From NCBI GenBank assembly GCA_035533075.1, contig DATLUO010000135.1, forward strand, positions 1-64,000: a stretch of DNA of 64,000 bases, in the 5' to 3' direction. This document shows, in pieces, positions 1-64,000 of the stretch (its first letter is position 1; every line of letters begins with the position of its first letter). The DNA comes from Pirellulales bacterium. Lineage in GTDB: Bacteria; Planctomycetota; Planctomycetia; Pirellulales; JAICIG01. Made by a program: the position numbers and the translations under genes. Below the pieces are notes generated by a model. It did not search any database. It saw nothing but the letters and a program-made list of their open reading frames with translations, and was not told where the DNA came from.

Positions 1-758
1 TGGGCCAGATTCTCCTTGCTGGCCAGCTTGCAGTCCGCCACGTAGAGAAAGTCGCGCTTGCCCGTCAACTGGCAGACGCGCTCCCAGGTGTCGATGTGCG
101 TGGTGTCGTCCGTCACGTTGCCGCTGGAGGTGGTGAAAAACACCGGTACGCCGCCGTCTTCGTTGATCGTCAGCGTATAGAGCAGTTGCTTCAGGTCGGG
201 GCGGCGGGCCTTGCTGTGTCCCCAGGTGATGGCCGGCGTGGGCCGCCCGCCGCGCTCGCCCTCCTCGGCCGCGCCGGAATACGTGCCGTAGAAGGAGACG
301 GTCGTGGAGTCGTTGTGAAACTCGTCGTCGCGCAGTCCAAATGTGCCGGACACTTCGTGGGTGAAGTCGATCACGAACTGCGGCGTCACCCCTTGATGGG
401 CACGGACCATGTTGCGTCCCAGCCGGTCGTCGCCCAGCAAGGCCAGTTCCGCTTCCCAGAGGTTGAACAGGTCGGGGCCGAACCGCGCGGCCCATTCGCC
501 CACGCCGTAGATCGGCTGGCGTGAGACGAGCACGTTGCGGACCATGACCAGCAGCCCTTGGGCCGTGGGCAGCTCGGCGCGTGGGTCGTCGGGCGGCAGG
601 CGTTCGCTGAAGAACTCTTCCAACCGCATCTTCTCCAGAATGTGATTGATGAGCGGCAAAGCACCGACGTCGTAGCTGCGCAATTCGACGTTGCCGGCTT
701 GAGCCACTTGGCCCGGTTCGCGCGGGGCCGGGCGTGGACGATCTTTCCGAGACGACAT
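1..758 (-). CDS. IS1634-family transposase, 5' part (runs off left edge)
   Basis: A DDE transposase that would cut and join its own element. The minus frame is open from ATG at 758 to the window edge, 252 codons without a stop. The N-terminus has the DUF4277-like stretch INHILEKMRLEEFFSERLPP (residues 37-56). The first catalytic Asp is probably D150 in HNDSTTVSFYGTY, followed by the GHSK segment usual before the second Asp. The C-terminal half, with the remaining DDE residues and the other element end, is outside the window, so intactness cannot be judged. The family call rests on recognised motifs; the active-site assignment is inference. Confidence 0.85.
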   Translation of the reverse strand, partial: MSSRKDRPRPAPREPGQVAQAGNVELRSYDVGALPLINHILEKMRLEEFFSERLPPDDPRAELPTAQGLLVMVRNVLVSRQPIYGVGEWAARFGPDLFNLWEAELALLGDDRLGRNMVRAHQGVTPQFVIDFTHEVSGTFGLRDDEFHNDSTTVSFYGTYSGAAEEGERGGRPTPAITWGHSKARRPDLKQLLYTLTINEDGGVPVFFTTSSGNVTDDTTHIDTWERVCQLTGKRDFLYVADCKLASKENLA

Positions 759-861
759 GAGGACACTCCTTGTGCGAGGGTGGGTGACCAACAACGGGTC
801 GCCGCTGACCAAGGATTGGCGCGACCAAGTGTCCTGACAAGTCGTGTTGAATTAGTCTTTC

Positions 862-893
862 AGACTTAGGTAACACTACTTTGACGTAAGTCT
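862..893. repeat. Inverted repeat upstream of the transposase, possible element end
   Basis: The 7-bp arms AGACTTA (862-868) and TAAGTCT (887-893) flank an 18-base AT-rich loop, about 100 bp upstream of the transposase start. AT-rich palindromic DNA here stands out from the GC-rich flank and could be the terminal region or promoter of the insertion sequence. The true terminal inverted repeat cannot be confirmed because the other end of the element is outside the window. Confidence 0.35.
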
Positions 894-1683
894 AGAGCCG
901 GTCGTTTTACGTAACGCATGAACTCAGAACGCGATGGAGGGCGACCGAGCGACTGCGCCGCCGTCCGAATCGCGGTCAGGACTTTATCTTGGTCGGGCAA
1001 GACCGTGCTCATGTCACATCAGACGGCTAACTCGGAAGACAATTCAAGGCACCTATACTTTAGTCGGATCGTTGCGGGCCATGCAATCCGGCCCGTGCGG
1101 TCGTCGGCCGCCTTTCTGGCGCTGCGACGCTTGACAGGCTGGTTCATCCCGGTGCCCGATGAAAACGCAGGCGGTCGCTGCTACACAGGCGGCCGCTGCT
1201 GCGCCGCCGGCACGCGCATCGAACCGCGGTTTTCTGCCGAGACGGCAAACTGTTTCGGGCGATGGTTTCGCGGTGCATTGGGGCGGTTGTCGGGAATCGA
1301 ATCGAAAGCGGCGCCAAGGCCCTCACTCCGCCCCGGGGCGCCCGCCTGCGCGCCCCGGAGGGACGGAGAGGGAGCGTGCCAGTCGTTCGGGCCGTTTTTC
1401 GCTTTCAGGGCCATCGACCCGGCTCGCGGCGCCTAGCTCCCAAGATCGAGCTCCGGCAGTTCGCCGCGCTGGCGACGGGCAAAGAACGGCTCGGCGATTC
1501 CCTCGGGGCGCGTGTTGTGCCGTTGGCCAATTGATCCAGCCTCCGCTTAGCGCTCGGGCAGTTTCACGGCGGGGAGAGCGCGAACTTGCGCGCCGCATGC
1601 CGTCCGACCCCATCACGGTGCCGGCCATGCTGGTCGTTCCATCGATCAACACCAAGCTTCCCGGCCCGACCGCTTGGAATTCG
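894..1683. other. No convincing gene
   Basis: About 790 bp between the insertion-sequence end and the BRCT/TPR gene. Open frames exist on both strands, as expected in GC-rich DNA, but none has a recognisable motif, a ribosome binding site or planctomycete-like protein composition. It may hold decayed coding DNA; no family could be named. Confidence 0.5.
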
Positions 1684-2880
1684 CTAATGGTCCCCGTGCT
1701 CCAGCCCCAACCGCTCCGCGGCCGTCGTGGCCCAAGGGCTGTCGGGCGAAAGGTCCAGAAAGATCCGCCAGTGCAGCTCCGCCTCGTCGCGGCGGCCCAG
1801 GTCGTCGAGAGCGCGGGCCAGATGATAGTGAACGTCGGGATAATCGCGATGATAGGTGAGCGCACCTTGAAAGGCGGCCACGGCCAACTCGTGCTGCCCC
1901 GTCTCGGCCAACACACAGCCGAGATTCGCCCGCGCCTCGACGTAGCTCTCGTCGAGCTCGATGGCCATGTAATAGCGTTCGCGGGCGGCCGACGCGTCGC
2001 CGACGCGGTACAGCAGCTCCGCCAACGCGAAACAGGTTTCTGAGTTCGGCCCGCCCGACATCAGCGACGCTCGATAAAGCTCGATAGCCACTTCCATCTG
2101 GCCCTCGTCGTCCTTCCTGGCAGCCCATTCGCGCAGTTCTTCGGCCGACATCGTCGGTTGCTTGCCGGCGGTGTGGACGGAAGCCAACGGCAGTGCCGCG
2201 GGCGGAGCTTCGCTTTCCGGCGGCTCGAAGTCGAAGCGAAGCTGCCCGCCCGGTTCGATCAGGCCGTCGCCTTGCCGCAGCAGCAGCTCCTTGCCCTCGA
2301 CCAAGATCGAAAGCTGGGCCAGCGGCCGTTCGACGCCCGGCACCAGCCGGTGCAGTGCGGCGAGTTTTTTTTCGATCTGCGGCGGTGAATTGCCGGCGGC
2401 CATCAACTCGGCCAGCCGCCGGGCCGTGGCGACCTCCTGAAAGTCGAAGTAGGGCAAGCGGCGGACCTCGCGCGCCGGCACGATCAGCCCGCGGCGGTGC
2501 CAGCGGCGAATCACGGCCACCGGCACGCCCAGCAGGTCGGCCAGCATGGCCGGCGTATAAAGCCGATGAATGTTCCGCTCGGCATCGACGAAGCCGAGCT
2601 GCTGCCAAAGCTGTGTCTCGGTGATCACCGTGCATTGCCCGCGCTCGGCCGCGCGACGCTGCTCTTCGTGCCGCTCGAACCAGTCGGCCACGTCGCCCAG
2701 CGGAAAATCGCCCTCGCCCACGACGATGAGCTGCGCGTTGTCGTCGAGCTTCTCGACCGGCACGCCGCCGTGGGCGCGCACGAACTCTTGCGCGTCGCGG
2801 CGGGCCATGCCGGCCAGCTTGCCGGCGAACGCCACCCGCTGACCGGCGAGCGGCGGCCGAGTGTCATCGTTGGTCGACAT
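1684..2880 (-). CDS. BRCT / MerR-type HTH / TPR protein
   Basis: 398 residues, start at ATG 2880; an upstream in-frame extension exists but lies inside the preceding gene. Three modules are visible: a BRCT-like domain (about 11-90, with LAGQRVAFAGKLAG and the R-x-HGG pattern seen in ligase and RFC BRCTs), a MerR-type winged helix (about 105-175, YTPAMLADLLGVPVAVIRRW), and tetratricopeptide repeats (about 250-385). Known roles of the modules are phosphopeptide or DNA-end binding, DNA binding and protein docking. The start overlaps the end of the GTPase gene by 17 bp, so the two are probably co-translated. Its job is unknown; a DNA-bound adaptor is inference. Confidence 0.85.
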   Translation of the reverse strand: MSTNDDTRPPLAGQRVAFAGKLAGMARRDAQEFVRAHGGVPVEKLDDNAQLIVVGEGDFPLGDVADWFERHEEQRRAAERGQCTVITETQLWQQLGFVDAERNIHRLYTPAMLADLLGVPVAVIRRWHRRGLIVPAREVRRLPYFDFQEVATARRLAELMAAGNSPPQIEKKLAALHRLVPGVERPLAQLSILVEGKELLLRQGDGLIEPGGQLRFDFEPPESEAPPAALPLASVHTAGKQPTMSAEELREWAARKDDEGQMEVAIELYRASLMSGGPNSETCFALAELLYRVGDASAARERYYMAIELDESYVEARANLGCVLAETGQHELAVAAFQGALTYHRDYPDVHYHLARALDDLGRRDEAELHWRIFLDLSPDSPWATTAAERLGLEHGDH

Positions 2881-4753
2881 CGATGCGGTGTCCCAGGCGG
2901 GTGTCGGGAGTGGCCAGGCGGTGTTGAAGCTGGGCGACGCGGTTCTCGGTCCGCTCCAATTCGCCACGATATTGGTGAATGACGCGGCAGTCGTTCTCCA
3001 AGTCGGCAAAGACCGTCGACATCAACTTGGCGTTGTTCCAGCGGGAGGCGAGCTGCTCGATCTCGCCGCGCACGCCTTTCCGCAAGCGGGTGCTGAACAG
3101 CCAGATCAGAAACGCGCACCACAACAGCAGCGTGAAGCTGGCGCCGAGAAAGAAGTCGGTGCCCAGCACCGGCTCGGCCCGCGGCCGCAGGCCCAGCTCG
3201 ACCGCCAGCCACGAGTCGTAGAAAAAGTTTCGCCCGAAACGATACAGCAAGACGACCAGCAACAGCACGAAGGCCAACTCGTATCGCAACCGCACCCACC
3301 AGCCGGTATGCCGTTGAGCCAGACGGGCCATGACCTGCTGCAGTTCGGTGCCGGCCACGGCGATCCACATTTTGCCGGCCGCCGCCGCCTCGCGCTCGAC
3401 GGCGGCGACCTGCGTCTCGCGGCGCGGCAGGCCGGCGTCGGCGGCGTAGCCGTCGATGATGATCGCCGCGGTGCGCAGCTCGCCTTCGTCCCAGCTTGCC
3501 GCGACGGCACGCGCGGAGGCTTCGTCGGCCGCGGTTTCTTGCCGCCGCGTGCGCCAGCGGCGACCGCCCTCGAACGCGCCCCATAAGGCGAGCTGTGCCG
3601 GCGTTCGCACGCGGAACAGCGCCGCGCTCGACAGCAGGCCGCCGATGCCCTGATACAGCCGCAGCACGCACGAGAACGGACTGAAGCCCCAGCACGATGT
3701 GACCTCGTTCAGCAGGCGGTTCTCCCAGGAGCGGCGGCCGGCCAGCAGCTCTTCGCGCATCTCGGCAGACAGGCGGGTGGCCAGCTTGGCCCGCTGCTCG
3801 GCGATGCCGATTTCCAACTCTTCGACCTTCGGCAAACCGGCGTCCAGCCGATCGCGGCAGGCGGCCAGCGTCTCGGCGGTCAGGTCCAAGAAGTTCGCCC
3901 GGCGGATGCGCTTGGCGGCCGTGCCGGTCAACTGGTGCGAAAGAAACTCCAGCAGCCGGGCAAACTCGCCCCGCGGCTGCACGCCTTGCCGGGCGTCGGC
4001 CAGCGCGGCCACCGAATCGACGAAGAACATCTCGCCCGTGGCATATTCCTCCGACATGATCCGCCGCCAATCGTCGCGGATGTCGTCGTCGGTGTCGGCG
4101 TGGGTCTGCACAAAGACCAGCCGGGCGCCGGCGGCCGCCGCGGCCAGCTCTTCGGCCACGCGGGCACTGCGATACTTCTGCTGCGTGGTGGCGATCAGCA
4201 GCACGTCGCAATGCGGCAGCAGCTCCCGCAGCCGGGCGAGATTGGTGCCCGGCGCCTCTTCGTCTTCCGTGGTGTCGGGATCGGGACAATCGAGCAGCAC
4301 GAAATCTCGCAGCATGGGCAAATTGCGATGGACCACCTGCACGCTCTCGCCGGCGATGCCAAGCTGTTCCGGTTTGAGATCGTCGCGGCAGACGAGGATC
4401 GGCTGCCGCGTGGTGGGCCGTTGCCGTCCGGCGGTCGATACTTCTCCGCCAACCAGGGCATTCACCAGCGTACTCTTGCCGGTTCCGGTGCCGCCCAGCG
4501 TGGCCATCACCAGCGGCGCTTCGAGCCGCACACGCAGGGTGTCGGTGCGCTCCGAAAGCCGGCGAACGAGGGCACGCACCTGGCGGGCAGGCGGCCAATC
4601 ATCGGCCTGCCGCGACCAGGCGTCGATCTCGGTCATCAGCGAGTCGACGTCGGCCAGCAGTTCCAGGTGCGCTAGTTCGCTCGACAAAGTGGCGCTGGCT
4701 CCCTTGACAAGTTGTTTGTCGGTCGCGTCGGTGAATCGAAAGGTGCGGCGCAT
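2864..4753 (-). CDS. Membrane-associated dynamin-like / Era-type GTPase
   Basis: 629 residues from ATG 4753 (frame is open further upstream, but that part lacks family features). Walker A is GTGTGKST at residues 88-95; the G3 box is a DCPDPDT variant shortly after. The C-terminal half is helical, with two hydrophobic segments around residues 489-505 and 534-553 separated by a short loop, then a coiled-coil-like charged tail. This layout of N-terminal GTPase and paired membrane helices is common in bacterial membrane-remodelling GTPases. It is the first gene of a two-gene overlap with the BRCT/TPR protein. Substrate membrane and process are unknown. Confidence 0.85.
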   Translation of the reverse strand: MRRTFRFTDATDKQLVKGASATLSSELAHLELLADVDSLMTEIDAWSRQADDWPPARQVRALVRRLSERTDTLRVRLEAPLVMATLGGTGTGKSTLVNALVGGEVSTAGRQRPTTRQPILVCRDDLKPEQLGIAGESVQVVHRNLPMLRDFVLLDCPDPDTTEDEEAPGTNLARLRELLPHCDVLLIATTQQKYRSARVAEELAAAAAGARLVFVQTHADTDDDIRDDWRRIMSEEYATGEMFFVDSVAALADARQGVQPRGEFARLLEFLSHQLTGTAAKRIRRANFLDLTAETLAACRDRLDAGLPKVEELEIGIAEQRAKLATRLSAEMREELLAGRRSWENRLLNEVTSCWGFSPFSCVLRLYQGIGGLLSSAALFRVRTPAQLALWGAFEGGRRWRTRRQETAADEASARAVAASWDEGELRTAAIIIDGYAADAGLPRRETQVAAVEREAAAAGKMWIAVAGTELQQVMARLAQRHTGWWVRLRYELAFVLLLVVLLYRFGRNFFYDSWLAVELGLRPRAEPVLGTDFFLGASFTLLLWCAFLIWLFSTRLRKGVRGEIEQLASRWNNAKLMSTVFADLENDCRVIHQYRGELERTENRVAQLQHRLATPDTRLGHRIDVDQR

Positions 4754-4935
4754 TTCATGCGTCCATCCTACGCCGGATACTTTGGGGCGACAACCAAGCC
4801 TGATCGAACTCGGCGGCGGCAAGCGCTTGCGGAAAACAAGGCCCTGCCTCCTCGTGGCCGCGCCCCAAGCGGTTGCCGCCCGCCAACTTGCCGCCGCGTG
4901 CCAGCGCACCAACATTCGTTTAGGCAAGCCAATGT

Positions 4936-6033
4936 CTACGCCTCAATAATCTTGTTGCCGAACAACAGTCGGTCGATCTCCGACAGGCGAAAGGTATCTC
5001 GCTGGTGGATGCTGTCGTTGACCAGGCGCATCAGGGCGTGTGTTTCGAGAAAGCACACGCTGCGAATCGGTTCGGCGGCCATATGTTGGGCAAGGTTCTC
5101 CAGGTCGTGTTGACGAAAGCCGCTGCCGATGACGGCGAAATAGACGCGGTCGATGCCCGACTGTGCCAGCTCGCGGCTGTGTCGCGTGGCGTAGTCGCAG
5201 AATTGTCGGTCGTCGGTGCCCAGCGTGTAGCCGTCGCGGCGGACCTTGGCGTCGAGGATCACGCCGAAGCGGTCGGCCGGGGCCAGCGCCAGACAATCGG
5301 CCACACGTCCGCAACCTTGGCCGAGCTCTCTGACCGTGAAACCCAGGCAGCGAAAGGCATCGGCGCAGCGTGTCTCGAACAAACACGATATCGGCTTCTC
5401 GCCGTCGGCGACTCTGTAGGGAACGGACTCTGTGCCGTTCCGCATGCCCCGCGCCAGGTCGGCCAGGTCGCACAGCCCGGCCGGCAGAAACGGAAACCGC
5501 GTTGCCGCGCTGCAGGATGGCCTTCCCAGGCCGTCACGTGCGATCTCGACGTTCTCCTTGTCAACGACCTCCACTCGTGGCCACAACCTTTGTTGGCGAT
5601 CGGCCACGCGCACGGCGACCTGCAGGAACCGCACGTCGCCCGGATGCTGCCGTACGGTGCGCTCGTGAACGACGGTCACGCGTGGCGGGCGGTCGCTGTC
5701 CGGCACTTGGTCGCGCGACGTGCGTTCGATGGTGACTTCGCGGTTTTCGCGGCTGCGATCGAAGCCGGTCATGGTTTGGGCCCACAGCGATTCCCAGCGC
5801 CGCGTGCAGCGAACGCGCATGCTCTTGGCCAGCGGGTGTTCCGGATGGCCGGAGATCCAGCCTTCGACGTCGCCGGCGATTTGTGCCACGCGTTGCCGCG
5901 TGAGCTTGTAATCGGCGGCGACGACGTCTTGCGTCTCGCCTTCGAGCACATGCCGCTCGTAGATGCGGCAATCGCGGTCGCTGGGCGCATGGGGCCTGCG
6001 CTGGCGTTTCGGTTTGTCGTTTGGTTCGGACAT
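4936..6033 (-). CDS. HTH protein with FokI-like PD-(D/E)XK nuclease domain
   Basis: 365 residues, ATG at 6033. Residues about 20-60 form a sigma-region-4-like helix-turn-helix (EGETQDVVAADYKLTRQRVA); about 65-165 is a charged linker like that of small-terminase or HTH proteins. The C-terminal 145 residues resemble the FokI cleavage domain in order: D246, then FGVILDAKVRRDGYTLGTDD containing D261-A-K263, then beta strand YFAVIGSGF, then FLETHALMRLV. FokI has the matching PD...VIVDTK...LFVSGHF. The D-x-K catalytic pattern is therefore present. A 35-bp dispersed repeat (5407-5441) lies in frame between linker and nuclease and encodes NGTESVPYR. No methyltransferase is adjacent. The fold call comes from reading, not a search. 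Confidence 0.75.
   Translation of the reverse strand: MSEPNDKPKRQRRPHAPSDRDCRIYERHVLEGETQDVVAADYKLTRQRVAQIAGDVEGWISGHPEHPLAKSMRVRCTRRWESLWAQTMTGFDRSRENREVTIERTSRDQVPDSDRPPRVTVVHERTVRQHPGDVRFLQVAVRVADRQQRLWPRVEVVDKENVEIARDGLGRPSCSAATRFPFLPAGLCDLADLARGMRNGTESVPYRVADGEKPISCLFETRCADAFRCLGFTVRELGQGCGRVADCLALAPADRFGVILDAKVRRDGYTLGTDDRQFCDYATRHSRELAQSGIDRVYFAVIGSGFRQHDLENLAQHMAAEPIRSVCFLETHALMRLVNDSIHQRDTFRLSEIDRLLFGNKIIEA
5407..5441 (+). repeat. 35-bp dispersed repeat inside the nuclease gene
   Basis: The sequence containing CTGTAGGGAACGGACTC is shared, 33 of 35 bases, with the complement of 18447-18481 in a non-coding hairpin element. Here it is read in frame by the minus-strand nuclease gene as NGTESVPYR. 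It contains the short palindrome GGAACGG/CCGTTCC. Confidence 0.8.
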
Positions 6034-6116
6034 TTGATGAGGGATGAGGGGGTTGGGGGTTGGGGGTTGGGGTTCGGCCGGTTCGGCCTCAGGGGCGATC
6101 AGTGCGGACCCTGTTT

Positions 6117-6187
6117 GCCACCAGCTTTAGCTGGTGGTTGGCGACCCTACCCAACCAATCTTGAGCCGGCTTTAGCCGGGCTTCTCG
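6117..6187 (+). repeat. Dispersed double stem-loop repeat (AGCTTTAGCT type)
   Basis: Two short palindromes in tandem: GCCACCAGCTTTAGCTGG continuing to TGGTTGGC, then GCCGGCTTTAGCCGGGC. Related copies lie at 52784-52854 and, inverted, at 53095-53152. All copies are between genes. Confidence 0.75.
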
Positions 6188-6740
6188 TGGCCTTGCAGAT
6201 CGCCGGCTCCAAGGAAAACTTTCTCGTTCGTGCAAATTTGCACGAACGAGAAAAAACCGAAGGATCTCATCATCTCGTAGTTCCAGGGTGGTATCTTTTT
6301 TGGGCTCGAGCGGTCACTTCTTTCAGTCTGCGGGCAAAGTGGCTTGGCATGGCTTCGCGACGTTCCAACGGTTTGCGTTCCCAGCAGATTGGCCGGGCGC
6401 CCTTGAGCGCCTCTTTGCCAGGCGCGGCAGCCGCGAGCGCAAATTTGCGCTCACGGGAAAACACGAGGGATTTCGCCATCTTTTACCCCGTTAGCGGGGC
6501 TGCGGCGGGCGTTGGCCCGGTTGGCGTTCCCAGGGCCGACCGCTTCACCCAAGTCTCCGCCGCGAGTGGCTTGGGATGCGTCCACGTCGGCCGGAAGTTG
6601 CTGGACCCATCCCCAGCCTCCCTAGAAAGTGGCTTGGATCACGTTCCTAACGCAGGTCCGCTCGACGGCTCTTGCAAATTTGCAAGGGCCGCAAAACACG
6701 AGGGATTTTGGCATCTCGTAACCCATTGGTCGGGGCTTCT
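6180..6740. repeat. Three diverged repeats, each centred on a perfect palindrome
   Basis: Three units share the core GCAAATTTGC plus a neighbouring ACACGAGGGATTT-type segment followed by a CATCT/CGTA stretch. The palindromes are perfect but differ in their arms: 34 bp at 6220-6253, 18 bp at 6435-6452 and 16 bp at 6671-6686. Centres are 207 and 235 bp apart. Since the arms changed in both halves together, dyad symmetry itself seems to have been kept. On the minus strand each unit also begins with an ATG and 14-17 similar codons, but the frames end differently, so no protein is called. Confidence 0.8.
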
Positions 6741-6984
6741 GCCAGCGCGTTCGTTTGCCCGTTGGGGCCGACCATTTTACCGCTCAACTGGCTTGGGTGG
6801 CTATACCTGCAAATCATCGGTTTGGGCCGCGCAGCGCTTCCCCATCTGTTTCGCGAGATTGCTCGCCAGCCGGACCACTGGTTCTCTGCGCTGGCCGCGA
6901 TCACGGGCGAGGATCCGATTCCAGCGGGAGCCGAGGGCAACATGGCCGCCATGACGGCGGCCTGACTCGGCTGGGGCCGGACGC
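6741..6984. other. Non-coding remainder before the DUF7689-like gene
   Basis: No gene is supported between the last palindrome unit and the start of the broken DUF7689-like frame. The segment includes TGGCTTGGGTGGC-type sequence that also recurs within the upstream palindrome units, so it may be the tail of that repeat family. Confidence 0.45.
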
Positions 6985-7647
6985 ATGGCTACCTATAGCC
7001 GGATGCGGGTCAGCGACTTGCTGGCCCTGCTTCAAGAACGGCTTTCAACGGACGAGCTACGGGCACTGCTTGCCGACCCCAACGAACTGCAGGCCCGGAA
7101 TGCGCAGATTGAAGGTCACTGCGTGGACAACCGTGAAGCGCGGCTGGCAACGTGGTTTTCGAGGCTTCGCGCCGGTGAATAGGAAATCACGAGCAACATC
7201 GATTTTGGCTACAACTGCATCGCCTGGTCGGCAAACGACATGGCACATTTTTGGTGGCCGGTGGCGCACGATTGGCCGAGAGGCATTATGGCTGATGCCA
7301 GCGTGCGCGCGTTCGCCGAACTGTATGCCAGCCTCGGTTATGAGGGGTGCGGGGACGGGAGATTCCAGCGCGGCTTCGAAAAAGTGGCTCTTTTCGCCAA
7401 GGACGGCGCGCCCACGCACGCGGCGCGGCAACTTCCCGACGCAAGATGGACCAGCAAGCTGGGCAGGTGGGAGGACATTGCGCACCGTTTAGAGGCCCTG
7501 ACTGGAAATGAACCAAACGAGTATGGAGAAATCGTCGTTTTCTTTCGGCGCCCGAATGCCAGTTTTGGCCGGCGCAGTTGGCTCGATGCGCTTCTTGATG
7601 CCACGCGGACGGCCTTAGGAACGCTTGCCGCATCCCGGCGCAGGTGA
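6985..7647 (+). pseudogene. DUF7689-like protein broken by an in-frame TAG
   Basis: Two pieces lie in one frame, 6985-7182 and 7183-7647, separated only by TAG at 7180-7182. Read through, the protein goes from NREARLATWFSRLRAGE across the stop into EITSNIDFGYNCIAWSAND, then FWWP, GYEGC, GFEKVALFA, PTHAARQL, WTSKLG and DI.H. This is the DUF7689 pattern (Y-N-CIAWA, GFEK, PTHAARQL). The natural start is uncertain (ATG 6985 or 7003) because the first 45 residues match nothing I recognise. A single base change would give the stop. Function of the family is unknown to me. A shorter product from ATG 7240 would lack the N-terminal CIAW motif. Confidence 0.75.
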
Positions 7648-7743
7648 CGCACGAAATTGCTGCACCGGATACACGGCGCGCCTTGCCAGCTTTGGGTCTA
7701 GCCCCAGCATCGTCGTCGAACCGTGAAAGATCGTCGCTCTCGA

Positions 7744-8130
7744 CTAAATCGCAGACTCGGTTAGGCGCTTCTTGAGTTGGGAAACGGCAGCGAGGACGTC
7801 GCTGGCCGTCCGGCGAACAGTCCACGTTTTGTGCCGCCGCTGCTCGTCCATCACGGCGGCGACGATTTCGCCCGTGTTAAAGCATTCGATGTCGGCATAG
7901 CGGTCTCGGTGCCAAAACGAAATGCAGACTCCTTCCTCGACCGACGGGCTAACGTCGGGCTTAGGCACGTCATCCGTCGAAAGGCACTCGAGGACCTTGG
8001 CTGCGGCGCGGAGGGCCACGTCGTTGGGCGGGTCGGAGCCGTCGTCATCCCAGTCGGGTGCCAAGCGCGTCAGCGGCCGCAACGATTTTGGGAGCGTTGT
8101 TTCGCGAAACTCGTCGGTTGCGTCGATCAT
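7744..8130 (-). CDS. Small acidic hypothetical protein
   Basis: 128 residues from ATG 8130; a TTG at 8169 in the same frame would add 13 residues. The protein has the pattern APDWDDDGSDPPN...AAAKVLECLS...P.P.VSPSVEEGVCISFWHRD, then a predicted strand ADIECFNTGEI. Short proteins of this layout are frequent in planctomycete accessory DNA, often beside toxin-like genes. It is the last gene of the minus-strand run and starts 55 bp after the PIN gene ends. An accessory or immunity partner of the PIN protein is possible but only inferred. Confidence 0.7.
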   Translation of the reverse strand: MIDATDEFRETTLPKSLRPLTRLAPDWDDDGSDPPNDVALRAAAKVLECLSTDDVPKPDVSPSVEEGVCISFWHRDRYADIECFNTGEIVAAVMDEQRRHKTWTVRRTASDVLAAVSQLKKRLTESAI

Positions 8131-8184
8131 TGTTCGCTCATGGAGACCGGAAAACAGTTCGTATGGCAATTTCGCGTCCAGGGG

Positions 8185-8721
8185 TTAAGTTCCCGCTTTC
8201 CGCGCCGCCTCGAGCCGCTCTTTCCACTCCAGTTCGTGCAGGAAATTGCCCGTGTGGACCGGGAGATCCTTGCCGCTGAGCCCCGCAAGCTCCGCCAACC
8301 GGCGGGCTTTGCGCTCGTGGCTGTAGAAATCGGTCGCGCCCGCCACCTTCGCCGTCGCAATAATCAAGGCGTCAGCTTTTAGCACCGACCTGGACAACTG
8401 GTCGGCCTTGGGCAAACCGCGATGGTCTTGCCACAACTTTGCCGAAACGCTTGCAGCGCGAATGTCGAAGGGCGGCATGAAGAAGCGTTGCTGCATTTCC
8501 GCCACGAACTGCCCGTGTTGCGCGTGCGGAATGCCGGCGAGCAGTTCCGCGACCGCGACGGTGGGAACCACGATCTGCCGCTTCTCGTCGTGGAGCATTT
8601 CCAGCAGCATCCATGCGCGTTGCTGAAGTGCCAGGTCGTCGTCGGTGGCCGACTTCGGACGCGCCGTGCTCAGCGCCCGCATGGCCCACATCAGGACCAT
8701 GGCGTCAATCGCCGCACTCAT
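8185..8721 (-). CDS. PIN-domain ribonuclease-like protein
   Basis: 178 residues. The four acidic positions of PIN nucleases are in place: D6 (AIDAMVLMW), E59 (VAVAELLAG), D117 (LKADALIIATA) and D131 (GATDFYSHE). PIN proteins usually cleave RNA and often act as toxins. The ATG overlaps the stop of the 275-residue gene as ATGA, so the two are translationally coupled and probably form a complex. The charged C-terminal tail (about 150-178) is longer than in minimal VapC toxins. The upstream partner is not a VapB-like antitoxin in size or motif, so toxin-antitoxin function is a proposal. Confidence 0.85.
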   Translation of the reverse strand: MSAAIDAMVLMWAMRALSTARPKSATDDDLALQQRAWMLLEMLHDEKRQIVVPTVAVAELLAGIPHAQHGQFVAEMQQRFFMPPFDIRAASVSAKLWQDHRGLPKADQLSRSVLKADALIIATAKVAGATDFYSHERKARRLAELAGLSGKDLPVHTGNFLHELEWKERLEAARKAGT

Positions 8722-9545
8722 GACTCCCCCGTGAGCTCGGCGAGGTACGCGGCCGGATCATCGACTACGTCCCAGGCGCTGCCGCCTGCGCGACGCAGCG
8801 CCCGCATCGCCTCCGAAACCGAACCTATTTCGGGTCGCTGGACGTCGGCCACCGTGAAGCCGACGACGCGCCAGCTCGTCTTCAGCCAGCGCGCGGCGCC
8901 ATGCACGACGACGTTCTCGTAGAGATATTGCCCCAGCCGGCGCGCGACTTCGGTCGACTCCACGTCGCAATACAACAGCCGCGGCTGCCAAGAGACGCGC
9001 AAGGCACAGCGATTGGCCGTGGCGCCGCCGACCCGCGCGACCACACCCGAAATCGACGTCTCGCCTTCAATGATCAGCCTGGTCGATATCGTCTTGAACG
9101 AGTCGGCCGTGAGCTCCGCCAACCGCTCGCCGTCGTCCGGGGTGCGCAGCACGATGCTGCACCCCAGCGACCGCGCGACGGCACTCAGCTCCTCCACGGG
9201 ATGGAGCACGAATTCGTTCTCTCCGATCTCTTCCGGGGACGCGAGAATCGCTCCGGTCTGTCGCAAATGGGTCAGCGCCTGCGCTGGATTGGGGGTCGCG
9301 AACTGAAACACCGCCGACCCGCGCTTGATGCCCACCAGTCCCAAGGGCGAACCGCCGGCCGCAACTTCGCTCTGCTCGTCTTCGTCGTCTTCGGCCTCTT
9401 CGCCCGCGGCCAGCCGCTGCAAAGCCCGCAGCACGCGCGCAAGCTGGCCGATCGGTATTTTTTCGGGCACCAGGCCCGCCGCGCAGAACGCGACCTCGAT
9501 TGCCGCGGGCGTCTTCTTTTTCGTGCTTGCTGTGTGGCTGGCCAT
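8718..9545 (-). CDS. 275-residue hypothetical partner of the PIN protein
   Basis: Start chosen at ATG 9545 (MASHTASTKKK); an upstream extension has no protein-like character. A basic N-terminus is followed by a low-complexity acidic stretch EEAEDDEDEQSE near residue 52, then a mixed alpha/beta body. It contains IGVKRGS-type and VVARVGGATANRC segments resembling a small beta-rich domain; no enzyme motif is visible. The stop overlaps the PIN start by ATGA. The 128-bp gap upstream may hold its own promoter. I do not recognise the family; antitoxin or target-recognition partner are both possible. Confidence 0.75.
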   Translation of the reverse strand: MASHTASTKKKTPAAIEVAFCAAGLVPEKIPIGQLARVLRALQRLAAGEEAEDDEDEQSEVAAGGSPLGLVGIKRGSAVFQFATPNPAQALTHLRQTGAILASPEEIGENEFVLHPVEELSAVARSLGCSIVLRTPDDGERLAELTADSFKTISTRLIIEGETSISGVVARVGGATANRCALRVSWQPRLLYCDVESTEVARRLGQYLYENVVVHGAARWLKTSWRVVGFTVADVQRPEIGSVSEAMRALRRAGGSAWDVVDDPAAYLAELTGES

Positions 9546-9673
9546 GCAGACTGCCTTCTTTCGGTTCGGGCAGCGGGAATCGCTGCCTGCCTTCGATATT
9601 AGGGGTGTCGGATGGCCGGAGCAAGCACCGCAATGACCGACGCGAAAATGCCGGCTACGCGGGGCGGACCGGC

Positions 9674-10099
9674 CTAAGCTTGCGGAGGGACGATGGTCAA
9701 CGGCACTCTGGCGACGACTTCCCATGGATCGTCCTCCGTCGGTCGGCGGGAGACCTGGACGAAATAGCGTCCCGGCATGTTCGTTGGAAAGCCAGGGAGC
9801 CGACCGCGAATGCGAGAACGCTCGAACTCCATCAGATCCACCTCGTATTCCGTTATCGGCAAGGTGGTATTGTCCGGTTGCGACAACTCCACGCGTGCAA
9901 ATTCCCTGCACGGTTCGGCCGGATTCTGTCGCGCCCAGACCGACACCAGCTCGAAAAACAAGGGGATCATTTGTGGATGCGGCTGTTGGTCCACAGGCAC
10001 TAGCGAGAACTGCTCGACGATATCGAAGATGCTCAAGCTGTTCGAATCACGATCAACCGCTGAGCCTCGGCACAGAAAGGTCCAGATATGCTCGATCAT
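9674..10099 (-). CDS. DUF6941-like hypothetical protein
   Basis: 141 residues, predicted all-beta. The start MIEHIWTFLCRGSAVDRDSN, followed by SLSIFDIVEQ, resembles the DUF6941 family opening (a short strand, a conserved Cys, a 'sIfdi.e' strand). A later part reads GRLPGFPTNMPGRYFVQVS and closes with a WEVVARVPLTI strand. The ATG overlaps the stop of the preceding gene, so it is translated with it. Function unknown; small beta sandwiches of this type occur as accessory parts of many gene cassettes. Confidence 0.75.
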   Translation of the reverse strand: MIEHIWTFLCRGSAVDRDSNSLSIFDIVEQFSLVPVDQQPHPQMIPLFFELVSVWARQNPAEPCREFARVELSQPDNTTLPITEYEVDLMEFERSRIRGRLPGFPTNMPGRYFVQVSRRPTEDDPWEVVARVPLTIVPPQA

Positions 10100-10629
10100 T
10101 TCACCAACTTAATATCAGGCAGCCGGATGGACAGCGACCGTTCGTAGTGCGAGCCTGTCGCCAGGTGCCGAATCGGCATGCGCAAGGAGTGGTAGACCGA
10201 GGTGGCATCGCTTGCCAGCCGAAGCGGAAGCCCCTCCTCACGAAGTCTGGCGTTTCGGGCCGGCACTTTTTGATCCAGGACGAACCTGGCCATTTGCCGG
10301 GCCCACCACCACGAGCCGTGCTGGTCGTCGTGGATTTCACTGGCGAACGCTTTGGGGGCATTGTCGTGAATGCCATTTAAGACGTAGAGATAGACCGCCA
10401 CGGCCGCATCGTCGGGATGTCGATATCCATCATCGAATTCGACGACGAGCAGCTTCGAGAGGCGTTCGATGAGTTTCCCGGCGCCGCCAGTTTCAACTGC
10501 CACAACCAGCGACCGGAAAGCCGCTTGAGATCGGGCGGCGCGCAGAAACGTCCGCAGGTTGCTGGCGAACGTGAGAGTTGCCGCCAACTCGACGCTCTCG
10601 ATGTTTTTGAAGACGGCTTCATCAATCAT
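10096..10629 (-). CDS. Hypothetical helical protein of the kinase operon
   Basis: 177 residues from ATG 10629, preceded at a good distance by AAGGA; a TTG two codons upstream is less likely. The sequence is mainly helical, with HPDDAAVAVYLYVLN and GSWWWARQMARFVLD segments, the latter a notable Trp cluster. No catalytic motif is seen. It lies 80 bp after the TPR gene and overlaps the next gene by four bases. Family not recognised. Confidence 0.75.
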   Translation of the reverse strand: MIDEAVFKNIESVELAATLTFASNLRTFLRAARSQAAFRSLVVAVETGGAGKLIERLSKLLVVEFDDGYRHPDDAAVAVYLYVLNGIHDNAPKAFASEIHDDQHGSWWWARQMARFVLDQKVPARNARLREEGLPLRLASDATSVYHSLRMPIRHLATGSHYERSLSIRLPDIKLVK

Positions 10630-10709
10630 GGACAATCCTTCGCTCCGTCCAAAACTCGGTCGGCCGACCGAGGGCGGCGGGTAAGCGCAACGTGCTACCG
10701 AGGAAACGT

Positions 10710-12254
10710 CTACTCAGCGAATTTGGTTTGCTCCAGACGACGACGCACCTGAAGCCGCAGGGCGGCGACTAAGGGCCCAGGCAGCCGCGATGAGGCGAAG
10801 TCGATCGCTTCACGACACCGGTCCCCGGCGCCGGGTGACCCGTTTCGAGCCTCTTCCATTGCAAGGTAGACCTTAGCGATAGCCTCCCGATTTGTATCCC
10901 GAATCGCCCGGGCCAGGCTAATCGCTTCCAAATAAAGAACGCGGCCAAGCTCAGGACTGTCGGCACGAAACGCGATCAGACCCTTTGTTGCGATATATGC
11001 GACTCGTTCGCCGGCGTTAAGCGACGTTACGCGGATGCGACGAACTGTGGCTTCTGCACGTTGATCATCGCCTTTCATCGCCGCCGCAACAGCGTAATTA
11101 TTAAGGAGCGTGTAATCGTTGGGATTACTTCTCAAGCCGACTTCCGCAAATGCTAATGCGCGCTCTAGGTCTCCGGACGCTGTGGTGGCGATGAACGATC
11201 CGTGGATAGCAGGCCGGCTCGAAAAGGGCTGGTCCCGCTGCCACTCTTCAGTCTTTTCAATGGAAGCAACCCAGTCCTCTCGCTCCCAGCTTCTGAAAGC
11301 GGCAGCTTCAGGAGAAAGCTGCAATTGTGGCACGGTCAGGCTGACGACATTCCGGCAGAGCCATGCCGCCTGTGCGACCGCATTTTCCGACGGCTCCCGT
11401 AAGGACGCTTCAACAAGTCGGCGTCCGCTCCGAATCTTCCCCGCCGACAACTCGATCGTTCCAACGGCACTGGCGAGTTCCGAAGCGTGGAAATCTGAAA
11501 AGCGTCCGTTCTCAAGAAGTCTTTTTGCACGCTTAATCAAGCGCGATGTCCGGTTCATCGCATCCGCCGTCGCTATTTCGGCCGCGAGAATCCAGGGGTC
11601 GTTTTGAACTAGTGGTGACGCAACAAGAATCCGATGCGCCCGGTCGCCCTGCTCGTCATGTAGAAAGAAGCGCGCCGCAGACCGAAGGATAAGACGGTTC
11701 TGTGGTGCAAGGGACAGCGCCACCTTCATTGCATGCTCCGCTTTGTCGAGCACGCCGAAGGACGTGTACAGCAAAGCTAAGTTGCACCATTGAATCGGAT
11801 TCCGAGGATAATCGGACAGAAGTTTGCGAACACGATGTATCTGCACAAAAGTCTTGCCGTCAGATTCGGTTAACAGTCGTGGTGAATCGAACGCGCCAAC
11901 CGGCGAACCAAGTCCCGGCAACTCCGCAAGAGCGTTAGCGGTGGGGCTACCGAGATAGATTAACGCGATGCTACGAGCAGCGTCTGGAGCTAACGGATGA
12001 CCTACAACGTAGTTAGCCGCCTCTATCGCGATTTGGTCAAGACCTAGAGTTAACGCTACCGAAACTAGGTCCGAAGCGACGGAAAGAGTGGGCGACTGTT
12101 TCCAATCGTGCAACTGCATTGCGACGGCCTCCTCGGTGAATCGAGGTTGACCGGCCCCGCCAATAGGAATAAGCTCGCCGCGACCAAGAGTGTCGTCGGA
12201 GTGGCGCCATCGGGGCACGACTTGCCGCCGCCTATCTTCGAGAAGAAGTGCCAT
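10710..12254 (-). CDS. TPR protein paired with the kinase
   Basis: 514 residues, rich in tetratricopeptide-type helix pairs, clearest at about 125-190 (NPIQWCNLALLYTSFGVLDK) and about 350-420 (NPNDYTLLNNYAVAAAMKGD). The N-terminal 100 residues are less regular. No catalytic motif. It starts three bases after the kinase stop, so coupling to the kinase is nearly certain. TPR scaffolds commonly collect partners or sense ligands, so a kinase substrate or regulator is the simplest inference. Codon use is more AT-rich than in flanking genes, which suggests acquisition by transfer. Confidence 0.85.
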   Translation of the reverse strand: MALLLEDRRRQVVPRWRHSDDTLGRGELIPIGGAGQPRFTEEAVAMQLHDWKQSPTLSVASDLVSVALTLGLDQIAIEAANYVVGHPLAPDAARSIALIYLGSPTANALAELPGLGSPVGAFDSPRLLTESDGKTFVQIHRVRKLLSDYPRNPIQWCNLALLYTSFGVLDKAEHAMKVALSLAPQNRLILRSAARFFLHDEQGDRAHRILVASPLVQNDPWILAAEIATADAMNRTSRLIKRAKRLLENGRFSDFHASELASAVGTIELSAGKIRSGRRLVEASLREPSENAVAQAAWLCRNVVSLTVPQLQLSPEAAAFRSWEREDWVASIEKTEEWQRDQPFSSRPAIHGSFIATTASGDLERALAFAEVGLRSNPNDYTLLNNYAVAAAMKGDDQRAEATVRRIRVTSLNAGERVAYIATKGLIAFRADSPELGRVLYLEAISLARAIRDTNREAIAKVYLAMEEARNGSPGAGDRCREAIDFASSRLPGPLVAALRLQVRRRLEQTKFAE

Positions 12255-12257
12255 TCG

Positions 12258-13307
12258 TCAGCTTTTGCCGCGTAAATGAAGTTCGGCCTTGAACCGGAGC
12301 AGGTCAAAGGCGGAAACATATCGTTCTAGCGCGTAGCGGTGCGCCCTAAAACTCATGGGGTGCCCACGCAGCGCCGGGTCCGGGTCGCAAAGCTCCGTCA
12401 CGATTCTCGACAGTTTCTCGCGGATCGCTTCCGGAGCATGCGTCGAAAACTCAGCTACAGCTTTCGGAAACGCTGCTTGCAGGTATGGCAATACGTCGGC
12501 GAATGTAACTGCGGGATTGCATGGTTCAAATGTGTTATCAAGATACTTGATAAGTAATGCGTTGATATGCACTCTCGTGAAGAAGAACACCACGAGGCTC
12601 CCAAGCAGATACATATCGTAGCCGAATCGCTTCGTGTTCTCGTCGACGGCCGCCCCGCAAAGAAGCTCAAAAGGAGCATAGCCCATGTCACCTGCAAATT
12701 TAAAATCGTCGTGCGGAGCGCGGAGTCCCTTTGCCCAGGCGCGGCCGAGATCCCCAAGCTTAGATCTGCCTTCCACCGCGAACACGAGCACGTTCGAGGG
12801 CTTCAGGTCCTGATGAGCAATCGCGGCGTGGTGCAATTGCTGTAAGGCCGCGGCAGTACCATGCAGCGTTCGGAGCGCAAATGCTACATCGAATGACTGC
12901 TGTTGATCAAGGTAACTTCGTATGTCGCCATCCGCGCGTTCAAATATCAAGTATTCAACTTTTAGAAACTTCCCTAGTGGACTGCCGGGATCGCCCTCGT
13001 ATGTGCCGTGGTCGATCGCATGTACAACCCGGCTAATCCCGGACGCCTGGCATTTCAAGCAAATGTCCCGCTCAAAAGTGTAGCTCTCGGCCATGTGCTT
13101 CATGACATCGATGGTATCTGAGGCGCTGAACGCCGCAGAATAGTCCATCGCCTTGAGAAAGCCTTCGCGGCCGTCTCGTACATTCCGCACGTGGTAGCCA
13201 GTAGAAAAATGCCCTCCCGTTGCCGTTGGCCGCGGGACCAGCAATGTCTCGACGACCCAGCCGCCCGGAAGCGTCTTGCCCTCAAGTTCCTTCGCTGGGT
13301 AGATCAT
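12258..13307 (-). CDS. Ser/Thr protein kinase-like protein with variant motifs
   Basis: Start ATG 13307, with GGAG just upstream; the frame can be extended six codons to a TTG. About 349 residues. Kinase features: glycine-rich ATGGHFSTGY loop, probable ATP-anchoring Lys in GFLKAMD, catalytic loop HQDLKPSN (Gln instead of the usual Arg), and GDLGRAW in place of DFG, followed by GYAPFE as the APE-like segment. All catalytic residues (Lys, Asp, Asn, Asp) are kept, so activity is plausible. No membrane helix or PASTA/FHA module is attached, unlike typical bacterial kinases. First gene of the seven-gene run. The target is unknown; the TPR protein is the natural candidate. Confidence 0.88.
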   Translation of the reverse strand: MIYPAKELEGKTLPGGWVVETLLVPRPTATGGHFSTGYHVRNVRDGREGFLKAMDYSAAFSASDTIDVMKHMAESYTFERDICLKCQASGISRVVHAIDHGTYEGDPGSPLGKFLKVEYLIFERADGDIRSYLDQQQSFDVAFALRTLHGTAAALQQLHHAAIAHQDLKPSNVLVFAVEGRSKLGDLGRAWAKGLRAPHDDFKFAGDMGYAPFELLCGAAVDENTKRFGYDMYLLGSLVVFFFTRVHINALLIKYLDNTFEPCNPAVTFADVLPYLQAAFPKAVAEFSTHAPEAIREKLSRIVTELCDPDPALRGHPMSFRAHRYALERYVSAFDLLRFKAELHLRGKS

Positions 13308-13716
13308 TATCACTCCGTGACGCAAAAAAAGTCAAACGAACGTTCAGTTCTCCATCGACGGCTCGAACGCGAAGCCTGCTGCACGACTCCAGCGAAAGCC
13401 ATTTTAGCGAATTCGGGCGCTACGATCAAATGGGTCCGCCGCCCCGCCGCCCCTGCGGCCCTTTGCGCCGGATTTCCGCTTCGCCCGAGCGGATGCCGTC
13501 GTATGGTAGGCCAGCACCAGTTCGCGCACTCGGTCGCGCCCCCTTAAACGCCCCAAGAACTTGAAAGAGAATGCCGTAAGTACTCGCCGTTACGCCAAAC
13601 CGTCGCGCCTCGCGGGTCCGACCTCTTCACCCGATAGCAAGGCAGGCACTTGGCCTGCCTAAGAATTATAGCGGCTGGCGCGCGAGGGTAACAGTCGACA
13701 ACGGGAATTGACACGC
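13308..13716. other. Intergenic region between kinase operon and restriction gene
   Basis: 409 bp with no supported gene. It must hold the promoter of the minus-strand kinase operon, but no clear -35/-10 pair was seen. The only clear structure is the hairpin at 13640-13660. Confidence 0.5.
13640..13660 (-). terminator. Stem-loop downstream of the restriction-methylation gene
   Basis: AGGCAGGC and GCCTGCCT form an 8-bp stem with a 5-base loop, 57 bp beyond the stop of the methyltransferase gene and close to an AT stretch. It could end that transcript and insulate the kinase operon. It lacks a strong T run, so the call is weak. Confidence 0.35.
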
Positions 13717-16523
13717 TCACTTCCGCGCGCCGTTATGCGAGAGGTTCAGTTCGAGAAGGCGAGCCAAGATTTCATCGTCCGTTAGATCCGCTGGCCAGCC
13801 GTAGGCGGCAAAGACGGCGGCGTCGAGGCGGCAATGGGCGTGGTCGAGCCAGGCGGGACGCTGGTTGTAAAGTATCGTCAACGTCCGCTTGGCAAGCTGC
13901 TTCGCACACTCCTCGTCCTTCGCCGCCAGCCGAGGACAGCGGATCGTGCCAATCCCGCGGCTGTCGGCGTTCTCCACGTACCGCGTCCAAGGCCCGTTGA
14001 GCGACCCTGGAAATTCCAATACCTCCTCGCGCGTCCACATCGGCGGGTTCAGCCAGTTCGAGCGAAGCTGGTCGAGTTCCTTGGCCGCGTCGGCAATCGC
14101 CGCGCACTGCGCGTCAGTGGGCTGCGGGAAAACGAACGTCTCGAAGCACGCGGTCGGGTTGTAGGTCGCGTCGTTGCCCACGCCATGCCAGCCGCAGGTG
14201 GCCAGCGTCCAAAGCTCGTGAACACGTGAATGGAGCACGCCGAAGTGGAAATCGTCGTCGAAGGCGATTGCGATGACCTTCGAGTCGGGGATAACGACGG
14301 TGTCTAGCCAAACAAAGAGTCGATGCTTTGCGACACGCGCGGTGGCGACGTAGCGCCGCTGGGCGCTGACCGCGCGCCTAAAACCCGGCCTCGCCTCCGC
14401 GTGGATCCACCACTTTTCGCGATATGTTTGTCTGCCGTTTGTCGCCCGCGCCGGCCGAACATGCTCCGCGAGGTACTCGTAGGGCGACTCGTACCGGACC
14501 GCGTTTTCTGCGGCCATGCCAGGGCCAAAGTCAATGATCCACTTTCCGGAACAGCGTCGGACCAAATCGCTGCCATTCCGCCAGGGCCGAAGCACGTCGC
14601 TATTGGCCCGCCCATCAGGGTTCGGCTGGCGCAGCATTGCCTCCGCTTGCTCGGCGCCGATGTCGAAATCACCGACCTTCGTTGTGCCCATGAAACACAG
14701 GCCGGCATTCGGGTGCAGCCGCTGCGCCCGCGTGACGTCCAGGCCAACGCTTAGGTCCGGGTTGATCGTGACGACGTTCCGGCCGTCAAGTTTGGGTTGA
14801 TCCGCGGTGTCGCTCGGTCCAAAGCCGATCATCGAGATTCTGGTTTCGGCCCCATCGAGGATCCAGTCGCGGTCGGAAATCGCCCAGAAAATACGCGCCG
14901 TTTCCCCAATCCTCTCCAATACGCGTCGGCTGCCTGCCTGCTTGATCGCCGTCGTGGCCAGTAGACCGACGCGACGCGCTCGGCCTTCACCGACCATTCG
15001 TCTCGCTTTCTCAAACCAATACGAGCAAAGATCGGCAGTCGCCGGTAGACGATCACCGTACATCGCCCAAAGCGGTTCGACGTATTCCGCGCCCAGTGCC
15101 GAGCGCATCTGCTTGTTGCCCAAGAATGGTGGATTGCCGACGATGTAATCCGCCGACGGCCAGACCGGTTCCTTGGGATGTTCGGGTTCGCTAACGTCAA
15201 TGATCGCATCCTTGGGGTGGATGCTTTCGATCGGGTCGAGCACGGGGTTGCGGGGCGCGGGGAAGCCGTTGTCGTGCTTCCATTGCAAAAAGCCGATCCA
15301 GATTACCACCTGCGCCAACTGCTGGGCGAAGGCGTTGATCTCGATGCCGTGCAGTTGCGTCGGGCGAACTTGCGGCAACAAGCTCGTGCCGTGCGCCGCG
15401 GCGTAGGCGATCACTTCCTTCTCCAGGTCGAGCAACAGGTTGATTGCCACATAAAGAAAATTGCCCGAACCACAGGCCGGGTCGAGAATCGTGATGTGGG
15501 CCAGTCGCTCCACAAAGTCGCGCAGCAGCTTGTCGTGGTCCCTGCGGGGCTTCGACTCTTTTGCTGCGGTCCGCCGGCCCCCGCCCGTGCTCTTGTCCTT
15601 CTCCAAAAGCTTGTCCCAAAGGCCATCGCACTTGGCTTTCACGTCGGACCATTCGCGGCGCAAGGGGGCCATGACCACCGGCTCGAGCAGCGTGAGAATG
15701 TCGGCGCGGCTGGTGTAGTGGGCGCCGATCCGCGAACGCTTGGCCGGGTCGAGCGTGCGCTCGAAAAGCGTGCCGAAGATCGAAGGCTCGACGCTGGCCC
15801 AGTCGTGCTCGTTGACCAGGATCAGCTCGTCGATCTCCCGCGGGCGCAGCTCGATCGCGTCGGCGTCGGCGAACAGGCCGCCGTTGAAGTGCAGAATGCG
15901 GTCGGCGCCGAAGTAGCCGCCCGTGGCCATCGCCTGAAACAGGCCCCGCAAATGCTCGGCCAGCCGCGGCGGCTCGTCTTTGGCGCTGAGCATGATCTTT
16001 TTGAAGAGCTTGTTGTCGCGCGTGCCCAACAGGCCGATGTCTTCGGCAAACATGCAGAACATCAGCTTCATCAGGAAGTGGGCGGCCGTTTGGGCGGGCA
16101 CGCCCCGCAGCCGCATGCCGTCGGCCAACAGGCCGAACCGCTCCGCCGCCTGCTCGGTGATGCCGCGGGCCGTTTCGCCCGGCTTGAGCCGCTCGGGCTC
16201 GATGAACAGCTTGCGGAGCACGTCGAGATGGGCCGGCTCGGCGAGCTGGTCGAGGTCGAAGGCGTAGACTTTTTTGGCCGTGCCCGTGAAGTTGGTGTGA
16301 ATCTCCAGCCAAAATGGCCGCGGAACCAGACATCGGCCCAGCCCTTGCCGCCGCCGGTTTTGCTGACGCCGCGCTCAAAGGTGTAGAAAGCGCCCTCGGG
16401 GTCGGCCGCCGCCGGCTTGGGCTGGTCCAGCACGTCGCACAGGTCGAGAAAGTGCTGCTGGCAGGCGCTCCGCTCAGAGAGGTTCGCCCGTTTCCACTTG
16501 GCGACGAATTCTTGCGGTGTCAT
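13717..16523 (-). pseudogene. MmeI-like (type IIL) restriction-methylation enzyme, nuclease motif deleted and frameshifted
   Basis: ATG 16523 opens MTPQEFVAKWKRANLSERSA and runs normally to GWADVWFRGHFGW; a frameshift then occurs near 16303 and the normal protein resumes in another frame as EIHTNFTGTAKKVYAFDLDQ. In this family the D-X9-EXK nuclease motif reads ADVW..GHFGW-EYK; the Asp side is present but EYK and roughly 35 following residues are gone. The rest (834 codons from GTG 16221) keeps methyltransferase motif I (DPACGSGNF) and motif IV (NPPF), plus a C-terminal target-recognition region. The full product cannot be made without reinitiation; a methyltransferase-only protein from an internal start is possible. 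Starts 6 bp after the oxidoreductase stop. Confidence 0.88.
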
Positions 16524-16529
16524 ACCGCG

Positions 16530-18035
16530 TCACCTCCGCCACGCCAGCCACTTGCGGGCCAGCGTCGCCACGAGCGGCGTCAGCCGAGTGCGTGAATAGT
16601 TGTCGGCGATGCGCTTCAGCACTTCCACCTGCGTCGGGTAGCAATGAATCGTCGCGGCCAGGGCCGACAGCGGCAGCTTTTTGGTCATTGCCAAAGCGAC
16701 CTCGCCGATCATCTCTCCAGCATGCTCGGCGACGATCGTGGCGCCCAGCATTTTGCCCGTGCCGCGGTGCGTATGGATGGCCGCGAAGCCTTCCTGTTCG
16801 CCGTCCAGGACTGCCCGGTCGATTTCTGCCAGATCGACGCGATAGGTGTCGAACTCGATGCCGCGCTCGGCCGCCTCGCGCGCGGTGAGGCCGACCTGGG
16901 CCACTTCCGGATCGGTGTAGGTGCAGCGCGGAATGACCAGGCGGCTCACCCGGCGGCGCCCGAAGAACAGGGCGTTTCGAAGGCAAAGTCGGGCCATGGC
17001 GTCGGCGGCGTGCGTGAACTTGTACGACGAACAAACATCGCCCGCCGCGTAGATCGCCGGGTTCGATGTCTGCAAACAGTCGTTCACCTCGACGCCCTTT
17101 TCCGTGCAGCGGACGCCCGCCGCGTCGAGGCTGAGGTCGTCGAGATTGGGCGAGCGTCCGGCGGCGGCCAGAATTGCATCGGCGATCAGTTTCCTCTTTT
17201 CGCCGCCGCGCTGAAGGACGATGCTCTTGGCGTCGCCCACCGGCTCGGCGGCATCGGTCGTCCAGCCCAGGTGCAGGTGAATTCCTTCCCGCTCGAACTG
17301 CGTTTGCACCAGCCGGCTCGCCGCAGGCTCTTCTTTGGGCAAGAGCGTCTCGGGCCGCTGCACCAGGTGTACCTCGCTGCCGAAGCGGCGGAACGCCTGG
17401 GCCAGCTCGCAGCCCACCGGGCCGCCGCCGATCACGACCAGCCGCCGAGGAAGTTCGGTCAGCGAAAAAACCGTCTCGTTGGTGAGACAGTCGATGGCTT
17501 CGATGCCGGGAATTGCCGGCAACGCGGGCTTGCCGCCGGTGGCGATCACGGCCCGGCGAAACAGCAGCTCGCGGCCCTCGACGTCGAGGCGGTCGCGGCC
17601 GGTGAATCGAGCATGCCCGAAATAGACATCGACGCCTTCCGCTTGGAACCGGCGGGCGCTGTCGTGCTGGCCGATCTGTGCCCGCAGCCGCCGCACGCGT
17701 TGCATGACGGCCGCGAAGTCGCTGTTGGGCGCACCCGGCAAACGAAAACCGTACTGTTCGCCCAACGAGAGTTGATGCACGGCCCGCGCCGCGCGCAGCA
17801 GGGCCTTGCTGGGCACGCAGCCGTAATTCAGGCAATCGCCGCCGAGCAGGTTCTGCTCGACGAGGGCCGCTCGGCCACCCAACCGGGCCGTGCCCAGGGC
17901 GGCAATGATGCCGGCCGTGCCGCCCCCGATGGCCACAAGGTTATAGGCGCCCTCGGGCGAGGGGTTCGTCCAGTCGCTCGGATGAGCGTGCTCGACGAGC
18001 AACTGGTTATGCTCATCCGGCGGGGCCAACAGCAT
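16530..18035 (-). CDS. Pyridine nucleotide-disulfide oxidoreductase, mercuric-reductase-like
   Basis: 501 residues. FAD-binding GGGTAG (37-42), redox-active disulfide GGDCLNYGCVPSK with C68 and C73, NAD(P)-binding VIGGGPVGCELA, FAD-binding AIYAAGDV, and the C-terminal dimerisation domain with a YPT segment. This is the group I flavin disulfide reductase layout that planctomycete annotation usually calls mercuric reductase. The N-terminal HMA domain and the C-terminal Cys pair of true MerA are absent, and no mer genes are near. A general soluble disulfide reductase is more likely; substrate not determined. Confidence 0.85.
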   Translation of the reverse strand: MLLAPPDEHNQLLVEHAHPSDWTNPSPEGAYNLVAIGGGTAGIIAALGTARLGGRAALVEQNLLGGDCLNYGCVPSKALLRAARAVHQLSLGEQYGFRLPGAPNSDFAAVMQRVRRLRAQIGQHDSARRFQAEGVDVYFGHARFTGRDRLDVEGRELLFRRAVIATGGKPALPAIPGIEAIDCLTNETVFSLTELPRRLVVIGGGPVGCELAQAFRRFGSEVHLVQRPETLLPKEEPAASRLVQTQFEREGIHLHLGWTTDAAEPVGDAKSIVLQRGGEKRKLIADAILAAAGRSPNLDDLSLDAAGVRCTEKGVEVNDCLQTSNPAIYAAGDVCSSYKFTHAADAMARLCLRNALFFGRRRVSRLVIPRCTYTDPEVAQVGLTAREAAERGIEFDTYRVDLAEIDRAVLDGEQEGFAAIHTHRGTGKMLGATIVAEHAGEMIGEVALAMTKKLPLSALAATIHCYPTQVEVLKRIADNYSRTRLTPLVATLARKWLAWRR

Positions 18036-18176
18036 CGGGCAATCGTTCCTGGAGGTTGATACGTGTTCGTTCGCTGGTCGTGGGCCGGTGCCTCATTTTG
18101 AAGGAAAACCGGCCGCAACGAAAGGGACTCCGCCCCGCGCCCGTCTGCGGAGGGCGGGCGTCGCCGCGCGCGAAGC

Positions 18177-18345
18177 ACCACGTTTGTCACGCTGGAGGAT
18201 GAGACCGGCGTCTCGAACCTGATCGGGCGCCCCGCGATCCGGGAGCGATACCGACGCGCCGCGGCCACCGCCGCCGCAATGCTGGTCTATGGCACGCCGG
18301 AGCGGCAAGGCGAAATCATTCACCTCTGGCCAGCAAGCTGGACGC
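18177..18345 (+). pseudogene. Remnant of error-prone DNA polymerase DnaE2 (C-terminal OB fold)
   Basis: The frame from 18177 reads TTFVTLEDETGVSNLI, then RPAIRERYRR, MLVYGTPERQGEIIHL. This matches the C-terminal OB-fold of DnaE2/ImuC (the FVTLEDETG.-N-iv-.P...RYR pattern). No polymerase domain precedes it, the frame has no start upstream, and after IIHL the likely continuation (LASKLDARNMVVI, then stop) lies in another frame. It is therefore a short fossil between two unrelated genes. The 140 bp between the oxidoreductase start (18035) and this fragment hold nothing else recognisable. Confidence 0.75.
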
Positions 18346-18398
18346 CCGGAACATGGTCGTCATCTGAGGTCATGTCAATCTGCCGCGTCGAAGGTTGG

Positions 18399-18511
18399 CT
18401 GACAGAAGAATTACCAGACAGAAAAATGCTTTGGTCCGCACTTCCCGGAACGGCACGGAGTCCGTTCCCTACAGAATCGCCATTTTTTATGTCTGGTAAT
18501 TTTTCTGTCAG
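18399..18511. mobile_element. 113-bp MITE-like hairpin element
   Basis: Terminal arms 18399-18420 and 18490-18511 are 22-bp inverted repeats with one mismatch (left arm begins CTGACAGAAGAATTACCAG). The interior holds the 35-bp repeat also found in the nuclease gene at 5407-5441, with its own GGAACGG/CCGTTCC stem. No coding capacity. It sits 3' of the DnaE2 remnant and just past the end of the secreted-protein gene. Mobility is inferred from form. Confidence 0.7.
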
Positions 18512-18569
18512 ATTCCCCGGATGGAGTGGGATGCGATGGATTGCCCAAGACAATTATAGCAGATCGACC

Positions 18570-20141
18570 TTATCGCAGTTCGCCGCCGGGCGGCAGCGCG
18601 CTCAGCGGCCGGACCTGGAGAATGCGGCCCAGGGGGCGAATCCGCTCCAAAGAGATCGCGTCAGGCAACGAGTCGGTGCCCACGTTGCCGGCGTCGTCGC
18701 GGACCTCCAGCAGCAGATAGACCTCGCCGGGCAAACGCTGGTCGAGCCGCCAGGCATAACGCCCGGTGTTCTCCAGGCCCGAAGCGATCGTCGACCACGG
18801 CCCCTGACGCGTCTGCGACCAGAACAACGAAATGCCGCGCACGGCCAGACTTCGATCGGCGGCCTGCCACGAAATGATCAGCCGGTCGGCCTCGTCGCCT
18901 TCGCCTTGCACCGCCGAAATCAAGTTCGCGTCGGGCTTGGTCAGATCGACACCGACCCAGACGTCGGGCAGGTCGCCGGCAACCGGCAACGGACTTCGCA
19001 GCCCCGTCGTCGTTTCGACCACGACCCGAAATCCATACACGCCTTCGCCCTCCACCTGCACCAGCATCGGACTGTGGCAGTCTTCATCGAGGCCGTAGCT
19101 GGTCCACGTGCGGCCACCGTCGGTCGTGATCCACAGCTCGACCTGGGCCACGCCGGCCGAGCCGATGGCATCGACGTCGTACAGCAACTCTAAGCGCGGC
19201 TTGTTGACCATCTGGGGCTTGACGCCCGGCGGCACGAGCGCACCGTCAGCCGCGGCGGCGCCGGCCGCCGTCGAGGAAAGATCGGGCAAGCGCTGCACCG
19301 GCGATCGGGAGGGTGGATGATCGTCGCCGGCCCCTTCGTTGTTGGAATCGCCGAACGGCGATTCGCCTTCTTCCGCCGGCCAATCGGGCGTGGCCGTGCG
19401 AGGATAGGACGCGGGCATCGCGGGCGTGCGCTCGATGGAACCGGCCGGCGATGCAAACAGCGGCGGGTCGCCGGAGGACACGGGTTGCTCTTTGATGCTG
19501 TGATTGCCGGCGGCGTCGATCACCTCCGCCCGGACCACCAGGTCGGCGTCCTGCTGGGCCAGCGGCAACACCAATGTGGTCTCGCCGCGGCGCTCGAAAG
19601 GCGGGGTCTGGGCGTCGGCCGGATCGACCGCCACGTGCTGCCACTTTTCGGTCGCGCCCGATAGCCGGTATTCGAGTTTGAACGACTTGTGCAGCAGGTG
19701 GGCGTCGGCAATGTGCCAGCGGACGATCAGTTCGCCTCCGCCGCCGTGTTGCGCGTCAAGCTCGAGCTGCGGCGGCTCCGTATCGACCACCACCTTAAGC
19801 TGGGCGATGGGTGGGCCTTCCGGCAAATAGCGGCCCGAGGCGTACTTGGTCCTGGGCATGAACCAGTATTCGCCGTCCTTGGGAGCCCTGAAAACAAGGC
19901 GCCCCTCCGACGGTTTTGCGCGACTTGCAACCTCCCACGTTCGTGCCTGATCGGCGGAAACGTGCAACTCGACGACCCGCGGCGGATCGCCGTTGGCTTG
20001 CGAAGCCGGAAACGAAAACGGCACCTCGAAGTCGGTGTACGTTGTATAGGTCGGCTCTTTAGGCGGAGCGGCGGCCGCACCGGCGGTCGTTGCACACGCC
20101 GCCAGCGTAACCACCAAGATTCGCGACCAGACCTGCCGCAT
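18570..20141 (-). CDS. Secreted multi-domain beta-sandwich protein
   Basis: 523 residues from ATG 20141 (MRQVWSRILVVTLAACATTAG), a clear Sec signal peptide of about 22 residues; the upstream extension of the open frame is not protein-like. The body holds repeated Ig/FN3-like units with the planctomycete pattern SADQARTWE, TTDGGRTWTSYGLDED and VRDDAGNVGTDSLPD, separated by a Pro/Ser/Asp-rich linker (about residues 240-300). No enzyme motif. Probably periplasmic or surface-bound. Monocistronic; 476 bp upstream are empty. Confidence 0.8.
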   Translation of the reverse strand: MRQVWSRILVVTLAACATTAGAAAAPPKEPTYTTYTDFEVPFSFPASQANGDPPRVVELHVSADQARTWEVASRAKPSEGRLVFRAPKDGEYWFMPRTKYASGRYLPEGPPIAQLKVVVDTEPPQLELDAQHGGGGELIVRWHIADAHLLHKSFKLEYRLSGATEKWQHVAVDPADAQTPPFERRGETTLVLPLAQQDADLVVRAEVIDAAGNHSIKEQPVSSGDPPLFASPAGSIERTPAMPASYPRTATPDWPAEEGESPFGDSNNEGAGDDHPPSRSPVQRLPDLSSTAAGAAAADGALVPPGVKPQMVNKPRLELLYDVDAIGSAGVAQVELWITTDGGRTWTSYGLDEDCHSPMLVQVEGEGVYGFRVVVETTTGLRSPLPVAGDLPDVWVGVDLTKPDANLISAVQGEGDEADRLIISWQAADRSLAVRGISLFWSQTRQGPWSTIASGLENTGRYAWRLDQRLPGEVYLLLEVRDDAGNVGTDSLPDAISLERIRPLGRILQVRPLSALPPGGELR

Positions 20142-20617
20142 GGAGTCCGTTCCCGCGGAATGTTGTGAATTGAAGCCGATCCGTTTTGGGCACCCGGCAA
20201 ATTCGACCGCGTCCGCGCCGTTTTTGCAGTCGATCGCGTGCCGTTTGTGGTGTATCGGTTGCCGGAGCGGCACCGCTTGAACAAGGCTTTCCGTAGACGC
20301 GGGGTGAAGCAACCGCGCAAGGTGCGAGGTTTGGGGAGGTCATAACCGGCAATGCCACGCCTCGCGCGGTGGTCGCTCCGGACAAAGCGGTGACTGGGGC
20401 AGAGCCGCGCGACAGGCGCGGATTCTGAGAAAAGCTTCGTCGCGGCGATGCCCCGGCTGCGTCACCACCGGGGCCCCTTGTCTCACCCGAGCGCAGGCGG
20501 CACGCGTGTCGCATCCAACGAGGTCCGCGGCGAATGCCTTGCGAGACGCGGGACTCAACCACCAACCAAGTCAAACGGCCTCGCGCTGCCAGAATTCTCA
20601 CGAATTCCGCTAGGCGG
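20142..20617. other. Intergenic, no gene seen
   Basis: 476 bp between the EF-G paralogue stop and the start of the secreted-protein gene. No motif-bearing frame, repeat or promoter with consensus spacing was found. It must carry the promoter of the secreted-protein gene. Confidence 0.5.
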
Positions 20618-22717
20618 CTATTCTTCTTCCTCCGGGTGCAGCACGGCCTTTTCGATGATCTCTTTCTGCACGTTGCCGGGCACCACTTCATAACGGTTGA
20701 ATTCCATCGTGAAACTCCCCTGCCCGCCCGTCATGCTCGACAAGGCACGGGCATACGTGGTGACCTCCGCCAGCGGCACCTCGGCGGTGACCGTTTGCAA
20801 GTCGCCGCCCGCCGAGTCCATACCCAACACTCGGCCGCGGCGGCCCGACATGTCGCTGTTGATGTCGCCCAGCTTGTCGCTGGGCACCGTGATGTGCATC
20901 GTCACAATCGGCTCCAACAGCGACGGCTTGGCTTGCTGAAACACGTTGCGGAAAGCCATCGAGCCGGCGGTCTTGAAAGCCGCTTCCGAGCTGTCCACCG
21001 GATGGTGCTTGCCGAAATAGACCTCGATGCAGAGATCCTGCACCTTGTGGCCGGCGATCACACCGCGCTCCATGCGTTCTTTGAAACCTTTTTCCACGGC
21101 GGGCAAAAAGTTGTTGGGAATGGTGCCGCCCACGACCGAGTCGATCCACAAGAAATTATTGGCCGGATCGTAATGAGAATCCCGCATCGAGGCGAAATTC
21201 GCCTTCGTGGCATAGGTTTCAATGTCGGTGCCGCGGGGCAAGGGAAACATGCGAATGTGGACCTCGCCGAACTGCCCGCGTCCGCCCGTCTGCTTTTTGT
21301 GGCGGTAGCTGCCTTCCGCCTTGGCCTGGATCGTCTCGCGATAGGGAATCTTCGGCTCCTTGACGTCGACCTCCACCTTGTCGCGCCGCTTCAGCCGCTC
21401 GCGGACGATCTGCAAGTGCAGCTCGCTCATGCCGGTCATCACCAGCTCTTTGGTTTGCGCGTCGCGGTCGAGGTGCAGGGTGAGGTCTTCCTCGACGATT
21501 TTGTGCAGGGCGGTCGAGAGCTTGCCTTCGTCGCCGCGGCTTTTGGGCGTCACGGCCAACCCGGCCATCGGCGTGGGAAAGGGAATCGGCGGCAACTCGA
21601 AGTCGCCCAGGCTGGTGCCGGTGTGCAGGTCTTCCGTTTTGGTGACCGCCACGATGTCGCCCGGACCGGCCTGATCGACCGGCTCCGTGTGGTTGGCCTG
21701 CACGCGGTAAAGCTGCGAAAGCTTGACGCCCTTGCGGACCTTCGAGGCGTGTACGGTGTCGTCCTTTTTCAAGGTGCCCGAAAAGACACGAATGAAGCTC
21801 AACTTTTGCACAAAGGGATCGATGCGGGTCTTGAACACCTGCGCGATCAGCGGAGCGGCCGGGTCGGGCTTGACTTCCAGCTCGCCGCCGTCGGCGCTCT
21901 TCGCGGTGCGCACGACTTTGGTCGGCGGCAAAGCGCAGAGGGCCAGGGCGTCGAGCAGCTCGGCGACGCCATGATCGCTCTTGGCGGCCACGCACAACAC
22001 CGGTATCACGCTCCCGTCGGCCACCGCTTCCACGATCAGCCGCGAGATTTCCTCTTCGGTCGGTTGCTGGCCATCGAAATAGCGGGCCGTCACCTCTTCG
22101 TCATGCTCGATGATCGCCTCGATGAGCGCCGTGTTGATTTCCGCCGGATTGACCACGGCATCTTTGACGTCGGCCGCCGGCTTCAACGTGCTGGTCACGC
22201 CGCGGAAGTGGTGGCCGCTGCCCAACGGCACGTTCAGCGGCAGGCAGGACGGGCCGAACAGCTCTTTGATGCTGCCGAGCAACTTCACGAAATCGGCGTT
22301 CTCGTCGTCGAGCTTGCTGACCACGATCATCCGCGCCAGGCCCGCCTTATGCGCCTCTTGAAAGACGCGGCGGGTATTGACCGCGATGCCCGAATGGGCG
22401 TTGATCACGATCACCGCGGTTTCCACGGCCCGCAATGCTCCGATGGTCTGGCCGATGAAGTCGGGGTAGCCCGGCGTGTCGATCGCCTGAAAGAGCTTGC
22501 CGGCATGGTCGAAATGGACGACGCTGGCCTCGATCGTGTATTTGTGGTGCTTCTCTTCTTCGTCGAAGTCGCAGACGCTCGTGCCGTCATCGACGCTGGC
22601 CGGGTGCTTGATGGCGCCGGTCTTGGTCAGGATCTTATCGACGAGCGTCGTCTTTCCCGCCGAACCGTGGCCACAGAAAGCGAGGTTGCGAATGTCTTCA
22701 ACGTTGCGTAGCGGCAT
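20618..22717 (-). CDS. Elongation factor G paralogue (EF-G-like)
   Basis: 699 residues, near the length of EF-G. GTPase boxes: GHGSAGKT (16-23), DTPGYPD (80-86) and SKLD (134-137) in place of the usual NKMD. Later domains include the EF-G IV-type segment KKQTGGRGQFGEVHIRM and the C-terminal MTGGQGSFTMEFNRYEVVP. The loop-altered G boxes and divergent domain II mark it as the EF-G-like class found beside a true fusA in many bacteria, so it is probably not the main translocase. Possible roles are ribosome recycling or stress adaptation. No ribosomal protein genes are adjacent, which also argues against fusA. Confidence 0.9.
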   Translation of the reverse strand: MPLRNVEDIRNLAFCGHGSAGKTTLVDKILTKTGAIKHPASVDDGTSVCDFDEEEKHHKYTIEASVVHFDHAGKLFQAIDTPGYPDFIGQTIGALRAVETAVIVINAHSGIAVNTRRVFQEAHKAGLARMIVVSKLDDENADFVKLLGSIKELFGPSCLPLNVPLGSGHHFRGVTSTLKPAADVKDAVVNPAEINTALIEAIIEHDEEVTARYFDGQQPTEEEISRLIVEAVADGSVIPVLCVAAKSDHGVAELLDALALCALPPTKVVRTAKSADGGELEVKPDPAAPLIAQVFKTRIDPFVQKLSFIRVFSGTLKKDDTVHASKVRKGVKLSQLYRVQANHTEPVDQAGPGDIVAVTKTEDLHTGTSLGDFELPPIPFPTPMAGLAVTPKSRGDEGKLSTALHKIVEEDLTLHLDRDAQTKELVMTGMSELHLQIVRERLKRRDKVEVDVKEPKIPYRETIQAKAEGSYRHKKQTGGRGQFGEVHIRMFPLPRGTDIETYATKANFASMRDSHYDPANNFLWIDSVVGGTIPNNFLPAVEKGFKERMERGVIAGHKVQDLCIEVYFGKHHPVDSSEAAFKTAGSMAFRNVFQQAKPSLLEPIVTMHITVPSDKLGDINSDMSGRRGRVLGMDSAGGDLQTVTAEVPLAEVTTYARALSSMTGGQGSFTMEFNRYEVVPGNVQKEIIEKAVLHPEEEE

Positions 22718-22772
22718 AAAGCTTCCTTTTCGTTGTCGTGGATGACCAGAAGAACAAAGGATTACGTCGGAA

Positions 22773-23510
22773 CTACTCCTTCATGCCGGCGGCGTTTTGG
22801 CGGGCCGCGGCGATCGCGTCGGGCAAAGTGAGCACGCCTTCATACAGCGCGCGTCCGATAATGCAGCCCTCGACCGGCAGGGCCGCCAGGGCGGCGATGT
22901 CGGCGGAGCGCGTGACGCCGCCCGAAGCGACGATCGGCAGGTCGACGGCGGCGCGAAGCTCTTTCAGGGCCGCCAGGTTCGGCCCCCCCAACATGCCGTC
23001 GGTGGCGATATCGGTGTAGATGATGGCGGCGATCGGCTCGTCGGCAAAGCGCGCGGCCAACTCGGTGGCGGCCACGTCGCTGGTTTCCAGCCATCCGTCG
23101 GTGGCAACCCGGCCACTACGCGCGTCGAGACCCAGCGCAAGCCGGCCGGGAAAACGGCGGCACATCCGCCGAAACCAGTCCGGCTCGGCCAACGCGCGAG
23201 TGCCGATCACCAGGCGCTCGAGACCCAGATCGAGCCAATCGGCGATGGTCTTTTCGTCACGGACACCGCCGCCCAATTCGCACGGCACGCCGACCGCCTC
23301 GAGAATCGCACGGACCGAGGCGGCATTGACTGGACGGCCGTCGCGCGCGCCGTCGAGATCGACCAGGTGGAGGCGTTCGCCGCCTTGCGCCACCCAGTGC
23401 CGGGCCATGGCCACGGGCTCGTCGGCAAACACCGTCTCGCGCTGGTAGTCGCCCTGCTGCAGGCGGACACACTTGCCGCCGCGCAGGTCTATCGCCGGCC
23501 AGATCTGCAT
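22773..23510 (-). CDS. hisA: 1-(5-phosphoribosyl)-5-[(5-phosphoribosylamino)methylideneamino]imidazole-4-carboxamide isomerase
   Basis: 245 residues, the normal HisA length. Catalyses the Amadori rearrangement of ProFAR to PRFAR in histidine synthesis, in the cytoplasm. TIM-barrel motifs: IWPAIDLRGGKCVRL with catalytic Asp at residue 8, GDY, LHLVDLDGA, ELGGGVRD, IYTDIATDGML with the second catalytic Asp, and VASGGV / GCIIGRALYEG phosphate-binding loops. No other his gene is in the window, so it is detached from any his operon. It is read 56 bp upstream of the EF-G paralogue on the same strand and may share its transcript. Confidence 0.95.
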   Translation of the reverse strand: MQIWPAIDLRGGKCVRLQQGDYQRETVFADEPVAMARHWVAQGGERLHLVDLDGARDGRPVNAASVRAILEAVGVPCELGGGVRDEKTIADWLDLGLERLVIGTRALAEPDWFRRMCRRFPGRLALGLDARSGRVATDGWLETSDVAATELAARFADEPIAAIIYTDIATDGMLGGPNLAALKELRAAVDLPIVASGGVTRSADIAALAALPVEGCIIGRALYEGVLTLPDAIAAARQNAAGMKE

Positions 23511-23601
23511 CGTGAATGGAACTCCCCACAGACGAAGAGTCGGAACAGGAAATCAAAATATGCCACACGCCGATGGGTGCCGCAAGTGGGCCTATTCCAT
23601 C

Positions 23602-24852
23602 CTAGCGCAGATCGTTGACCAGCGAGTCGTCGAGCGATGGAAGCTCGGCCCAGGCGCCGGACGCGAAACAGGCCGCCAACTCGTCTTGCGCGGAAGCCAG
23701 GGCGGCAACGATCTCAGGGCAACGGTCGGCGACGTCGTTTTGCTCCCAGCGGTCGTCGGGCTTGGTATACAGTTGCATCGTCGGTGGCTCGGCGGGCATC
23801 CGATGGGGCGGCGTCCGCAAATACCAGATCGGCGTGCGGAAGCCCCGTTCGCCATCTCGGCCCACAAGGCAGATACGATCGCGAAGCGCGACGGCCTCTT
23901 CGCGGACCACCGGCATCAGGCTGCGGCCGGCCCCGCCCGCCGCAGCGACCAGCCCGCCGATCTCCAGCAGCGTGGGTGCCAGATCGCAGGACTGCGCCAA
24001 CGAGGCACTGCGGCCGGCGGCGTTCAGCCCGTCGGGGAAACGCATCAGCCAGGGGGTTTGCACAAGCTCGCCAAACAGGGCCTGGTCGACGTCGCCCAAG
24101 CGGCCGTTCCGCCCCAGAGGAAAGCCCCGCGCGCCGAGCACGACCAGCAAGGTGTCGGCGAGAAGCTGCTCGGCTTCCAGCGCCTCCAACCATCCGCCCA
24201 GGCATTCGTCGAGCAGCGTCACTTGCCCGGCGTAAGATTGGCAGATGCCCCACAACTCGTCCGGGTCGTGGCCCAGCGCAAGATCGCGCGAGGGTGGCTG
24301 GATCATGCGAGACGGCGGCGGCTCGTCCGCGTCGGCATATTGCAGCCGAAACTCGTCCGGGGCGTCCCAGGGGGCCGACATTCCTTGGCTGTGCAGCCAT
24401 AGAAAGAACGGCTCGCGTGCGCCTTCCAGCCACGCCAGGGCGGAGGCAAAAAACCGGGCCAGATGCGTCTGGTCGATCGAGTCGCCCGGCGTGGCCTGTT
24501 CCGCACACGGCGCCGCGCCGAGCCGCAGGACTTCCCCGAAGCGACCGGCGAGCGGATGGCCGGCGACGAGCGGTTCATCGGTGATGCACGTGGTGATAAA
24601 GCCCTCGTTGGCGAACCGCTCGGCGAGCGGTGGACGCGGCGGCAAGTCGGCCGCCTGGCGCTCGAGGCGGTGCGTGCCCGACCACCAGCTTCGGCAAAGC
24701 TCTTGCAAGTCGGGCTGGTCGACGAACGCCTGGTCGAACAAGAATCCTTCCGCGGCCAGGCGATTGAAGTGCGGCGTGGCGACCCAGGTGTTGCCGTAAC
24801 AACCCAAGAAACCAGAGTGCAAGCGATCGATGACCATGACGACGACGTTCAT
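23602..24852 (-). CDS. Sulfatase-like protein lacking the formylglycine motif
   Basis: 416 residues of the alkaline phosphatase superfamily. It opens NVVVMVIDRLHSGFLGCYGN, and has TPHFNRLAAEGFLFDQAF and DTLLVVLGARGFPLG, the usual sulfatase landmarks. The formylglycine site C-x-P-x-R is not recognisable: the region reads QELCRSWWSGTH, and the second N-terminal metal Asp is also missing. No signal peptide is seen. It may be an inactive or altered-specificity member. Next to hisA without obvious link. Confidence 0.85.
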   Translation of the reverse strand: MNVVVMVIDRLHSGFLGCYGNTWVATPHFNRLAAEGFLFDQAFVDQPDLQELCRSWWSGTHRLERQAADLPPRPPLAERFANEGFITTCITDEPLVAGHPLAGRFGEVLRLGAAPCAEQATPGDSIDQTHLARFFASALAWLEGAREPFFLWLHSQGMSAPWDAPDEFRLQYADADEPPPSRMIQPPSRDLALGHDPDELWGICQSYAGQVTLLDECLGGWLEALEAEQLLADTLLVVLGARGFPLGRNGRLGDVDQALFGELVQTPWLMRFPDGLNAAGRSASLAQSCDLAPTLLEIGGLVAAAGGAGRSLMPVVREEAVALRDRICLVGRDGERGFRTPIWYLRTPPHRMPAEPPTMQLYTKPDDRWEQNDVADRCPEIVAALASAQDELAACFASGAWAELPSLDDSLVNDLR

Positions 24853-25087
24853 GGAGTCTTAGCATAGAGAGTCGTCGCCCGCTGAGAAGGCGCAAGGCGT
24901 CAGGCATCCGGCGGCGAGCAACGGTAGTTGCAGACCCTGGAGCCAGTTCTTTCCATTCCGCCAGTGCGAGCTTAAACTCAGATCTGGCGACCAACGCCGA
25001 CGGTTTCGAGGAAACGCCATCATGGCTCGACAAACACGGCGGTACATGTTGCGTAGACCACGACGTCATTTTAATTTTACATCCACG

Positions 25088-27001
25088 ATGTTTGACAGAT
25101 CGCTCAGCCTCTTCCTTGTTGTCTTGATCCTGTCCGCGGCGGCCTCTTCGGCCGCTGAGCCGGCCAAGCCGATTGATTTCAGCCATGACATCGCTCCGCT
25201 GATCAAGACGCACTGCGGCAAGTGCCACACCAACGGCAAGGCCGAGGGATCGCTCTCGCTCGATACGCGCGAGGAGTTGCTGAAAGCCAAGGCCGCCGTG
25301 CCGGGCAAACCGAGCGAGAGCGAACTCATCAAACGCCTCATCACCGCTGATGCGGACGAGCGGATGCCCGCCAAGGCCCCGCCGCTGGCGGCCGAGCCAA
25401 TCGCGATCTTCACCGCCTGGATCGAGCAGGGCCTGCCGTGGGAAGAAGGTTTTACGTTCAAGACCGACCGCTACGTCGCGCCGCTCCGGCCGAGACAGGT
25501 CGAGCTGCCGCCGGCACGCGACGGCGCCACCCATCCGATCGACCGGATTGTGGCGGCCTACTTCGCCGAGCACGAAGTCGCACCGCCGCCAAGACTCGAC
25601 GATGCGGCGTTTGTGAGGCGCGCGTCGCTCGACGTCGTCGGCTTGCTGCCTGCGGAAGGGGAGCTGGAGTCGTTCCTGGCCGACGGTTCGGCGGACAAAC
25701 GCGAGCGGTTCGTCCGCCGGCTGCTCGACGACCGCCGGGCGTACGCCGACCACTGGCTTACGTTCTGGAACGACCTGTTGCGGAACGACTACCGCGGCAC
25801 GGGCTACATCGACGGCGGACGCAAGCAGATTTCCAAGTGGCTCTATCAATCGCTGGTCGACAACAAGCCCTACGATCAGTTTGTCCGCGAGTTGATCAGC
25901 CCCAACGGCGACTCGGAAGGTTTTGTGTATGGCATCAAGTGGCGCGGCCGGACCAACGCCAGCCAGACCACGCAAGTGCAGTTTTCGCAGAATGTGTCGC
26001 AGGTGTTTTTCGGCATCAATATGAAATGCGCCTCCTGCCACGACAGCTTCATCGACCGTTGGAAGCTCGACGATGCTTACGGCCTGGCGGCCATCGTGGC
26101 CGACGCGCCGCTGGAGATTCGCCGTTGCGACACGGCGACCGGCCGCATGGCCTCGCCGAAGTTCCTGTGGCCGGAGCTGGGCGAGATCGACGCCTCATTG
26201 CCGAAAGCGGGCCGGCTGGCGCGGCTGGCCGAACTGGTGACGCAGCCGGAAAACGGCCGTTTTTCACGCACCATCGCCAACCGTCTGTGGCAGCGGCTCA
26301 TGGGCCGCGGGCTTGTCCATCCGGTCGATGTGATGGCCAATCGTCCCTGGAGCGAAGACCTGCTCGATTACCTGGCCAACTACCTGGTCGAGCAGGGTTA
26401 TGATTTGAAGAAGTTGCTGGAGCACATCGTCACGTCAGGCGCCTATCAGTCGCAGTGCGCGGCGGTGGAAAGCGAGTCGAGCGGCGACGACTATGTTTTC
26501 CGCGGGCCGGAAGTGAAACGCATGACCGCCGAGCAATTTGTCGACGCCGTGTGGCAGATCACCGGAACTTCGCAAGGCAAGCCGGTGGCTCCGGTGGCGC
26601 TGGCCGATTTTTCGCCGGATACGCCGAGCGAGCAGCGGTTTGTGCGCGCATCGCTGTTGTTCTGTGATGAGCTGATGCGGTCGCTGGGCCGGCCGAACCG
26701 CGAGCAAGTGGTGACGACGCGCGGCGACGTGCTGACGACCTTGCAGGCGCTCGATCTGACGAACGGGCCGGCCATCGCCGAGACGCTGGCGCGCGGCGCC
26801 GCCAACTTGTTGAAAGACAGTTCGTCTTCCGACGCTCAAGCGATCGTCAGCCGGCTTTACTTGCAGGCATTGTCGCGGCCGCCGACCCCGAGCGAGCTGG
26901 CCGCGGCCCTGGAGCTGATCGGTTCGCCGCCAACGCAGGACGGCCTGGCCGACCTGCTCTGGGTGCTGTTCATGTTGCCGGAGTTCCAGTTGATAAGATG
27001 A
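25088..27001 (+). CDS. Secreted cytochrome-type DUF1549/DUF1553 protein (set 1)
   Basis: 637 residues from ATG 25088 (MFDRSLSLFLVVLILSA), a Sec signal; an upstream ATG at 25022 would add 22 non-signal residues. Planctomycete cytochrome C-like region with HCGKCH near residue 43, then DUF1549 (PSCyt2, FVRRASLDVVGLLP, KCASCHDSF) and DUF1553 (PSD1, ANRLWQRLMGRGLVHPVDV). Such proteins are exported and usually paired with a DUF1501 protein; biochemical role unknown, with heme binding likely from the two CxxCH motifs. Its DUF1501 partner follows at 27841, separated by a RAYT gene. Confidence 0.92.
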   Translation: MFDRSLSLFLVVLILSAAASSAAEPAKPIDFSHDIAPLIKTHCGKCHTNGKAEGSLSLDTREELLKAKAAVPGKPSESELIKRLITADADERMPAKAPPLAAEPIAIFTAWIEQGLPWEEGFTFKTDRYVAPLRPRQVELPPARDGATHPIDRIVAAYFAEHEVAPPPRLDDAAFVRRASLDVVGLLPAEGELESFLADGSADKRERFVRRLLDDRRAYADHWLTFWNDLLRNDYRGTGYIDGGRKQISKWLYQSLVDNKPYDQFVRELISPNGDSEGFVYGIKWRGRTNASQTTQVQFSQNVSQVFFGINMKCASCHDSFIDRWKLDDAYGLAAIVADAPLEIRRCDTATGRMASPKFLWPELGEIDASLPKAGRLARLAELVTQPENGRFSRTIANRLWQRLMGRGLVHPVDVMANRPWSEDLLDYLANYLVEQGYDLKKLLEHIVTSGAYQSQCAAVESESSGDDYVFRGPEVKRMTAEQFVDAVWQITGTSQGKPVAPVALADFSPDTPSEQRFVRASLLFCDELMRSLGRPNREQVVTTRGDVLTTLQALDLTNGPAIAETLARGAANLLKDSSSSDAQAIVSRLYLQALSRPPTPSELAAALELIGSPPTQDGLADLLWVLFMLPEFQLIR

Positions 27002-27026
27002 GATGAGTTGTGAGCCGCGCTCAGCC

Positions 27027-27066
27027 GTAAGGTGGGACAAGCGAGCTTGCGAGCGCCGGCCCACCG
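27027..27066 (+). repeat. REP element A
   Basis: Imperfect palindrome with the core GCGAGCTTGCGAGCGCC flanked by GGTGGGAC and GGCCCACC. It lies just upstream of the RAYT start. Similar copies in the window are at 27681-27720, 27791-27830 (inverted), 59829-59873, 60540-60570, 61979-62017 and 62086-62125. Confidence 0.85.
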
Positions 27067-27098
27067 CTAAAAACGAGAGAGCACCCAGAGACTTCCCC

Positions 27099-27659
27099 GT
27101 GCCGAACTATCGTCGCTACTATGTTCCCGGCGGCACTTACTTCTTCACCTGCCTCACTCTTCGGCGGTGGCGGATCATGACCACGCCTCTGGCGCGCAAC
27201 TGCTTGCGCAAGGCCATTCAAACGGTCCAGCGCGACCACCCGTTCGACCTGGTGGCCATCGTGCTCTTGCCCGACCATTGGCACACGGTCTGGTCGCTTC
27301 CGCCCGGCGACGCTCGCTATCCGCTCCGCTGGTTGCGGATCAAGGAGGAGTTTACGAAGGCATGGCTGGAGGGCGGCGGGGGCGAACTACCACAGTCAAC
27401 TTCGCGTAAGCGACATCGCCAACGTGGCGTCTGGCACAAGCGATACTGGGAGCACACGGTTGAAGACGAAGACGATCTCAAGCGATGCGTCGACTACGTG
27501 CATTGGAACCCGCGAAAGCATAAACTGGTAGAACGCGTCCAGGACTGGCGCTGGTCGTCGTTTCACCGGTTCGTTAGCTTGGGGGAATACGAATTGGAGT
27601 GGGGCGGCACCGATCCAACGCCCGACTGGGACGCGCCGGAGTGGGGCGACGTCGAGTAG
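27099..27659 (+). CDS. REP-associated tyrosine transposase (RAYT)
   Basis: 186 residues, start taken at GTG 27099 giving (M)PNYRRYYVPGGTYFFTCLT, the usual RAYT opening; the frame is open upstream through REP A but that is unlikely to be translated. HUH motif in LLPDHWHTVW and catalytic-Tyr segment CVDYVHWNPRKHKLV, then the WxWSSFHRFV ending. RAYTs nick and join REP palindromes as single strands. Here REP copies flank it in direct (27681-27720) and inverted (27791-27830) orientation, the expected arrangement. The gene sits between set 1 DUF1553 and DUF1501 genes, which are normally adjacent. Confidence 0.92.
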   Translation: MPNYRRYYVPGGTYFFTCLTLRRWRIMTTPLARNCLRKAIQTVQRDHPFDLVAIVLLPDHWHTVWSLPPGDARYPLRWLRIKEEFTKAWLEGGGGELPQSTSRKRHRQRGVWHKRYWEHTVEDEDDLKRCVDYVHWNPRKHKLVERVQDWRWSSFHRFVSLGEYELEWGGTDPTPDWDAPEWGDVE

Positions 27660-27680
27660 TGAGCGTTCAGTGAGCCGGGC

Positions 27681-27720
27681 GTAAGGTGGAACAAGCGAGC
27701 TTGCGAGCGCCGGCCCACCG
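27681..27720 (+). repeat. REP element B
   Basis: Same orientation as element A, differing by GGTGGAAC for GGTGGGAC. Lies 22 bp after the RAYT stop. Confidence 0.85.
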
Positions 27721-27790
27721 TTTGCCGCGCAGCCAACGAGTGAGGAACACACTCAAAAAACGAAGCCGAGTTGAAAATCCAGATCTCTCA

Positions 27791-27830
27791 CGGTGGGCCA
27801 GCGGTCGCAAGCTCCCTTGTCCCACCTTAC
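27791..27830 (-). repeat. REP element C (inverted)
   Basis: Inverted, degenerate copy (TCGCAAGCTCCCTTGTCC core) just 11 bp before the DUF1501 start. Together with element B it makes a REP pair in opposite orientation, as in the BIME structures known from enterobacteria. Confidence 0.75.
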
Positions 27831-27840
27831 GGCGACAACG

Positions 27841-29307
27841 ATGAACGACGACAAACCTATTCAACACTCCCTGTCACGCCGCGAGTTCGTCCAGGGGATG
27901 ACCGCCGCCACGCTGGCCACGCTGGCCTCCGGCGAGCCGCGGCTGTTGGCCGATGAGTCGCTGCCGACCCCGGCACCCACGGCCGACGCCTGCATCCTGC
28001 TCTGGATGGCGGGCGGCATGGCCGCGCCGGAAACCTTCGATCCCAAGCGATACACGCCCTTTGAGGTCGGCGTGCCGTCGGAACAGATTCTCTGCACGTT
28101 TCCGGCCATCGACACGGCCGTCGACCACATCAAGGTTTCGCAGGGACTGGAGAACGTCGCCCGCGTCATGGACCGCGGCACGCTGGTCCGATCGCACGTG
28201 GTGGCCGATCTCGGCAACATCCTGCACTCGCGGCATCAGTATCACTGGCACACCGGCTACGTGCCGCCGCAGACCGTGGCCGCGCCGCACATCGGCTCCT
28301 GGATCGCCCGGCTGCTGGGACCGCGGAACCCCGCCCTCCCCGCCTTCATCAACATCGGCCAGCGGCTCGACGGCGTGGGCGAGGCTGAAGAGTTGAAAGC
28401 GTTTACCACGGCCGGTTTTTTGGGAAGCGAATTCGGGCCGTTCAACCTGCCGTTTCCCAACGACGCCATCGCCGCCGTACAGCCGCCCAAGGGCATGACG
28501 CCGGGCCGGTTCGCCAATCGCGAGCGGTTCTTGCGAAAGCTGGTCGACGAAAGCCCGGCCAAGAATCTGGCCAGCGACTACCATCAGGAGTCGATGCTGC
28601 GGGCACTGGGCAACGCATACCGGCTGCTCAGCGCGAAAGAGCGAGACGCCTTCGATCTCACGAAAGAGCCGCCCGAAAGCGTCGAAAAGTACAACACGGG
28701 CCGGTTTGGGCTGGGATGTCTTTTGGCCCGCCGGCTGGTCGAGTCGGGGGCGCGGTTTATCGAGGTCACGACCGAGTACGTGCCGTTTTTGCACTGGGAC
28801 ACACACGAGAACGGGCACGCCACGCTGGTCGAAATGAAGAAGCAGATCGACCGCCCGATTGCCCAGCTCGTGCTCGACTTGGAACAGCGCGGCTTGCTGG
28901 ACCGCACGCTGGTGATTGTGGCCAGCGAGTTCAGCCGCGACATGATGATCGAAGGCGTGCCGGGCAGCACCGCCAGCGACCAGTCGCGTGCCCGGACCGA
29001 CGTCATGAAAGAGATGGTCCACTACGGTCTGCACCGGCACTTTACCGGTTCCGGGTCGGTGCTGTTGTTCGGGGGCGGCATGAAGCGCGGTTTTTTGTAT
29101 GGCGAGACGGCGCCCGAGCGGCCGCTGTTGACGACCAAAGACCCCGTGTCGATCACCGACTTGCACGCCACGATCCTCACGGCGATGGGCATTTCGCCGA
29201 AGGCGAGCTTCGTCGTGGAGAAGCGACCGTTTTATGTCACCGAAGACGGCAAGGGCCAACCGGTCGACGCGCTGTTTGCTGCGGATCCGCAGCGGCGAGC
29301 GAGGTAG
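27841..29307 (+). CDS. DUF1501 exported protein (set 1)
   Basis: 488 residues from ATG 27841 (MNDDKPIQHSLSRREFVQGM), a twin-arginine signal of the kind seen in these proteins. Alkaline-phosphatase-superfamily fold: WMAGGMAAPETFDP near the N-terminus, WDTHENGHATL, ASEFSR, and DLHATILTAMGI at the end. DUF1501 proteins are secreted partners of DUF1549/DUF1553 proteins. Catalytic activity is not established. The last codon overlaps the left arm of the inverted repeat at 29304. Confidence 0.92.
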   Translation: MNDDKPIQHSLSRREFVQGMTAATLATLASGEPRLLADESLPTPAPTADACILLWMAGGMAAPETFDPKRYTPFEVGVPSEQILCTFPAIDTAVDHIKVSQGLENVARVMDRGTLVRSHVVADLGNILHSRHQYHWHTGYVPPQTVAAPHIGSWIARLLGPRNPALPAFINIGQRLDGVGEAEELKAFTTAGFLGSEFGPFNLPFPNDAIAAVQPPKGMTPGRFANRERFLRKLVDESPAKNLASDYHQESMLRALGNAYRLLSAKERDAFDLTKEPPESVEKYNTGRFGLGCLLARRLVESGARFIEVTTEYVPFLHWDTHENGHATLVEMKKQIDRPIAQLVLDLEQRGLLDRTLVIVASEFSRDMMIEGVPGSTASDQSRARTDVMKEMVHYGLHRHFTGSGSVLLFGGGMKRGFLYGETAPERPLLTTKDPVSITDLHATILTAMGISPKASFVVEKRPFYVTEDGKGQPVDALFAADPQRRAR

Positions 29308-29412
29308 CCCGCTTGCTCCGCAAGCGGAAGGGCGTTGTTGATCTTTGACGACTCCCTGACTGAAGATCCAAACCATTGGAGAGCCGTTCCGCTCGCGGAG
29401 CGAGCGGGCTAC
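29304..29412. repeat. 109-bp inverted-repeat element between DUF1501 and adenosyltransferase
   Basis: 26-bp arms, 29304-29329 and 29387-29412, are complementary with two mismatches (left begins GTAGCCCGCTTGCTCCGC). The left arm includes the stop codon of the DUF1501 gene and the right arm ends four bases before the adenosyltransferase start. Each arm is itself palindromic (GCTTGCTCCGCAAGC). It may act as a terminator or is a small transposable relic. Confidence 0.7.
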
Positions 29413-29416
29413 GAAC

Positions 29417-29959
29417 ATGAAAATCTACACCAAGACCGGCGATACCGGGGAGACGGGCCTATTCGGCGGGCCGCGCGTCCGGAAAGACGATCCGCGCATC
29501 GAGACGTTCGGCGACGTCGACGAATTGAATGCGGTGCTCGGCATCGCGCGGAGCGAAGCACTCGGCGACGGCATCGACTCATTGTTGGCGAGGATCCAAA
29601 GCGAGTTGTTCGATCTCGGCGCGCAGCTCGCGTCGCCGCGGCCCGACCGCATGGACACGCGGCGCATCACGGCGGACCATATCGCGGCCCTGGAATCGGC
29701 CATCGACCAACACGAAAGCGGTCTTCCACCTCTGACGGCGTTCATCTTGCCGGGTGGCACGCGCGGGGCGGCCCTGTTGCACCTGGCCCGCACGGTCTGC
29801 CGCCGCGCGGAGCGACGCCTGGTGACGCTCATGGAACGCGAGCCGATCGCCTCCGAATGCCTGATCTACCTGAATCGGTTGAGCGATCTGCTCTTTGTGC
29901 TGGCTCGTGCAGCCAATCACGCCGGCGGCTGCGAGGACGTTTTGTGGCAAAGCAAGTAA
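29417..29959 (+). CDS. ATP:cob(I)alamin adenosyltransferase, PduO type
   Basis: 180 residues. Transfers adenosyl from ATP to reduced corrinoid to make coenzyme B12. N-terminal signature MKIYTKTGDTGETGLFGG, then FGDVDELNAVLG, the PGG(T) motif in FILPGGTRGAALLH and CRRAERRLV, ending YLNRLSDLLFVLAR. All are standard PduO positions. No cobalamin synthesis genes are nearby. Transcription from a promoter in the preceding inverted-repeat element is possible. Confidence 0.95.
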   Translation: MKIYTKTGDTGETGLFGGPRVRKDDPRIETFGDVDELNAVLGIARSEALGDGIDSLLARIQSELFDLGAQLASPRPDRMDTRRITADHIAALESAIDQHESGLPPLTAFILPGGTRGAALLHLARTVCRRAERRLVTLMEREPIASECLIYLNRLSDLLFVLARAANHAGGCEDVLWQSK

Positions 29960-30007
29960 CGCCCGAGTTTTCAGTTCCCGTCCTTGCTGATACGAGCCGG
30001 CGGTCGT

Positions 30008-30391
30008 CTAGCGGTTGTCAGCCTTGGGCGAGCGCTTGGCGGATGCATGCTCCTCGAGAAGCTTAATAAGCGAACCATCGCGGTCGGTCCACCGCACAAC
30101 CGTCTCGTCCGATAGCGTAATGTCGACAATATCAAAGACCATTTCGTGGCAGATGGTCCAAGCTTGTATGGAGCGAACCGGGACTGTCTGGCAGGCAAAA
30201 AAGCCGCACTGCCTAACAAGCGACGAGCCAACCACGAGATAGGTATCGTTCTTCAACGCCCGCCGTATTCGGTCGTCGAGACGTGAGCACAGCTTCCGCC
30301 ATCTTGAAACTGCGGTATGAAGGAAGTTGTCCATCCGTTCCAGGGTCATGATTTCCGGCGCCTTGACCGTTTGCGTCGGCGTCTTGGCCAC
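30008..30391 (-). CDS. Hypothetical protein
   Basis: 127 residues, GTG start at 30391 with GGAAG upstream. More AT-rich than its neighbours. Contains LHTAVSRWRKLCSRLDDRIRRAL and a beta-rich middle, FFACQTVPVRSIQAWTICHEMVF, then DGSLIKLLEEH. No motif I recognise. Last in a run of four minus-strand accessory frames, 47 bp after the next. Confidence 0.6.
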   Translation of the reverse strand: MAKTPTQTVKAPEIMTLERMDNFLHTAVSRWRKLCSRLDDRIRRALKNDTYLVVGSSLVRQCGFFACQTVPVRSIQAWTICHEMVFDIVDITLSDETVVRWTDRDGSLIKLLEEHASAKRSPKADNR

Positions 30392-30438
30392 GCGCTACTT
30401 CCGCAACGCCAGCTTCTGGCAAGACACCCATACCCAAT

Positions 30439-30795
30439 CTAACCTCGGCGGGACCGAGCAACTCTGGCAAGCAACCGGTTCGGCTGGGCCGCAGCCGCGT
30501 GCCATTCCACAGGCTGCGAAGCGGCTGCGAATTGCTGGAAACGTCCGGAACTTCTCGCATGACTAACGCTGCGCCGTGAGGGGGTGTCTAGGATCTCTTG
30601 CCAAGTCGCGGCTGTCGCCGCCCGGCGGAGCATCCGTACCAGCCGCTCGGCGTCCGTAATGCTCGCGAACTGCCCACGCACCGGCTCATCCGCGGTGCCG
30701 AGGCGTTCCTCGCCAACCAGCAGAATGTCTCGTCCCGCGGCCCGCTGCTCACCCTTCTCCAGGATCATCAGGTAGGTGTCGGATTCTTCTAGCAT
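30439..30795 (-). CDS. C-terminal fragment like Rpn / DUF4351 proteins
   Basis: 118 residues from ATG 30795. The first 72 residues (MLEESDTYLMILEKGEQRAA, then GRDILLVGEERLGTADEPVRGQF and LVRMLRRAATAATWQEILDTP) match the tail of Rpn-type or DUF4351 proteins, which usually follow a PD-(D/E)XK nuclease. The nuclease half is absent. Residues 75-118 are Arg-rich and look like read-through. Probably a remnant or a stand-alone tail domain. Confidence 0.6.
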   Translation of the reverse strand: MLEESDTYLMILEKGEQRAAGRDILLVGEERLGTADEPVRGQFASITDAERLVRMLRRAATAATWQEILDTPSRRSVSHARSSGRFQQFAAASQPVEWHAAAAQPNRLLARVARSRRG

Positions 30796-30810
30796 TGGTT
30801 GATTGCCCTA

Positions 30811-31192
30811 CTAAGCGGGGCTTGACCGCGCGCGTTCCGCCGCCCACTTCAAATCGGCTTCCGAAAGCGGCACCGACGGCGGTTCTTCGTAGTCAACCGT
30901 CTCGGCATACCCGCCCTGGTCAAACGCGCAGTCAAAAGCGTCTTGCAGATCGACCACGGTATCGGCATCGGGCGACTTCAAGGGAATCTCCAAGCGAGGC
31001 AGCCGGTCACGAAGGTTCCACGATCGTACCTCGCAAACGCCCGGACGCTCGGCCCGAGCGACGAGCGCGGTAGTGCTTCGGCAGCGAGCGGCGCAGCGCC
31101 CCGCGCCAGGCGGTGATGAACTCGTGATGGAAGTCAGGACAAAGCCCGCAGCCTTCAATGTAGGGGTCGACGCCCGGAAACCGACTAGGCAT
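30811..31192 (-). pseudogene. DUF4058 family gene with internal deletion
   Basis: The N-terminus MPSRFPGVDPYIEGCGLCPD, followed by FHHEFITAWRGALRRSLPKHYRAR (start ATG 31192), and the C-terminus WNLRDRLPRLEIPLKSPDAD with DLQDAFDCAFDQGGYAETVDY and LSEADLKWAAERARS are both characteristic of DUF4058. They lie in different frames and the middle of the usual protein, on the order of half its length, is missing. A deletion with frameshift is the simplest explanation. Function of DUF4058 is unknown. Confidence 0.85.
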
Positions 31193-31265
31193 GGTCTGGC
31201 ACTCTATCCAAAAGGACCTCTCCACATTCTACTTTTGCGAACGAGCGACATCCATCCCTCGACGA

Positions 31266-31631
31266 TCACGGCGCTTCGGCCGCCGGCTGGTCGGCAAGCG
31301 TGATCGCGCTTGGATTGCCGCTCTGGTCGGCCCGCGTCTCGTGACAGTACATCGCCGGATGACCGGTGCGCCCGAGGTCGACCGCCAGCGGCCGCCGCGG
31401 ATCGGCCGTGATCCGCCCGAGCAATTCGTCGACCGTCGATCGTTCGTGGGGCAGCTTGTCGAAGTAAACGGTGAGGGAAATGTCGTGGCGCCCGCCGTCG
31501 ATCGAGGTCCCGGCGCCGGCCAGGTACTGCTGCGTGCCCGTCATTCGCCAGCGGGCGTGCAGCTTGACGCCGTCGATGTCGATGATGCCCGTTCCGCTTT
31601 CCGTAAAGTTTCGAGTTCGCTGCTCTTGCAT
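31266..31631 (-). CDS. Hypothetical protein
   Basis: 121 residues from ATG 31631. Predicted mainly strands: GIIDIDGVKLHARWRMTG, GRHDISLTVYFDKLP. A compact beta fold is likely. It precedes the broken DUF4058 gene by 73 bp on the same strand and follows the DUF1501 gene of set 2 by 40 bp. No family recognised. Confidence 0.55.
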   Translation of the reverse strand: MQEQRTRNFTESGTGIIDIDGVKLHARWRMTGTQQYLAGAGTSIDGGRHDISLTVYFDKLPHERSTVDELLGRITADPRRPLAVDLGRTGHPAMYCHETRADQSGNPSAITLADQPAAEAP

Positions 31632-31671
31632 CGAGTACCTGTTTGTGTCTGAACCCAGTCGATCAATCTCT

Positions 31672-33120
31672 TTAGCCCATTAATTCGGGGATCGGCCGTC
31701 CGTGATCGACGATCGGCGTCGGGCGTCCGTTGAAATCGCGAATGGCCGTGTTGGCGGAGTCGATGCCGAGGTGATGATAGATCGTCGCCAGGAAGTCGCC
31801 GGGACCGCAGATGCGTTCGACGGCGTCTTCGCCCCGCTTGTCGGTGGCGCCGATCACGCGTCCGGTCTGAATGCCGCCGCCGGCCCAAAGGTTCGAGAAC
31901 GCCCGCGGCCAATGGTCGCGGCCCGGCTGCTGCGTGCCGGCCGGCGCGCTGGCGTCGCCCGCCCCGGTGCTGGCCGCATAGCTGATCTTGGGCGTGCGGC
32001 CGAACTCGCCGGTCACCACGACCAGCACCCGCTTATCCAGCCCGCGCTCGTAGATGTCTTCGATCAGCGCCGAAACCGCCTGGTCGTAAACCTCGGCGCG
32101 GAACCGCATGGCATTGAACACATGGTGGTTGACCGCGTGGTCGTCCCAGTTATGCACGCGTCCGCAGAGCGGGCCGTTCAAGCTGGTGGTCAACACTTCC
32201 ACGCCGGCTTCCACCAGGCGACGCGCCAACAGCAGTTGCTGTCCCCAGGAGTTGCGGCCGTAGCGGTCGCGGGTACGGTCGTCTTCGCGGCTCAGATCGA
32301 ACGCTTCCTTGGTCTTGGGATTGGTCAGCAGCGTCATGGCCTGCGTCTCGAATTCGTCGAGCGCCGCCAGTTCGCCCGCCCGATCGAAAGCCCGGTCGAG
32401 CAGATCGAGCTTGCGGCGCAGGCCCGATCGCCGGTCGATCCGATTGACCTCGGCGGAGTCGGAAAGACCGATGTTGGGCACGGAGAAACTCGGACTGCTG
32501 GGATCGCCGCTGACGGTGAACGGCGAATAAGCGTCTCCCAGGTAGGCGGGACCGTTGTACTCCAGCGGCGGATTGATGCCGACGTAGGCCGGCAACGGAT
32601 TGCGACGCGGACCTTCTTGTGAGCGGAGATAATTGGTCACCGACATCCAGTCGGGCAGACGCGGCTTCGGCTTGTCGCGCGTGTCGGGGTCGCCGGAAAG
32701 CAGTTGCATCGAACCGGCCGGGTGGCCGCCGGCCGCCTGGTGCATCGACCGCAGCACGGTGAAGCGGTCGGCGATGCTGGCCTGTCGCGGCAACAACTCC
32801 GTGAACCGCACGCCGGGCACCTTGGTGGCGATCGTTCCAAACGGCCCGCGATACTCGCTGCCGGCGTCCGGCTTGGGGTCGTAGCTGTCGATGTGCGAGC
32901 ACCCGCCCGGCTGCCAGACCATGATCACCGCGGTCTTCTCTCGGCCGGCGGCGGTTGCTTCGCCGGCGTAAAGTGGGCTATGGGCGCGGAGCTTCAGAAT
33001 GCCCGGCAGGCTCAAGCTGGCGAAGCCGGCCAGACCGGCCTGCAAAAAAGCCCGCCGGCCGTGGCTGCCACGAGGTCCGGGACAATGATCGATCGACGAA
33101 GCATTGAGAGAACGGCTCAT
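31672..33120 (-). CDS. DUF1501 exported protein (set 2)
   Basis: 482 residues. N-terminus with a twin-arginine-like signal (GRRAFLQAGLAGFASLSLPG). DUF1501 landmarks: MVWQPGGCSHIDSYDPKPDA, VTGEFGRTPKI, GRDHWPRAFSNLWAGGG, DFLATIYHHLGID. Complete. The ATG overlaps the stop of the PPC gene (ATGA), so set 2 is a tight operon in the order DUF1553, PPC, DUF1501. Confidence 0.93.
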   Translation of the reverse strand: MSRSLNASSIDHCPGPRGSHGRRAFLQAGLAGFASLSLPGILKLRAHSPLYAGEATAAGREKTAVIMVWQPGGCSHIDSYDPKPDAGSEYRGPFGTIATKVPGVRFTELLPRQASIADRFTVLRSMHQAAGGHPAGSMQLLSGDPDTRDKPKPRLPDWMSVTNYLRSQEGPRRNPLPAYVGINPPLEYNGPAYLGDAYSPFTVSGDPSSPSFSVPNIGLSDSAEVNRIDRRSGLRRKLDLLDRAFDRAGELAALDEFETQAMTLLTNPKTKEAFDLSREDDRTRDRYGRNSWGQQLLLARRLVEAGVEVLTTSLNGPLCGRVHNWDDHAVNHHVFNAMRFRAEVYDQAVSALIEDIYERGLDKRVLVVVTGEFGRTPKISYAASTGAGDASAPAGTQQPGRDHWPRAFSNLWAGGGIQTGRVIGATDKRGEDAVERICGPGDFLATIYHHLGIDSANTAIRDFNGRPTPIVDHGRPIPELMG

Positions 33121-35261
33121 TTTTTCTCCGCTGGCTTGACGCGAATGGCGATGGGTTCGGTAACGACGATGTCGACAATATCGGCAGGCTGCGACGCTCC
33201 GGCCGTTTTGGCCGCCTCTAAATTAGAACGGTATTTTGCCACGGCGCTGCCGTAAAAACCAATCAAGTAATCGCCCGGCGGCGTTTTCAAGGCGGCCAGA
33301 TCGAGCACCGCCTGCGAAGCGTCGGCGGTGAGCGACACCTCGAAGGGCGGCACGCGCTCGAAGCCGGCGCCGAAGGTCTTCAAGGTCATCGTGGCGCCCG
33401 AGAACTCACTGCGGCGGGTCTCGACCAGCGGCACGGTCAGCTTTTCGCCGGCCGTAACTTCCAACACCTCGCCGGACGCAGGAGCGATCGTGATCGGAGC
33501 ATACTCGAAACCGCTGACCGAGACCGGCACGTCGGCCAGCAACCGCGGCTGAGGCGTTTCTTGCCAATGGTCGCGGACGGGCCAGGCCATCGAGGCCAGC
33601 CGCACCGGCCGCGTCACCGCCGCGCCGTTGATCTGGGCGGTGCCGGTGAATGTCGCCGAACGGCGCCCGCGCGGCGCGTCCTGATGCGCCGTCACCAGCA
33701 TGACGCCGTGCGACTGGCCGGCCGGAATCTTCAGCCCGCGTGCCGTCACGCCTTCGGGCAGACCGTCCATCGCCAGCTCGATTTCTCCGTCAAAGCCGTC
33801 GCGCCGCAGGGCAACCACTTCCAAGGCCATCGTCGCGCCGCCGCGCAAGGCCATCGGCTTGCTCAGGGCGTTGCGGTCGCCGTTGCGCAGCTCCATGTGC
33901 AGCGCCCAAGCGACGAGCGCGAAGTCGGGCGCCGCCTTTCGAATCACCAGCCGATAGACGTTACGCGCATCGTTGCGCGTGCCGCCGAATAGATCGCTCA
34001 ACCGTAGACGATGAACTCCCTCTTGCTGGATCGTCAACTTTGCCAAATTGTCGGACGAGCCGGCGTTGTAGGGCGTCCCATCGTAGGCGTAATTGGTGCT
34101 CGAAACTTTGACCGGGCTGGGAATGTCGCTGAATTCCGCGACGTCGGTCAACTTCTCCGCGTCGCCCGAACCGCTGACGTGCTGCACCACGATGGCCGGA
34201 TCGGTCGGCAAGCCGAACCGCTCCGAAGCCACTTCGACCCACCACACGTCGCCTTTCTTGGCGTCGAACTCGAACACGTCGACGTCGGCCGCCGGAAAGA
34301 AGCTGCCGGCAATGTCGCACGGCAGCGAAATTTTTTGGGCATGCGAACGATCGTTGTTGGGCTCGGCCTCCGCGGTCGCTGCTCGTTCGGGCAACCCCGG
34401 CGGCGGCCAGGAGAACGAATTGACCGTCTCCGTCGATGGGTGCGGTGTGATCGGCGCCCCGGCCGACAGTTCCCGCAGCGAGAGGCGATAAAAGTGCGTT
34501 GTTCCACCATTGTAGGTCAGATCGTGGACTTTGATCGCGTACTTGCCGTCTTCGGGCACAATAAAGTCGAGCACGCCGCCCTGTCGCTCGACCACCAGGT
34601 CGCGGCCCTGTGCGTCGCCCAGGATCAATACCGGAGTAAGCTTGGAGTCGATGCGCTTGGCGGCGCACTCGACGACGATGCGTTGCCCCTTGCGGCCCGC
34701 AAACAAATAATGATCGACCGACCGCGGGCTTGTCGACGCGTTGCAGAGCGAGTTCAGCGGCAGTTCCATTGCGGTTGCCATCGAGGTGTTGGGCTTTACG
34801 CGGACAACTTCGTCGAGCGAGCCGACGGAAAACGCTCGCGACGAGGAGATGCCCAGCCGCGTCATCATGCGTGCTTCATAGAGGCCGACCGGGCAATCGT
34901 CGGCGATGGTGACGAAATACTTGTTGGCTTCGGGCATGCCCGCCGCGTTGAGCTTGGAGGCAGCCGTGATGCGTGGATCGGAGAACACCAATTCATCGGC
35001 GTTGTCGAGATTCTCGCCGCCGATCGTGACTTCAACTTGCGAACCCGCCTTTCCGCCCATCGGCATCGTGGTCAGCAGCCGCGGAGCGGGCAGGCCCACC
35101 GATTGCGCGAAGGCGGGCGGAGCGTAGCAGGTTACGGCACAGAGCGGTGCCGTAAAAGCCAGCGCCAGAAACACGCATCGAGTCGTGGTTGCCGGCCGCG
35201 AAGCGGCCACGGGGTTTAGCCGTCCCTCCGGGACTTCATAACGAACGGTGTCTGTCATCAT
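33117..35261 (-). CDS. Exported protein with PPC-type domains
   Basis: 714 residues, signal peptide around residues 28-52 (VFLALAFTAPLCAVTC...PPAFA). An IPT/TIG-like unit near the N-terminus (GGKAGSQVEVTIGGENLDNAD) is followed by two bacterial pre-peptidase C-terminal-like units (VDHYLFAGRKGQRIVVECAA and DVDVFEFDAKKGDVWWVEVA) and two beta-sandwich units near the end. Known PPC domains are adhesive or carbohydrate-binding. Lies between DUF1553 and DUF1501 genes in set 2, with 4-bp spacing upstream. A surface-complex scaffold is inference. Confidence 0.85.
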   Translation of the reverse strand: MMTDTVRYEVPEGRLNPVAASRPATTTRCVFLALAFTAPLCAVTCYAPPAFAQSVGLPAPRLLTTMPMGGKAGSQVEVTIGGENLDNADELVFSDPRITAASKLNAAGMPEANKYFVTIADDCPVGLYEARMMTRLGISSSRAFSVGSLDEVVRVKPNTSMATAMELPLNSLCNASTSPRSVDHYLFAGRKGQRIVVECAAKRIDSKLTPVLILGDAQGRDLVVERQGGVLDFIVPEDGKYAIKVHDLTYNGGTTHFYRLSLRELSAGAPITPHPSTETVNSFSWPPPGLPERAATAEAEPNNDRSHAQKISLPCDIAGSFFPAADVDVFEFDAKKGDVWWVEVASERFGLPTDPAIVVQHVSGSGDAEKLTDVAEFSDIPSPVKVSSTNYAYDGTPYNAGSSDNLAKLTIQQEGVHRLRLSDLFGGTRNDARNVYRLVIRKAAPDFALVAWALHMELRNGDRNALSKPMALRGGATMALEVVALRRDGFDGEIELAMDGLPEGVTARGLKIPAGQSHGVMLVTAHQDAPRGRRSATFTGTAQINGAAVTRPVRLASMAWPVRDHWQETPQPRLLADVPVSVSGFEYAPITIAPASGEVLEVTAGEKLTVPLVETRRSEFSGATMTLKTFGAGFERVPPFEVSLTADASQAVLDLAALKTPPGDYLIGFYGSAVAKYRSNLEAAKTAGASQPADIVDIVVTEPIAIRVKPAEKK

Positions 35262-35265
35262 ACAC

Positions 35266-37524
35266 CTAATGATTGAACAGGAATTCTTTGGTGTTGATCA
35301 AGGCCCAGATCAAATCCTGGAAGTTCTCGCGGCTGGCCCGCTGGGCATCGACCGGCTTGCCGTCGGCGCCGACGCGCGGTTCGGCCAGATAGTCGGCCGC
35401 AATCTTCAGTTCCTCCGGACGCGGCCCGCGGGCGAAGGCCGCCAGATACAGCTCGCGGACTTTCTGCTCGACAGGTTCGCCGGATTTCGCCAGCCGCTCG
35501 GCGCGGCCGTTGGGGCTGGCCAGCTTCGACTTGATGTCGGACGCGTTGATCAGGTGCAGGCTTTGCGCGAGGCTCGACGATTGAACGCGCTCGCATTCAC
35601 AAACGCTTTCGCCTTCGGGCCGGCCGAACACTTTGAGAAACGGCGTCGAGCGATTGTAGCTGTTGTCGGGCAAGGCGACCGCTCGCGTGCCGGGCGGCAA
35701 ATTGGCGAAATCGGTCTGCGTACACGCCAGCCGGTCGATGGCGTCGAGCAGCACCTCGGCCGGCAGCCGCCGCGGATAATATCGCGAGTAGTTCTGCGTG
35801 TCGGTGATGTTGTATTCGTTCGGCGTTTCGCTCAACTGATACGCTTGCGAACGGGTGATGACGCGGACCAGTTCCTTGAGATCGAAGCCGCTGGCAACGA
35901 ACTGCTGCTCCAAGGCGGCCAGCAAGGCGGGATTCGTCGGCGGGTTGGTGTCGCGGATATCGTCCTCCGGCTCGATCAGCCCTCGCCCGAAAAAGTGCTT
36001 CCAGTAGCGGTTCACCAGGGCCTTGGCGAAAAACGGGTTGTTTTTCGAGCCCATCCAGTCGGCCAGCCGCAGCCGCGGATCTTCGTCGGCCGCGATCGGC
36101 GGCATGGCGTCGCCCAGGGCCGCGGGCTTCAACGATGCGCCGGTCTTCACGTTCGTCGCCACCGCCATACCGCGCTTGTGAAAGATCATCACTTCGCCGC
36201 GTGCTGCCCCCGAACTGTTTTCGGGCTTGCGGCCGATCCGCGTGAAGAACGCCGTGAGCGAGTAATAATCGTCCTGGCTCCAACGCTCGAACGGATGATG
36301 ATGGCATTGAGCGCACTGGACGCGGACGCCCAGGAAGAGCTGGGCCACGTCTTCGACCTGCTGCTTCGGTTCCGTGACGCGGCCGTACCAGGCCACCGGC
36401 GGATTGCCGCTCACCGAGCCGGTGGCGGCCAGTAGCTCGCGCACGAACTGGTCGTAGGGCTTGTTGGCCAGCAGGCTGTCGCGCACCCAGGCGTGGAAGG
36501 CGAAGTTGGCCGGCTTGTCGCTTTCGACGTCGCGGCGGTTCTTCAACAGCGCCGTCCATTTGTTGGCGAAGTAGTCGGCGTAATCGGGACCCGCCAGCAG
36601 CAAGTCGATGGCCTTGTCGCGCTTGTCTGCCTCGCTGCTCGTTAAAAGGGCCGTCGCCTCGTCCTCGGTCGGCAGACGCCCGGCAATGTCGAGCGAGACG
36701 CGGCGGAGAAACGTGGCGTCGTCGCAGACCGGCGAGGGAGGGATGCCGACTTGTTTCAAGTTGGCAAACACGTGCTCGTCGACGAAGTTCTTTGCCGGGG
36801 GCAGATTTTCAACCGGCGCCCCCAGCGGCACCGAGGCGCTATACACGGCCACTCGGCCCTGGTAGCGGACCATCACCGCCACGTTGCCCGAAATATCGTG
36901 AATGCGTACCAACCCACGGTCGGCGACTTCGGCCATCGCCGTGTTGTTCGACTCATAGAGCGCCAGGCCCGTCACGTCGCGGACACTGCCGTCGCTGTAG
37001 TGAGCCAGCGCCTTGAGCTGCTGCTGTCCGCCGCGGGTGATGGAACCGCGCGCCGGCCGCACCTCGAAGGATTCAAGCCGCGGTTCGGCATCGCTGCCCA
37101 GAGGCGCGCCCTGGGCGATCCATGTGCGGAGCAGAGCGTAGCCTTCGGACGAGGGACCGAGGCGCCGGCCGCCGCCATGCGGCACTTGGGCCGAGGCTTT
37201 AAGAAGAATCAGGCTATGGTCGGGCGAGGCGAACGACAACCGCCGGCCGCGGGCTTTCTTCACGAGTTGCTCGTAATCTTCGAGCGGTTCGAAGCCCAGC
37301 AGGGACAGTTGAAATCCGTTCTGCCCGTTGCCCGCTTTGGCGTGGCACACGCCGGCGTTGCAGCCCGCTTTGGTCAAGACCGGCACGATCTCGTTGACGA
37401 AGCTCACGCTCGGCTCGGCGGCGCTTGCCGCCAGGGGCAATATCGCCAGGCAGAGGATGGCTGGCAACAGGCCGCGTGGCAGAAACCGTCGCCGCGAACC
37501 GTGATCGGGGCAGGACATTCTCAT
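35266..37524 (-). CDS. Secreted DUF1549/DUF1553 cytochrome-type protein (set 2)
   Basis: 752 residues from ATG 37524 (or 37518); signal peptide ends near AASAAEPS. Heme-like CNAGVCH near residue 54, a Big2-like Ig unit (RPARGSITRGGQQQLKALAH), then DUF1549 with CAQCHHHPFERW and DUF1553 with NPFFAKALVNRYWKHFFGRG and RRLPAEVLLDAIDRL. More complete than set 1 by the Ig unit. First gene of set 2. Confidence 0.93.
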   Translation of the reverse strand: MRMSCPDHGSRRRFLPRGLLPAILCLAILPLAASAAEPSVSFVNEIVPVLTKAGCNAGVCHAKAGNGQNGFQLSLLGFEPLEDYEQLVKKARGRRLSFASPDHSLILLKASAQVPHGGGRRLGPSSEGYALLRTWIAQGAPLGSDAEPRLESFEVRPARGSITRGGQQQLKALAHYSDGSVRDVTGLALYESNNTAMAEVADRGLVRIHDISGNVAVMVRYQGRVAVYSASVPLGAPVENLPPAKNFVDEHVFANLKQVGIPPSPVCDDATFLRRVSLDIAGRLPTEDEATALLTSSEADKRDKAIDLLLAGPDYADYFANKWTALLKNRRDVESDKPANFAFHAWVRDSLLANKPYDQFVRELLAATGSVSGNPPVAWYGRVTEPKQQVEDVAQLFLGVRVQCAQCHHHPFERWSQDDYYSLTAFFTRIGRKPENSSGAARGEVMIFHKRGMAVATNVKTGASLKPAALGDAMPPIAADEDPRLRLADWMGSKNNPFFAKALVNRYWKHFFGRGLIEPEDDIRDTNPPTNPALLAALEQQFVASGFDLKELVRVITRSQAYQLSETPNEYNITDTQNYSRYYPRRLPAEVLLDAIDRLACTQTDFANLPPGTRAVALPDNSYNRSTPFLKVFGRPEGESVCECERVQSSSLAQSLHLINASDIKSKLASPNGRAERLAKSGEPVEQKVRELYLAAFARGPRPEELKIAADYLAEPRVGADGKPVDAQRASRENFQDLIWALINTKEFLFNH

Positions 37525-37751
37525 GGCCGCGTGAAACAGCGTTGGGCTTTCGGGGGCGGGACGTAGAGGCGGGGGTCTGGCGGCCGGATAACCTTGACGC
37601 GGGTCAGGGAATGTCGGCTCCAAACAAAGTCATTAGAACATCGAACCGGCAAAAAAGCGAGTCCGCAGCCGATTTTTTTGAACCCGGAAAGGCAGACCGC
37701 GTCGATTGCGAGTAGAATAGTATCAGACAACCGCTGACGAGGACGATCGAA

Positions 37752-38675
37752 ATGCACCTTTGGCGACGTTTTGGCGCCGTACCGTTGACCCTGGCTGTCG
37801 TGGCCTGCCTGGCGTGTAGTCGAGGCCTCGCCGCGGAGCCCCGCTCACAATCGGACGCCGAGGCCGAAATCCGACGGCGGGCCAAAGAGTATTTGGCCGC
37901 CATCGAACGCGGAAACGGCGAAGAAATCGCCGCCTTTTGGACGACCGACGGCGATTACCTCGACGACGCCGGCCAAGCCGTCAACGGCCGCCAATTGGCC
38001 GCACAACGCCGCCCGGGCCTCCAGCAGCAGGTCGAGTCACCGCGGTTGACGCCCACCGCTGAATCGGTCCGCTTTGTCAGTCCGGACGTCGCCATCGAAG
38101 ACGGCACGGTCCGCCTCGCGACGGTTCCCGTCGGCCCATCGGTCGTGCGACGCTATACGGCCATTTGGGTACGGCGGCAAGGCACGTGGCTGCTCGACGG
38201 CGTCCGCGAGTTGGCGGCGCCGGCCGAGCCGCGCCGCGATCGCCTTCGCGATTTGGCCTGGATGATTGGAGAGTGGTCTTCCGACGACGGCGGCAAGACC
38301 ATCCGCCTCACCTGCGCGTGGAGCGACGACAAGCACTTCCTGCTGCGTGATATCGACGTGCATCTCTCTGAACGCGGACCCCTGCACGTTACGCAACGCA
38401 TCGGCTGGGACGCCAGAGAAAAGCAGATCAAATCGTGGGCTTTCGATTCCGAAGGCGGACATGGCGACGGCCTCTGGTTTCGCAAGGGTGACGACTGGAT
38501 TGTGGAAACCCAGAGCGTGTTCCCCGACGGCAGCCGTTCCACAGGCACCCATATCTATTCCTTCAACGACGCCGACACATTTACCTGGCAGGTCACCCAT
38601 GCGGAGATCGACGGTGAACCGCTGCCCGATCACCTGGTGCGCATGGTGCGTCAGAAAGCGAGCGACGAACAATGA
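37752..38675 (+). CDS. Exported SnoaL-like / DUF1579-like protein
   Basis: 307 residues. N-terminal export signal (MHLWRRFGAVPLTLAVVACL), possibly a lipoprotein (LACS). Residues about 38-150 look like a SnoaL/DUF4440 cone fold (AEIRRRAKEYLAAIERGNGE, then FWTTDGDYLDDAG), and about 165-305 like the DUF1579-type beta barrel (DLAWMIGEWSSDDGGKTIRL). Active-site content unknown. 226 bp of divergent intergenic DNA upstream separate it from set 2. The stop overlaps the next ATG. Confidence 0.85.
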   Translation: MHLWRRFGAVPLTLAVVACLACSRGLAAEPRSQSDAEAEIRRRAKEYLAAIERGNGEEIAAFWTTDGDYLDDAGQAVNGRQLAAQRRPGLQQQVESPRLTPTAESVRFVSPDVAIEDGTVRLATVPVGPSVVRRYTAIWVRRQGTWLLDGVRELAAPAEPRRDRLRDLAWMIGEWSSDDGGKTIRLTCAWSDDKHFLLRDIDVHLSERGPLHVTQRIGWDAREKQIKSWAFDSEGGHGDGLWFRKGDDWIVETQSVFPDGSRSTGTHIYSFNDADTFTWQVTHAEIDGEPLPDHLVRMVRQKASDEQ

Positions 38676-39403
38676 TTCTCCACGGCAAACCGACGGCAAA
38701 TCAACGACGGGGGCTGCTTCTTCTGGCGGCGGCCGTTTGGATGGCATCGACGCCGGGGGCGCCGCGGGCCGATGAACCGTCGCCGCCAAGCGACGACCGA
38801 GAAACCGCGGAATCGCCGCCCGTGGCCATGCTGGCGAGCGAAGCCTGGCGGAAGACCTTGGGCGGGCTCGACGAGTGGTTCGCGACGCAAACGACTTACG
38901 GGCCAAAACAAATCGAGCGGCTCAAGCAACAGCTTGCCGGCCGCGTAAAGAAGATGTCGACCGACGAGCGCGAAGCATTCCAACGCGATCTCGATGCGAA
39001 GCTGCAGATGGTGCAAAGCCCGGAGGGACGCGACCTTTTGGGATGGGTGGCGGCGAACCTCGCCGCGGCCGCTCCCGCCTACCGCAAAAAGCTGGACTTG
39101 CAATTTCCGGACATCCTGGAGCTGACCCCCGCCCAGCTTCGCGAACAACTTGATCTCTTGGAGCGCCGACGTTCTTCGGCAAAGTCTCAATTGGCGGGGC
39201 TGGAACAGGCGCGCCAGGCCCGAATCGCGGCGCTGCAGACGGAGCAACGCCAACTCTACGACGAACGAGAGCGGGCGCTCGACCGCGGCGCCGCAAGTTA
39301 TGGCGCCAGGGGTTATCGCAGTCCCTATCATCCGGGCGGCATGCGGCAGTATCCCGACGTGGTCAGTCGCTCGCCCTTCTTCTTGGGCTTCGGTTTCTGG
39401 TAA
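38672..39403 (+). CDS. Exported coiled-coil protein
   Basis: 243 residues; signal sequence RRGLLLLAAAVWMASTPGAP. The middle is alpha-helical and charged, with a coiled-coil-like stretch (about 155-205, LDLLERRRSSAKSQLAGLEQ onward). The C-terminus is Gly/Tyr/Phe-rich and ends in FLGFGFW. Overlaps the previous gene by four bases (ATGA), so it is co-translated. Secreted helper of the SnoaL-like protein is a guess. Confidence 0.75.
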   Translation: MILHGKPTANQRRGLLLLAAAVWMASTPGAPRADEPSPPSDDRETAESPPVAMLASEAWRKTLGGLDEWFATQTTYGPKQIERLKQQLAGRVKKMSTDEREAFQRDLDAKLQMVQSPEGRDLLGWVAANLAAAAPAYRKKLDLQFPDILELTPAQLREQLDLLERRRSSAKSQLAGLEQARQARIAALQTEQRQLYDERERALDRGAASYGARGYRSPYHPGGMRQYPDVVSRSPFFLGFGFW

Positions 39404-39459
39404 AGCCTGGGACATGAATGAGTGACGAGTGACGATGTATTATGGGAACTTGGTGGATT

Positions 39460-42400
39460 TCAGACCTGCGACTTTTCGAAATACTCGTCTGAGGAGATCA
39501 ACTGCGAAATGACCAGCTCGTCGGTCGCGCCGCCGTCGAGCTCGCCGCCGAAGTACCGCAGCGCGTCGGCATCGGCCGGGCGGCCCAAGAACTGCTCGAA
39601 CAGCGCGTCGACCCGCAGGCGATGATATTCGTCGCTGTTGAAGAGGATGGCCGCCACGTCGGACGCCGACATGCCATTGGCCATCAGGCCCTCGAAATAG
39701 GTCAGGTCCGCGGAACCGATCCCGCGGCCAAGGGCGTCATGGAACAGCGCGCCGAGGAACCCGGCGTCCGTGGCTTGGCCGCGCACCTGGAAGTATTCCA
39801 GCGAGCCAACCAGGGCCTGAGCCATTCCCTCGATGGTGCCGCCGTCGTAGAGATAGGCGGTCCAGAATTGCATGCCGGCGGGATCGGCGGCGCGGCCCAA
39901 GTATTGCTGGTAGAGCGACTTGACCGTATCGCGCTGAAACTCTTCCGGATAGGCCAGTTGGACCATTTGGTAGGCGACTTCGCTGCGCGGCGTGCCCCGC
40001 GTCAGTTCGTCGACCCAGAATTCGAGGCCGCCCGGATCGGCCTGGCGGCCAAACACGTCGCGATAAATCTCCTGAATGTAATTCTGGTCGTGCGACCCCA
40101 CCGTCCCATTAGGCACCAATTGCTCGTGAATCGTGGCCCTGGCACTGACGGTCGCCGTTGTGACGCCGGCCACGGGCCCGGCCGTCTGCTCGATGCTCAC
40201 GCGGACCGTGTACTGTCCCTCGTCCAGATACTCGTGCGCGCCGCCGACCGTATATTGTGGTGCGGGCGTCCCGCCTGCGCCGGCCGCGGCCGCCGACACG
40301 CTGCCCGTCGAAGTCGCGCCGTCGCCCCAGTCGATCGTGGCGCGGAAATCGCCGGCGGGCAGTGAGCCGTCGCCGTCGGTGAACGTGGCCACGGCAACCG
40401 TCGTGGGCGGGCTGAACTCGTAGCCCGTCACGGCCAGCGCGGTGGCTGCGATGCCGCCTTGGCTGGTGATGGTCGCCGCGGAAATGGCCGCGCTGCTGGT
40501 GGCCGTGACGGCCGGTGCGGTTTCGTGTGTCACCGTGACGGTGACGCCGAACGTGCCGCCGTTGGCGTAAGTATGAGATCCGGAAACGGTGAAGACGCCC
40601 GTGTTCGCATCGACCGCGAGCGTGCCGGCGGTGGCGCTGGCGCCGTCGCCCCAGTTGATGGTGGCCGCGTAGTCGGAGAGCGCCTCGGGCCCGCCGGTGT
40701 CGCTGAAGGCGGCCACGGTTTGGGCCGTGCCGGCGGCGCCTTCCGTCGCCGTATAGGTGAAGCCGCCGGTGATGGTCAAGGGCGCGTCGACCGCCGTGAT
40801 GGCCAGGGTGCCTGTGATCGGCGCGGCTGTGCCCGCGGCCACGCTGAAGGCGAACGAATCGTTGCCTTCTTCGGTCGAATGATAGGTGACGATGCCGTCC
40901 TTGATGTCTTGCTGCGAGAACGTCCCGCCCGTGGTGAGCAAAACTCCATGGTCGGCGAGCGTGCCGAACGTGGGTGCGGCGGCAATCGTGTAGAGGATGG
41001 TCGAAGCTGAAACGGAAGTGTCGGAATCGGTCGTTTCGAGCAGCGAGTTTGTCAAGATTACCGAAGAACCTTCCCTGGTGGCGATCGGTTTGTCGTTGAC
41101 CAGAGTCAGCACCGGAACCGCCGTGGCGCTAATATCGGCCGCGCTAGTGGCGGTGACGGCGGGCGCGGTTTCGTGCGTCACGGTGACGGTGACGCCGAAT
41201 GTGCCGTCGCCGGCGTAAGTGTGGGCGCCGCTGACGGTGAAGATGCCCGTGTTCGCATCGACCGCGAGCGTGCCGGGGGAGGCGCTGCTGCCGTCGCCCC
41301 AGTTGATGGTGGCGGCGTAGTCGGAAAGCGATTCGGGGCCGCCGGTATCGCTGAAGGTGGCCACGGTTTGGGCCGTGCCCGCGGCGCCTTCCGTCGCCGC
41401 GTAGGTGAAGCCGCCGGTGATGGTCAAGGGCGCGTCGGCCGCCGTGATGGCCAGCGTGCCGCTGATCGGCGCGGCCGTGCCCGCGGCCACGCTGAAGGCG
41501 AACGAATCGGCGCCATCCTCGGTGGAGTGATAGGTGACGATTCCGTTGTTGATGTCTTGCTGCGAGAACGTGCCGCCGGTGGTGAGCGAAACTCCATCGT
41601 CGGCGAGCGTGCCGAGCGTGGGCGCGGCGGTAATCGTGTAGAGGATGGTCGAAGCTGAAACGGAAGTGTCGGAATCGGTCGTTTCGAGCAGCGAGTTTGT
41701 CAAGATTACCGAAGAACCTTCCGTGGTGGCGATCGGTTTGTCGTTGACCAGAGTCAGCACCGGAACCGCCGTGGCGCCAATGTCGGCCGCGCTGGTGGCG
41801 GTGACGGCGGGCGCGGTTTCGTGCGTCACGGTGACGGTGACGCCGAACGTGCCGTCGCCGGCGTAGGTGTGGGCGCCGCTGACGGTGAAGATGCCCGTGT
41901 TCGCATCGACCGCAAGCGTGCCGGCGGTGGCGCTGGTGCCGTCGTCCCAGTTGATGGTGGCGGCGTAGTCGGCCAGCGCCTCGGGGCCGCCGGTGTCGCT
42001 GAATGTGGCCACGGCCTGCGACGTGCCGGCGGCGCCTTCCGTCGCCGTGTAGCTGAAGCCGCCGCTGATGGTCAAGGGCGCGTCGCTGGCCGCGATCTGC
42101 AGCGTGCCGGTGGTGCCCAAGGCGTTGGTCGAGGCGACGCTGAAAGCGAACGAATCGGCGCCTTCCTCTGTCGTTTGGTAGATCAGCCGGCCGTTGTTGA
42201 TGTCGTCTTGGGTGAAAGTGCCGCCCGCGGCCAAGGCCTGGCCGTTCAACAGCAGTGTGCCGTTGGTCGGAAGCGAGGTGACTGTATACACGATGCCGCT
42301 GGCCGCGACCGTGGCGCCGACGACCGACGCATCGAGCACGCTGCTGGCGATCGTGGTGGTCGAGCCTTCGACGGGCGTAATGCCGCTGTCGGCGCTCAAG

Positions 42401-45400
42401 GCCAGTTGCATCTGCACGGGCGAGGCGACGTTGAGCGTGGCCGTGGCCGTCGTATTCTCGGAGCTGTTGGTGAGCGATTGGATGGTGACGGTCACCGTGC
42501 CCTGGCCGGGGCTGCCGCCCGAAACATCGAGCAGGATCGCGCCTTGCGCCAGGCCGGGCAAGATAAACAGCGGCACGCTCTGGGCGGGCAGGCCGTCGAG
42601 GCCGATCAGGCTGGCGGTGATCGCGCCGGTCGTGCCGGTGATCGTCGCTGAATACTGATCTTCGGTGTTGCCCGTGTTGTTCACTTGCAACAAGAACGAC
42701 GTCGCGCCCGGCGCGGCCAGATTTTGCGTGGGTGGCGAGAAACTCGCCGAGACCGACTGCGTGGAGGGCACCGTCAAGATGGCGGTCGAAGCGCCCTGCG
42801 CGGCGGGGTTGGCCTGCGAGGTGGCGACGACCGTGAGCGGCAGTTTGCCCGCGTCGGCGAAAGCGGCCGCGCTGGTGGTGATGTCGATCCTCTGCGAATT
42901 GCCCGGAGCGAGGGTCATGGTCTGCGTGGCCGCCAGGCTGGCGATCTGTGCCGCTGGGCCGGCCAGGCTCAGGTTGAACGTGTCGCTGGTTGTGCCGACG
43001 TTTAGCACGGTAACCTGATACGGCGCGCCGGGCGCCGTCGAGGCTGTGGTGGGCTGCAAATTCACGTACACGCCTGGGCCCAAAACCGTGAGCGTGCCGC
43101 TGGCCGCGGCGGACGGCGGCGGAGTGACATACGCCGCCGTGGCAGTCACCGTGAAGGGATAGTCGCCGGGCGATGTGGTGAACGCGGCCGGCGCAAGCGT
43201 CAGCGTGACATCGCGGCTGGCGCCGGGCGGAATCTTGAACTCATTGAACAGCGAATCGCTGGGAAGCTGAAAGCTGGCATTCAGCGCGCCGGGACCGCTG
43301 ATACCGAGGCCGAAGGAATCTTCGACGCTGCCCGTGTTGGTCACCTGCACGGTGTATTGTGCGATGCCATCGGGTCCGGCGCTGGCCTTGGCGGGCGTCA
43401 GGTTGATCGCCACGCCGTGCGCGTCGGGCGTGGGGATGACGGGCGTGCCGGCGATGGTCACGGTAAAAGGGGCCTCGCCCGACTCGCCCGAGCCGGCTTC
43501 GTCGCTGGGCGGCAGGGAGCCCCTTAATATGATATACTCTTGCCAGGTACTCGCGGCGTCGTTGATCTTGGCCGTCACCTGAAACGGCAGATCGACCGTG
43601 CTGTTGGGCTGCATCGTGACCTTGAGCGGCACGTTGTTCGTAAAGTTCGAGCCGATGATGGATTGCAGATAGTAGTCGACCGTCTGATTGAGTGGATTGC
43701 TCAGCCGCACGTCGAAGGTGGCCGTGCCGCCGGGTGGAATCGTGGCAGAAGTCGGCAGCACCTCGATCACCGGCTCGCCCGTCACCGACGTGCCCGGCAG
43801 GGTGAACGAGCCGGGCGTCGACTGGCTGACAAACGACAGCGACGTGCCGAGTGTCACGGGCCGGACTTCATTCGCCGCCAGGTCGGCTACTTGTGTTTGC
43901 CAGGTGAAGGTCGGCTGGTCCTGCCCGAAGGCGAGTTGCCGGACCCAAGTCAGCGTGTCGAAGTTCGTACCGGTCGTAATCGAAGTCGGCGGGATGTTGA
44001 ACGACCCGCTGACAATACTCGTGTTCGCATCGGTCGGCACTTCCACCGACGCGGTATACGAAGTGTGCGCGATCGAACCGATCTGGTAGGTGGTCAGCCC
44101 TTGCGAGCTGGTGGCGTACAGAATGTCGCCTGACACCGCCATTTCGTTGCCCAGCACGGGCATGGTGGTGGCGCTGACGGTGATGTTGTTGGGGTCGGTC
44201 GGGTCGACCAAGAGTAGCACGGGCTTGCCGCCGGAGATCGCCCCGCTCACGGCATACAGGCCGTTGCCTAGCGACAAAACCGAGACCGCGCCGCCGTTCT
44301 GGACGGAGGTCGCGAAATTGTCGGCGGTGATCAGCGTCGTGCCGATCAACTGAGGATTGGTCGGGTCGCTGACGTCCATCAGCGAGAGCGCCAGGTGGCC
44401 GCTCACCTCGCCAAAGTTCGATAGGTCGCCGGCCGGGCCCCCCGTGCTGGAAACCACCAGCGCCTGGCTGCCCTGAATGGCAACGTCGATGGCCTGAAAC
44501 GTGCCCGGAATGTCGACTTCCTTGCTGACCGAGAGCTGGGCCGGGTTGGTGTCGTCGACCACCAGCAGGCGGCCCACGCCGGGGTTGATGCTGTCGGCGC
44601 TGGAAGTCGAGGTCGAGCTGGCGATGTAGGCCAGTCCGGGCTTGACGACCAGTCCGCCGAACTGCAGTGTGTCGCCGGCTTCGGGCGGGCCGGGGTTGTT
44701 GTATAGCGCCCCGTTCAGCGTGGGGGCGGCCGGATTGCTGATGTCGATCGAGAGCAGCGTGCCGTATTCGCCTTCGAGGCCGCCGGCGAAGAAGTAAAGG
44801 CCGCTCGTAGGCACGAGCAACGTGGGGCCGTCGATCACCAGATCGTTCATGAATTCGTAATCGAACGCCGTTTTACTGACGAGCGTGGGCGCGGCCGGAT
44901 TGGTCAGCGAATAGAACAGCAGCGTGAACTGGTTGGCGTTAAGTGTGGCCGTGGTGCCCACGATCAGATACTCGGTCCCGCCGATGTTGTCGACGACGCC
45001 CTTGGTGAAACCACCTTTCACAATGTCGCTCGTACCGAAGACGCCATCGTCGATCGGCGCGGCCGGATTGGTGACATCCACGACGTCGATGCCATTTCCG
45101 CCCGACACATAGGCATAGGTCGTGCCAGCCGCAGGGTAGAGCGCCACATCCGTGGCGCCGATCGTGCTCGGGGAAAGCGCCTCGAGCGTCAACGGATCAG
45201 GAAAGGGCGTCTCGGCGTCGACCGACAGGGTGGTGGTGACGTTGAGCAGGCCCGATGGCACCGTGTTTTCGGGCAACAACGGCGGGTTGGTCGAAACGCT
45301 CGCGCTCACCGGCAGGCCAATGGTTAGATTGCCCTGCGCGGTGGCCGTGGGCAAAGTAGCCGGCACGCTCGGTGGCGAAGAGCTGTCCGTTACCGTCACC

Positions 45401-48400
45401 GTCACCGTATCGACCCCGTCGGCGAAGCCAGTCGTATCGATGTTCCCCAGATCGACGGTGGTCAGGCCGCTGGTGTCAGTCAGCGGCACGGTCTGCGGGT
45501 TCGCATCGGTGTAGATTACGTTGCCGTTGGGATCGCTCACCGTGAACGATGCGGAGAGCGTATGCGGTTCATTGACGACCGTTTCGATCTTGGCCGTGAC
45601 GTCGACCATGCCGCCCGGCTGCGTGAAGGGCGGCGTGACGGTCACCACGGGCACGGTGAGCGACTCGGCCAGCAAGGTCAATTGGCCGGGCGTGTCGAGT
45701 GTGATCTCGCTGGCCCCTTCGGCGGTGGCCGTCACCGTGAAGTTGCCGCCGACGAGCGCAGTGCCCGATTGCGTGAGGTTGAGCGTTACGGTGGTCGTGC
45801 CCTGGGGAATCGACGCACCCGGCGCGAGCGTGATCGAGGTCGGGCTGAACGTGGCGGTGACGCCGGTCGGCAGGCCGCTCACGCTGAAGTCGTAAGTCGT
45901 GGTTTGGCTGCCGGTGTTTTGCAGTAGCACGTTGTAGAGCGTCGGCGCGCCGGGCAAGGCCAGCGCCTGGCTGCTGGCCAGCGAAAGCGTGAAGCCGTGC
46001 AAGGCGTAGTCGGTGATCGCCTGCGCCAGCGAATCGAGTGCCGTGCCGAGGTTCGTGATGGCCGTTTGAATCTGAGTTGGCGTCGTCGCCGAGGACAGTT
46101 CCGTTTGCGCCGTCGTCAAGCCGGCGGCATAGCCGGAAAGGAACGGATCGTTGGTGACCAGCGTGATCAGGCTCGCCAGCGCGGCTGTGGCCTGGCTCAG
46201 GTAGACGTTGCTGGTGGGCGTCTCGACCAGGTTCGTGAGCGCCAGGCCCAGATCGTTGAGCTGCTGCGGAAGGCCCGGAATGTTCAGGTTTTGCGCCGCG
46301 ACGGCCGCGTTCTCGATGGCCGGCACGCCCGGCGCGGCCACTTCAACAGGTATGGTCACGCTGATCGGCGTCGGCACGCCGGCGAGGTTCAAAGTAGCTC
46401 CGCCCAAAGTAGCTCCGACACTCCGTGGCGGAGATCCCGGCGAGGTAAACTCGACCGTCGCCGCCGTCACCACCGGCTGCACCTGCTCCGCCTGCAAATC
46501 AGCGACATTCGTTTGCCAGGTGATCTGCTGGTTGGCGCCCGGCGCCAGGTTCAATGTCCACGTCAACGTTTCGCTGTTTGTGCCGTTCGACGTGCTCGTC
46601 GGCGCGAGGCTGAACGAATTGGGCACGATGCTCACGCCATTCGTCGGCACCGTGACGGTCACGGTCGTGGGCGTGGTGGTCAGGGCCGCGGCCTGGTAAA
46701 TCGTGAGCCCGTCGGCCGCCGCGCCGAACAGTTGGCCGTCGGCCAGCGTCAGGCCCGCCGCGTTGGCGTTGGTCGACATATTGCTCGTCGCCAGGCTGTT
46801 TGGGTTGCTGGCGTCGACCAGCAGCAACGTGGGCGAACCATTCGACAGCGTGCCGTTGATGGCGAACTGACCGTTGCCCAGGTCGATGACATTGAGCGCG
46901 CTGAGCGGAAATTGGCCGACCGGTTGAAACGTGTTTTGGGTGATGACCGTTGAACCGATGACGGTCGGGCTGGCGGGGTTCGTAATATCCAGCAGCGTGA
47001 GCGTGACGTTGCCCGAAAGCCCAACTTGCGACGGATCGCTAAAGGGACTGACCAAGCCTCCGGTGCTGCCCACCACCAGTGCGTGCGTGCCGTCGATGGC
47101 GATGCCCACCGCGTCGACCGTGGCCGGTATGGTGAGCGTCGCTCCCGTGCTTAAAGTGCCTCCGGCGCCCGTATTCACCACCGTCACCGTTCCCGTACCC
47201 GTCTGCGTACTCGCTCCCGTCGAAGTCGAGCCTGTCACGAGCAGCGTCTGCGGGTTCACCGCGGCCGATTCATTGACGAACGAGGCGTGTCCGGCGGGCT
47301 GGGGCTGGTCGTTATAGAGGGCGCCGCCGATGACGGGCGTGGCCGGGTTGCTGAAATCGACGGCCACCAATTCGCCCGTTTGGCTCAACACGTCGCCGTT
47401 GGCGTCGTACGTCTGGCCGTAGGTGGAGAGATAGGCCGTCGTGCCCTCGATCGTCATACCGTTGAGATAGTTGTACGGCACCGACGCGCTTCCCAGGAGC
47501 GCGGGCGCTTGCGGGTTGGCCAGCGAATAGACGAGCAGCGCGATCTCGCTGCCGGCGCTCGGCGGTTGCGAAGCGACAATCAGCTCGCCATTCGCCACTT
47601 GCACCAGGTTGAACCCGCCCTGACTGATATCTTTGCTTCCGAACGTGCCCAGCACCTTCGGGCTGATCGGATTGCTGATATCGACCACGCTGATATCTTG
47701 CGTGCCGGCCACGTAGGCCAGTCCCGGCGCACCGGGACTCACGGCCACGCTGGTGGCCGTACTATCGATCGCCACATTGCCCATAACGGCGTTACTGGTG
47801 ACGTTCAGCGTCTCGGTGCTCGTGACCGGCCCCGGCGTCTGATTATCACTATCGACCGACACGCTGGCCGAGACGGGCAAGCCCACGGTCAACGTCGTCG
47901 AACCTGTCGCCCCGGCGATGGGCACGGGCGGGCTGCCGCTTTGGGCGATCGACACGTTGATCGTGTACTCTCCCGGCGCGAATCCGGTCGTGTCAAACGT
48001 GCCCAAATCGACCGTGGCCAGCGCGCCGATCGTGTCGAGCGTGATCGGCACTGCCGTCGAGCTAAACACCGTGTTGCCCTGTGCATCCGTGACCGTGAAC
48101 GACGCCTCGCCTTGTTCGCTCTGGCTCACCTCGCTCTGCACGTCAGCCATTACATCGACGCTCTGTCCGGCGACGGCGAAGCCTGGAGGATGGACCTCCT
48201 GGCCCGTCCCGTTCTGTGGCACAGCCGCCCCGGCTGTGCTCGCATTCACCTCGACCACCGACACCCCATTCTGCGTCGCCGCCTGATCCACATTCACCGT
48301 CGCATTCAGCGTCGAATTCAGCGGCGTGCTCGCATCGGGCGTCAGCGTGGCGGTCTCGGTCACGGACTGCCCGACCGCAATCGTGCCCGGCGACGGCAGC

Positions 48401-51400
48401 CCGCTGATCGCCAATCCGCTATCCGTCGTCGTCGCCAGTGCCGCGTTATACGGCACATTGCCGACATTCGTGATCGTAATCGTCGCCGTCGTGGCCGTAC
48501 CCGGCGTGGTCGACAACTCAACCGGATCGCTCGTCACCGTCGCCGCCGCGATCGCCGGCATCACGAACGTCACATCGACCGTTTGCGTAATCGCCGAATT
48601 CGTCGCGCTGGTCGCCGTAACCGTGAACGACAGGTTCGTTCCCGGCGGCGGCAGCGAAGTTCCCGTCGGCTGCAAATAGACTCCCAAAATTCCGGTCTCT
48701 CCCGCGGGCACGGTGACCGACGTTCCGCTGTCGACGATGGTCCAACCGCTGGGCACGTTCGCGAACGTTACGTTATACGTATCCGGCAACGGCCCGGTGT
48801 TCTGGATCGTGGCTTGGAAGGCGCTAGGAACTTGAGCGCCGTCAAACGGCGCCGTGAAAAGTGGATCCGGCTTCACGGCGAGCGTCATGCCAGGCATCGT
48901 CGAGGTCACGGTCACTTCGACGGTAGCCTGCGAAACTAAGTCGGGGTTCGTCGTTGATTGCGCGATGACTTGAATCGGATACGTGCCGCTCTGGGTGCCC
49001 GGCGTCGGCGTGACGGTCACTTTGCCCGTGGCGTCGATCGTCACCGTCCAACCCGTCGGCGCGTTGGCCGTCAAATTGTACGTATCCGCGAAGCTTGTCT
49101 GCACGCCCGCGTTGAACAACACCGCCCTATTCTGGTTGGTGGTCAGAGTCGCCACGCTCGGTGCAAGCGTCAGCAAGTTGGCGGTGTTCCCGCTGAGTGT
49201 CACCGCCTCGCTGTCGGTCCCGTTGGCAGAGACGCTGATCGTGCCGTTGTAGCCCGTCAGTGTTGTTTCGTCAGCGGTGTTAAGTGGGTCCCCGCCAACG
49301 TTCAGATTGCCTGAGCCCGGCCCTAACTCCACGGCGCCGGTCGTCGCCGTTATGGAAGCCGTTCCGGCGAAAGTTGGCGTGGTAGTCGTGCCGCTGCCCG
49401 ACAGACTGGCGGAGTTTGCATTAATACTGTACGTTCCGGCGGGGAGATTCTGGCCGTTGAGACTCAAAACATCTCCTGGGACCGTCAGGGTGATCACAAG
49501 ATTGCCTGTGACGGTCGCCAAATAATCTGACCAGTCTCCGCCAACGCCGAGCGTTTGTTCGGCTTGGCTGTAGAGGCTAAGGAATCCTCTGCCGCTGATC
49601 TGGTACTGACCTTGTCCGGACACACTCACCTGAACAGGTTCGGTTGTGCTGAGCGTGACTGTGCCGGTTCCAAGTGCCTCTCCACCGTCAGCCACGACCG
49701 CCCCGGCGCTTACGCTAACCGACTGCACATCGGCGGTGCTCGTCGCACTCGCGGTCCACGTCGCCCGAAGGTCGCCGTCCGCCTGCATGGCCACGACATC
49801 GTCCGCCCCCTCTACAACACCACTAGCAGCGAGATCTGGTGTAGGATCGGACGTGACGGTTGCCATACGAGAAATTGGCGCCGTCGGGTTGGCGGTAAAG
49901 CCGTCCAGCGGTGGATCAGCTTGTACCACCTTTAAAGATTCATCTACATACTTCCAAAAGCTATCGAGCAATGGAACAATCACGTCCGAACTACTGGACA
50001 AATGGGCAACCGCCTGCTTGCCGAAGTATTGGGCGAAGTCGCTAACTGCCTCACGCACCGCGTCTTTCATCGCTTGTTTTTCTAATCCCGCGTTTGCCGC
50101 GCGGGCATCATTTACGACCAGTTCCACCAGATCATCGCCCGCTATCTGGCCGGCTTCGATGCCCGCCTCCTTCGTGCCCGCGGCTACTGCCGCATCGACT
50201 AGCTCATCGGCAAGTGCGTATGCCGCGCTTTGCTCCGAAGCTCCATGCGTACCATCGTCTGCCACGGCTACGGCGTCGCCAGTCACGGTATTCACTTGAA
50301 TCCATGCCGTCCTCGGCGAACCATCAATCACCACCGGGGAGGCGGGCACGATGACCGCTAGTCCGGCACTTAACGCAGCGCTTATTCGAGCTTTTGACTC
50401 TGCCGAAATCTGCAGTGCGCTTAACTTCGATGTATCCGACGCGCCACTCAGCACGACCAAATTAGAACCGCTCGCGAGAGAGCCAAGAACTACTCCCATT
50501 GCCGATAACGATTGTGCGCCGCCGTTCGACGGGAGCGCATTCATGACGTGTCCCTCAATGACGCTGTCAGATATGCCATGCATGAAGTGGAACGCGACAA
50601 TCATGGTGTTCGACTGGTTTGGGGCAACGACAACGTCCGGAGTGTCAGCGAGAATATCGAGGTTGTAGTTCAGTGCCGCCTGAGTGGCCGATTCGTTGAA
50701 TGATAAGGAACTTGATACGGCAACGACACGGGGAGAATCATAATACGCCGTGGTAAAGAGCGGCGATGCTATGCCTGCGGAGGCCAAATCAGAGTCGGCG
50801 AGGAAGGTTTGGCCCAAAAGCACATTCGTTTCCGTTACCACTTGAGAGGTCAACGAATTTAGTTGGTTTAGGGATGCGCCGCCCGGGGCAGGTCCGCCTT
50901 GAACAACACTCTGTGCGAGTCCGATGTTTTGTGTAGCGAGTTGTCGACTAAGCGTCATCTGAAAACCAACCTCGTGGTCGTCTTCTGTTTCGCCGGAAAT
51001 CTCGAGTGTAACGATGTCGAGCGCAGAAAGAGCCGCCTCGGGCGTGCTTGGCAGGTTCAAAGAGACAGGGCCAGCGGCCTGGCGCTGGGCAAATCCAATT
51101 CGGTCGAACAGCGTTTTGTTCTCTGTCGTGGTCTGGCGCTGTCCGTTGACCTCGGCGGATTGAAATGAGACATTAAGAAAGAGGCCGGTCAACACGTCAC
51201 TTCCGAATGGAAAGCTATTGTACGTTTCTTGATAGTCGGTGCCACGAATAATCGTATCGGAACCGGGGGTGCTGCCATCCCCGAGCTCAACATAAGGTGA
51301 ATAGGTAAACGTGGCGTGGGTCAGACTACCAGTAAACCCTTGCGCGCTAATGAAATTGCCTAACGAGACAGGGACGCCGACCAAGTCAACGTCGTTGAAG

Positions 51401-52581
51401 GTCTGGTCGAGGACGACGGTTTCAGTAAACGGAGAGACTCCCGGCGCAAACGCACCAACCGCTTGGTTATAGGTCTCGGCCGTCAAAGACACTTCCGTCG
51501 TCTGCCGCAGGCTCTGCGGCACGTCAGTGAAGCTGTTTGTCGAGGCCGTGGCTGCTTGGCCAGTCGCCTGCCCCGCGAATTCGGGGTCGGCGTCTTTCAT
51601 GCCGTTGCCGGCGTCGAACTGAAACCAGAAATGGTCCTTCGTCTCCGACAGCAATTGCGGGTCGTTCGCCGGGTCGGATGTCTGCGTGCCGGTGGGGATG
51701 TAGCCCACCGTTTGATAACTGGCCGGGAACATCGAGAGGATGAGCTGCTGGGCCTGAGCGGTCGTGAGCGTCCCTACTTCGTATTGTGCGGGAATGCCGC
51801 TGGCCCGCATCAGGGCAACGCCCAGGCTGGCGTCGTCGAGGGAGTTGCCGGCGCTCGACCACAGCGTGCCGCGAGCGCCGCGCAAGCTGCCGACGTAAGA
51901 GTTGTAGCCGATCTGCGTTTGCAGGAAGCTGTAGATCTGCGTTGGGTCGTAGTTCAGCTCGGCCACTTTCTCCTGCACGTAGGGATCGGTCGTATTGGCG
52001 TCGGGCGTGCTGGCCAACAGAGCGGCGGCGATGGCCGTGGTTCGCAGCGTGGCCGGCGCGGTCGTCCAGGTGACCATGCCCGCGTCGAGCGTGCCGTAGG
52101 TGCTCGCGCCCGTGTCGAGCGTGGTGGGCGTGGGGCTGGCGAGCGACACCGTGAGCGTCACGCTGGCCCGGTCGTAAGGCTGAATCGTGCCCAGGCTCCA
52201 GGCAAGCTCTTGGCCGTTCTGGTCGGGCAACTGACTGGCGCTGGCAAACGTGACGCCGTTTTCCAGCGTATCGGTCAGCAACACGCCGGTGATCGGGTCG
52301 GCGGCCTGGTTGTAGACCGTGAAGGTGAGCGTTTCCTGGTTGTTCTGCACGTCCGGCACGTCGTAGGCCGAGAGCGTGCGGCCGACCACGATGGTCGGCG
52401 GCAGGCTGTTCGCCCCGCCGATATCGAGCATCACCCGCTCCTCCAGCGGCTGAAATAGCGCCAGGCGAAGCTCTTGGCCGAGCGAATTTCGCCGTCGAGC
52501 GCTCTTCGCCCGCAGCGAGGTACACCTGCGGGAAAAGAATCGACGAGAAAAACCCGCCTGGTATTCTGTGAATCGCGTCAT
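39460..52581 (-). CDS. Giant 4373-residue surface protein
   Basis: Start ATG 52581 with GGGAG upstream. Order: basic N-terminus with PLEERVMLD (residues 45-53), the signature of planctomycete giant proteins; a DUF11-like strand unit; a transglutaminase-like domain (about 51.6-52.0 kb, LRGARGTLWSSAGNSLDDAS then DHFWFQFDAG) with Ser where Cys is usual; long Ig-like sections; two beta-propeller-like LVIVD blocks (46.7-47.8 and 44.1-45.2 kb); tandem cadherin/PKD-like repeats (40.5-42.4 kb); and C-terminal DUF4214 units (IYRDVFGRQADPGGLEFW and YQQYLGRAADPAGMQFW). Probably exported adhesin or matrix protein. Gene is intact despite 13 kb of length. Confidence 0.93.
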   Translation of the reverse strand: MTRFTEYQAGFSRRFFSRRCTSLRAKSARRRNSLGQELRLALFQPLEERVMLDIGGANSLPPTIVVGRTLSAYDVPDVQNNQETLTFTVYNQAADPITGVLLTDTLENGVTFASASQLPDQNGQELAWSLGTIQPYDRASVTLTVSLASPTPTTLDTGASTYGTLDAGMVTWTTAPATLRTTAIAAALLASTPDANTTDPYVQEKVAELNYDPTQIYSFLQTQIGYNSYVGSLRGARGTLWSSAGNSLDDASLGVALMRASGIPAQYEVGTLTTAQAQQLILSMFPASYQTVGYIPTGTQTSDPANDPQLLSETKDHFWFQFDAGNGMKDADPEFAGQATGQAATASTNSFTDVPQSLRQTTEVSLTAETYNQAVGAFAPGVSPFTETVVLDQTFNDVDLVGVPVSLGNFISAQGFTGSLTHATFTYSPYVELGDGSTPGSDTIIRGTDYQETYNSFPFGSDVLTGLFLNVSFQSAEVNGQRQTTTENKTLFDRIGFAQRQAAGPVSLNLPSTPEAALSALDIVTLEISGETEDDHEVGFQMTLSRQLATQNIGLAQSVVQGGPAPGGASLNQLNSLTSQVVTETNVLLGQTFLADSDLASAGIASPLFTTAYYDSPRVVAVSSSLSFNESATQAALNYNLDILADTPDVVVAPNQSNTMIVAFHFMHGISDSVIEGHVMNALPSNGGAQSLSAMGVVLGSLASGSNLVVLSGASDTSKLSALQISAESKARISAALSAGLAVIVPASPVVIDGSPRTAWIQVNTVTGDAVAVADDGTHGASEQSAAYALADELVDAAVAAGTKEAGIEAGQIAGDDLVELVVNDARAANAGLEKQAMKDAVREAVSDFAQYFGKQAVAHLSSSSDVIVPLLDSFWKYVDESLKVVQADPPLDGFTANPTAPISRMATVTSDPTPDLAASGVVEGADDVVAMQADGDLRATWTASATSTADVQSVSVSAGAVVADGGEALGTGTVTLSTTEPVQVSVSGQGQYQISGRGFLSLYSQAEQTLGVGGDWSDYLATVTGNLVITLTVPGDVLSLNGQNLPAGTYSINANSASLSGSGTTTTPTFAGTASITATTGAVELGPGSGNLNVGGDPLNTADETTLTGYNGTISVSANGTDSEAVTLSGNTANLLTLAPSVATLTTNQNRAVLFNAGVQTSFADTYNLTANAPTGWTVTIDATGKVTVTPTPGTQSGTYPIQVIAQSTTNPDLVSQATVEVTVTSTMPGMTLAVKPDPLFTAPFDGAQVPSAFQATIQNTGPLPDTYNVTFANVPSGWTIVDSGTSVTVPAGETGILGVYLQPTGTSLPPPGTNLSFTVTATSATNSAITQTVDVTFVMPAIAAATVTSDPVELSTTPGTATTATITITNVGNVPYNAALATTTDSGLAISGLPSPGTIAVGQSVTETATLTPDASTPLNSTLNATVNVDQAATQNGVSVVEVNASTAGAAVPQNGTGQEVHPPGFAVAGQSVDVMADVQSEVSQSEQGEASFTVTDAQGNTVFSSTAVPITLDTIGALATVDLGTFDTTGFAPGEYTINVSIAQSGSPPVPIAGATGSTTLTVGLPVSASVSVDSDNQTPGPVTSTETLNVTSNAVMGNVAIDSTATSVAVSPGAPGLAYVAGTQDISVVDISNPISPKVLGTFGSKDISQGGFNLVQVANGELIVASQPPSAGSEIALLVYSLANPQAPALLGSASVPYNYLNGMTIEGTTAYLSTYGQTYDANGDVLSQTGELVAVDFSNPATPVIGGALYNDQPQPAGHASFVNESAAVNPQTLLVTGSTSTGASTQTGTGTVTVVNTGAGGTLSTGATLTIPATVDAVGIAIDGTHALVVGSTGGLVSPFSDPSQVGLSGNVTLTLLDITNPASPTVIGSTVITQNTFQPVGQFPLSALNVIDLGNGQFAINGTLSNGSPTLLLVDASNPNSLATSNMSTNANAAGLTLADGQLFGAAADGLTIYQAAALTTTPTTVTVTVPTNGVSIVPNSFSLAPTSTSNGTNSETLTWTLNLAPGANQQITWQTNVADLQAEQVQPVVTAATVEFTSPGSPPRSVGATLGGATLNLAGVPTPISVTIPVEVAAPGVPAIENAAVAAQNLNIPGLPQQLNDLGLALTNLVETPTSNVYLSQATAALASLITLVTNDPFLSGYAAGLTTAQTELSSATTPTQIQTAITNLGTALDSLAQAITDYALHGFTLSLASSQALALPGAPTLYNVLLQNTGSQTTTYDFSVSGLPTGVTATFSPTSITLAPGASIPQGTTTVTLNLTQSGTALVGGNFTVTATAEGASEITLDTPGQLTLLAESLTVPVVTVTPPFTQPGGMVDVTAKIETVVNEPHTLSASFTVSDPNGNVIYTDANPQTVPLTDTSGLTTVDLGNIDTTGFADGVDTVTVTVTDSSSPPSVPATLPTATAQGNLTIGLPVSASVSTNPPLLPENTVPSGLLNVTTTLSVDAETPFPDPLTLEALSPSTIGATDVALYPAAGTTYAYVSGGNGIDVVDVTNPAAPIDDGVFGTSDIVKGGFTKGVVDNIGGTEYLIVGTTATLNANQFTLLFYSLTNPAAPTLVSKTAFDYEFMNDLVIDGPTLLVPTSGLYFFAGGLEGEYGTLLSIDISNPAAPTLNGALYNNPGPPEAGDTLQFGGLVVKPGLAYIASSTSTSSADSINPGVGRLLVVDDTNPAQLSVSKEVDIPGTFQAIDVAIQGSQALVVSSTGGPAGDLSNFGEVSGHLALSLMDVSDPTNPQLIGTTLITADNFATSVQNGGAVSVLSLGNGLYAVSGAISGGKPVLLLVDPTDPNNITVSATTMPVLGNEMAVSGDILYATSSQGLTTYQIGSIAHTSYTASVEVPTDANTSIVSGSFNIPPTSITTGTNFDTLTWVRQLAFGQDQPTFTWQTQVADLAANEVRPVTLGTSLSFVSQSTPGSFTLPGTSVTGEPVIEVLPTSATIPPGGTATFDVRLSNPLNQTVDYYLQSIIGSNFTNNVPLKVTMQPNSTVDLPFQVTAKINDAASTWQEYIILRGSLPPSDEAGSGESGEAPFTVTIAGTPVIPTPDAHGVAINLTPAKASAGPDGIAQYTVQVTNTGSVEDSFGLGISGPGALNASFQLPSDSLFNEFKIPPGASRDVTLTLAPAAFTTSPGDYPFTVTATAAYVTPPPSAAASGTLTVLGPGVYVNLQPTTASTAPGAPYQVTVLNVGTTSDTFNLSLAGPAAQIASLAATQTMTLAPGNSQRIDITTSAAAFADAGKLPLTVVATSQANPAAQGASTAILTVPSTQSVSASFSPPTQNLAAPGATSFLLQVNNTGNTEDQYSATITGTTGAITASLIGLDGLPAQSVPLFILPGLAQGAILLDVSGGSPGQGTVTVTIQSLTNSSENTTATATLNVASPVQMQLALSADSGITPVEGSTTTIASSVLDASVVGATVAASGIVYTVTSLPTNGTLLLNGQALAAGGTFTQDDINNGRLIYQTTEEGADSFAFSVASTNALGTTGTLQIAASDAPLTISGGFSYTATEGAAGTSQAVATFSDTGGPEALADYAATINWDDGTSATAGTLAVDANTGIFTVSGAHTYAGDGTFGVTVTVTHETAPAVTATSAADIGATAVPVLTLVNDKPIATTEGSSVILTNSLLETTDSDTSVSASTILYTITAAPTLGTLADDGVSLTTGGTFSQQDINNGIVTYHSTEDGADSFAFSVAAGTAAPISGTLAITAADAPLTITGGFTYAATEGAAGTAQTVATFSDTGGPESLSDYAATINWGDGSSASPGTLAVDANTGIFTVSGAHTYAGDGTFGVTVTVTHETAPAVTATSAADISATAVPVLTLVNDKPIATREGSSVILTNSLLETTDSDTSVSASTILYTIAAAPTFGTLADHGVLLTTGGTFSQQDIKDGIVTYHSTEEGNDSFAFSVAAGTAAPITGTLAITAVDAPLTITGGFTYTATEGAAGTAQTVAAFSDTGGPEALSDYAATINWGDGASATAGTLAVDANTGVFTVSGSHTYANGGTFGVTVTVTHETAPAVTATSSAAISAATITSQGGIAATALAVTGYEFSPPTTVAVATFTDGDGSLPAGDFRATIDWGDGATSTGSVSAAAAGAGGTPAPQYTVGGAHEYLDEGQYTVRVSIEQTAGPVAGVTTATVSARATIHEQLVPNGTVGSHDQNYIQEIYRDVFGRQADPGGLEFWVDELTRGTPRSEVAYQMVQLAYPEEFQRDTVKSLYQQYLGRAADPAGMQFWTAYLYDGGTIEGMAQALVGSLEYFQVRGQATDAGFLGALFHDALGRGIGSADLTYFEGLMANGMSASDVAAILFNSDEYHRLRVDALFEQFLGRPADADALRYFGGELDGGATDELVISQLISSDEYFEKSQV
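40480..42090 (-). repeat. 648-bp tandem repeats in the giant gene
   Basis: Period 648 bp (216 codons), seen for example at 40505, 41153 and 41801 and at 40991 and 41639. Adjacent copies are nearly identical, including the peptide TEGSSVILTNSLLETTDSDT. The outer copies are more diverged. High identity implies recent duplication or gene conversion. Confidence 0.9.
46394..46432 (+). repeat. Hairpin-element half copy inside the giant gene
   Basis: A 24-bp unit containing CTCCGACACTCCGTGGCGG, preceded by a partial copy GTAGCTCCGCC. Read in the minus frame it gives SPPRSVGATLGGATL. The same unit recurs in the kinase gene and flanking DNA. Confidence 0.85.
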
Positions 52582-52783
52582 GATTGGTCTCCCAGGTTCG
52601 AATGCAGGCTCTTCGGAGCTTACCTAGCGGGAAATCGCAAAGCAAAGTAAATCCGGACTACTTCTCCGCTTTCTATGAACATGTACGAGTCGGGCCGCCG
52701 AAACCTTGCGCGCCGCGGAAAAAAATGTTGCCAGTGGTCCGTGACGCCGAGGCTGGTTTTGTGGCGCGACCGCCATCCCGTTT

Positions 52784-52854
52784 GCCACGAGCTTTAGCCG
52801 GTGGTTCGCGGGCCTAACGAAGGATTCTTGGGCCGGCTTGAGCCGCGCTTCTCG
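52784..52854 (+). repeat. Dispersed double stem-loop repeat, second copy
   Basis: Related to 6117-6187: GAGCTTTAGCCGGTGGTT and GGCCGGCTTGAGCCGCGC halves. The 200 bp on its 5' side towards the giant gene start hold no gene. Confidence 0.65.
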
Positions 52855-52929
52855 ACCGCACTGAAATCCGAGAGGAAACCTGTCGCCGGGTAAAGCTTCG
52901 CCTAACCCGGTACGCAGGTGCCGTACACC

Positions 52930-52989
52930 AACCCGAAGCGCCAGCGAGGAACGTGAAACGGAGGCAAAACCTCGCTTGCGCTTCGGGTT
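52930..52989. repeat. 20-bp inverted repeat
   Basis: Arms 52930-52949 and 52970-52989 (AACCCGAAGCGCCAGCGAGG and its near complement, one mismatch) with a 20-base spacer. A strong hairpin in the intergenic region upstream of the ATPase gene; function unknown. Confidence 0.8.
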
Positions 52990-53094
52990 AGTGTGAAAAT
53001 GGGAACGGGTTCGGCGAAGCTTTACGTCGCCGGCACGGCTGAAGCCAGGGTTGAGAAGTCCGGCTGAAGCCGGCTGGCAGAGGGATCTTTTGGT

Positions 53095-53152
53095 GCCGGC
53101 AACCACCAGCCAAAGCTGGTGGCAAGCGGTCAAAAGCCCGGCTAAAGCCGGC
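53095..53152 (-). repeat. Dispersed double stem-loop repeat, third copy (inverted)
   Basis: Carries CCACCAGCCAAAGCTGGTGG and CCGGCTAAAGCCGG. A related simple stem CCGGCTGAAGCCGG lies just upstream near 53060. Confidence 0.65.
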
Positions 53153-53172
53153 TACCGAGGCGGGCACCTTAT

Positions 53173-53196
53173 TCCGCCACGGAGTGTCGGAGCGAC
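53173..53196 (-). repeat. Hairpin-element half copy
   Basis: One 24-bp arm of the nested hairpin element described at 58449-58528, here alone in intergenic DNA and with GCGAC for the usual GCTAC end. Confidence 0.8.
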
Positions 53197-53232
53197 TTGC
53201 CCGACGCCTTCGAAGTTGTCACCCGCCGCCTA

Positions 53233-53262
53233 TTGACATCATGTTCATATATACCGTATACT
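53233..53262 (+). promoter_or_regulatory. Sigma-70-type promoter
   Basis: TTGACA (53233-53238), 18-bp AT-rich spacer, TATACT (53257-53262). This is near consensus and unusual in such GC-rich DNA. The ATPase start follows 41 bp downstream. Confidence 0.65.
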
Positions 53263-53303
53263 TCGGGACACCGACAACAATTCATAAACTTGGAGACAAA
53301 TCC

Positions 53304-54644
53304 ATGTCATGCGAAACCATGTGCGACGGCGGCCGGCCTGTGACCGGCGACTTGACCGCGGCCCCTGGCGAACTGCTGCGGCTCGACGAGATCGACGGGG
53401 CCGACACACGCTGGCTCTGGCCCGACCGGCTTCCCGTCGGCCACGTGACCGTCGTGGCGGGCGAGGCCGGCAGCGGCAAAAGCCTGCTGGCCGCCGACAT
53501 CGCCGCGCGGGCATCGAACGGCGCAGCCTGGCCCGACGCGCACGGCCAGGGTCCCGCCGGCCCGGTCGTCGTCGCCCATTCCGACCGGCACCTGAACGCG
53601 GTCGTCAAACGGCGGCTGATGGCGGCCGGCGCCGGTCCCCGGCAAGTGGCCCTCATCAATGCCGACGCTGAACCGCCCCAGGCCGTCACGCCCGCCGAAA
53701 CCCTGATCGCCAAGCTGGAAAGCGCGCTGGCACAGCTCGCCGATTGCTCGCTGGTGGTGATCGACGATCTGCGGGGCTGGCTGCGGCAGCCGGGCCCGCG
53801 TGCCGAGGGGCCGGCCGACGCGCTCGACCAGTTGGCCGAGCTGGCGGCACGGCGTCAGATTGCCGTGGTCGTCGTCTGGCCGCTGGAGAAAGGCGGCCGG
53901 GCGGGCACGAACCGGATGCTCGAGTCCCTGCTGGCCGCGGCCCCGCTGGTTTGGCTGCTGGCGCGCGACCCGTATCGCCCCGAGATTCGCCTGGCGGCAT
54001 GCGCCCAGAACCGTTTGGGCCGCACGGCCGACAGTCTGGCGTTTCGGATCGAAGACGACCGCCTGCGGTGGCAGACGGAACCAAGGCCGGTGACGGCCGA
54101 CGACCTGCTGGCGGCCTCTGCCCGCACCGTCGATCGCCCGGAACGGCGGCAGGCGGGCAAGTGGCTCCTGGACTTGCTCGCGGAGGGTCCGATCGAGGCC
54201 CAGCGGCTGTGGGAAGAAGTCCGTCTCTGTCATCTTGCCGAACGGACGGTGCGGCGGGCGGCCGCCGAGCTGGGACTTCACCCGACCAAAGCCGGGCAGG
54301 GCGGTCCGTGGCTCTGGGGCTTTCGCGTGGAAACCGTGGCAGCCTTGGAAACGGTTGGCAGCCTTCCAAATTCGGCCGTGGCGCAGGTGGAACCGCGGCG
54401 GGACGCCTCGCCCAGCGTGGCAGCCTTGGAAACGGTTGGCAGCCTTCCAAATTCGGCCGTGGTGCGCGTGGAACCGCGGCGGGACGCGCCGCCCAGCGTG
54501 GCAGCCTTGGAAACGGTTGGCAGCCTTCCAAAGAGCGAGCCGGCGCCGCAAACCGCTTCCAGATCCAGCAAACGGCGTCTCCGCAAGCTTCGCCGCGAAC
54601 GCCAGGCCCTGGAAGCGTTCCAGGCGGTCCTCCGAAACGGGTAG
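53304..54644 (+). CDS. RecA/RepA-type AAA ATPase with repetitive C-terminus
   Basis: 446 residues from ATG 53304 with TTGGAGA upstream; the frame is open earlier but crosses the promoter. Walker A GEAGSGKS (53-60), Walker B-like LVVIDDLRGW, and a C-terminal winged-helix-like part (about 290-340, LWEEVRLCHLAERTVRRAAA). This is the AAA_25/RepA-like layout used by replication initiators and by DNA-maintenance ATPases; no origin iterons are seen, so a plasmid replication role is doubtful. Residues about 345-415 are three 27-residue repeats (VAALETVGSLP) encoded by 81-bp DNA repeats, then an Arg/Lys-rich tail. Confidence 0.8.
   Translation: MSCETMCDGGRPVTGDLTAAPGELLRLDEIDGADTRWLWPDRLPVGHVTVVAGEAGSGKSLLAADIAARASNGAAWPDAHGQGPAGPVVVAHSDRHLNAVVKRRLMAAGAGPRQVALINADAEPPQAVTPAETLIAKLESALAQLADCSLVVIDDLRGWLRQPGPRAEGPADALDQLAELAARRQIAVVVVWPLEKGGRAGTNRMLESLLAAAPLVWLLARDPYRPEIRLAACAQNRLGRTADSLAFRIEDDRLRWQTEPRPVTADDLLAASARTVDRPERRQAGKWLLDLLAEGPIEAQRLWEEVRLCHLAERTVRRAAAELGLHPTKAGQGGPWLWGFRVETVAALETVGSLPNSAVAQVEPRRDASPSVAALETVGSLPNSAVVRVEPRRDAPPSVAALETVGSLPKSEPAPQTASRSSKRRLRKLRRERQALEAFQAVLRNG
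54336..54534 (+). repeat. 81-bp tandem repeats in the ATPase gene
   Basis: Copies start at 54336, 54417 and 54498; the third is partial. Each contains TTGGAA...TTCCAA symmetry around CGGTTGGCAGCC. 81 is a multiple of three, so the frame is kept and the protein gains 27 residues per copy. Confidence 0.9.
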
Positions 54645-54661
54645 GCGGCCCGCCGACCAAC

Positions 54662-54685
54662 GTAGCTCCGACACTCCGTGGCGGA
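54662..54685 (+). repeat. Hairpin-element half copy after the ATPase gene
   Basis: A 24-bp arm (as at 46409-46432) followed by GCCGGTCGCCTTCGCGAACC, the internal hairpin of the same element. Confidence 0.85.
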
Positions 54686-54728
54686 GGGCGATAGCCGGTC
54701 GCCTTCGCGAACCGGCCTGTCCGCCGTC

Positions 54729-55103
54729 AGCCCGGAACGGGCGTCATTCGATAGCCCGGGGTGCAACCCTTGTTGTTCTACACAAGTGGCGTTCCCCAGT
54801 CCCGTAGGGACGATCGAGTTTAGCCGTGGCCGCAGGCCCACGGAAAATGGACGCCAACGATCGCGCAGCCGCGTAGCGGCGACAGAGCTCGCGGCGCCCT
54901 ACCCCTGTCGCCGCTACGCGGCTTGCCTAATCTACCTCATTGGTACCGTGGGCTTGCGCCCCACGGCTAAACCATCTCGCCGCTACGCGGCTGACTCGCG
55001 AGATGTGTAGAACAACGAGGGTGCAACACTGGGTTTTTCCGGCGGCAACCCAGGGTTCCGCTGCGCTCCACCCTGGGCTATCGAATACGACCCGTTCCGG
55101 GTC
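54729..55103. repeat. 375-bp composite of nested inverted repeats
   Basis: At least four pairs of arms nest around one centre: 54731-54757 with 55073-55101; 54770-54784 with 55004-55015; 54818-54843 with 54946-54972; 54867-54885 with 54905-54923 (19 bp, perfect). The third pair are also small palindromes in themselves. An extra GCCGCTACGCGGCT copy lies at 54979-54992. Sits between two converging genes and could fold into a very large cruciform or act as a two-way terminator. No coding content. Confidence 0.85.
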
Positions 55104-55129
55104 GGGTTTGGCCAACTTCGAATTCGCGG

Positions 55130-58100
55130 CTATTTGGCGTCGATCCAGCGCGTCAGCCAGTCGCCCTCGGCCGGCGCCGGGCCGGGCGGCAAGGCGCCGA
55201 CGTATCTCGGCCAGTCACCGCCGGCGCCACGACGAGCATCCTCGCTGTCGGAGGCCAGGCGCAGATAGTCGGGACTGGCCGCGTCGCGAGAAAGAAACTG
55301 CGGCTTGGCGACGAAATCCGTCGCCGCGAGCGGCAGCTCGTCGCTGCCAGAGGGGCCTTCGAGGTAGATGTTGCCACCCACCTGCCAGGCACGGGCCGCT
55401 TCGGCCAGTTTGGCCGCACCTTCACCTTCAGCACCGATGCCTTCCGGCAAAAAGTTGTTGCGAACGCGCGTGCCCGCCGCGTTCAAGCTGCCGAACAAGC
55501 GAACCCCCCCGCTGAGAAACGAGTTGTTGGAAATCTCCAACCGACCCATGCCCGCGGTGTCGAGCAGGTGCAACGCGCCCGGTTGTGTTCCGTCGGAAAG
55601 GTTATGGCGAATGATCAACGTGTCGCCTGCGCCGCGGACGATCAGGCAGGCCTCCTGCGGAGTCGAACGAAACCAATTTCGTTCGATCAGCGCCCGTTGC
55701 CTGCGGTTCGGGGCCGAGGGGTTGAAACCGAAGTTCAAGGCCGTGTCGAACCGGCACTCGCGCACCACGCAGGAAGCCTCGGACCTGCCGCCGTTGGTCC
55801 AATAGACGAGCACGCCGACATTGCCGTTGTTCGGCTCGCCGCCGATGAAGCGGCAGCGCTCCACGAGCAGGTCGCCCGCCGCCGCCAGCATCAACCAGGG
55901 ATTGGCGGGCAAATGTTGGCTCAGGTCCTGGGCGGCGAAGGTCAGGCCGCTGAGCCGGAAATGGTCGAGACTATCGAAGAACTGATTGTCAGCGGCGTCT
56001 TTTTCCCAGGTCGGTTTGCGTTTGCCGGCCAGCTCGATGACGGCGCCGGCCCGGCTGATGAGCCCGCAGTTCCTGGTTGTTCCAAAGGCGACCGTCTCGC
56101 GATACGGCCCGCGGTCGAGCACTTCGACCGCCTGGCCGGGCTGAAGCGCGTCGAGCGCCTCCTGAATGGTTTTGAACTGCCCGCGGCCGTCCTGCGAAAC
56201 TGTGAGCAGCTTGCGGCCTTCGAGCCACTTTTCCAACGGCGGCGGCTGCAAAATAGACCCGGTTCCGGCGCGCCGGGAGGACGGGTGCGAGAGCCGGTCG
56301 CCTTGGGCGACCGGCATTTCTCCGCCACGGAGTGTCGGAGCTACGTTGGGTTGTGTCGGAGCTAGGTTACTTGAAGATGCTGGCCGCGCCTTGACCCACA
56401 GCCCGCCGGTGATTTTGCCGTGATGACCGTGGCCGGAGGCGTCGTGCAGCACCTGGCTTTCTCCTTCGTCGAAGTGGTAGAGGGCCATCGTGTGCTCGTC
56501 GGGCTCGAACCGCGAAACCGGTTCGTAATCGCCGTCGTAGCGGGCGACGTCGGAAATTCGCACTTCGTCGATCACGCCCAGGAAGTGAAAAAACCGAAAC
56601 TGCCCGTCGATGGTCTGCGTGGCGCCGATCACGAAGTGCCCGCCCTTCTTCGCGTCGCTCGGCGCTGGTTGGTACTCGGCGACGGCAACCCGCTTGCCGT
56701 CGCAATACAGCGACATTTTCCGACCGTCCAATACTCCGGCGATTTTCGTCGGCGAATGCTCCGGTTCCGGGAAGTTGATCGAGCGGTGGTCTTGTGTCTT
56801 GACGACGAAGTTCCAACCGCTGTCCGCATTCCAGCGTAGCGCCGTTCCGGGCGGGCCTTCCTCGGTCATCAAATTCGATACCACCTCGCCGTATTGTTCC
56901 AATGGCGGTTCGAGATGCACGCTGGCCTCGATGGTGATCGGATGGCTGGCGTCGTAGCGCAGCGTGGGGATGTCGACGTGCTCGTTGATGCCGTTGAAGC
57001 GCAGCGAGGCCGCACCCTCGATGGGCGGCTCGGCGATCGTCCCGAAATCGGAGACGATCGCGCAATAGGGACGCGCCGCGTGCAGACGTTCGATGCCGGC
57101 GCGGGTGATGCTTGTCCCTCCGAGCCACACCGCGCGGAGGTACTTGAGCTTTGCCAGCGTGTCGATCGACTTGTCGGTGATGGCCTGGTTCGGCAACCCC
57201 AGTACCAGGAAATCCTTCCAGGCCAGCATGGCCGGCACGCCGGCATCGGTGATTTTGGTCGCTCCGGCGTGCAGCACGCGGATCTTCGGAAAGCGCCGGG
57301 CCAGGTCTCGCAGGCCCTCATCGCCGACGTTGCTCTGGCCGATGTAGACGCCCGCCAATTCGGGCAGGTTGCCAAGATTGGCGATGCCCGCATCACTGAT
57401 CGGCGATCCATTGATCCCCAGCGAGCCAAAATGTCTCAGGCCGTTGAACCGCGTCAGATCGGCGTCGGCGATCGGCACGTCGATTCCCAGCGTCACCAGC
57501 TCGAAATCGAAGTCGGGCAACGCATCGTCGGGGCCGACATTGACCCAGCCCGTGGGGCCGCCCGCCAAGCCGATCGTTCCTCGCAAACCGTGGGCCCACT
57601 CGGCGACGATGCGGTCCTGGGTCTTGCCGCGGGCTGGGAACGTGCCGAAGCTCGATTCGATCGTGCAGTCGGGCAGTTTGGTACGCAGCCGGTCGATGCC
57701 CGCACGGGTGATGCTCGTGCGCGCCAGGAACGCCTCGCGGAGATGCTCCAGCTCGGCCAGCGTGTCGATCGACTCGTCGGTGATGGCCGTATACCCCAGC
57801 CGCAATTCCTGGATGTTTTTCCACGCCAAGAGGGCCGGCACGCCGGCATCGGTGATCTTGGTGCCTCCGGCGTGCAGCACTTCAATCTTGGGAAAGCGCC
57901 GGGTCAGATCGCGGAGACCCTCATCGCCGACGTTGGTGTCGCCGATGTAGACGCCCGTCAATTCGGGCAAGTTGCCCAGCTTGGCGATGCCTCGATCGCC
58001 GATCGCCGTGCCTTGGAGCATCAAGCCCGTCAGGTGCTTGAGTCCGTCGAAGCGGGCGAGATCGGCGTCGCTGACTTGCTTTTTGAAAAGGTCGGCGGTG

Positions 58101-59719
58101 ACGAGATCGAACCGCCCGGCGGGAAGCTTTTCATCCGGTTTGATGATGACGTAACCCAATTCCGCGTTGCCGCCGCCGATGGTGCCGCCCAACGAACGGA
58201 CCCATTTGACGACCGATTGGTCGGGATCGTCCTTGGCGACCGGCTCTTGTCCGCCACGGAGTGTCGGAGCTACTTTGGCAGTTGCCGCCGAATCGGTGTG
58301 GCGAACTTCCGCCGAATCGGCATCGGGGTAGGTGTGCGTGCCAAGGATCTTGCCGTCTTTGTCGCGGATGATGACCACGATGCCGGCCAGCAGCATGGCC
58401 GCCGCGCCGGCAGCGGCGACGACCCACGGCCAGCGCGGCCGACGCCCCGTAGACCCGGCACTCCGTGACGGGGGCGCTCGCCGGTCGCCTTTGGCGACCG
58501 GCGCTCCGCCACGGAGTGTCGGAGCTACCGTGGTCGGAGCTACCGTGGTCGGAGCTACTTCGATCCCGCGAATCGCCTGCACCACGGCCTCGGCCGTAGC
58601 CGGACGGCCGGCAGGATCTTTCGCCATCAGGCGCATGATCAAATCCGAGAATTCAGGCGAAATGTCGGGATTCAACTCCCGCGGCGGGTCGGGATGGTGC
58701 AGCCCCAGCGACATCAAGACGGCCATCGTGCTCGGCCCCTTGAACGGCCCCACACTGGTCGTCATGCGATACAGCACGGCCCCCAAGCTGAACAAGTCGC
58801 TGCGCGCGTCGACCGCCTCGCCGCGGGCCTGTTCGGGCGACATGTAGGCGGGCGTGCCGAGGATGGTGCCCGTCTGCGTCAGGTGGCTGTCGTCTTCCAG
58901 GGCGTGCGCGAGGCCGAAATCGACGAGCTTCACCCAGCCGCCGTCGGCTTCCAGCCAGGTGTTGGCGGGCTTCACGTCGCGGTGAATCAGGCCGCGGCGG
59001 TGCGCCACGCCCAGGGCCTCGGCCATTTGCCGCCCGATGCGCAGGCATTCGGCCGGCGGCAATCGCCCCTCCCGCCGCAGCAGGTCGTCGAGCGTTTCTC
59101 CGTGGAGCAATTGCATGGCCAGGAAAGGAAGTCCGCGGTGCTCGCCCACCTGGTAGACGGTGACGATGTGCGAATGATCGATGGCCGCGGCCGCCCGCGC
59201 CTCGCGCAAGAACCGCTCGCGGTGTTCGGCTTGATTCGCCAGGGCGGGCTTCATCACCTTTAAGGCCACGCGGCGGCGAAGCTGCGGATCTTCGGCCTCC
59301 CAAACCAGGCCCATGCCGCCCACGCCCAACACGCGCAGCACGCGGTAGCCTCCAAAATGGCCCAACTCGCCCTCGGCCTGGGACGGACCGAGAACGCCGC
59401 GGAAGTCCCAGCCGTCGGCCGTGTGTTCGTTGGCGGCGGCGACCGTATCGGTGAAGGCCGTCGAGCCGCCCGGCAAGCGGAGGGTCGCCGCGCGATCGGC
59501 CACCTCGATTACCGCTTGCTCGTCGGACAGTTCCAGGGCCGCACGGGCGGCACGCGCACCTTCGCCCGCATCGGAAGAAGAGAGTTCTCGCACCCGCTGA
59601 CAACAATGCGGGCAGTCAAGCAGATGTTGCTCCAGATCGGCGGCCAGCTCGTCGGGCACTTGCCCGGCCAGCAGCCGCTGAAGCGTGGCTTGGTCGGGAC
59701 AACTCAAGACATCGGTCAT
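55130..59719 (-). CDS. Membrane Ser/Thr kinase with LRR, LamG and beta-helix domains
   Basis: 1529 residues from ATG 59719. N-terminal zinc-finger-like segment (LEQHLLDCPHCCQRV), kinase domain with G-loop GVGGMG (132-137), K154, HRDVKPAN (246-248 HRD) and DFG (267-269), then a membrane helix (WVVAAAGAAAMLLAGIVVII). Outside: two blocks of leucine-rich repeats (LTGVYIGDTNVGDEGL), a LamG/ConA-like domain (RFNGINEHVDIPTL) and a right-handed beta-helix (KTIQEALDALQPGQAVEVL). Probably a surface-sensing receptor kinase. It lies just downstream of an ECF sigma gene on the same strand, and planctomycete kinases often pair with such factors. Three hairpin-element copies are in frame. Confidence 0.93.
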   Translation of the reverse strand: MTDVLSCPDQATLQRLLAGQVPDELAADLEQHLLDCPHCCQRVRELSSSDAGEGARAARAALELSDEQAVIEVADRAATLRLPGGSTAFTDTVAAANEHTADGWDFRGVLGPSQAEGELGHFGGYRVLRVLGVGGMGLVWEAEDPQLRRRVALKVMKPALANQAEHRERFLREARAAAAIDHSHIVTVYQVGEHRGLPFLAMQLLHGETLDDLLRREGRLPPAECLRIGRQMAEALGVAHRRGLIHRDVKPANTWLEADGGWVKLVDFGLAHALEDDSHLTQTGTILGTPAYMSPEQARGEAVDARSDLFSLGAVLYRMTTSVGPFKGPSTMAVLMSLGLHHPDPPRELNPDISPEFSDLIMRLMAKDPAGRPATAEAVVQAIRGIEVAPTTVAPTTVAPTLRGGAPVAKGDRRAPPSRSAGSTGRRPRWPWVVAAAGAAAMLLAGIVVIIRDKDGKILGTHTYPDADSAEVRHTDSAATAKVAPTLRGGQEPVAKDDPDQSVVKWVRSLGGTIGGGNAELGYVIIKPDEKLPAGRFDLVTADLFKKQVSDADLARFDGLKHLTGLMLQGTAIGDRGIAKLGNLPELTGVYIGDTNVGDEGLRDLTRRFPKIEVLHAGGTKITDAGVPALLAWKNIQELRLGYTAITDESIDTLAELEHLREAFLARTSITRAGIDRLRTKLPDCTIESSFGTFPARGKTQDRIVAEWAHGLRGTIGLAGGPTGWVNVGPDDALPDFDFELVTLGIDVPIADADLTRFNGLRHFGSLGINGSPISDAGIANLGNLPELAGVYIGQSNVGDEGLRDLARRFPKIRVLHAGATKITDAGVPAMLAWKDFLVLGLPNQAITDKSIDTLAKLKYLRAVWLGGTSITRAGIERLHAARPYCAIVSDFGTIAEPPIEGAASLRFNGINEHVDIPTLRYDASHPITIEASVHLEPPLEQYGEVVSNLMTEEGPPGTALRWNADSGWNFVVKTQDHRSINFPEPEHSPTKIAGVLDGRKMSLYCDGKRVAVAEYQPAPSDAKKGGHFVIGATQTIDGQFRFFHFLGVIDEVRISDVARYDGDYEPVSRFEPDEHTMALYHFDEGESQVLHDASGHGHHGKITGGLWVKARPASSSNLAPTQPNVAPTLRGGEMPVAQGDRLSHPSSRRAGTGSILQPPPLEKWLEGRKLLTVSQDGRGQFKTIQEALDALQPGQAVEVLDRGPYRETVAFGTTRNCGLISRAGAVIELAGKRKPTWEKDAADNQFFDSLDHFRLSGLTFAAQDLSQHLPANPWLMLAAAGDLLVERCRFIGGEPNNGNVGVLVYWTNGGRSEASCVVRECRFDTALNFGFNPSAPNRRQRALIERNWFRSTPQEACLIVRGAGDTLIIRHNLSDGTQPGALHLLDTAGMGRLEISNNSFLSGGVRLFGSLNAAGTRVRNNFLPEGIGAEGEGAAKLAEAARAWQVGGNIYLEGPSGSDELPLAATDFVAKPQFLSRDAASPDYLRLASDSEDARRGAGGDWPRYVGALPPGPAPAEGDWLTRWIDAK
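56321..56344 (-). repeat. Hairpin-element half copy in the kinase gene
   Basis: 24-bp arm read in frame as VAPTLRGGEM; preceded on the plus strand by the internal stem GCCGGTCGCC-TTG-GGCGACCGGC. Confidence 0.85.
58250..58273 (-). repeat. Hairpin-element half copy in the kinase gene
   Basis: 24-bp arm read as VAPTLRGGQE, following half of the internal stem (GGCGACCGGC). Confidence 0.85.
58449..58528. repeat. Complete 80-bp nested hairpin element in the kinase gene
   Basis: Outer arms 58449-58472 (diverged) and 58505-58528, with a perfect inner stem GCCGGTCGCC (58480-58489) TTT GGCGACCGGC (58493-58502). It is read in the minus frame through APTLRGGAPVAKGDRRAPPS, in the linker just before the membrane helix. 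Two extra GGAGCTACC copies follow, giving the repeated VAPTTVAPTT. Confidence 0.88.
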
Positions 59720-59828
59720 GCGCGAATTCCTGGTCGTTGAATTCGAATCGGGCAAAGCTCAGACAAAGCCCCCCTAGATAAATACGAGTCGAACCGGCGA
59801 ACCCTTGCGCGCGGCTGCGCAAAAACTT

Positions 59829-59873
59829 CGTAGGGTGGGCCGGCGCTCGCAAGCTCGCTGGTCCCACCCTACG
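59829..59873 (-). repeat. REP element D
   Basis: Palindrome CGGCGCTCGCAAGCTCGC with GGTGGGC and GTCCCACC flanks, same family as elements A-C, just past the end of the ECF sigma gene. Confidence 0.85.
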
Positions 59874-59880
59874 CACCACC

Positions 59881-60444
59881 TTAGTCGAGCATGCCCGCCA
59901 GTTCTTTCCGTAAACGCCGCATCACACGGCACTTGGCGACGTAAACCCCATTCTCGCTGATGCCCAATTCGGCGGCGATTTCCGCCGCGGGACGGCCGCC
60001 GACCACAAACTCCCAGCACGCTTTCCAGGTCGTTTCGTGAAATTCCGATCTCATAATTCTCAAGGCCGTGGCCGCCAAAAACATCTGATGTTCGCGCTCC
60101 CCACCGTCGGGCTCGCCCATCGCATCAACCGCTTTCGCCAATTCGGCCGGGTTGTGCTCCTGGGGCAGCGATTTTCGCCGTAGCCGGTCGCGAACTTTAT
60201 TGCGCACGACGGTCTGCAGCCAACCCCGGAAACTCTGTTTGGCATCGTAGTCGAACAGCGGCAGCTTTTCGACAAGCAGTGCGAAGACGTCCTGCACCAG
60301 GTCGGCGTCGTCGGGCGGTCGTAGGCCTGTCTGGCGGACCCAGTGAAACAACAACGGCGTATAGAGACCGACGAAGCGCCGCCAATCTTGGTCGGTGCCC
60401 GCGTGCTGAAGCCGCCGCAAGAGGCTGATGGAAGTGGTTTGCAT
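59881..60444 (-). CDS. ECF-type sigma factor
   Basis: 187 residues from ATG 60444 (MQTTSISLLRRLQHAGTDQD). Region 2: WRRFVGLYTPLLFHWVRQTG, DLVQDVF, FRGWLQTVVRNKVRDRLRR. Region 4: PAAEIAAELGISENGVYVAK. No anti-sigma gene other than the following kinase, whose N-terminus has an anti-sigma-like Cys cluster (DCPHCC). The 161-bp gap to the kinase includes REP element D. Control of the sigma by the kinase is known for related planctomycete pairs; here it is inference. Confidence 0.92.
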   Translation of the reverse strand: MQTTSISLLRRLQHAGTDQDWRRFVGLYTPLLFHWVRQTGLRPPDDADLVQDVFALLVEKLPLFDYDAKQSFRGWLQTVVRNKVRDRLRRKSLPQEHNPAELAKAVDAMGEPDGGEREHQMFLAATALRIMRSEFHETTWKACWEFVVGGRPAAEIAAELGISENGVYVAKCRVMRRLRKELAGMLD

Positions 60445-60539
60445 CGCTTGCCGTAAAGTGACTGCCACGATCGTTGCTGCTTTGACCGGCAACCAACTGT
60501 GCAAACCATTCTAATCCGAGCCAGCCTACGAAAGCCACC

Positions 60540-60570
60540 GGGACCAGGCGAGCTGGCGAGCGCCGGCACC
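60540..60570 (+). repeat. REP element G (diverged)
   Basis: GCGAGCTGGCGAGCGCCGG core; less similar to the others. Precedes the heptamer array. Confidence 0.55.
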
Positions 60571-60573
60571 GGG

Positions 60574-60660
60574 GTCAGGCGTCAGGCGTCAGGCGTCGGG
60601 CGTCAGGCGTCAGGCGTCGGGCGTCGGGCGTCGGGCGTCGGGCGTCGGGCGTCAGGCATC
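60574..60660 (+). repeat. 7-bp minisatellite
   Basis: About twelve copies of GTCAGGC or GTCGGGC. On the minus strand the array encodes the last residues of the ligase (PDARRPTPDARRP type). Related heptamers lie at 62024-62079, partly inverted. Confidence 0.9.
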
Positions 60661-61961
60661 AGCCCGGCCAGGAAAAAAAGCATCATGTTGACCATCGGAA
60701 TGATCGCCAAATCCTGGAACATGGCGTTGGCGAAATAGCTGGCCATGCTGGCCAAGAACAGCAGTCCGTGCTGCCGCGCCCAAAGCGGGGCCGAAGAGCG
60801 CCACAGCAGCCAGGCCTCGCGCAACCAATAACCGAGCAGCATCATAAACAGGACCGTGCCCGTCAGTCCGGTCTCGGTGAGCAGACCCAAGAAAACGTTG
60901 TGCTGCACGTAGCGGCGGGAAGTGTCGAGCGGCAAGTCGGAGGAGCGATCGTCGAGCACGTCCACGAACCGCTCGCGATAATGCCCGAACCCACAGCCGA
61001 AGACCGGCCGCTCCAAAAACATCCGCCAGGCGACCACGCCCAGCACGGGCCGCAGCCTGGCCGATTCGGCGGCCTCACGGGCGCTCTGGCCTTCGTCGCG
61101 TTTGAATTCAATCAGCCGCTCCCACTGCGATGCTGCAATCGCCATCGCCGCCAGCAACGTGCCGGCAACCACGGGCAGCCGCCACGATCGCGGCAACACC
61201 AGCCAAGCCACGATCAACGACATGGCCAGCGCCCCCATCCACACGCAACGCGTCAGCGTGGCATAGAATCCCCCAACGAACAGAGCGGTTAAAGCGACCA
61301 TGACCAGGCGGCCTGGCCAGCCTAGCCGGGGCCAACCCATCCACATCGCGCAAAGCCCGATGGCCAAGAAGTAGCCGTTGCCCGCCGGGTTGAGCAGCGG
61401 TCCGCGGCCCCGGCCCAGAAACTCGTGGATTTCCGTGGAAGCGATGTACTGCGGGAAAACAAGCTGCTTCCAGCGCAGGCATTCGGCGATGGCCGTGCCG
61501 GCCAAGTACATGCCCAACAGGGCCAAAAAGCCGAAGACCCAACGGGTCGCCGCTTCAGACAACGGAACCTGCCGTGCCAGCCAGTACATGCCGGCCGGCA
61601 TCAGGTAGTAAAAGAGCAGCTTCGAAGCGGGCAGGTTGTGCTGAAATCGCCAATCGTGCAGCAAGGTGCTCACTACGAGCAGGCACAGGAAAGCCGCGAG
61701 CACGATCTCCGCTTTGCCCAGCGGCTTGGGCGCGACGAATCCGAGCTTTCGATAGGTGGCGCACAGCGCGAGCACCAATAGAAACAGCAGCCGATCGGCG
61801 GTGAGAGGAATGAACCCCGTGTCGACGTGCAGGAAGGGATGGCCGAAACAGGTGCCGGTCAGAAGCACCAACAGCGCGCCATACAACGGTCCGCCGCGCA
61901 GCAGCAGCGCGGCGCCCCAGATCAGACCAATGAGCGTTGCGACGGCGACAAAGGTTTCCAT
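60603..61961 (-). CDS. O-antigen ligase family membrane protein
   Basis: 452 residues with about ten hydrophobic segments and the Wzy/WaaL-type region: NPAGNGYFLAIGLCAMW, then WRMFLERPVFGCGFGHYRERF (the GCGFG-H motif of this family) and HNVFLGLLTETGLTG. Such proteins polymerise or ligate surface polysaccharide in the membrane. Residues about 435-452 are Arg/Pro/Asp repeats from the heptamer array, beyond the last membrane helix, so the native C-terminus was probably shorter. Next to a methyltransferase read on the same strand. Confidence 0.88.
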   Translation of the reverse strand: METFVAVATLIGLIWGAALLLRGGPLYGALLVLLTGTCFGHPFLHVDTGFIPLTADRLLFLLVLALCATYRKLGFVAPKPLGKAEIVLAAFLCLLVVSTLLHDWRFQHNLPASKLLFYYLMPAGMYWLARQVPLSEAATRWVFGFLALLGMYLAGTAIAECLRWKQLVFPQYIASTEIHEFLGRGRGPLLNPAGNGYFLAIGLCAMWMGWPRLGWPGRLVMVALTALFVGGFYATLTRCVWMGALAMSLIVAWLVLPRSWRLPVVAGTLLAAMAIAASQWERLIEFKRDEGQSAREAAESARLRPVLGVVAWRMFLERPVFGCGFGHYRERFVDVLDDRSSDLPLDTSRRYVQHNVFLGLLTETGLTGTVLFMMLLGYWLREAWLLWRSSAPLWARQHGLLFLASMASYFANAMFQDLAIIPMVNMMLFFLAGLMPDARRPTPDARRPTPDA

Positions 61962-61978
61962 GGAAAATGACGAAGGAT

Positions 61979-62017
61979 GTAGGGTGGGACCAGCGAGCTT
62001 GCGAGCGCCGGCCCACC
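61979..62017 (+). repeat. REP element E
   Basis: GGTGGGACCAGCGAGCTTGC and the mirror CGCCGGCCCACC. 18 bp upstream of the O-antigen ligase ATG. Confidence 0.85.
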
Positions 62018-62023
62018 ATCGTC

Positions 62024-62079
62024 AGGCGTCAGGCGTCAGGCTGTTTGTCCTGACGCCTGAGGCCTGAAACCTGACGCCT
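62024..62079. repeat. Heptamers flanking an inverted centre
   Basis: GTCAGGC copies face CCTGACGCCTGA copies, so the array could form a hairpin. Lies between REP elements E and F, all in the short gap between ligase and methyltransferase. Confidence 0.75.
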
Positions 62080-62085
62080 CAAATC

Positions 62086-62125
62086 GGTGGGCCGGCGCTC
62101 GCAAGCTCGCTGGTCCCACTCTACG
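62086..62125 (-). repeat. REP element F
   Basis: Inverted relative to E: GGTGGGCCGGCGCTCGCAAG. Ends five bases before the methyltransferase stop codon. Confidence 0.85.
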
Positions 62126-62130
62126 TTCCC

Positions 62131-62865
62131 TCATCTCTCATCCCTCTTCGTCAGCACCATCAGCGATCGCCCTCCCAGCAAGCGAACGGCCAAATCGGCA
62201 TTGGCCCGCAGCAGCGTCTGGCGCATCAGCGCCAGCGCTTTTTGCCGCAAGGGCTTGCCGCGCAACAGCAGGCGTTGCTCGGGATAGAACCAATCGACGA
62301 CTTCATGGCCCGCTTTCGCCAGCGCGGCCAGCGCGGTGTCTTTCGTGAAGTAGTGGATGTGACCCACGCTGGCGCGTAAGTCGAGAATCGGATAGCTGCG
62401 CCACACGCTGTAGGCCGACAGGTCGAGCGGAATGTGAAAGATCGCATGCCGGCCGCGCGGCTTGAGCCGACGCAGAAATCCATAATAGTCGTCCAGGTGT
62501 TCGATCAAATCGATCACCAGCATCAGGTCGAAGGACGTCTGCGGTTCGTCGAACAAATCGGCCTGGCGGAACTGCAGCCGCTCGTTGACGCGTGACCGCG
62601 ACAATTCATGGGCCTGCGGAGAAATGTCATAGCCCCAAAAGCGACAGTCGTCGGGCAGCTTCTTTTGCAATTGGGCCAGCACTTCACCCGCGCCGCAACC
62701 GACTTCACAGATGGTCTTGGGCGCCAACGAGTGCCGCAGAATCAACTGAAAGATGTTGTCGGCCTTCCACGGCGAATCTTCGACGTGCCACGTGGGATTG
62801 CGTTCGAGATACTCGCCGTCGGTGTAGGGTCGCGCCGCGGAATCAATTTCGGCCGCTGATGCCAT
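62131..62865 (-). CDS. Class I SAM-dependent methyltransferase
   Basis: 244 residues. SAM-binding ICEVGCGAGEVL near residue 52, then FWGYDIS and DLMLVIDLIEHLDDY (motif II/post I region). The 3' neighbour is an O-antigen ligase, so modification of a surface glycan or lipid is plausible, but the substrate is not shown by the sequence. Ends in a basic tail. Confidence 0.88.
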   Translation of the reverse strand: MASAAEIDSAARPYTDGEYLERNPTWHVEDSPWKADNIFQLILRHSLAPKTICEVGCGAGEVLAQLQKKLPDDCRFWGYDISPQAHELSRSRVNERLQFRQADLFDEPQTSFDLMLVIDLIEHLDDYYGFLRRLKPRGRHAIFHIPLDLSAYSVWRSYPILDLRASVGHIHYFTKDTALAALAKAGHEVVDWFYPEQRLLLRGKPLRQKALALMRQTLLRANADLAVRLLGGRSLMVLTKRDER

Positions 62866-63050
62866 GTTGTCCTCGCAATGTGCTCATCGTTGGGGTTCAC
62901 CCGGAACCTGCGTACCGGCGGGGGTTGAAAAATGGTGGGCATGTGCGTCTCTTTAGGGTTTTGTAACGCAAGACCTTGGGAGAACAGCACAAATCCACGA
63001 GCTTACTTTACCATGCCTTCAGTATTCGAGGCTACAGCTGCGTCCGGTCC
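62866..63050. other. Short intergenic region
   Basis: No gene or clear signal; separates the methyltransferase start from the sigma remnant. Confidence 0.4.
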
Positions 63051-63455
63051 TCATAAGGTCAGAGGGGATTCTCGCAGCACTTCGTGGACCAGCTCCTTCA
63101 GCGCTTGCCGGTTCAGATCGTCGATCGGCGCGTCATGGTGCTTGTCCTCCACCAACTCGCCCAGCGTGCCTTCGATGTCGGGACCGGCCGTGTCGAGCGA
63201 TAACAGTGGCCGGTCGACCGAGAGCAGCGTTGCGGCGTCCCGCTCCGGCAAGCCGCAGGCTTCGATCTCTTCTTCCACGGTCGGGTGGCGCCAGTTCCGC
63301 TCAATCCACCGCCGCCGCGATTTCTGAAAGCGAACGAGCGACCGCAGCTTCTCGCGCGGCAAGACAATCATGCCGGCGTGCTCGACCAGCGACTTGGTGA
63401 TCGATTGCTTGATCCACCAGGTCGCGTAGGTCGAGAAACGGTATCCGATCTGTCT
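63051..63455 (-). pseudogene. Sigma-70 fragment, both ends missing
   Basis: The minus frame reads GYRFSTYATWWIKQSITKSL (region 2.3-2.4, the hallmark melting/-10 segment), then LPREKLRSLV, WRHPTVEEEIEACGLPERDA (region 3) and DLNRQALKELVHEVL, where it stops before region 4. Upstream it ends in a GAGAGAC-type microsatellite (about 63460-63488) directly after the neighbouring stop codon, with no region 1 or 2.1. An ATG (MIVLPREK, 63371) lies inside. A primary-sigma-like gene broken at both ends is the best reading. Confidence 0.85.
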
Positions 63456-63485
63456 TTCCCTCGCTCTGTCTCTCCGTCTCTCCCT

Positions 63486-64000
63486 CTACCAATCAAGCAC
63501 CGACCCGTCGTCCTCATCATAAAGCTCGCTCCCGCGCCAGTCGTGGCCGATCTTCTCGGCCACGGCGTCGTCGTCGAGCTCGATGCCCAGGCCGGGGCCG
63601 GTCGGCAGGTCGAGATAGCCGTCGCGCAGCGCGAACGGCCGCTTCAAATACCCTTCGCCAAGCGTCACCTGCTCCTGGCAGAGGAAGTTGGGAATCGAAG
63701 CCGCGATCTGCACGCCGGCGGCCAACGAGATCGGGCCGAGAGGGTTATGCGGCGCGATTGCCGCGTAATAGGCTTCCGCCATGCCGGCGATCAGCCGCAC
63801 CTCGGTGATGCCGCCGGCGTGGCACAAATCGGGCTGCAAGATCGTCGCGGCCCTCTTTTCCAGCACCTCGCGAAAGCCCCACTTGGTGAATACCCGCTCG
63901 CCCGTGGCAATCGGCAAGTGTGTGCCACGAGCAAGCTCGGCCATCACGTCGTGGTTTTGCGCCTGGCACGGTTCTTCGACGAACATCGGCTGATACGGCT
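63486..64000 (-). CDS. Galactonate-dehydratase-like enolase-superfamily protein, C-terminal part
   Basis: Begins outside the window; 171 codons seen. The sequence PYQPMFVEEPCQAQNHDVMA, then PIATGERVFTKWGFREVL and LQPDLCHAGGITEVRLIAGM, is the mandelate-racemase-subgroup pattern with the metal-binding Glu in EEP and the Glu in GER. The family abstracts a proton alpha to a carboxylate; D-galactonate or related acid sugars are the usual substrates. Ends 31 bp before the sigma remnant. Specificity cannot be settled from the C-terminus. Confidence 0.88.
   Translation of the reverse strand, partial: PYQPMFVEEPCQAQNHDVMAELARGTHLPIATGERVFTKWGFREVLEKRAATILQPDLCHAGGITEVRLIAGMAEAYYAAIAPHNPLGPISLAAGVQIAASIPNFLCQEQVTLGEGYLKRPFALRDGYLDLPTGPGLGIELDDDAVAEKIGHDWRGSELYDEDDGSVLDW

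Follow-up and report, generated by a model that had tools for sequence, protein, structure and literature searches.

The gene at positions 4936-6033 of the window (the whole stretch of 64,000 nucleotides analysed here) encodes a solitary FokI-type endonuclease that appears catalytically competent and, judged from sequence, has about an even chance of behaving as a free-standing, homing-like selfish element. The ORF was confirmed on the minus strand, with an ATG start and 365 codons for amino acids. An earlier note had described a catalytic domain like that of FokI, carried by an HTH protein with no methyltransferase next to its gene, and family profiles, invariant residues and fold comparison all bore this out. 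Its reading as a lone restriction-type protein was right about this arrangement but overlooked that the gene is multicopy and fragmenting, that it has relatives with homing repeats and that it is linked with dispersed repeats. The features of the locus are as follows:

4936-6033, minus strand: HTH plus FokI-type nuclease gene, 365 aa (ORF listing, family alignment, fold, selection)
4939-5400, minus strand: C-terminal FokI-type PD-(D/E)XK domain, about residues 212-365, with E220, D246, D261 and K263 invariant (alignment, Pfam, fold)
5583-5979, minus strand: helical N-terminal region for DNA binding, spanning roughly residues 19-150 and akin to phage HTH and terminase small subunit proteins (Foldseek; weak Pfam matches of paralogs)
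6046-6080, minus strand: heptamer repeats of the CCCCAAC type immediately 5' of the start codon (sequence); other copies have CCCTGAA heptamers in their place

The nuclease domain

Four residues, E220, D246, D261 and K263, were invariant in 19 of 19 aligned family sequences. The family profile aligned with FokI across PD...VIVDTK..GGYNL and placed D246, D261 and K263 on the FokI catalytic residues, which we take to be D450, D467 and K469. With a profile built from distant members, GR..D(246)...VILD(261)AK(263)..GY.L fell on PDGAIY...YGVIVDTKAYSGGYNL of FokI (1fok/2fok), at an E value of only 0.08 by sequence. The window protein alone matched no Pfam family at E<10 and is thus below the Pfam cut-off for PF09254, and neither a PADLOC nor an NCBIfam family was matched. 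Among the 19 family members PF09254 (FokI_cleav_dom) was matched in nine (best 2e-7), with one distant relative above its curated cut-off, and Mrr_cat in ten (best 0.0016). Searched against PDB sequences, the family by itself yielded no more than weak matches.

An AlphaFold2 model of the window protein reached a pLDDT of 77.8, with low confidence at residues 239-245, just before D246, and showed the element order alpha-beta-beta-beta-alpha-beta at residues 215-330. When this predicted structure was compared with the PDB by Foldseek, ranks 1 to 3 were all FokI (E 3e-6 to 7e-6, prob 1.00), and the match spanned 205 columns. The earlier note had held that D246 and D261-A-K263 follow the FokI pattern PD...VIVDTK, and had proposed a profile comparison and a structure prediction as checks. 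The claim stood in the family alignment and in the invariance among 19 sequences, and both checks agreed with it, the profile of distant members aligning at the catalytic motif and the model being best matched by FokI.

By residues, family profiles and predicted fold, the C-terminal domain is of the FokI PD-(D/E)XK type. It resembles the FokI cleavage domain (PF09254; PDB 1fok, 2fok) in the Foldseek fold, in the D...DxK spacing with its GY.L motif and in its C-terminal place, whereas the DNA-binding part appears to be a different one, no methyltransferase adjoins and the gene is multicopy. To Mrr-type restriction endonucleases (PF04471) there is the weak profile similarity given above, but the fold search favours FokI and the architecture of the window protein differs.

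The N-terminal region and the relatives

Foldseek against a viral fold library matched the helical N-terminal half, with modest scores, to phage HTH and terminase small subunit proteins; the N-termini of paralogs gave weak Pfam matches to Mor (0.0013) and Sigma70_r4. A scan of bacterial and archaeal genomes gathered relatives from Acidobacteriota, Nitrospirota, Omnitrophota, one planctomycete and one contig labelled Actinobacteria. Most of them are without the HTH part, and the homing-endonuclease-associated repeat PF18780 precedes the same nuclease domain; in one relative the repeat scored 2.5e-5, one bit under the curated cut-off. PF18780 was present in relatives only and absent from the window protein, which counts against the homing-like reading. 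The HNH_repeat-nuclease fusions found in Acidobacteriota, Nitrospirota, Omnitrophota and a planctomycete each stand alone among ordinary, unrelated genes, one of them (L063) just before what is presumably carB, named from its sequence. A third type of N-terminus was found in two relatives, G271 and G093, one of which adjoins a type I methyltransferase gene. Methyltransferase remnants suspected by eye beside a Silvibacterium relative (L058) were unsupported by Pfam. No relative of the nuclease was found on viral contigs; a viral origin was rejected on this ground, and the same result weighs against the homing-like reading.

With free-standing homing endonuclease genes (T4/ICP1-type HEGs; PMC10448857) the family has in common solitary nuclease ORFs, exchangeable DNA-binding parts, PF18780 in relatives and remnants that can flank gene blocks (C49); it differs in its FokI-type domain, where those genes have LAGLIDADG, GIY-YIG or HNH, and homing is here a candidate activity. 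The Rpn/YhgA-like recombination-promoting nucleases (PF04754; PMC5350276), thought to promote gene acquisition, are likewise PD-(D/E)XK proteins with several paralogs per genome. The present family has an N-terminal HTH and a FokI-type rather than an Rpn-type domain, and PF04754 (Rpn/transposase_31) matched neither the window protein, nor its paralogs, nor the family. Winged-helix fusion type IV nucleases (PMC11037411) also combine a DNA-binding domain with a nuclease, PD-(D/E)XK in some, and usually have no methyltransferase; the window family differs from them in copy number and dispersal, and for it the reading of modified DNA is a candidate property at most.

Copies, remnants and selection

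In its own genome (G000; 8.54 Mb in 296 contigs) the nuclease gene had 23 matching places, and DNA comparison found two further remnants, C11 and the 3' end of C170. Seven copies carry a complete nuclease domain, and about 17 are remnants, many of them internally deleted. Complete ORFs are present in four (C135, which is the window, C187, C170 and C254); C147, C38 and C114 have the complete nuclease domain but run off contig ends. The remaining copies are fragments, of which C68, C288 and C112 keep both gene ends and have lost the middle, and others keep one end. Many contigs of this genome end in or beside repeats or gene copies (C70, C75, C86, C117, C124, C128 and C170), and the true copy number is therefore probably higher than counted. 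Outside it, a genome of the same family (G001) had four places, one of 56 other relatives had a single place, and among 297 other genomes sampled from the class a distant homologue occurred in three, once in each. G000 and G001 were the only members of the order found with the HTH-type gene. Lacking a partner methyltransferase and present as some two dozen copies and remnants, the gene behaves less like that of a classical restriction enzyme than like a selfish gene that is spreading.

Between intact copies the dN/dS of the nuclease domain was 0.12-0.22 (comparisons leaving out rows with C237 of G001), a range indicative of purifying selection on intact copies. The earlier suggestion that the protein may be inactive is, given this and the invariant residues, unlikely for the window copy. 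Synonymous divergence was lower in the C-terminal than in the N-terminal part both for C170 and C114 (0.55 vs 1.14) and for C170 and C254 (0.51 vs 1.09), which suggests, from few pairs, conversion between copies.

The closest copy outside the own genome (L054) has 88% amino-acid identity to the window protein. DNA homology between the two is limited to 6130-4825 (82% identity), a 1.3-kb unit of the gene and a 112-bp repeat whose end is the 3' limit of the homology, and the neighbours of L054 differ from those of the window gene. L054 lies on a contig labelled Actinobacteria (NCBD01000076.1), yet adjoins a planctomycete-type gene, so that the contig may be wrongly binned. No clean orthologous pair of an empty and an occupied allele was found among the copies, a point against the homing-like reading.

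C140 and C118 have about 3.4 kb in common, a restriction gene included, and upstream sequence is common to the group A copies (related to C170, C140 and C118). Such cases would fit an ordinary multicopy family that serves host repair or regulation, was multiplied by segmental duplication and is passively decaying. We regard this as very improbable, as L054 and the window have only the gene unit in common, the distribution is very sparse (3 of 297 class genomes) and the catalytic residues are strongly conserved. Segmental duplication could nevertheless have contributed both to the copy number and to the association with repeats, which tells against the homing-like reading.

Dispersed repeats around the gene

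Two kinds of repeat flank the window gene:

6221-6289, minus strand: M1 hairpin unit, CTCGTTCGT-GCAAATTTGC-ACGAACGAG (model R1 match; fold z -4.55)
6428-6495, minus strand: M1 hairpin unit whose self-complementary stem has another sequence (model R1 match; fold z -3.41)
6663-6730, minus strand: M1 hairpin unit whose self-complementary stem has a third sequence (model R1 match; fold z -3.27)
4823-4933, minus strand: M2 repeat of about 112 bp, beginning 2-3 nt past the stop codon on the gene's strand (model R2 match)

M1 is a 69-nt unit, present three times upstream of the window gene and combining the conserved tag AAATCCCTCG.GTTTT with a hairpin in which GCAAATTTGC is invariant while the stems vary yet stay self-complementary. 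In 18 units both sides changed in 7 of 10 stem pairs, and the covariation score was 0.576, while shuffled alignments scored 0.199 and slid ones no more than 0.198. Neither the window locus nor six other copies came near the threshold of any Rfam family, and a known RNA was rejected as the identity of the hairpins. The M1 model found about 75 units in 50 clusters across the own genome. M2, which ends TTGTTTTYNCAAGC, was found in 39 copies in G000 and 36 in G001 and was absent from six other relatives (two of eight tested). In linkage tests that treat copies as independent, and whose P values overstate the case because some copies arose by shared duplication, 12 M1 clusters lay within 2 kb of a nuclease copy (0.6 expected) and 11 of the 39 M2 copies within 500 bp of one, all on the gene's strand (0.15 expected). 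Ten of these eleven are upstream of the gene; that of the window is downstream.

Elsewhere M2 precedes ordinary genes, and M1-M2 pairs without a nuclease gene exist. That M2 is a general repeat in both genomes weakened the idea of a specific dependence between M2 and the nuclease. The two uncatalogued dispersed repeats are a feature of the lineage linked with the nuclease, not proven parts of a nuclease element. After M2 in L075-L079, L105, L114, L118 and L132 another hairpin with an apparently covarying stem, CAACTG.C.GAATC.G.CAGTTGGCCAATGGTGGGG, was seen by eye.

M1 was present in 2 of 147 genomes of the order, G000 and G001 only; these two, also the only ones with M2 among the eight tested, are the genomes with the HTH-type nuclease. 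This restriction, the close linkage in the own genome and the covarying M1 stem are what a repeat-based mobile system would show, in which the nuclease is the enzyme that recognises M1 or M2 and mobilises the non-coding arrays, as RAYT does for REP. We consider this unlikely: both genomes belong to one family and hence to one lineage, most M1 and M2 copies have no neighbouring nuclease, M2 stands before ordinary genes, and a FokI-type nuclease by itself cannot join ends. A broader proposal, that nuclease, M1 and M2 form one mobile system of the lineage, with the nuclease acting on the repeats so as to spread itself and shuffle neighbouring defence genes, is doubtful. In G001 no M1 hairpin lies on any contig bearing a nuclease copy, which speaks against the homing-like reading.

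The methyltransferase question and the defence-gene neighbourhood

No methyltransferase adjoins the window gene in the ORFs or in the Pfam and PADLOC matches of the window. The nearest one is:

13717-16221, minus strand: type IIG/DrmMI-like DNA methyltransferase (Pfam MmeI_Mtase 2.9e-26; PADLOC REase_MTase_IIG 4e-249)

It lies 7.7 kb from the nuclease gene, is not conserved with other copies and is not judged a partner of the nuclease. The earlier statement that no methyltransferase is nearby thus holds for the adjacent genes, but not for this one. The survey of gene neighbours that had been suggested pointed the same way, with no methyltransferase conserved beside the copies and the homing-repeat relatives solitary; classical restriction-modification was rejected as a label for the family.

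The surroundings are rich in defence genes. PADLOC assigned a candidate defence pair, PDC-M71A/B, to 10713-13325 of the window, and BREX genes lie at 67-70 kb of its contig. Near hairpins and copies 184 PADLOC families were matched in 107 proteins, among them BREX, DISARM, type IIG and a Cas1 from a Cas9 locus; the figure for 118 control proteins was 49, in one unreplicated comparison with control windows hand-picked from hairpin-free stretches. A defence role for the nuclease may therefore be considered, and it is a possibility that we hold tentatively: a stand-alone restriction nuclease, type IV-like or tightly controlled, would cut foreign or modified DNA by way of its HTH region, and its copies would build up in defence islands that duplicate and turn over. 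The clustering of defence genes by copies and hairpins and the presence of PDC-M71A/B and the IIG methyltransferase in the window agree with this, and the position of the copies among defence genes is explained equally well by it as by homing-like behaviour. As in type IV restriction, no methyltransferase adjoins the window gene, and stand-alone winged-helix nuclease fusions without one are among the known type IV enzymes (PMC11037411). It would, however, be odd to meet a restriction enzyme as seven diverged paralogs with a complete nuclease domain besides about 17 remnants in one genome; the window protein matched no PADLOC family, and the HNH_repeat relatives sit among ordinary genes.

A possible homing-like cycle and its meaning

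If the gene is a homing-like element, the HTH region would bind a specific site, possibly in or beside the M2 or M1 repeats, and two nuclease domains would pair, as in FokI, and cut both strands. The break would then be repaired from a copy that carries the gene, with the dispersed repeats as homology, and the gene would spread in this way; faulty repair or later decay would leave deleted copies. This account is favoured by the FokI fold, the invariant residues, purifying selection, some twenty loci in intact, deleted or truncated form, the compact unit of gene and M2 in differing surroundings, relatives with homing-endonuclease-associated repeats and the one-strand linkage of M2 with the nuclease.

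The nuclease fold itself is already known, and the FokI cleavage domain is a standard module of engineered nucleases. Nature appears to have fused this blade with an HTH region here and with homing-endonuclease repeats in the relatives, in both cases with no methyltransferase for protection. Such HTH or homing-repeat fusions to a FokI-type nuclease in solitary, multiplying genes were not found in the open-licence literature searched. Should the homing-like reading be true, it would add a FokI class to the mobile nucleases and supply modular nucleases ready for testing. How defence islands are rearranged in these large planctomycete genomes may become clearer as well.

Remnants beside other loci

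On C49 (L042) a Cas9-Cas1 locus lies between two nuclease remnants that share one orientation. The remnants of C140 and C118 stand opposite type IIG restriction genes (L041 and L048, respectively), which have their N-terminal two thirds in common (87%) and the remaining third unaligned, as if the specificity part had been swapped. Near a further remnant, an Acido-Lenti-1 RNA (RF01687) was observed at 4634-4678 of L065.
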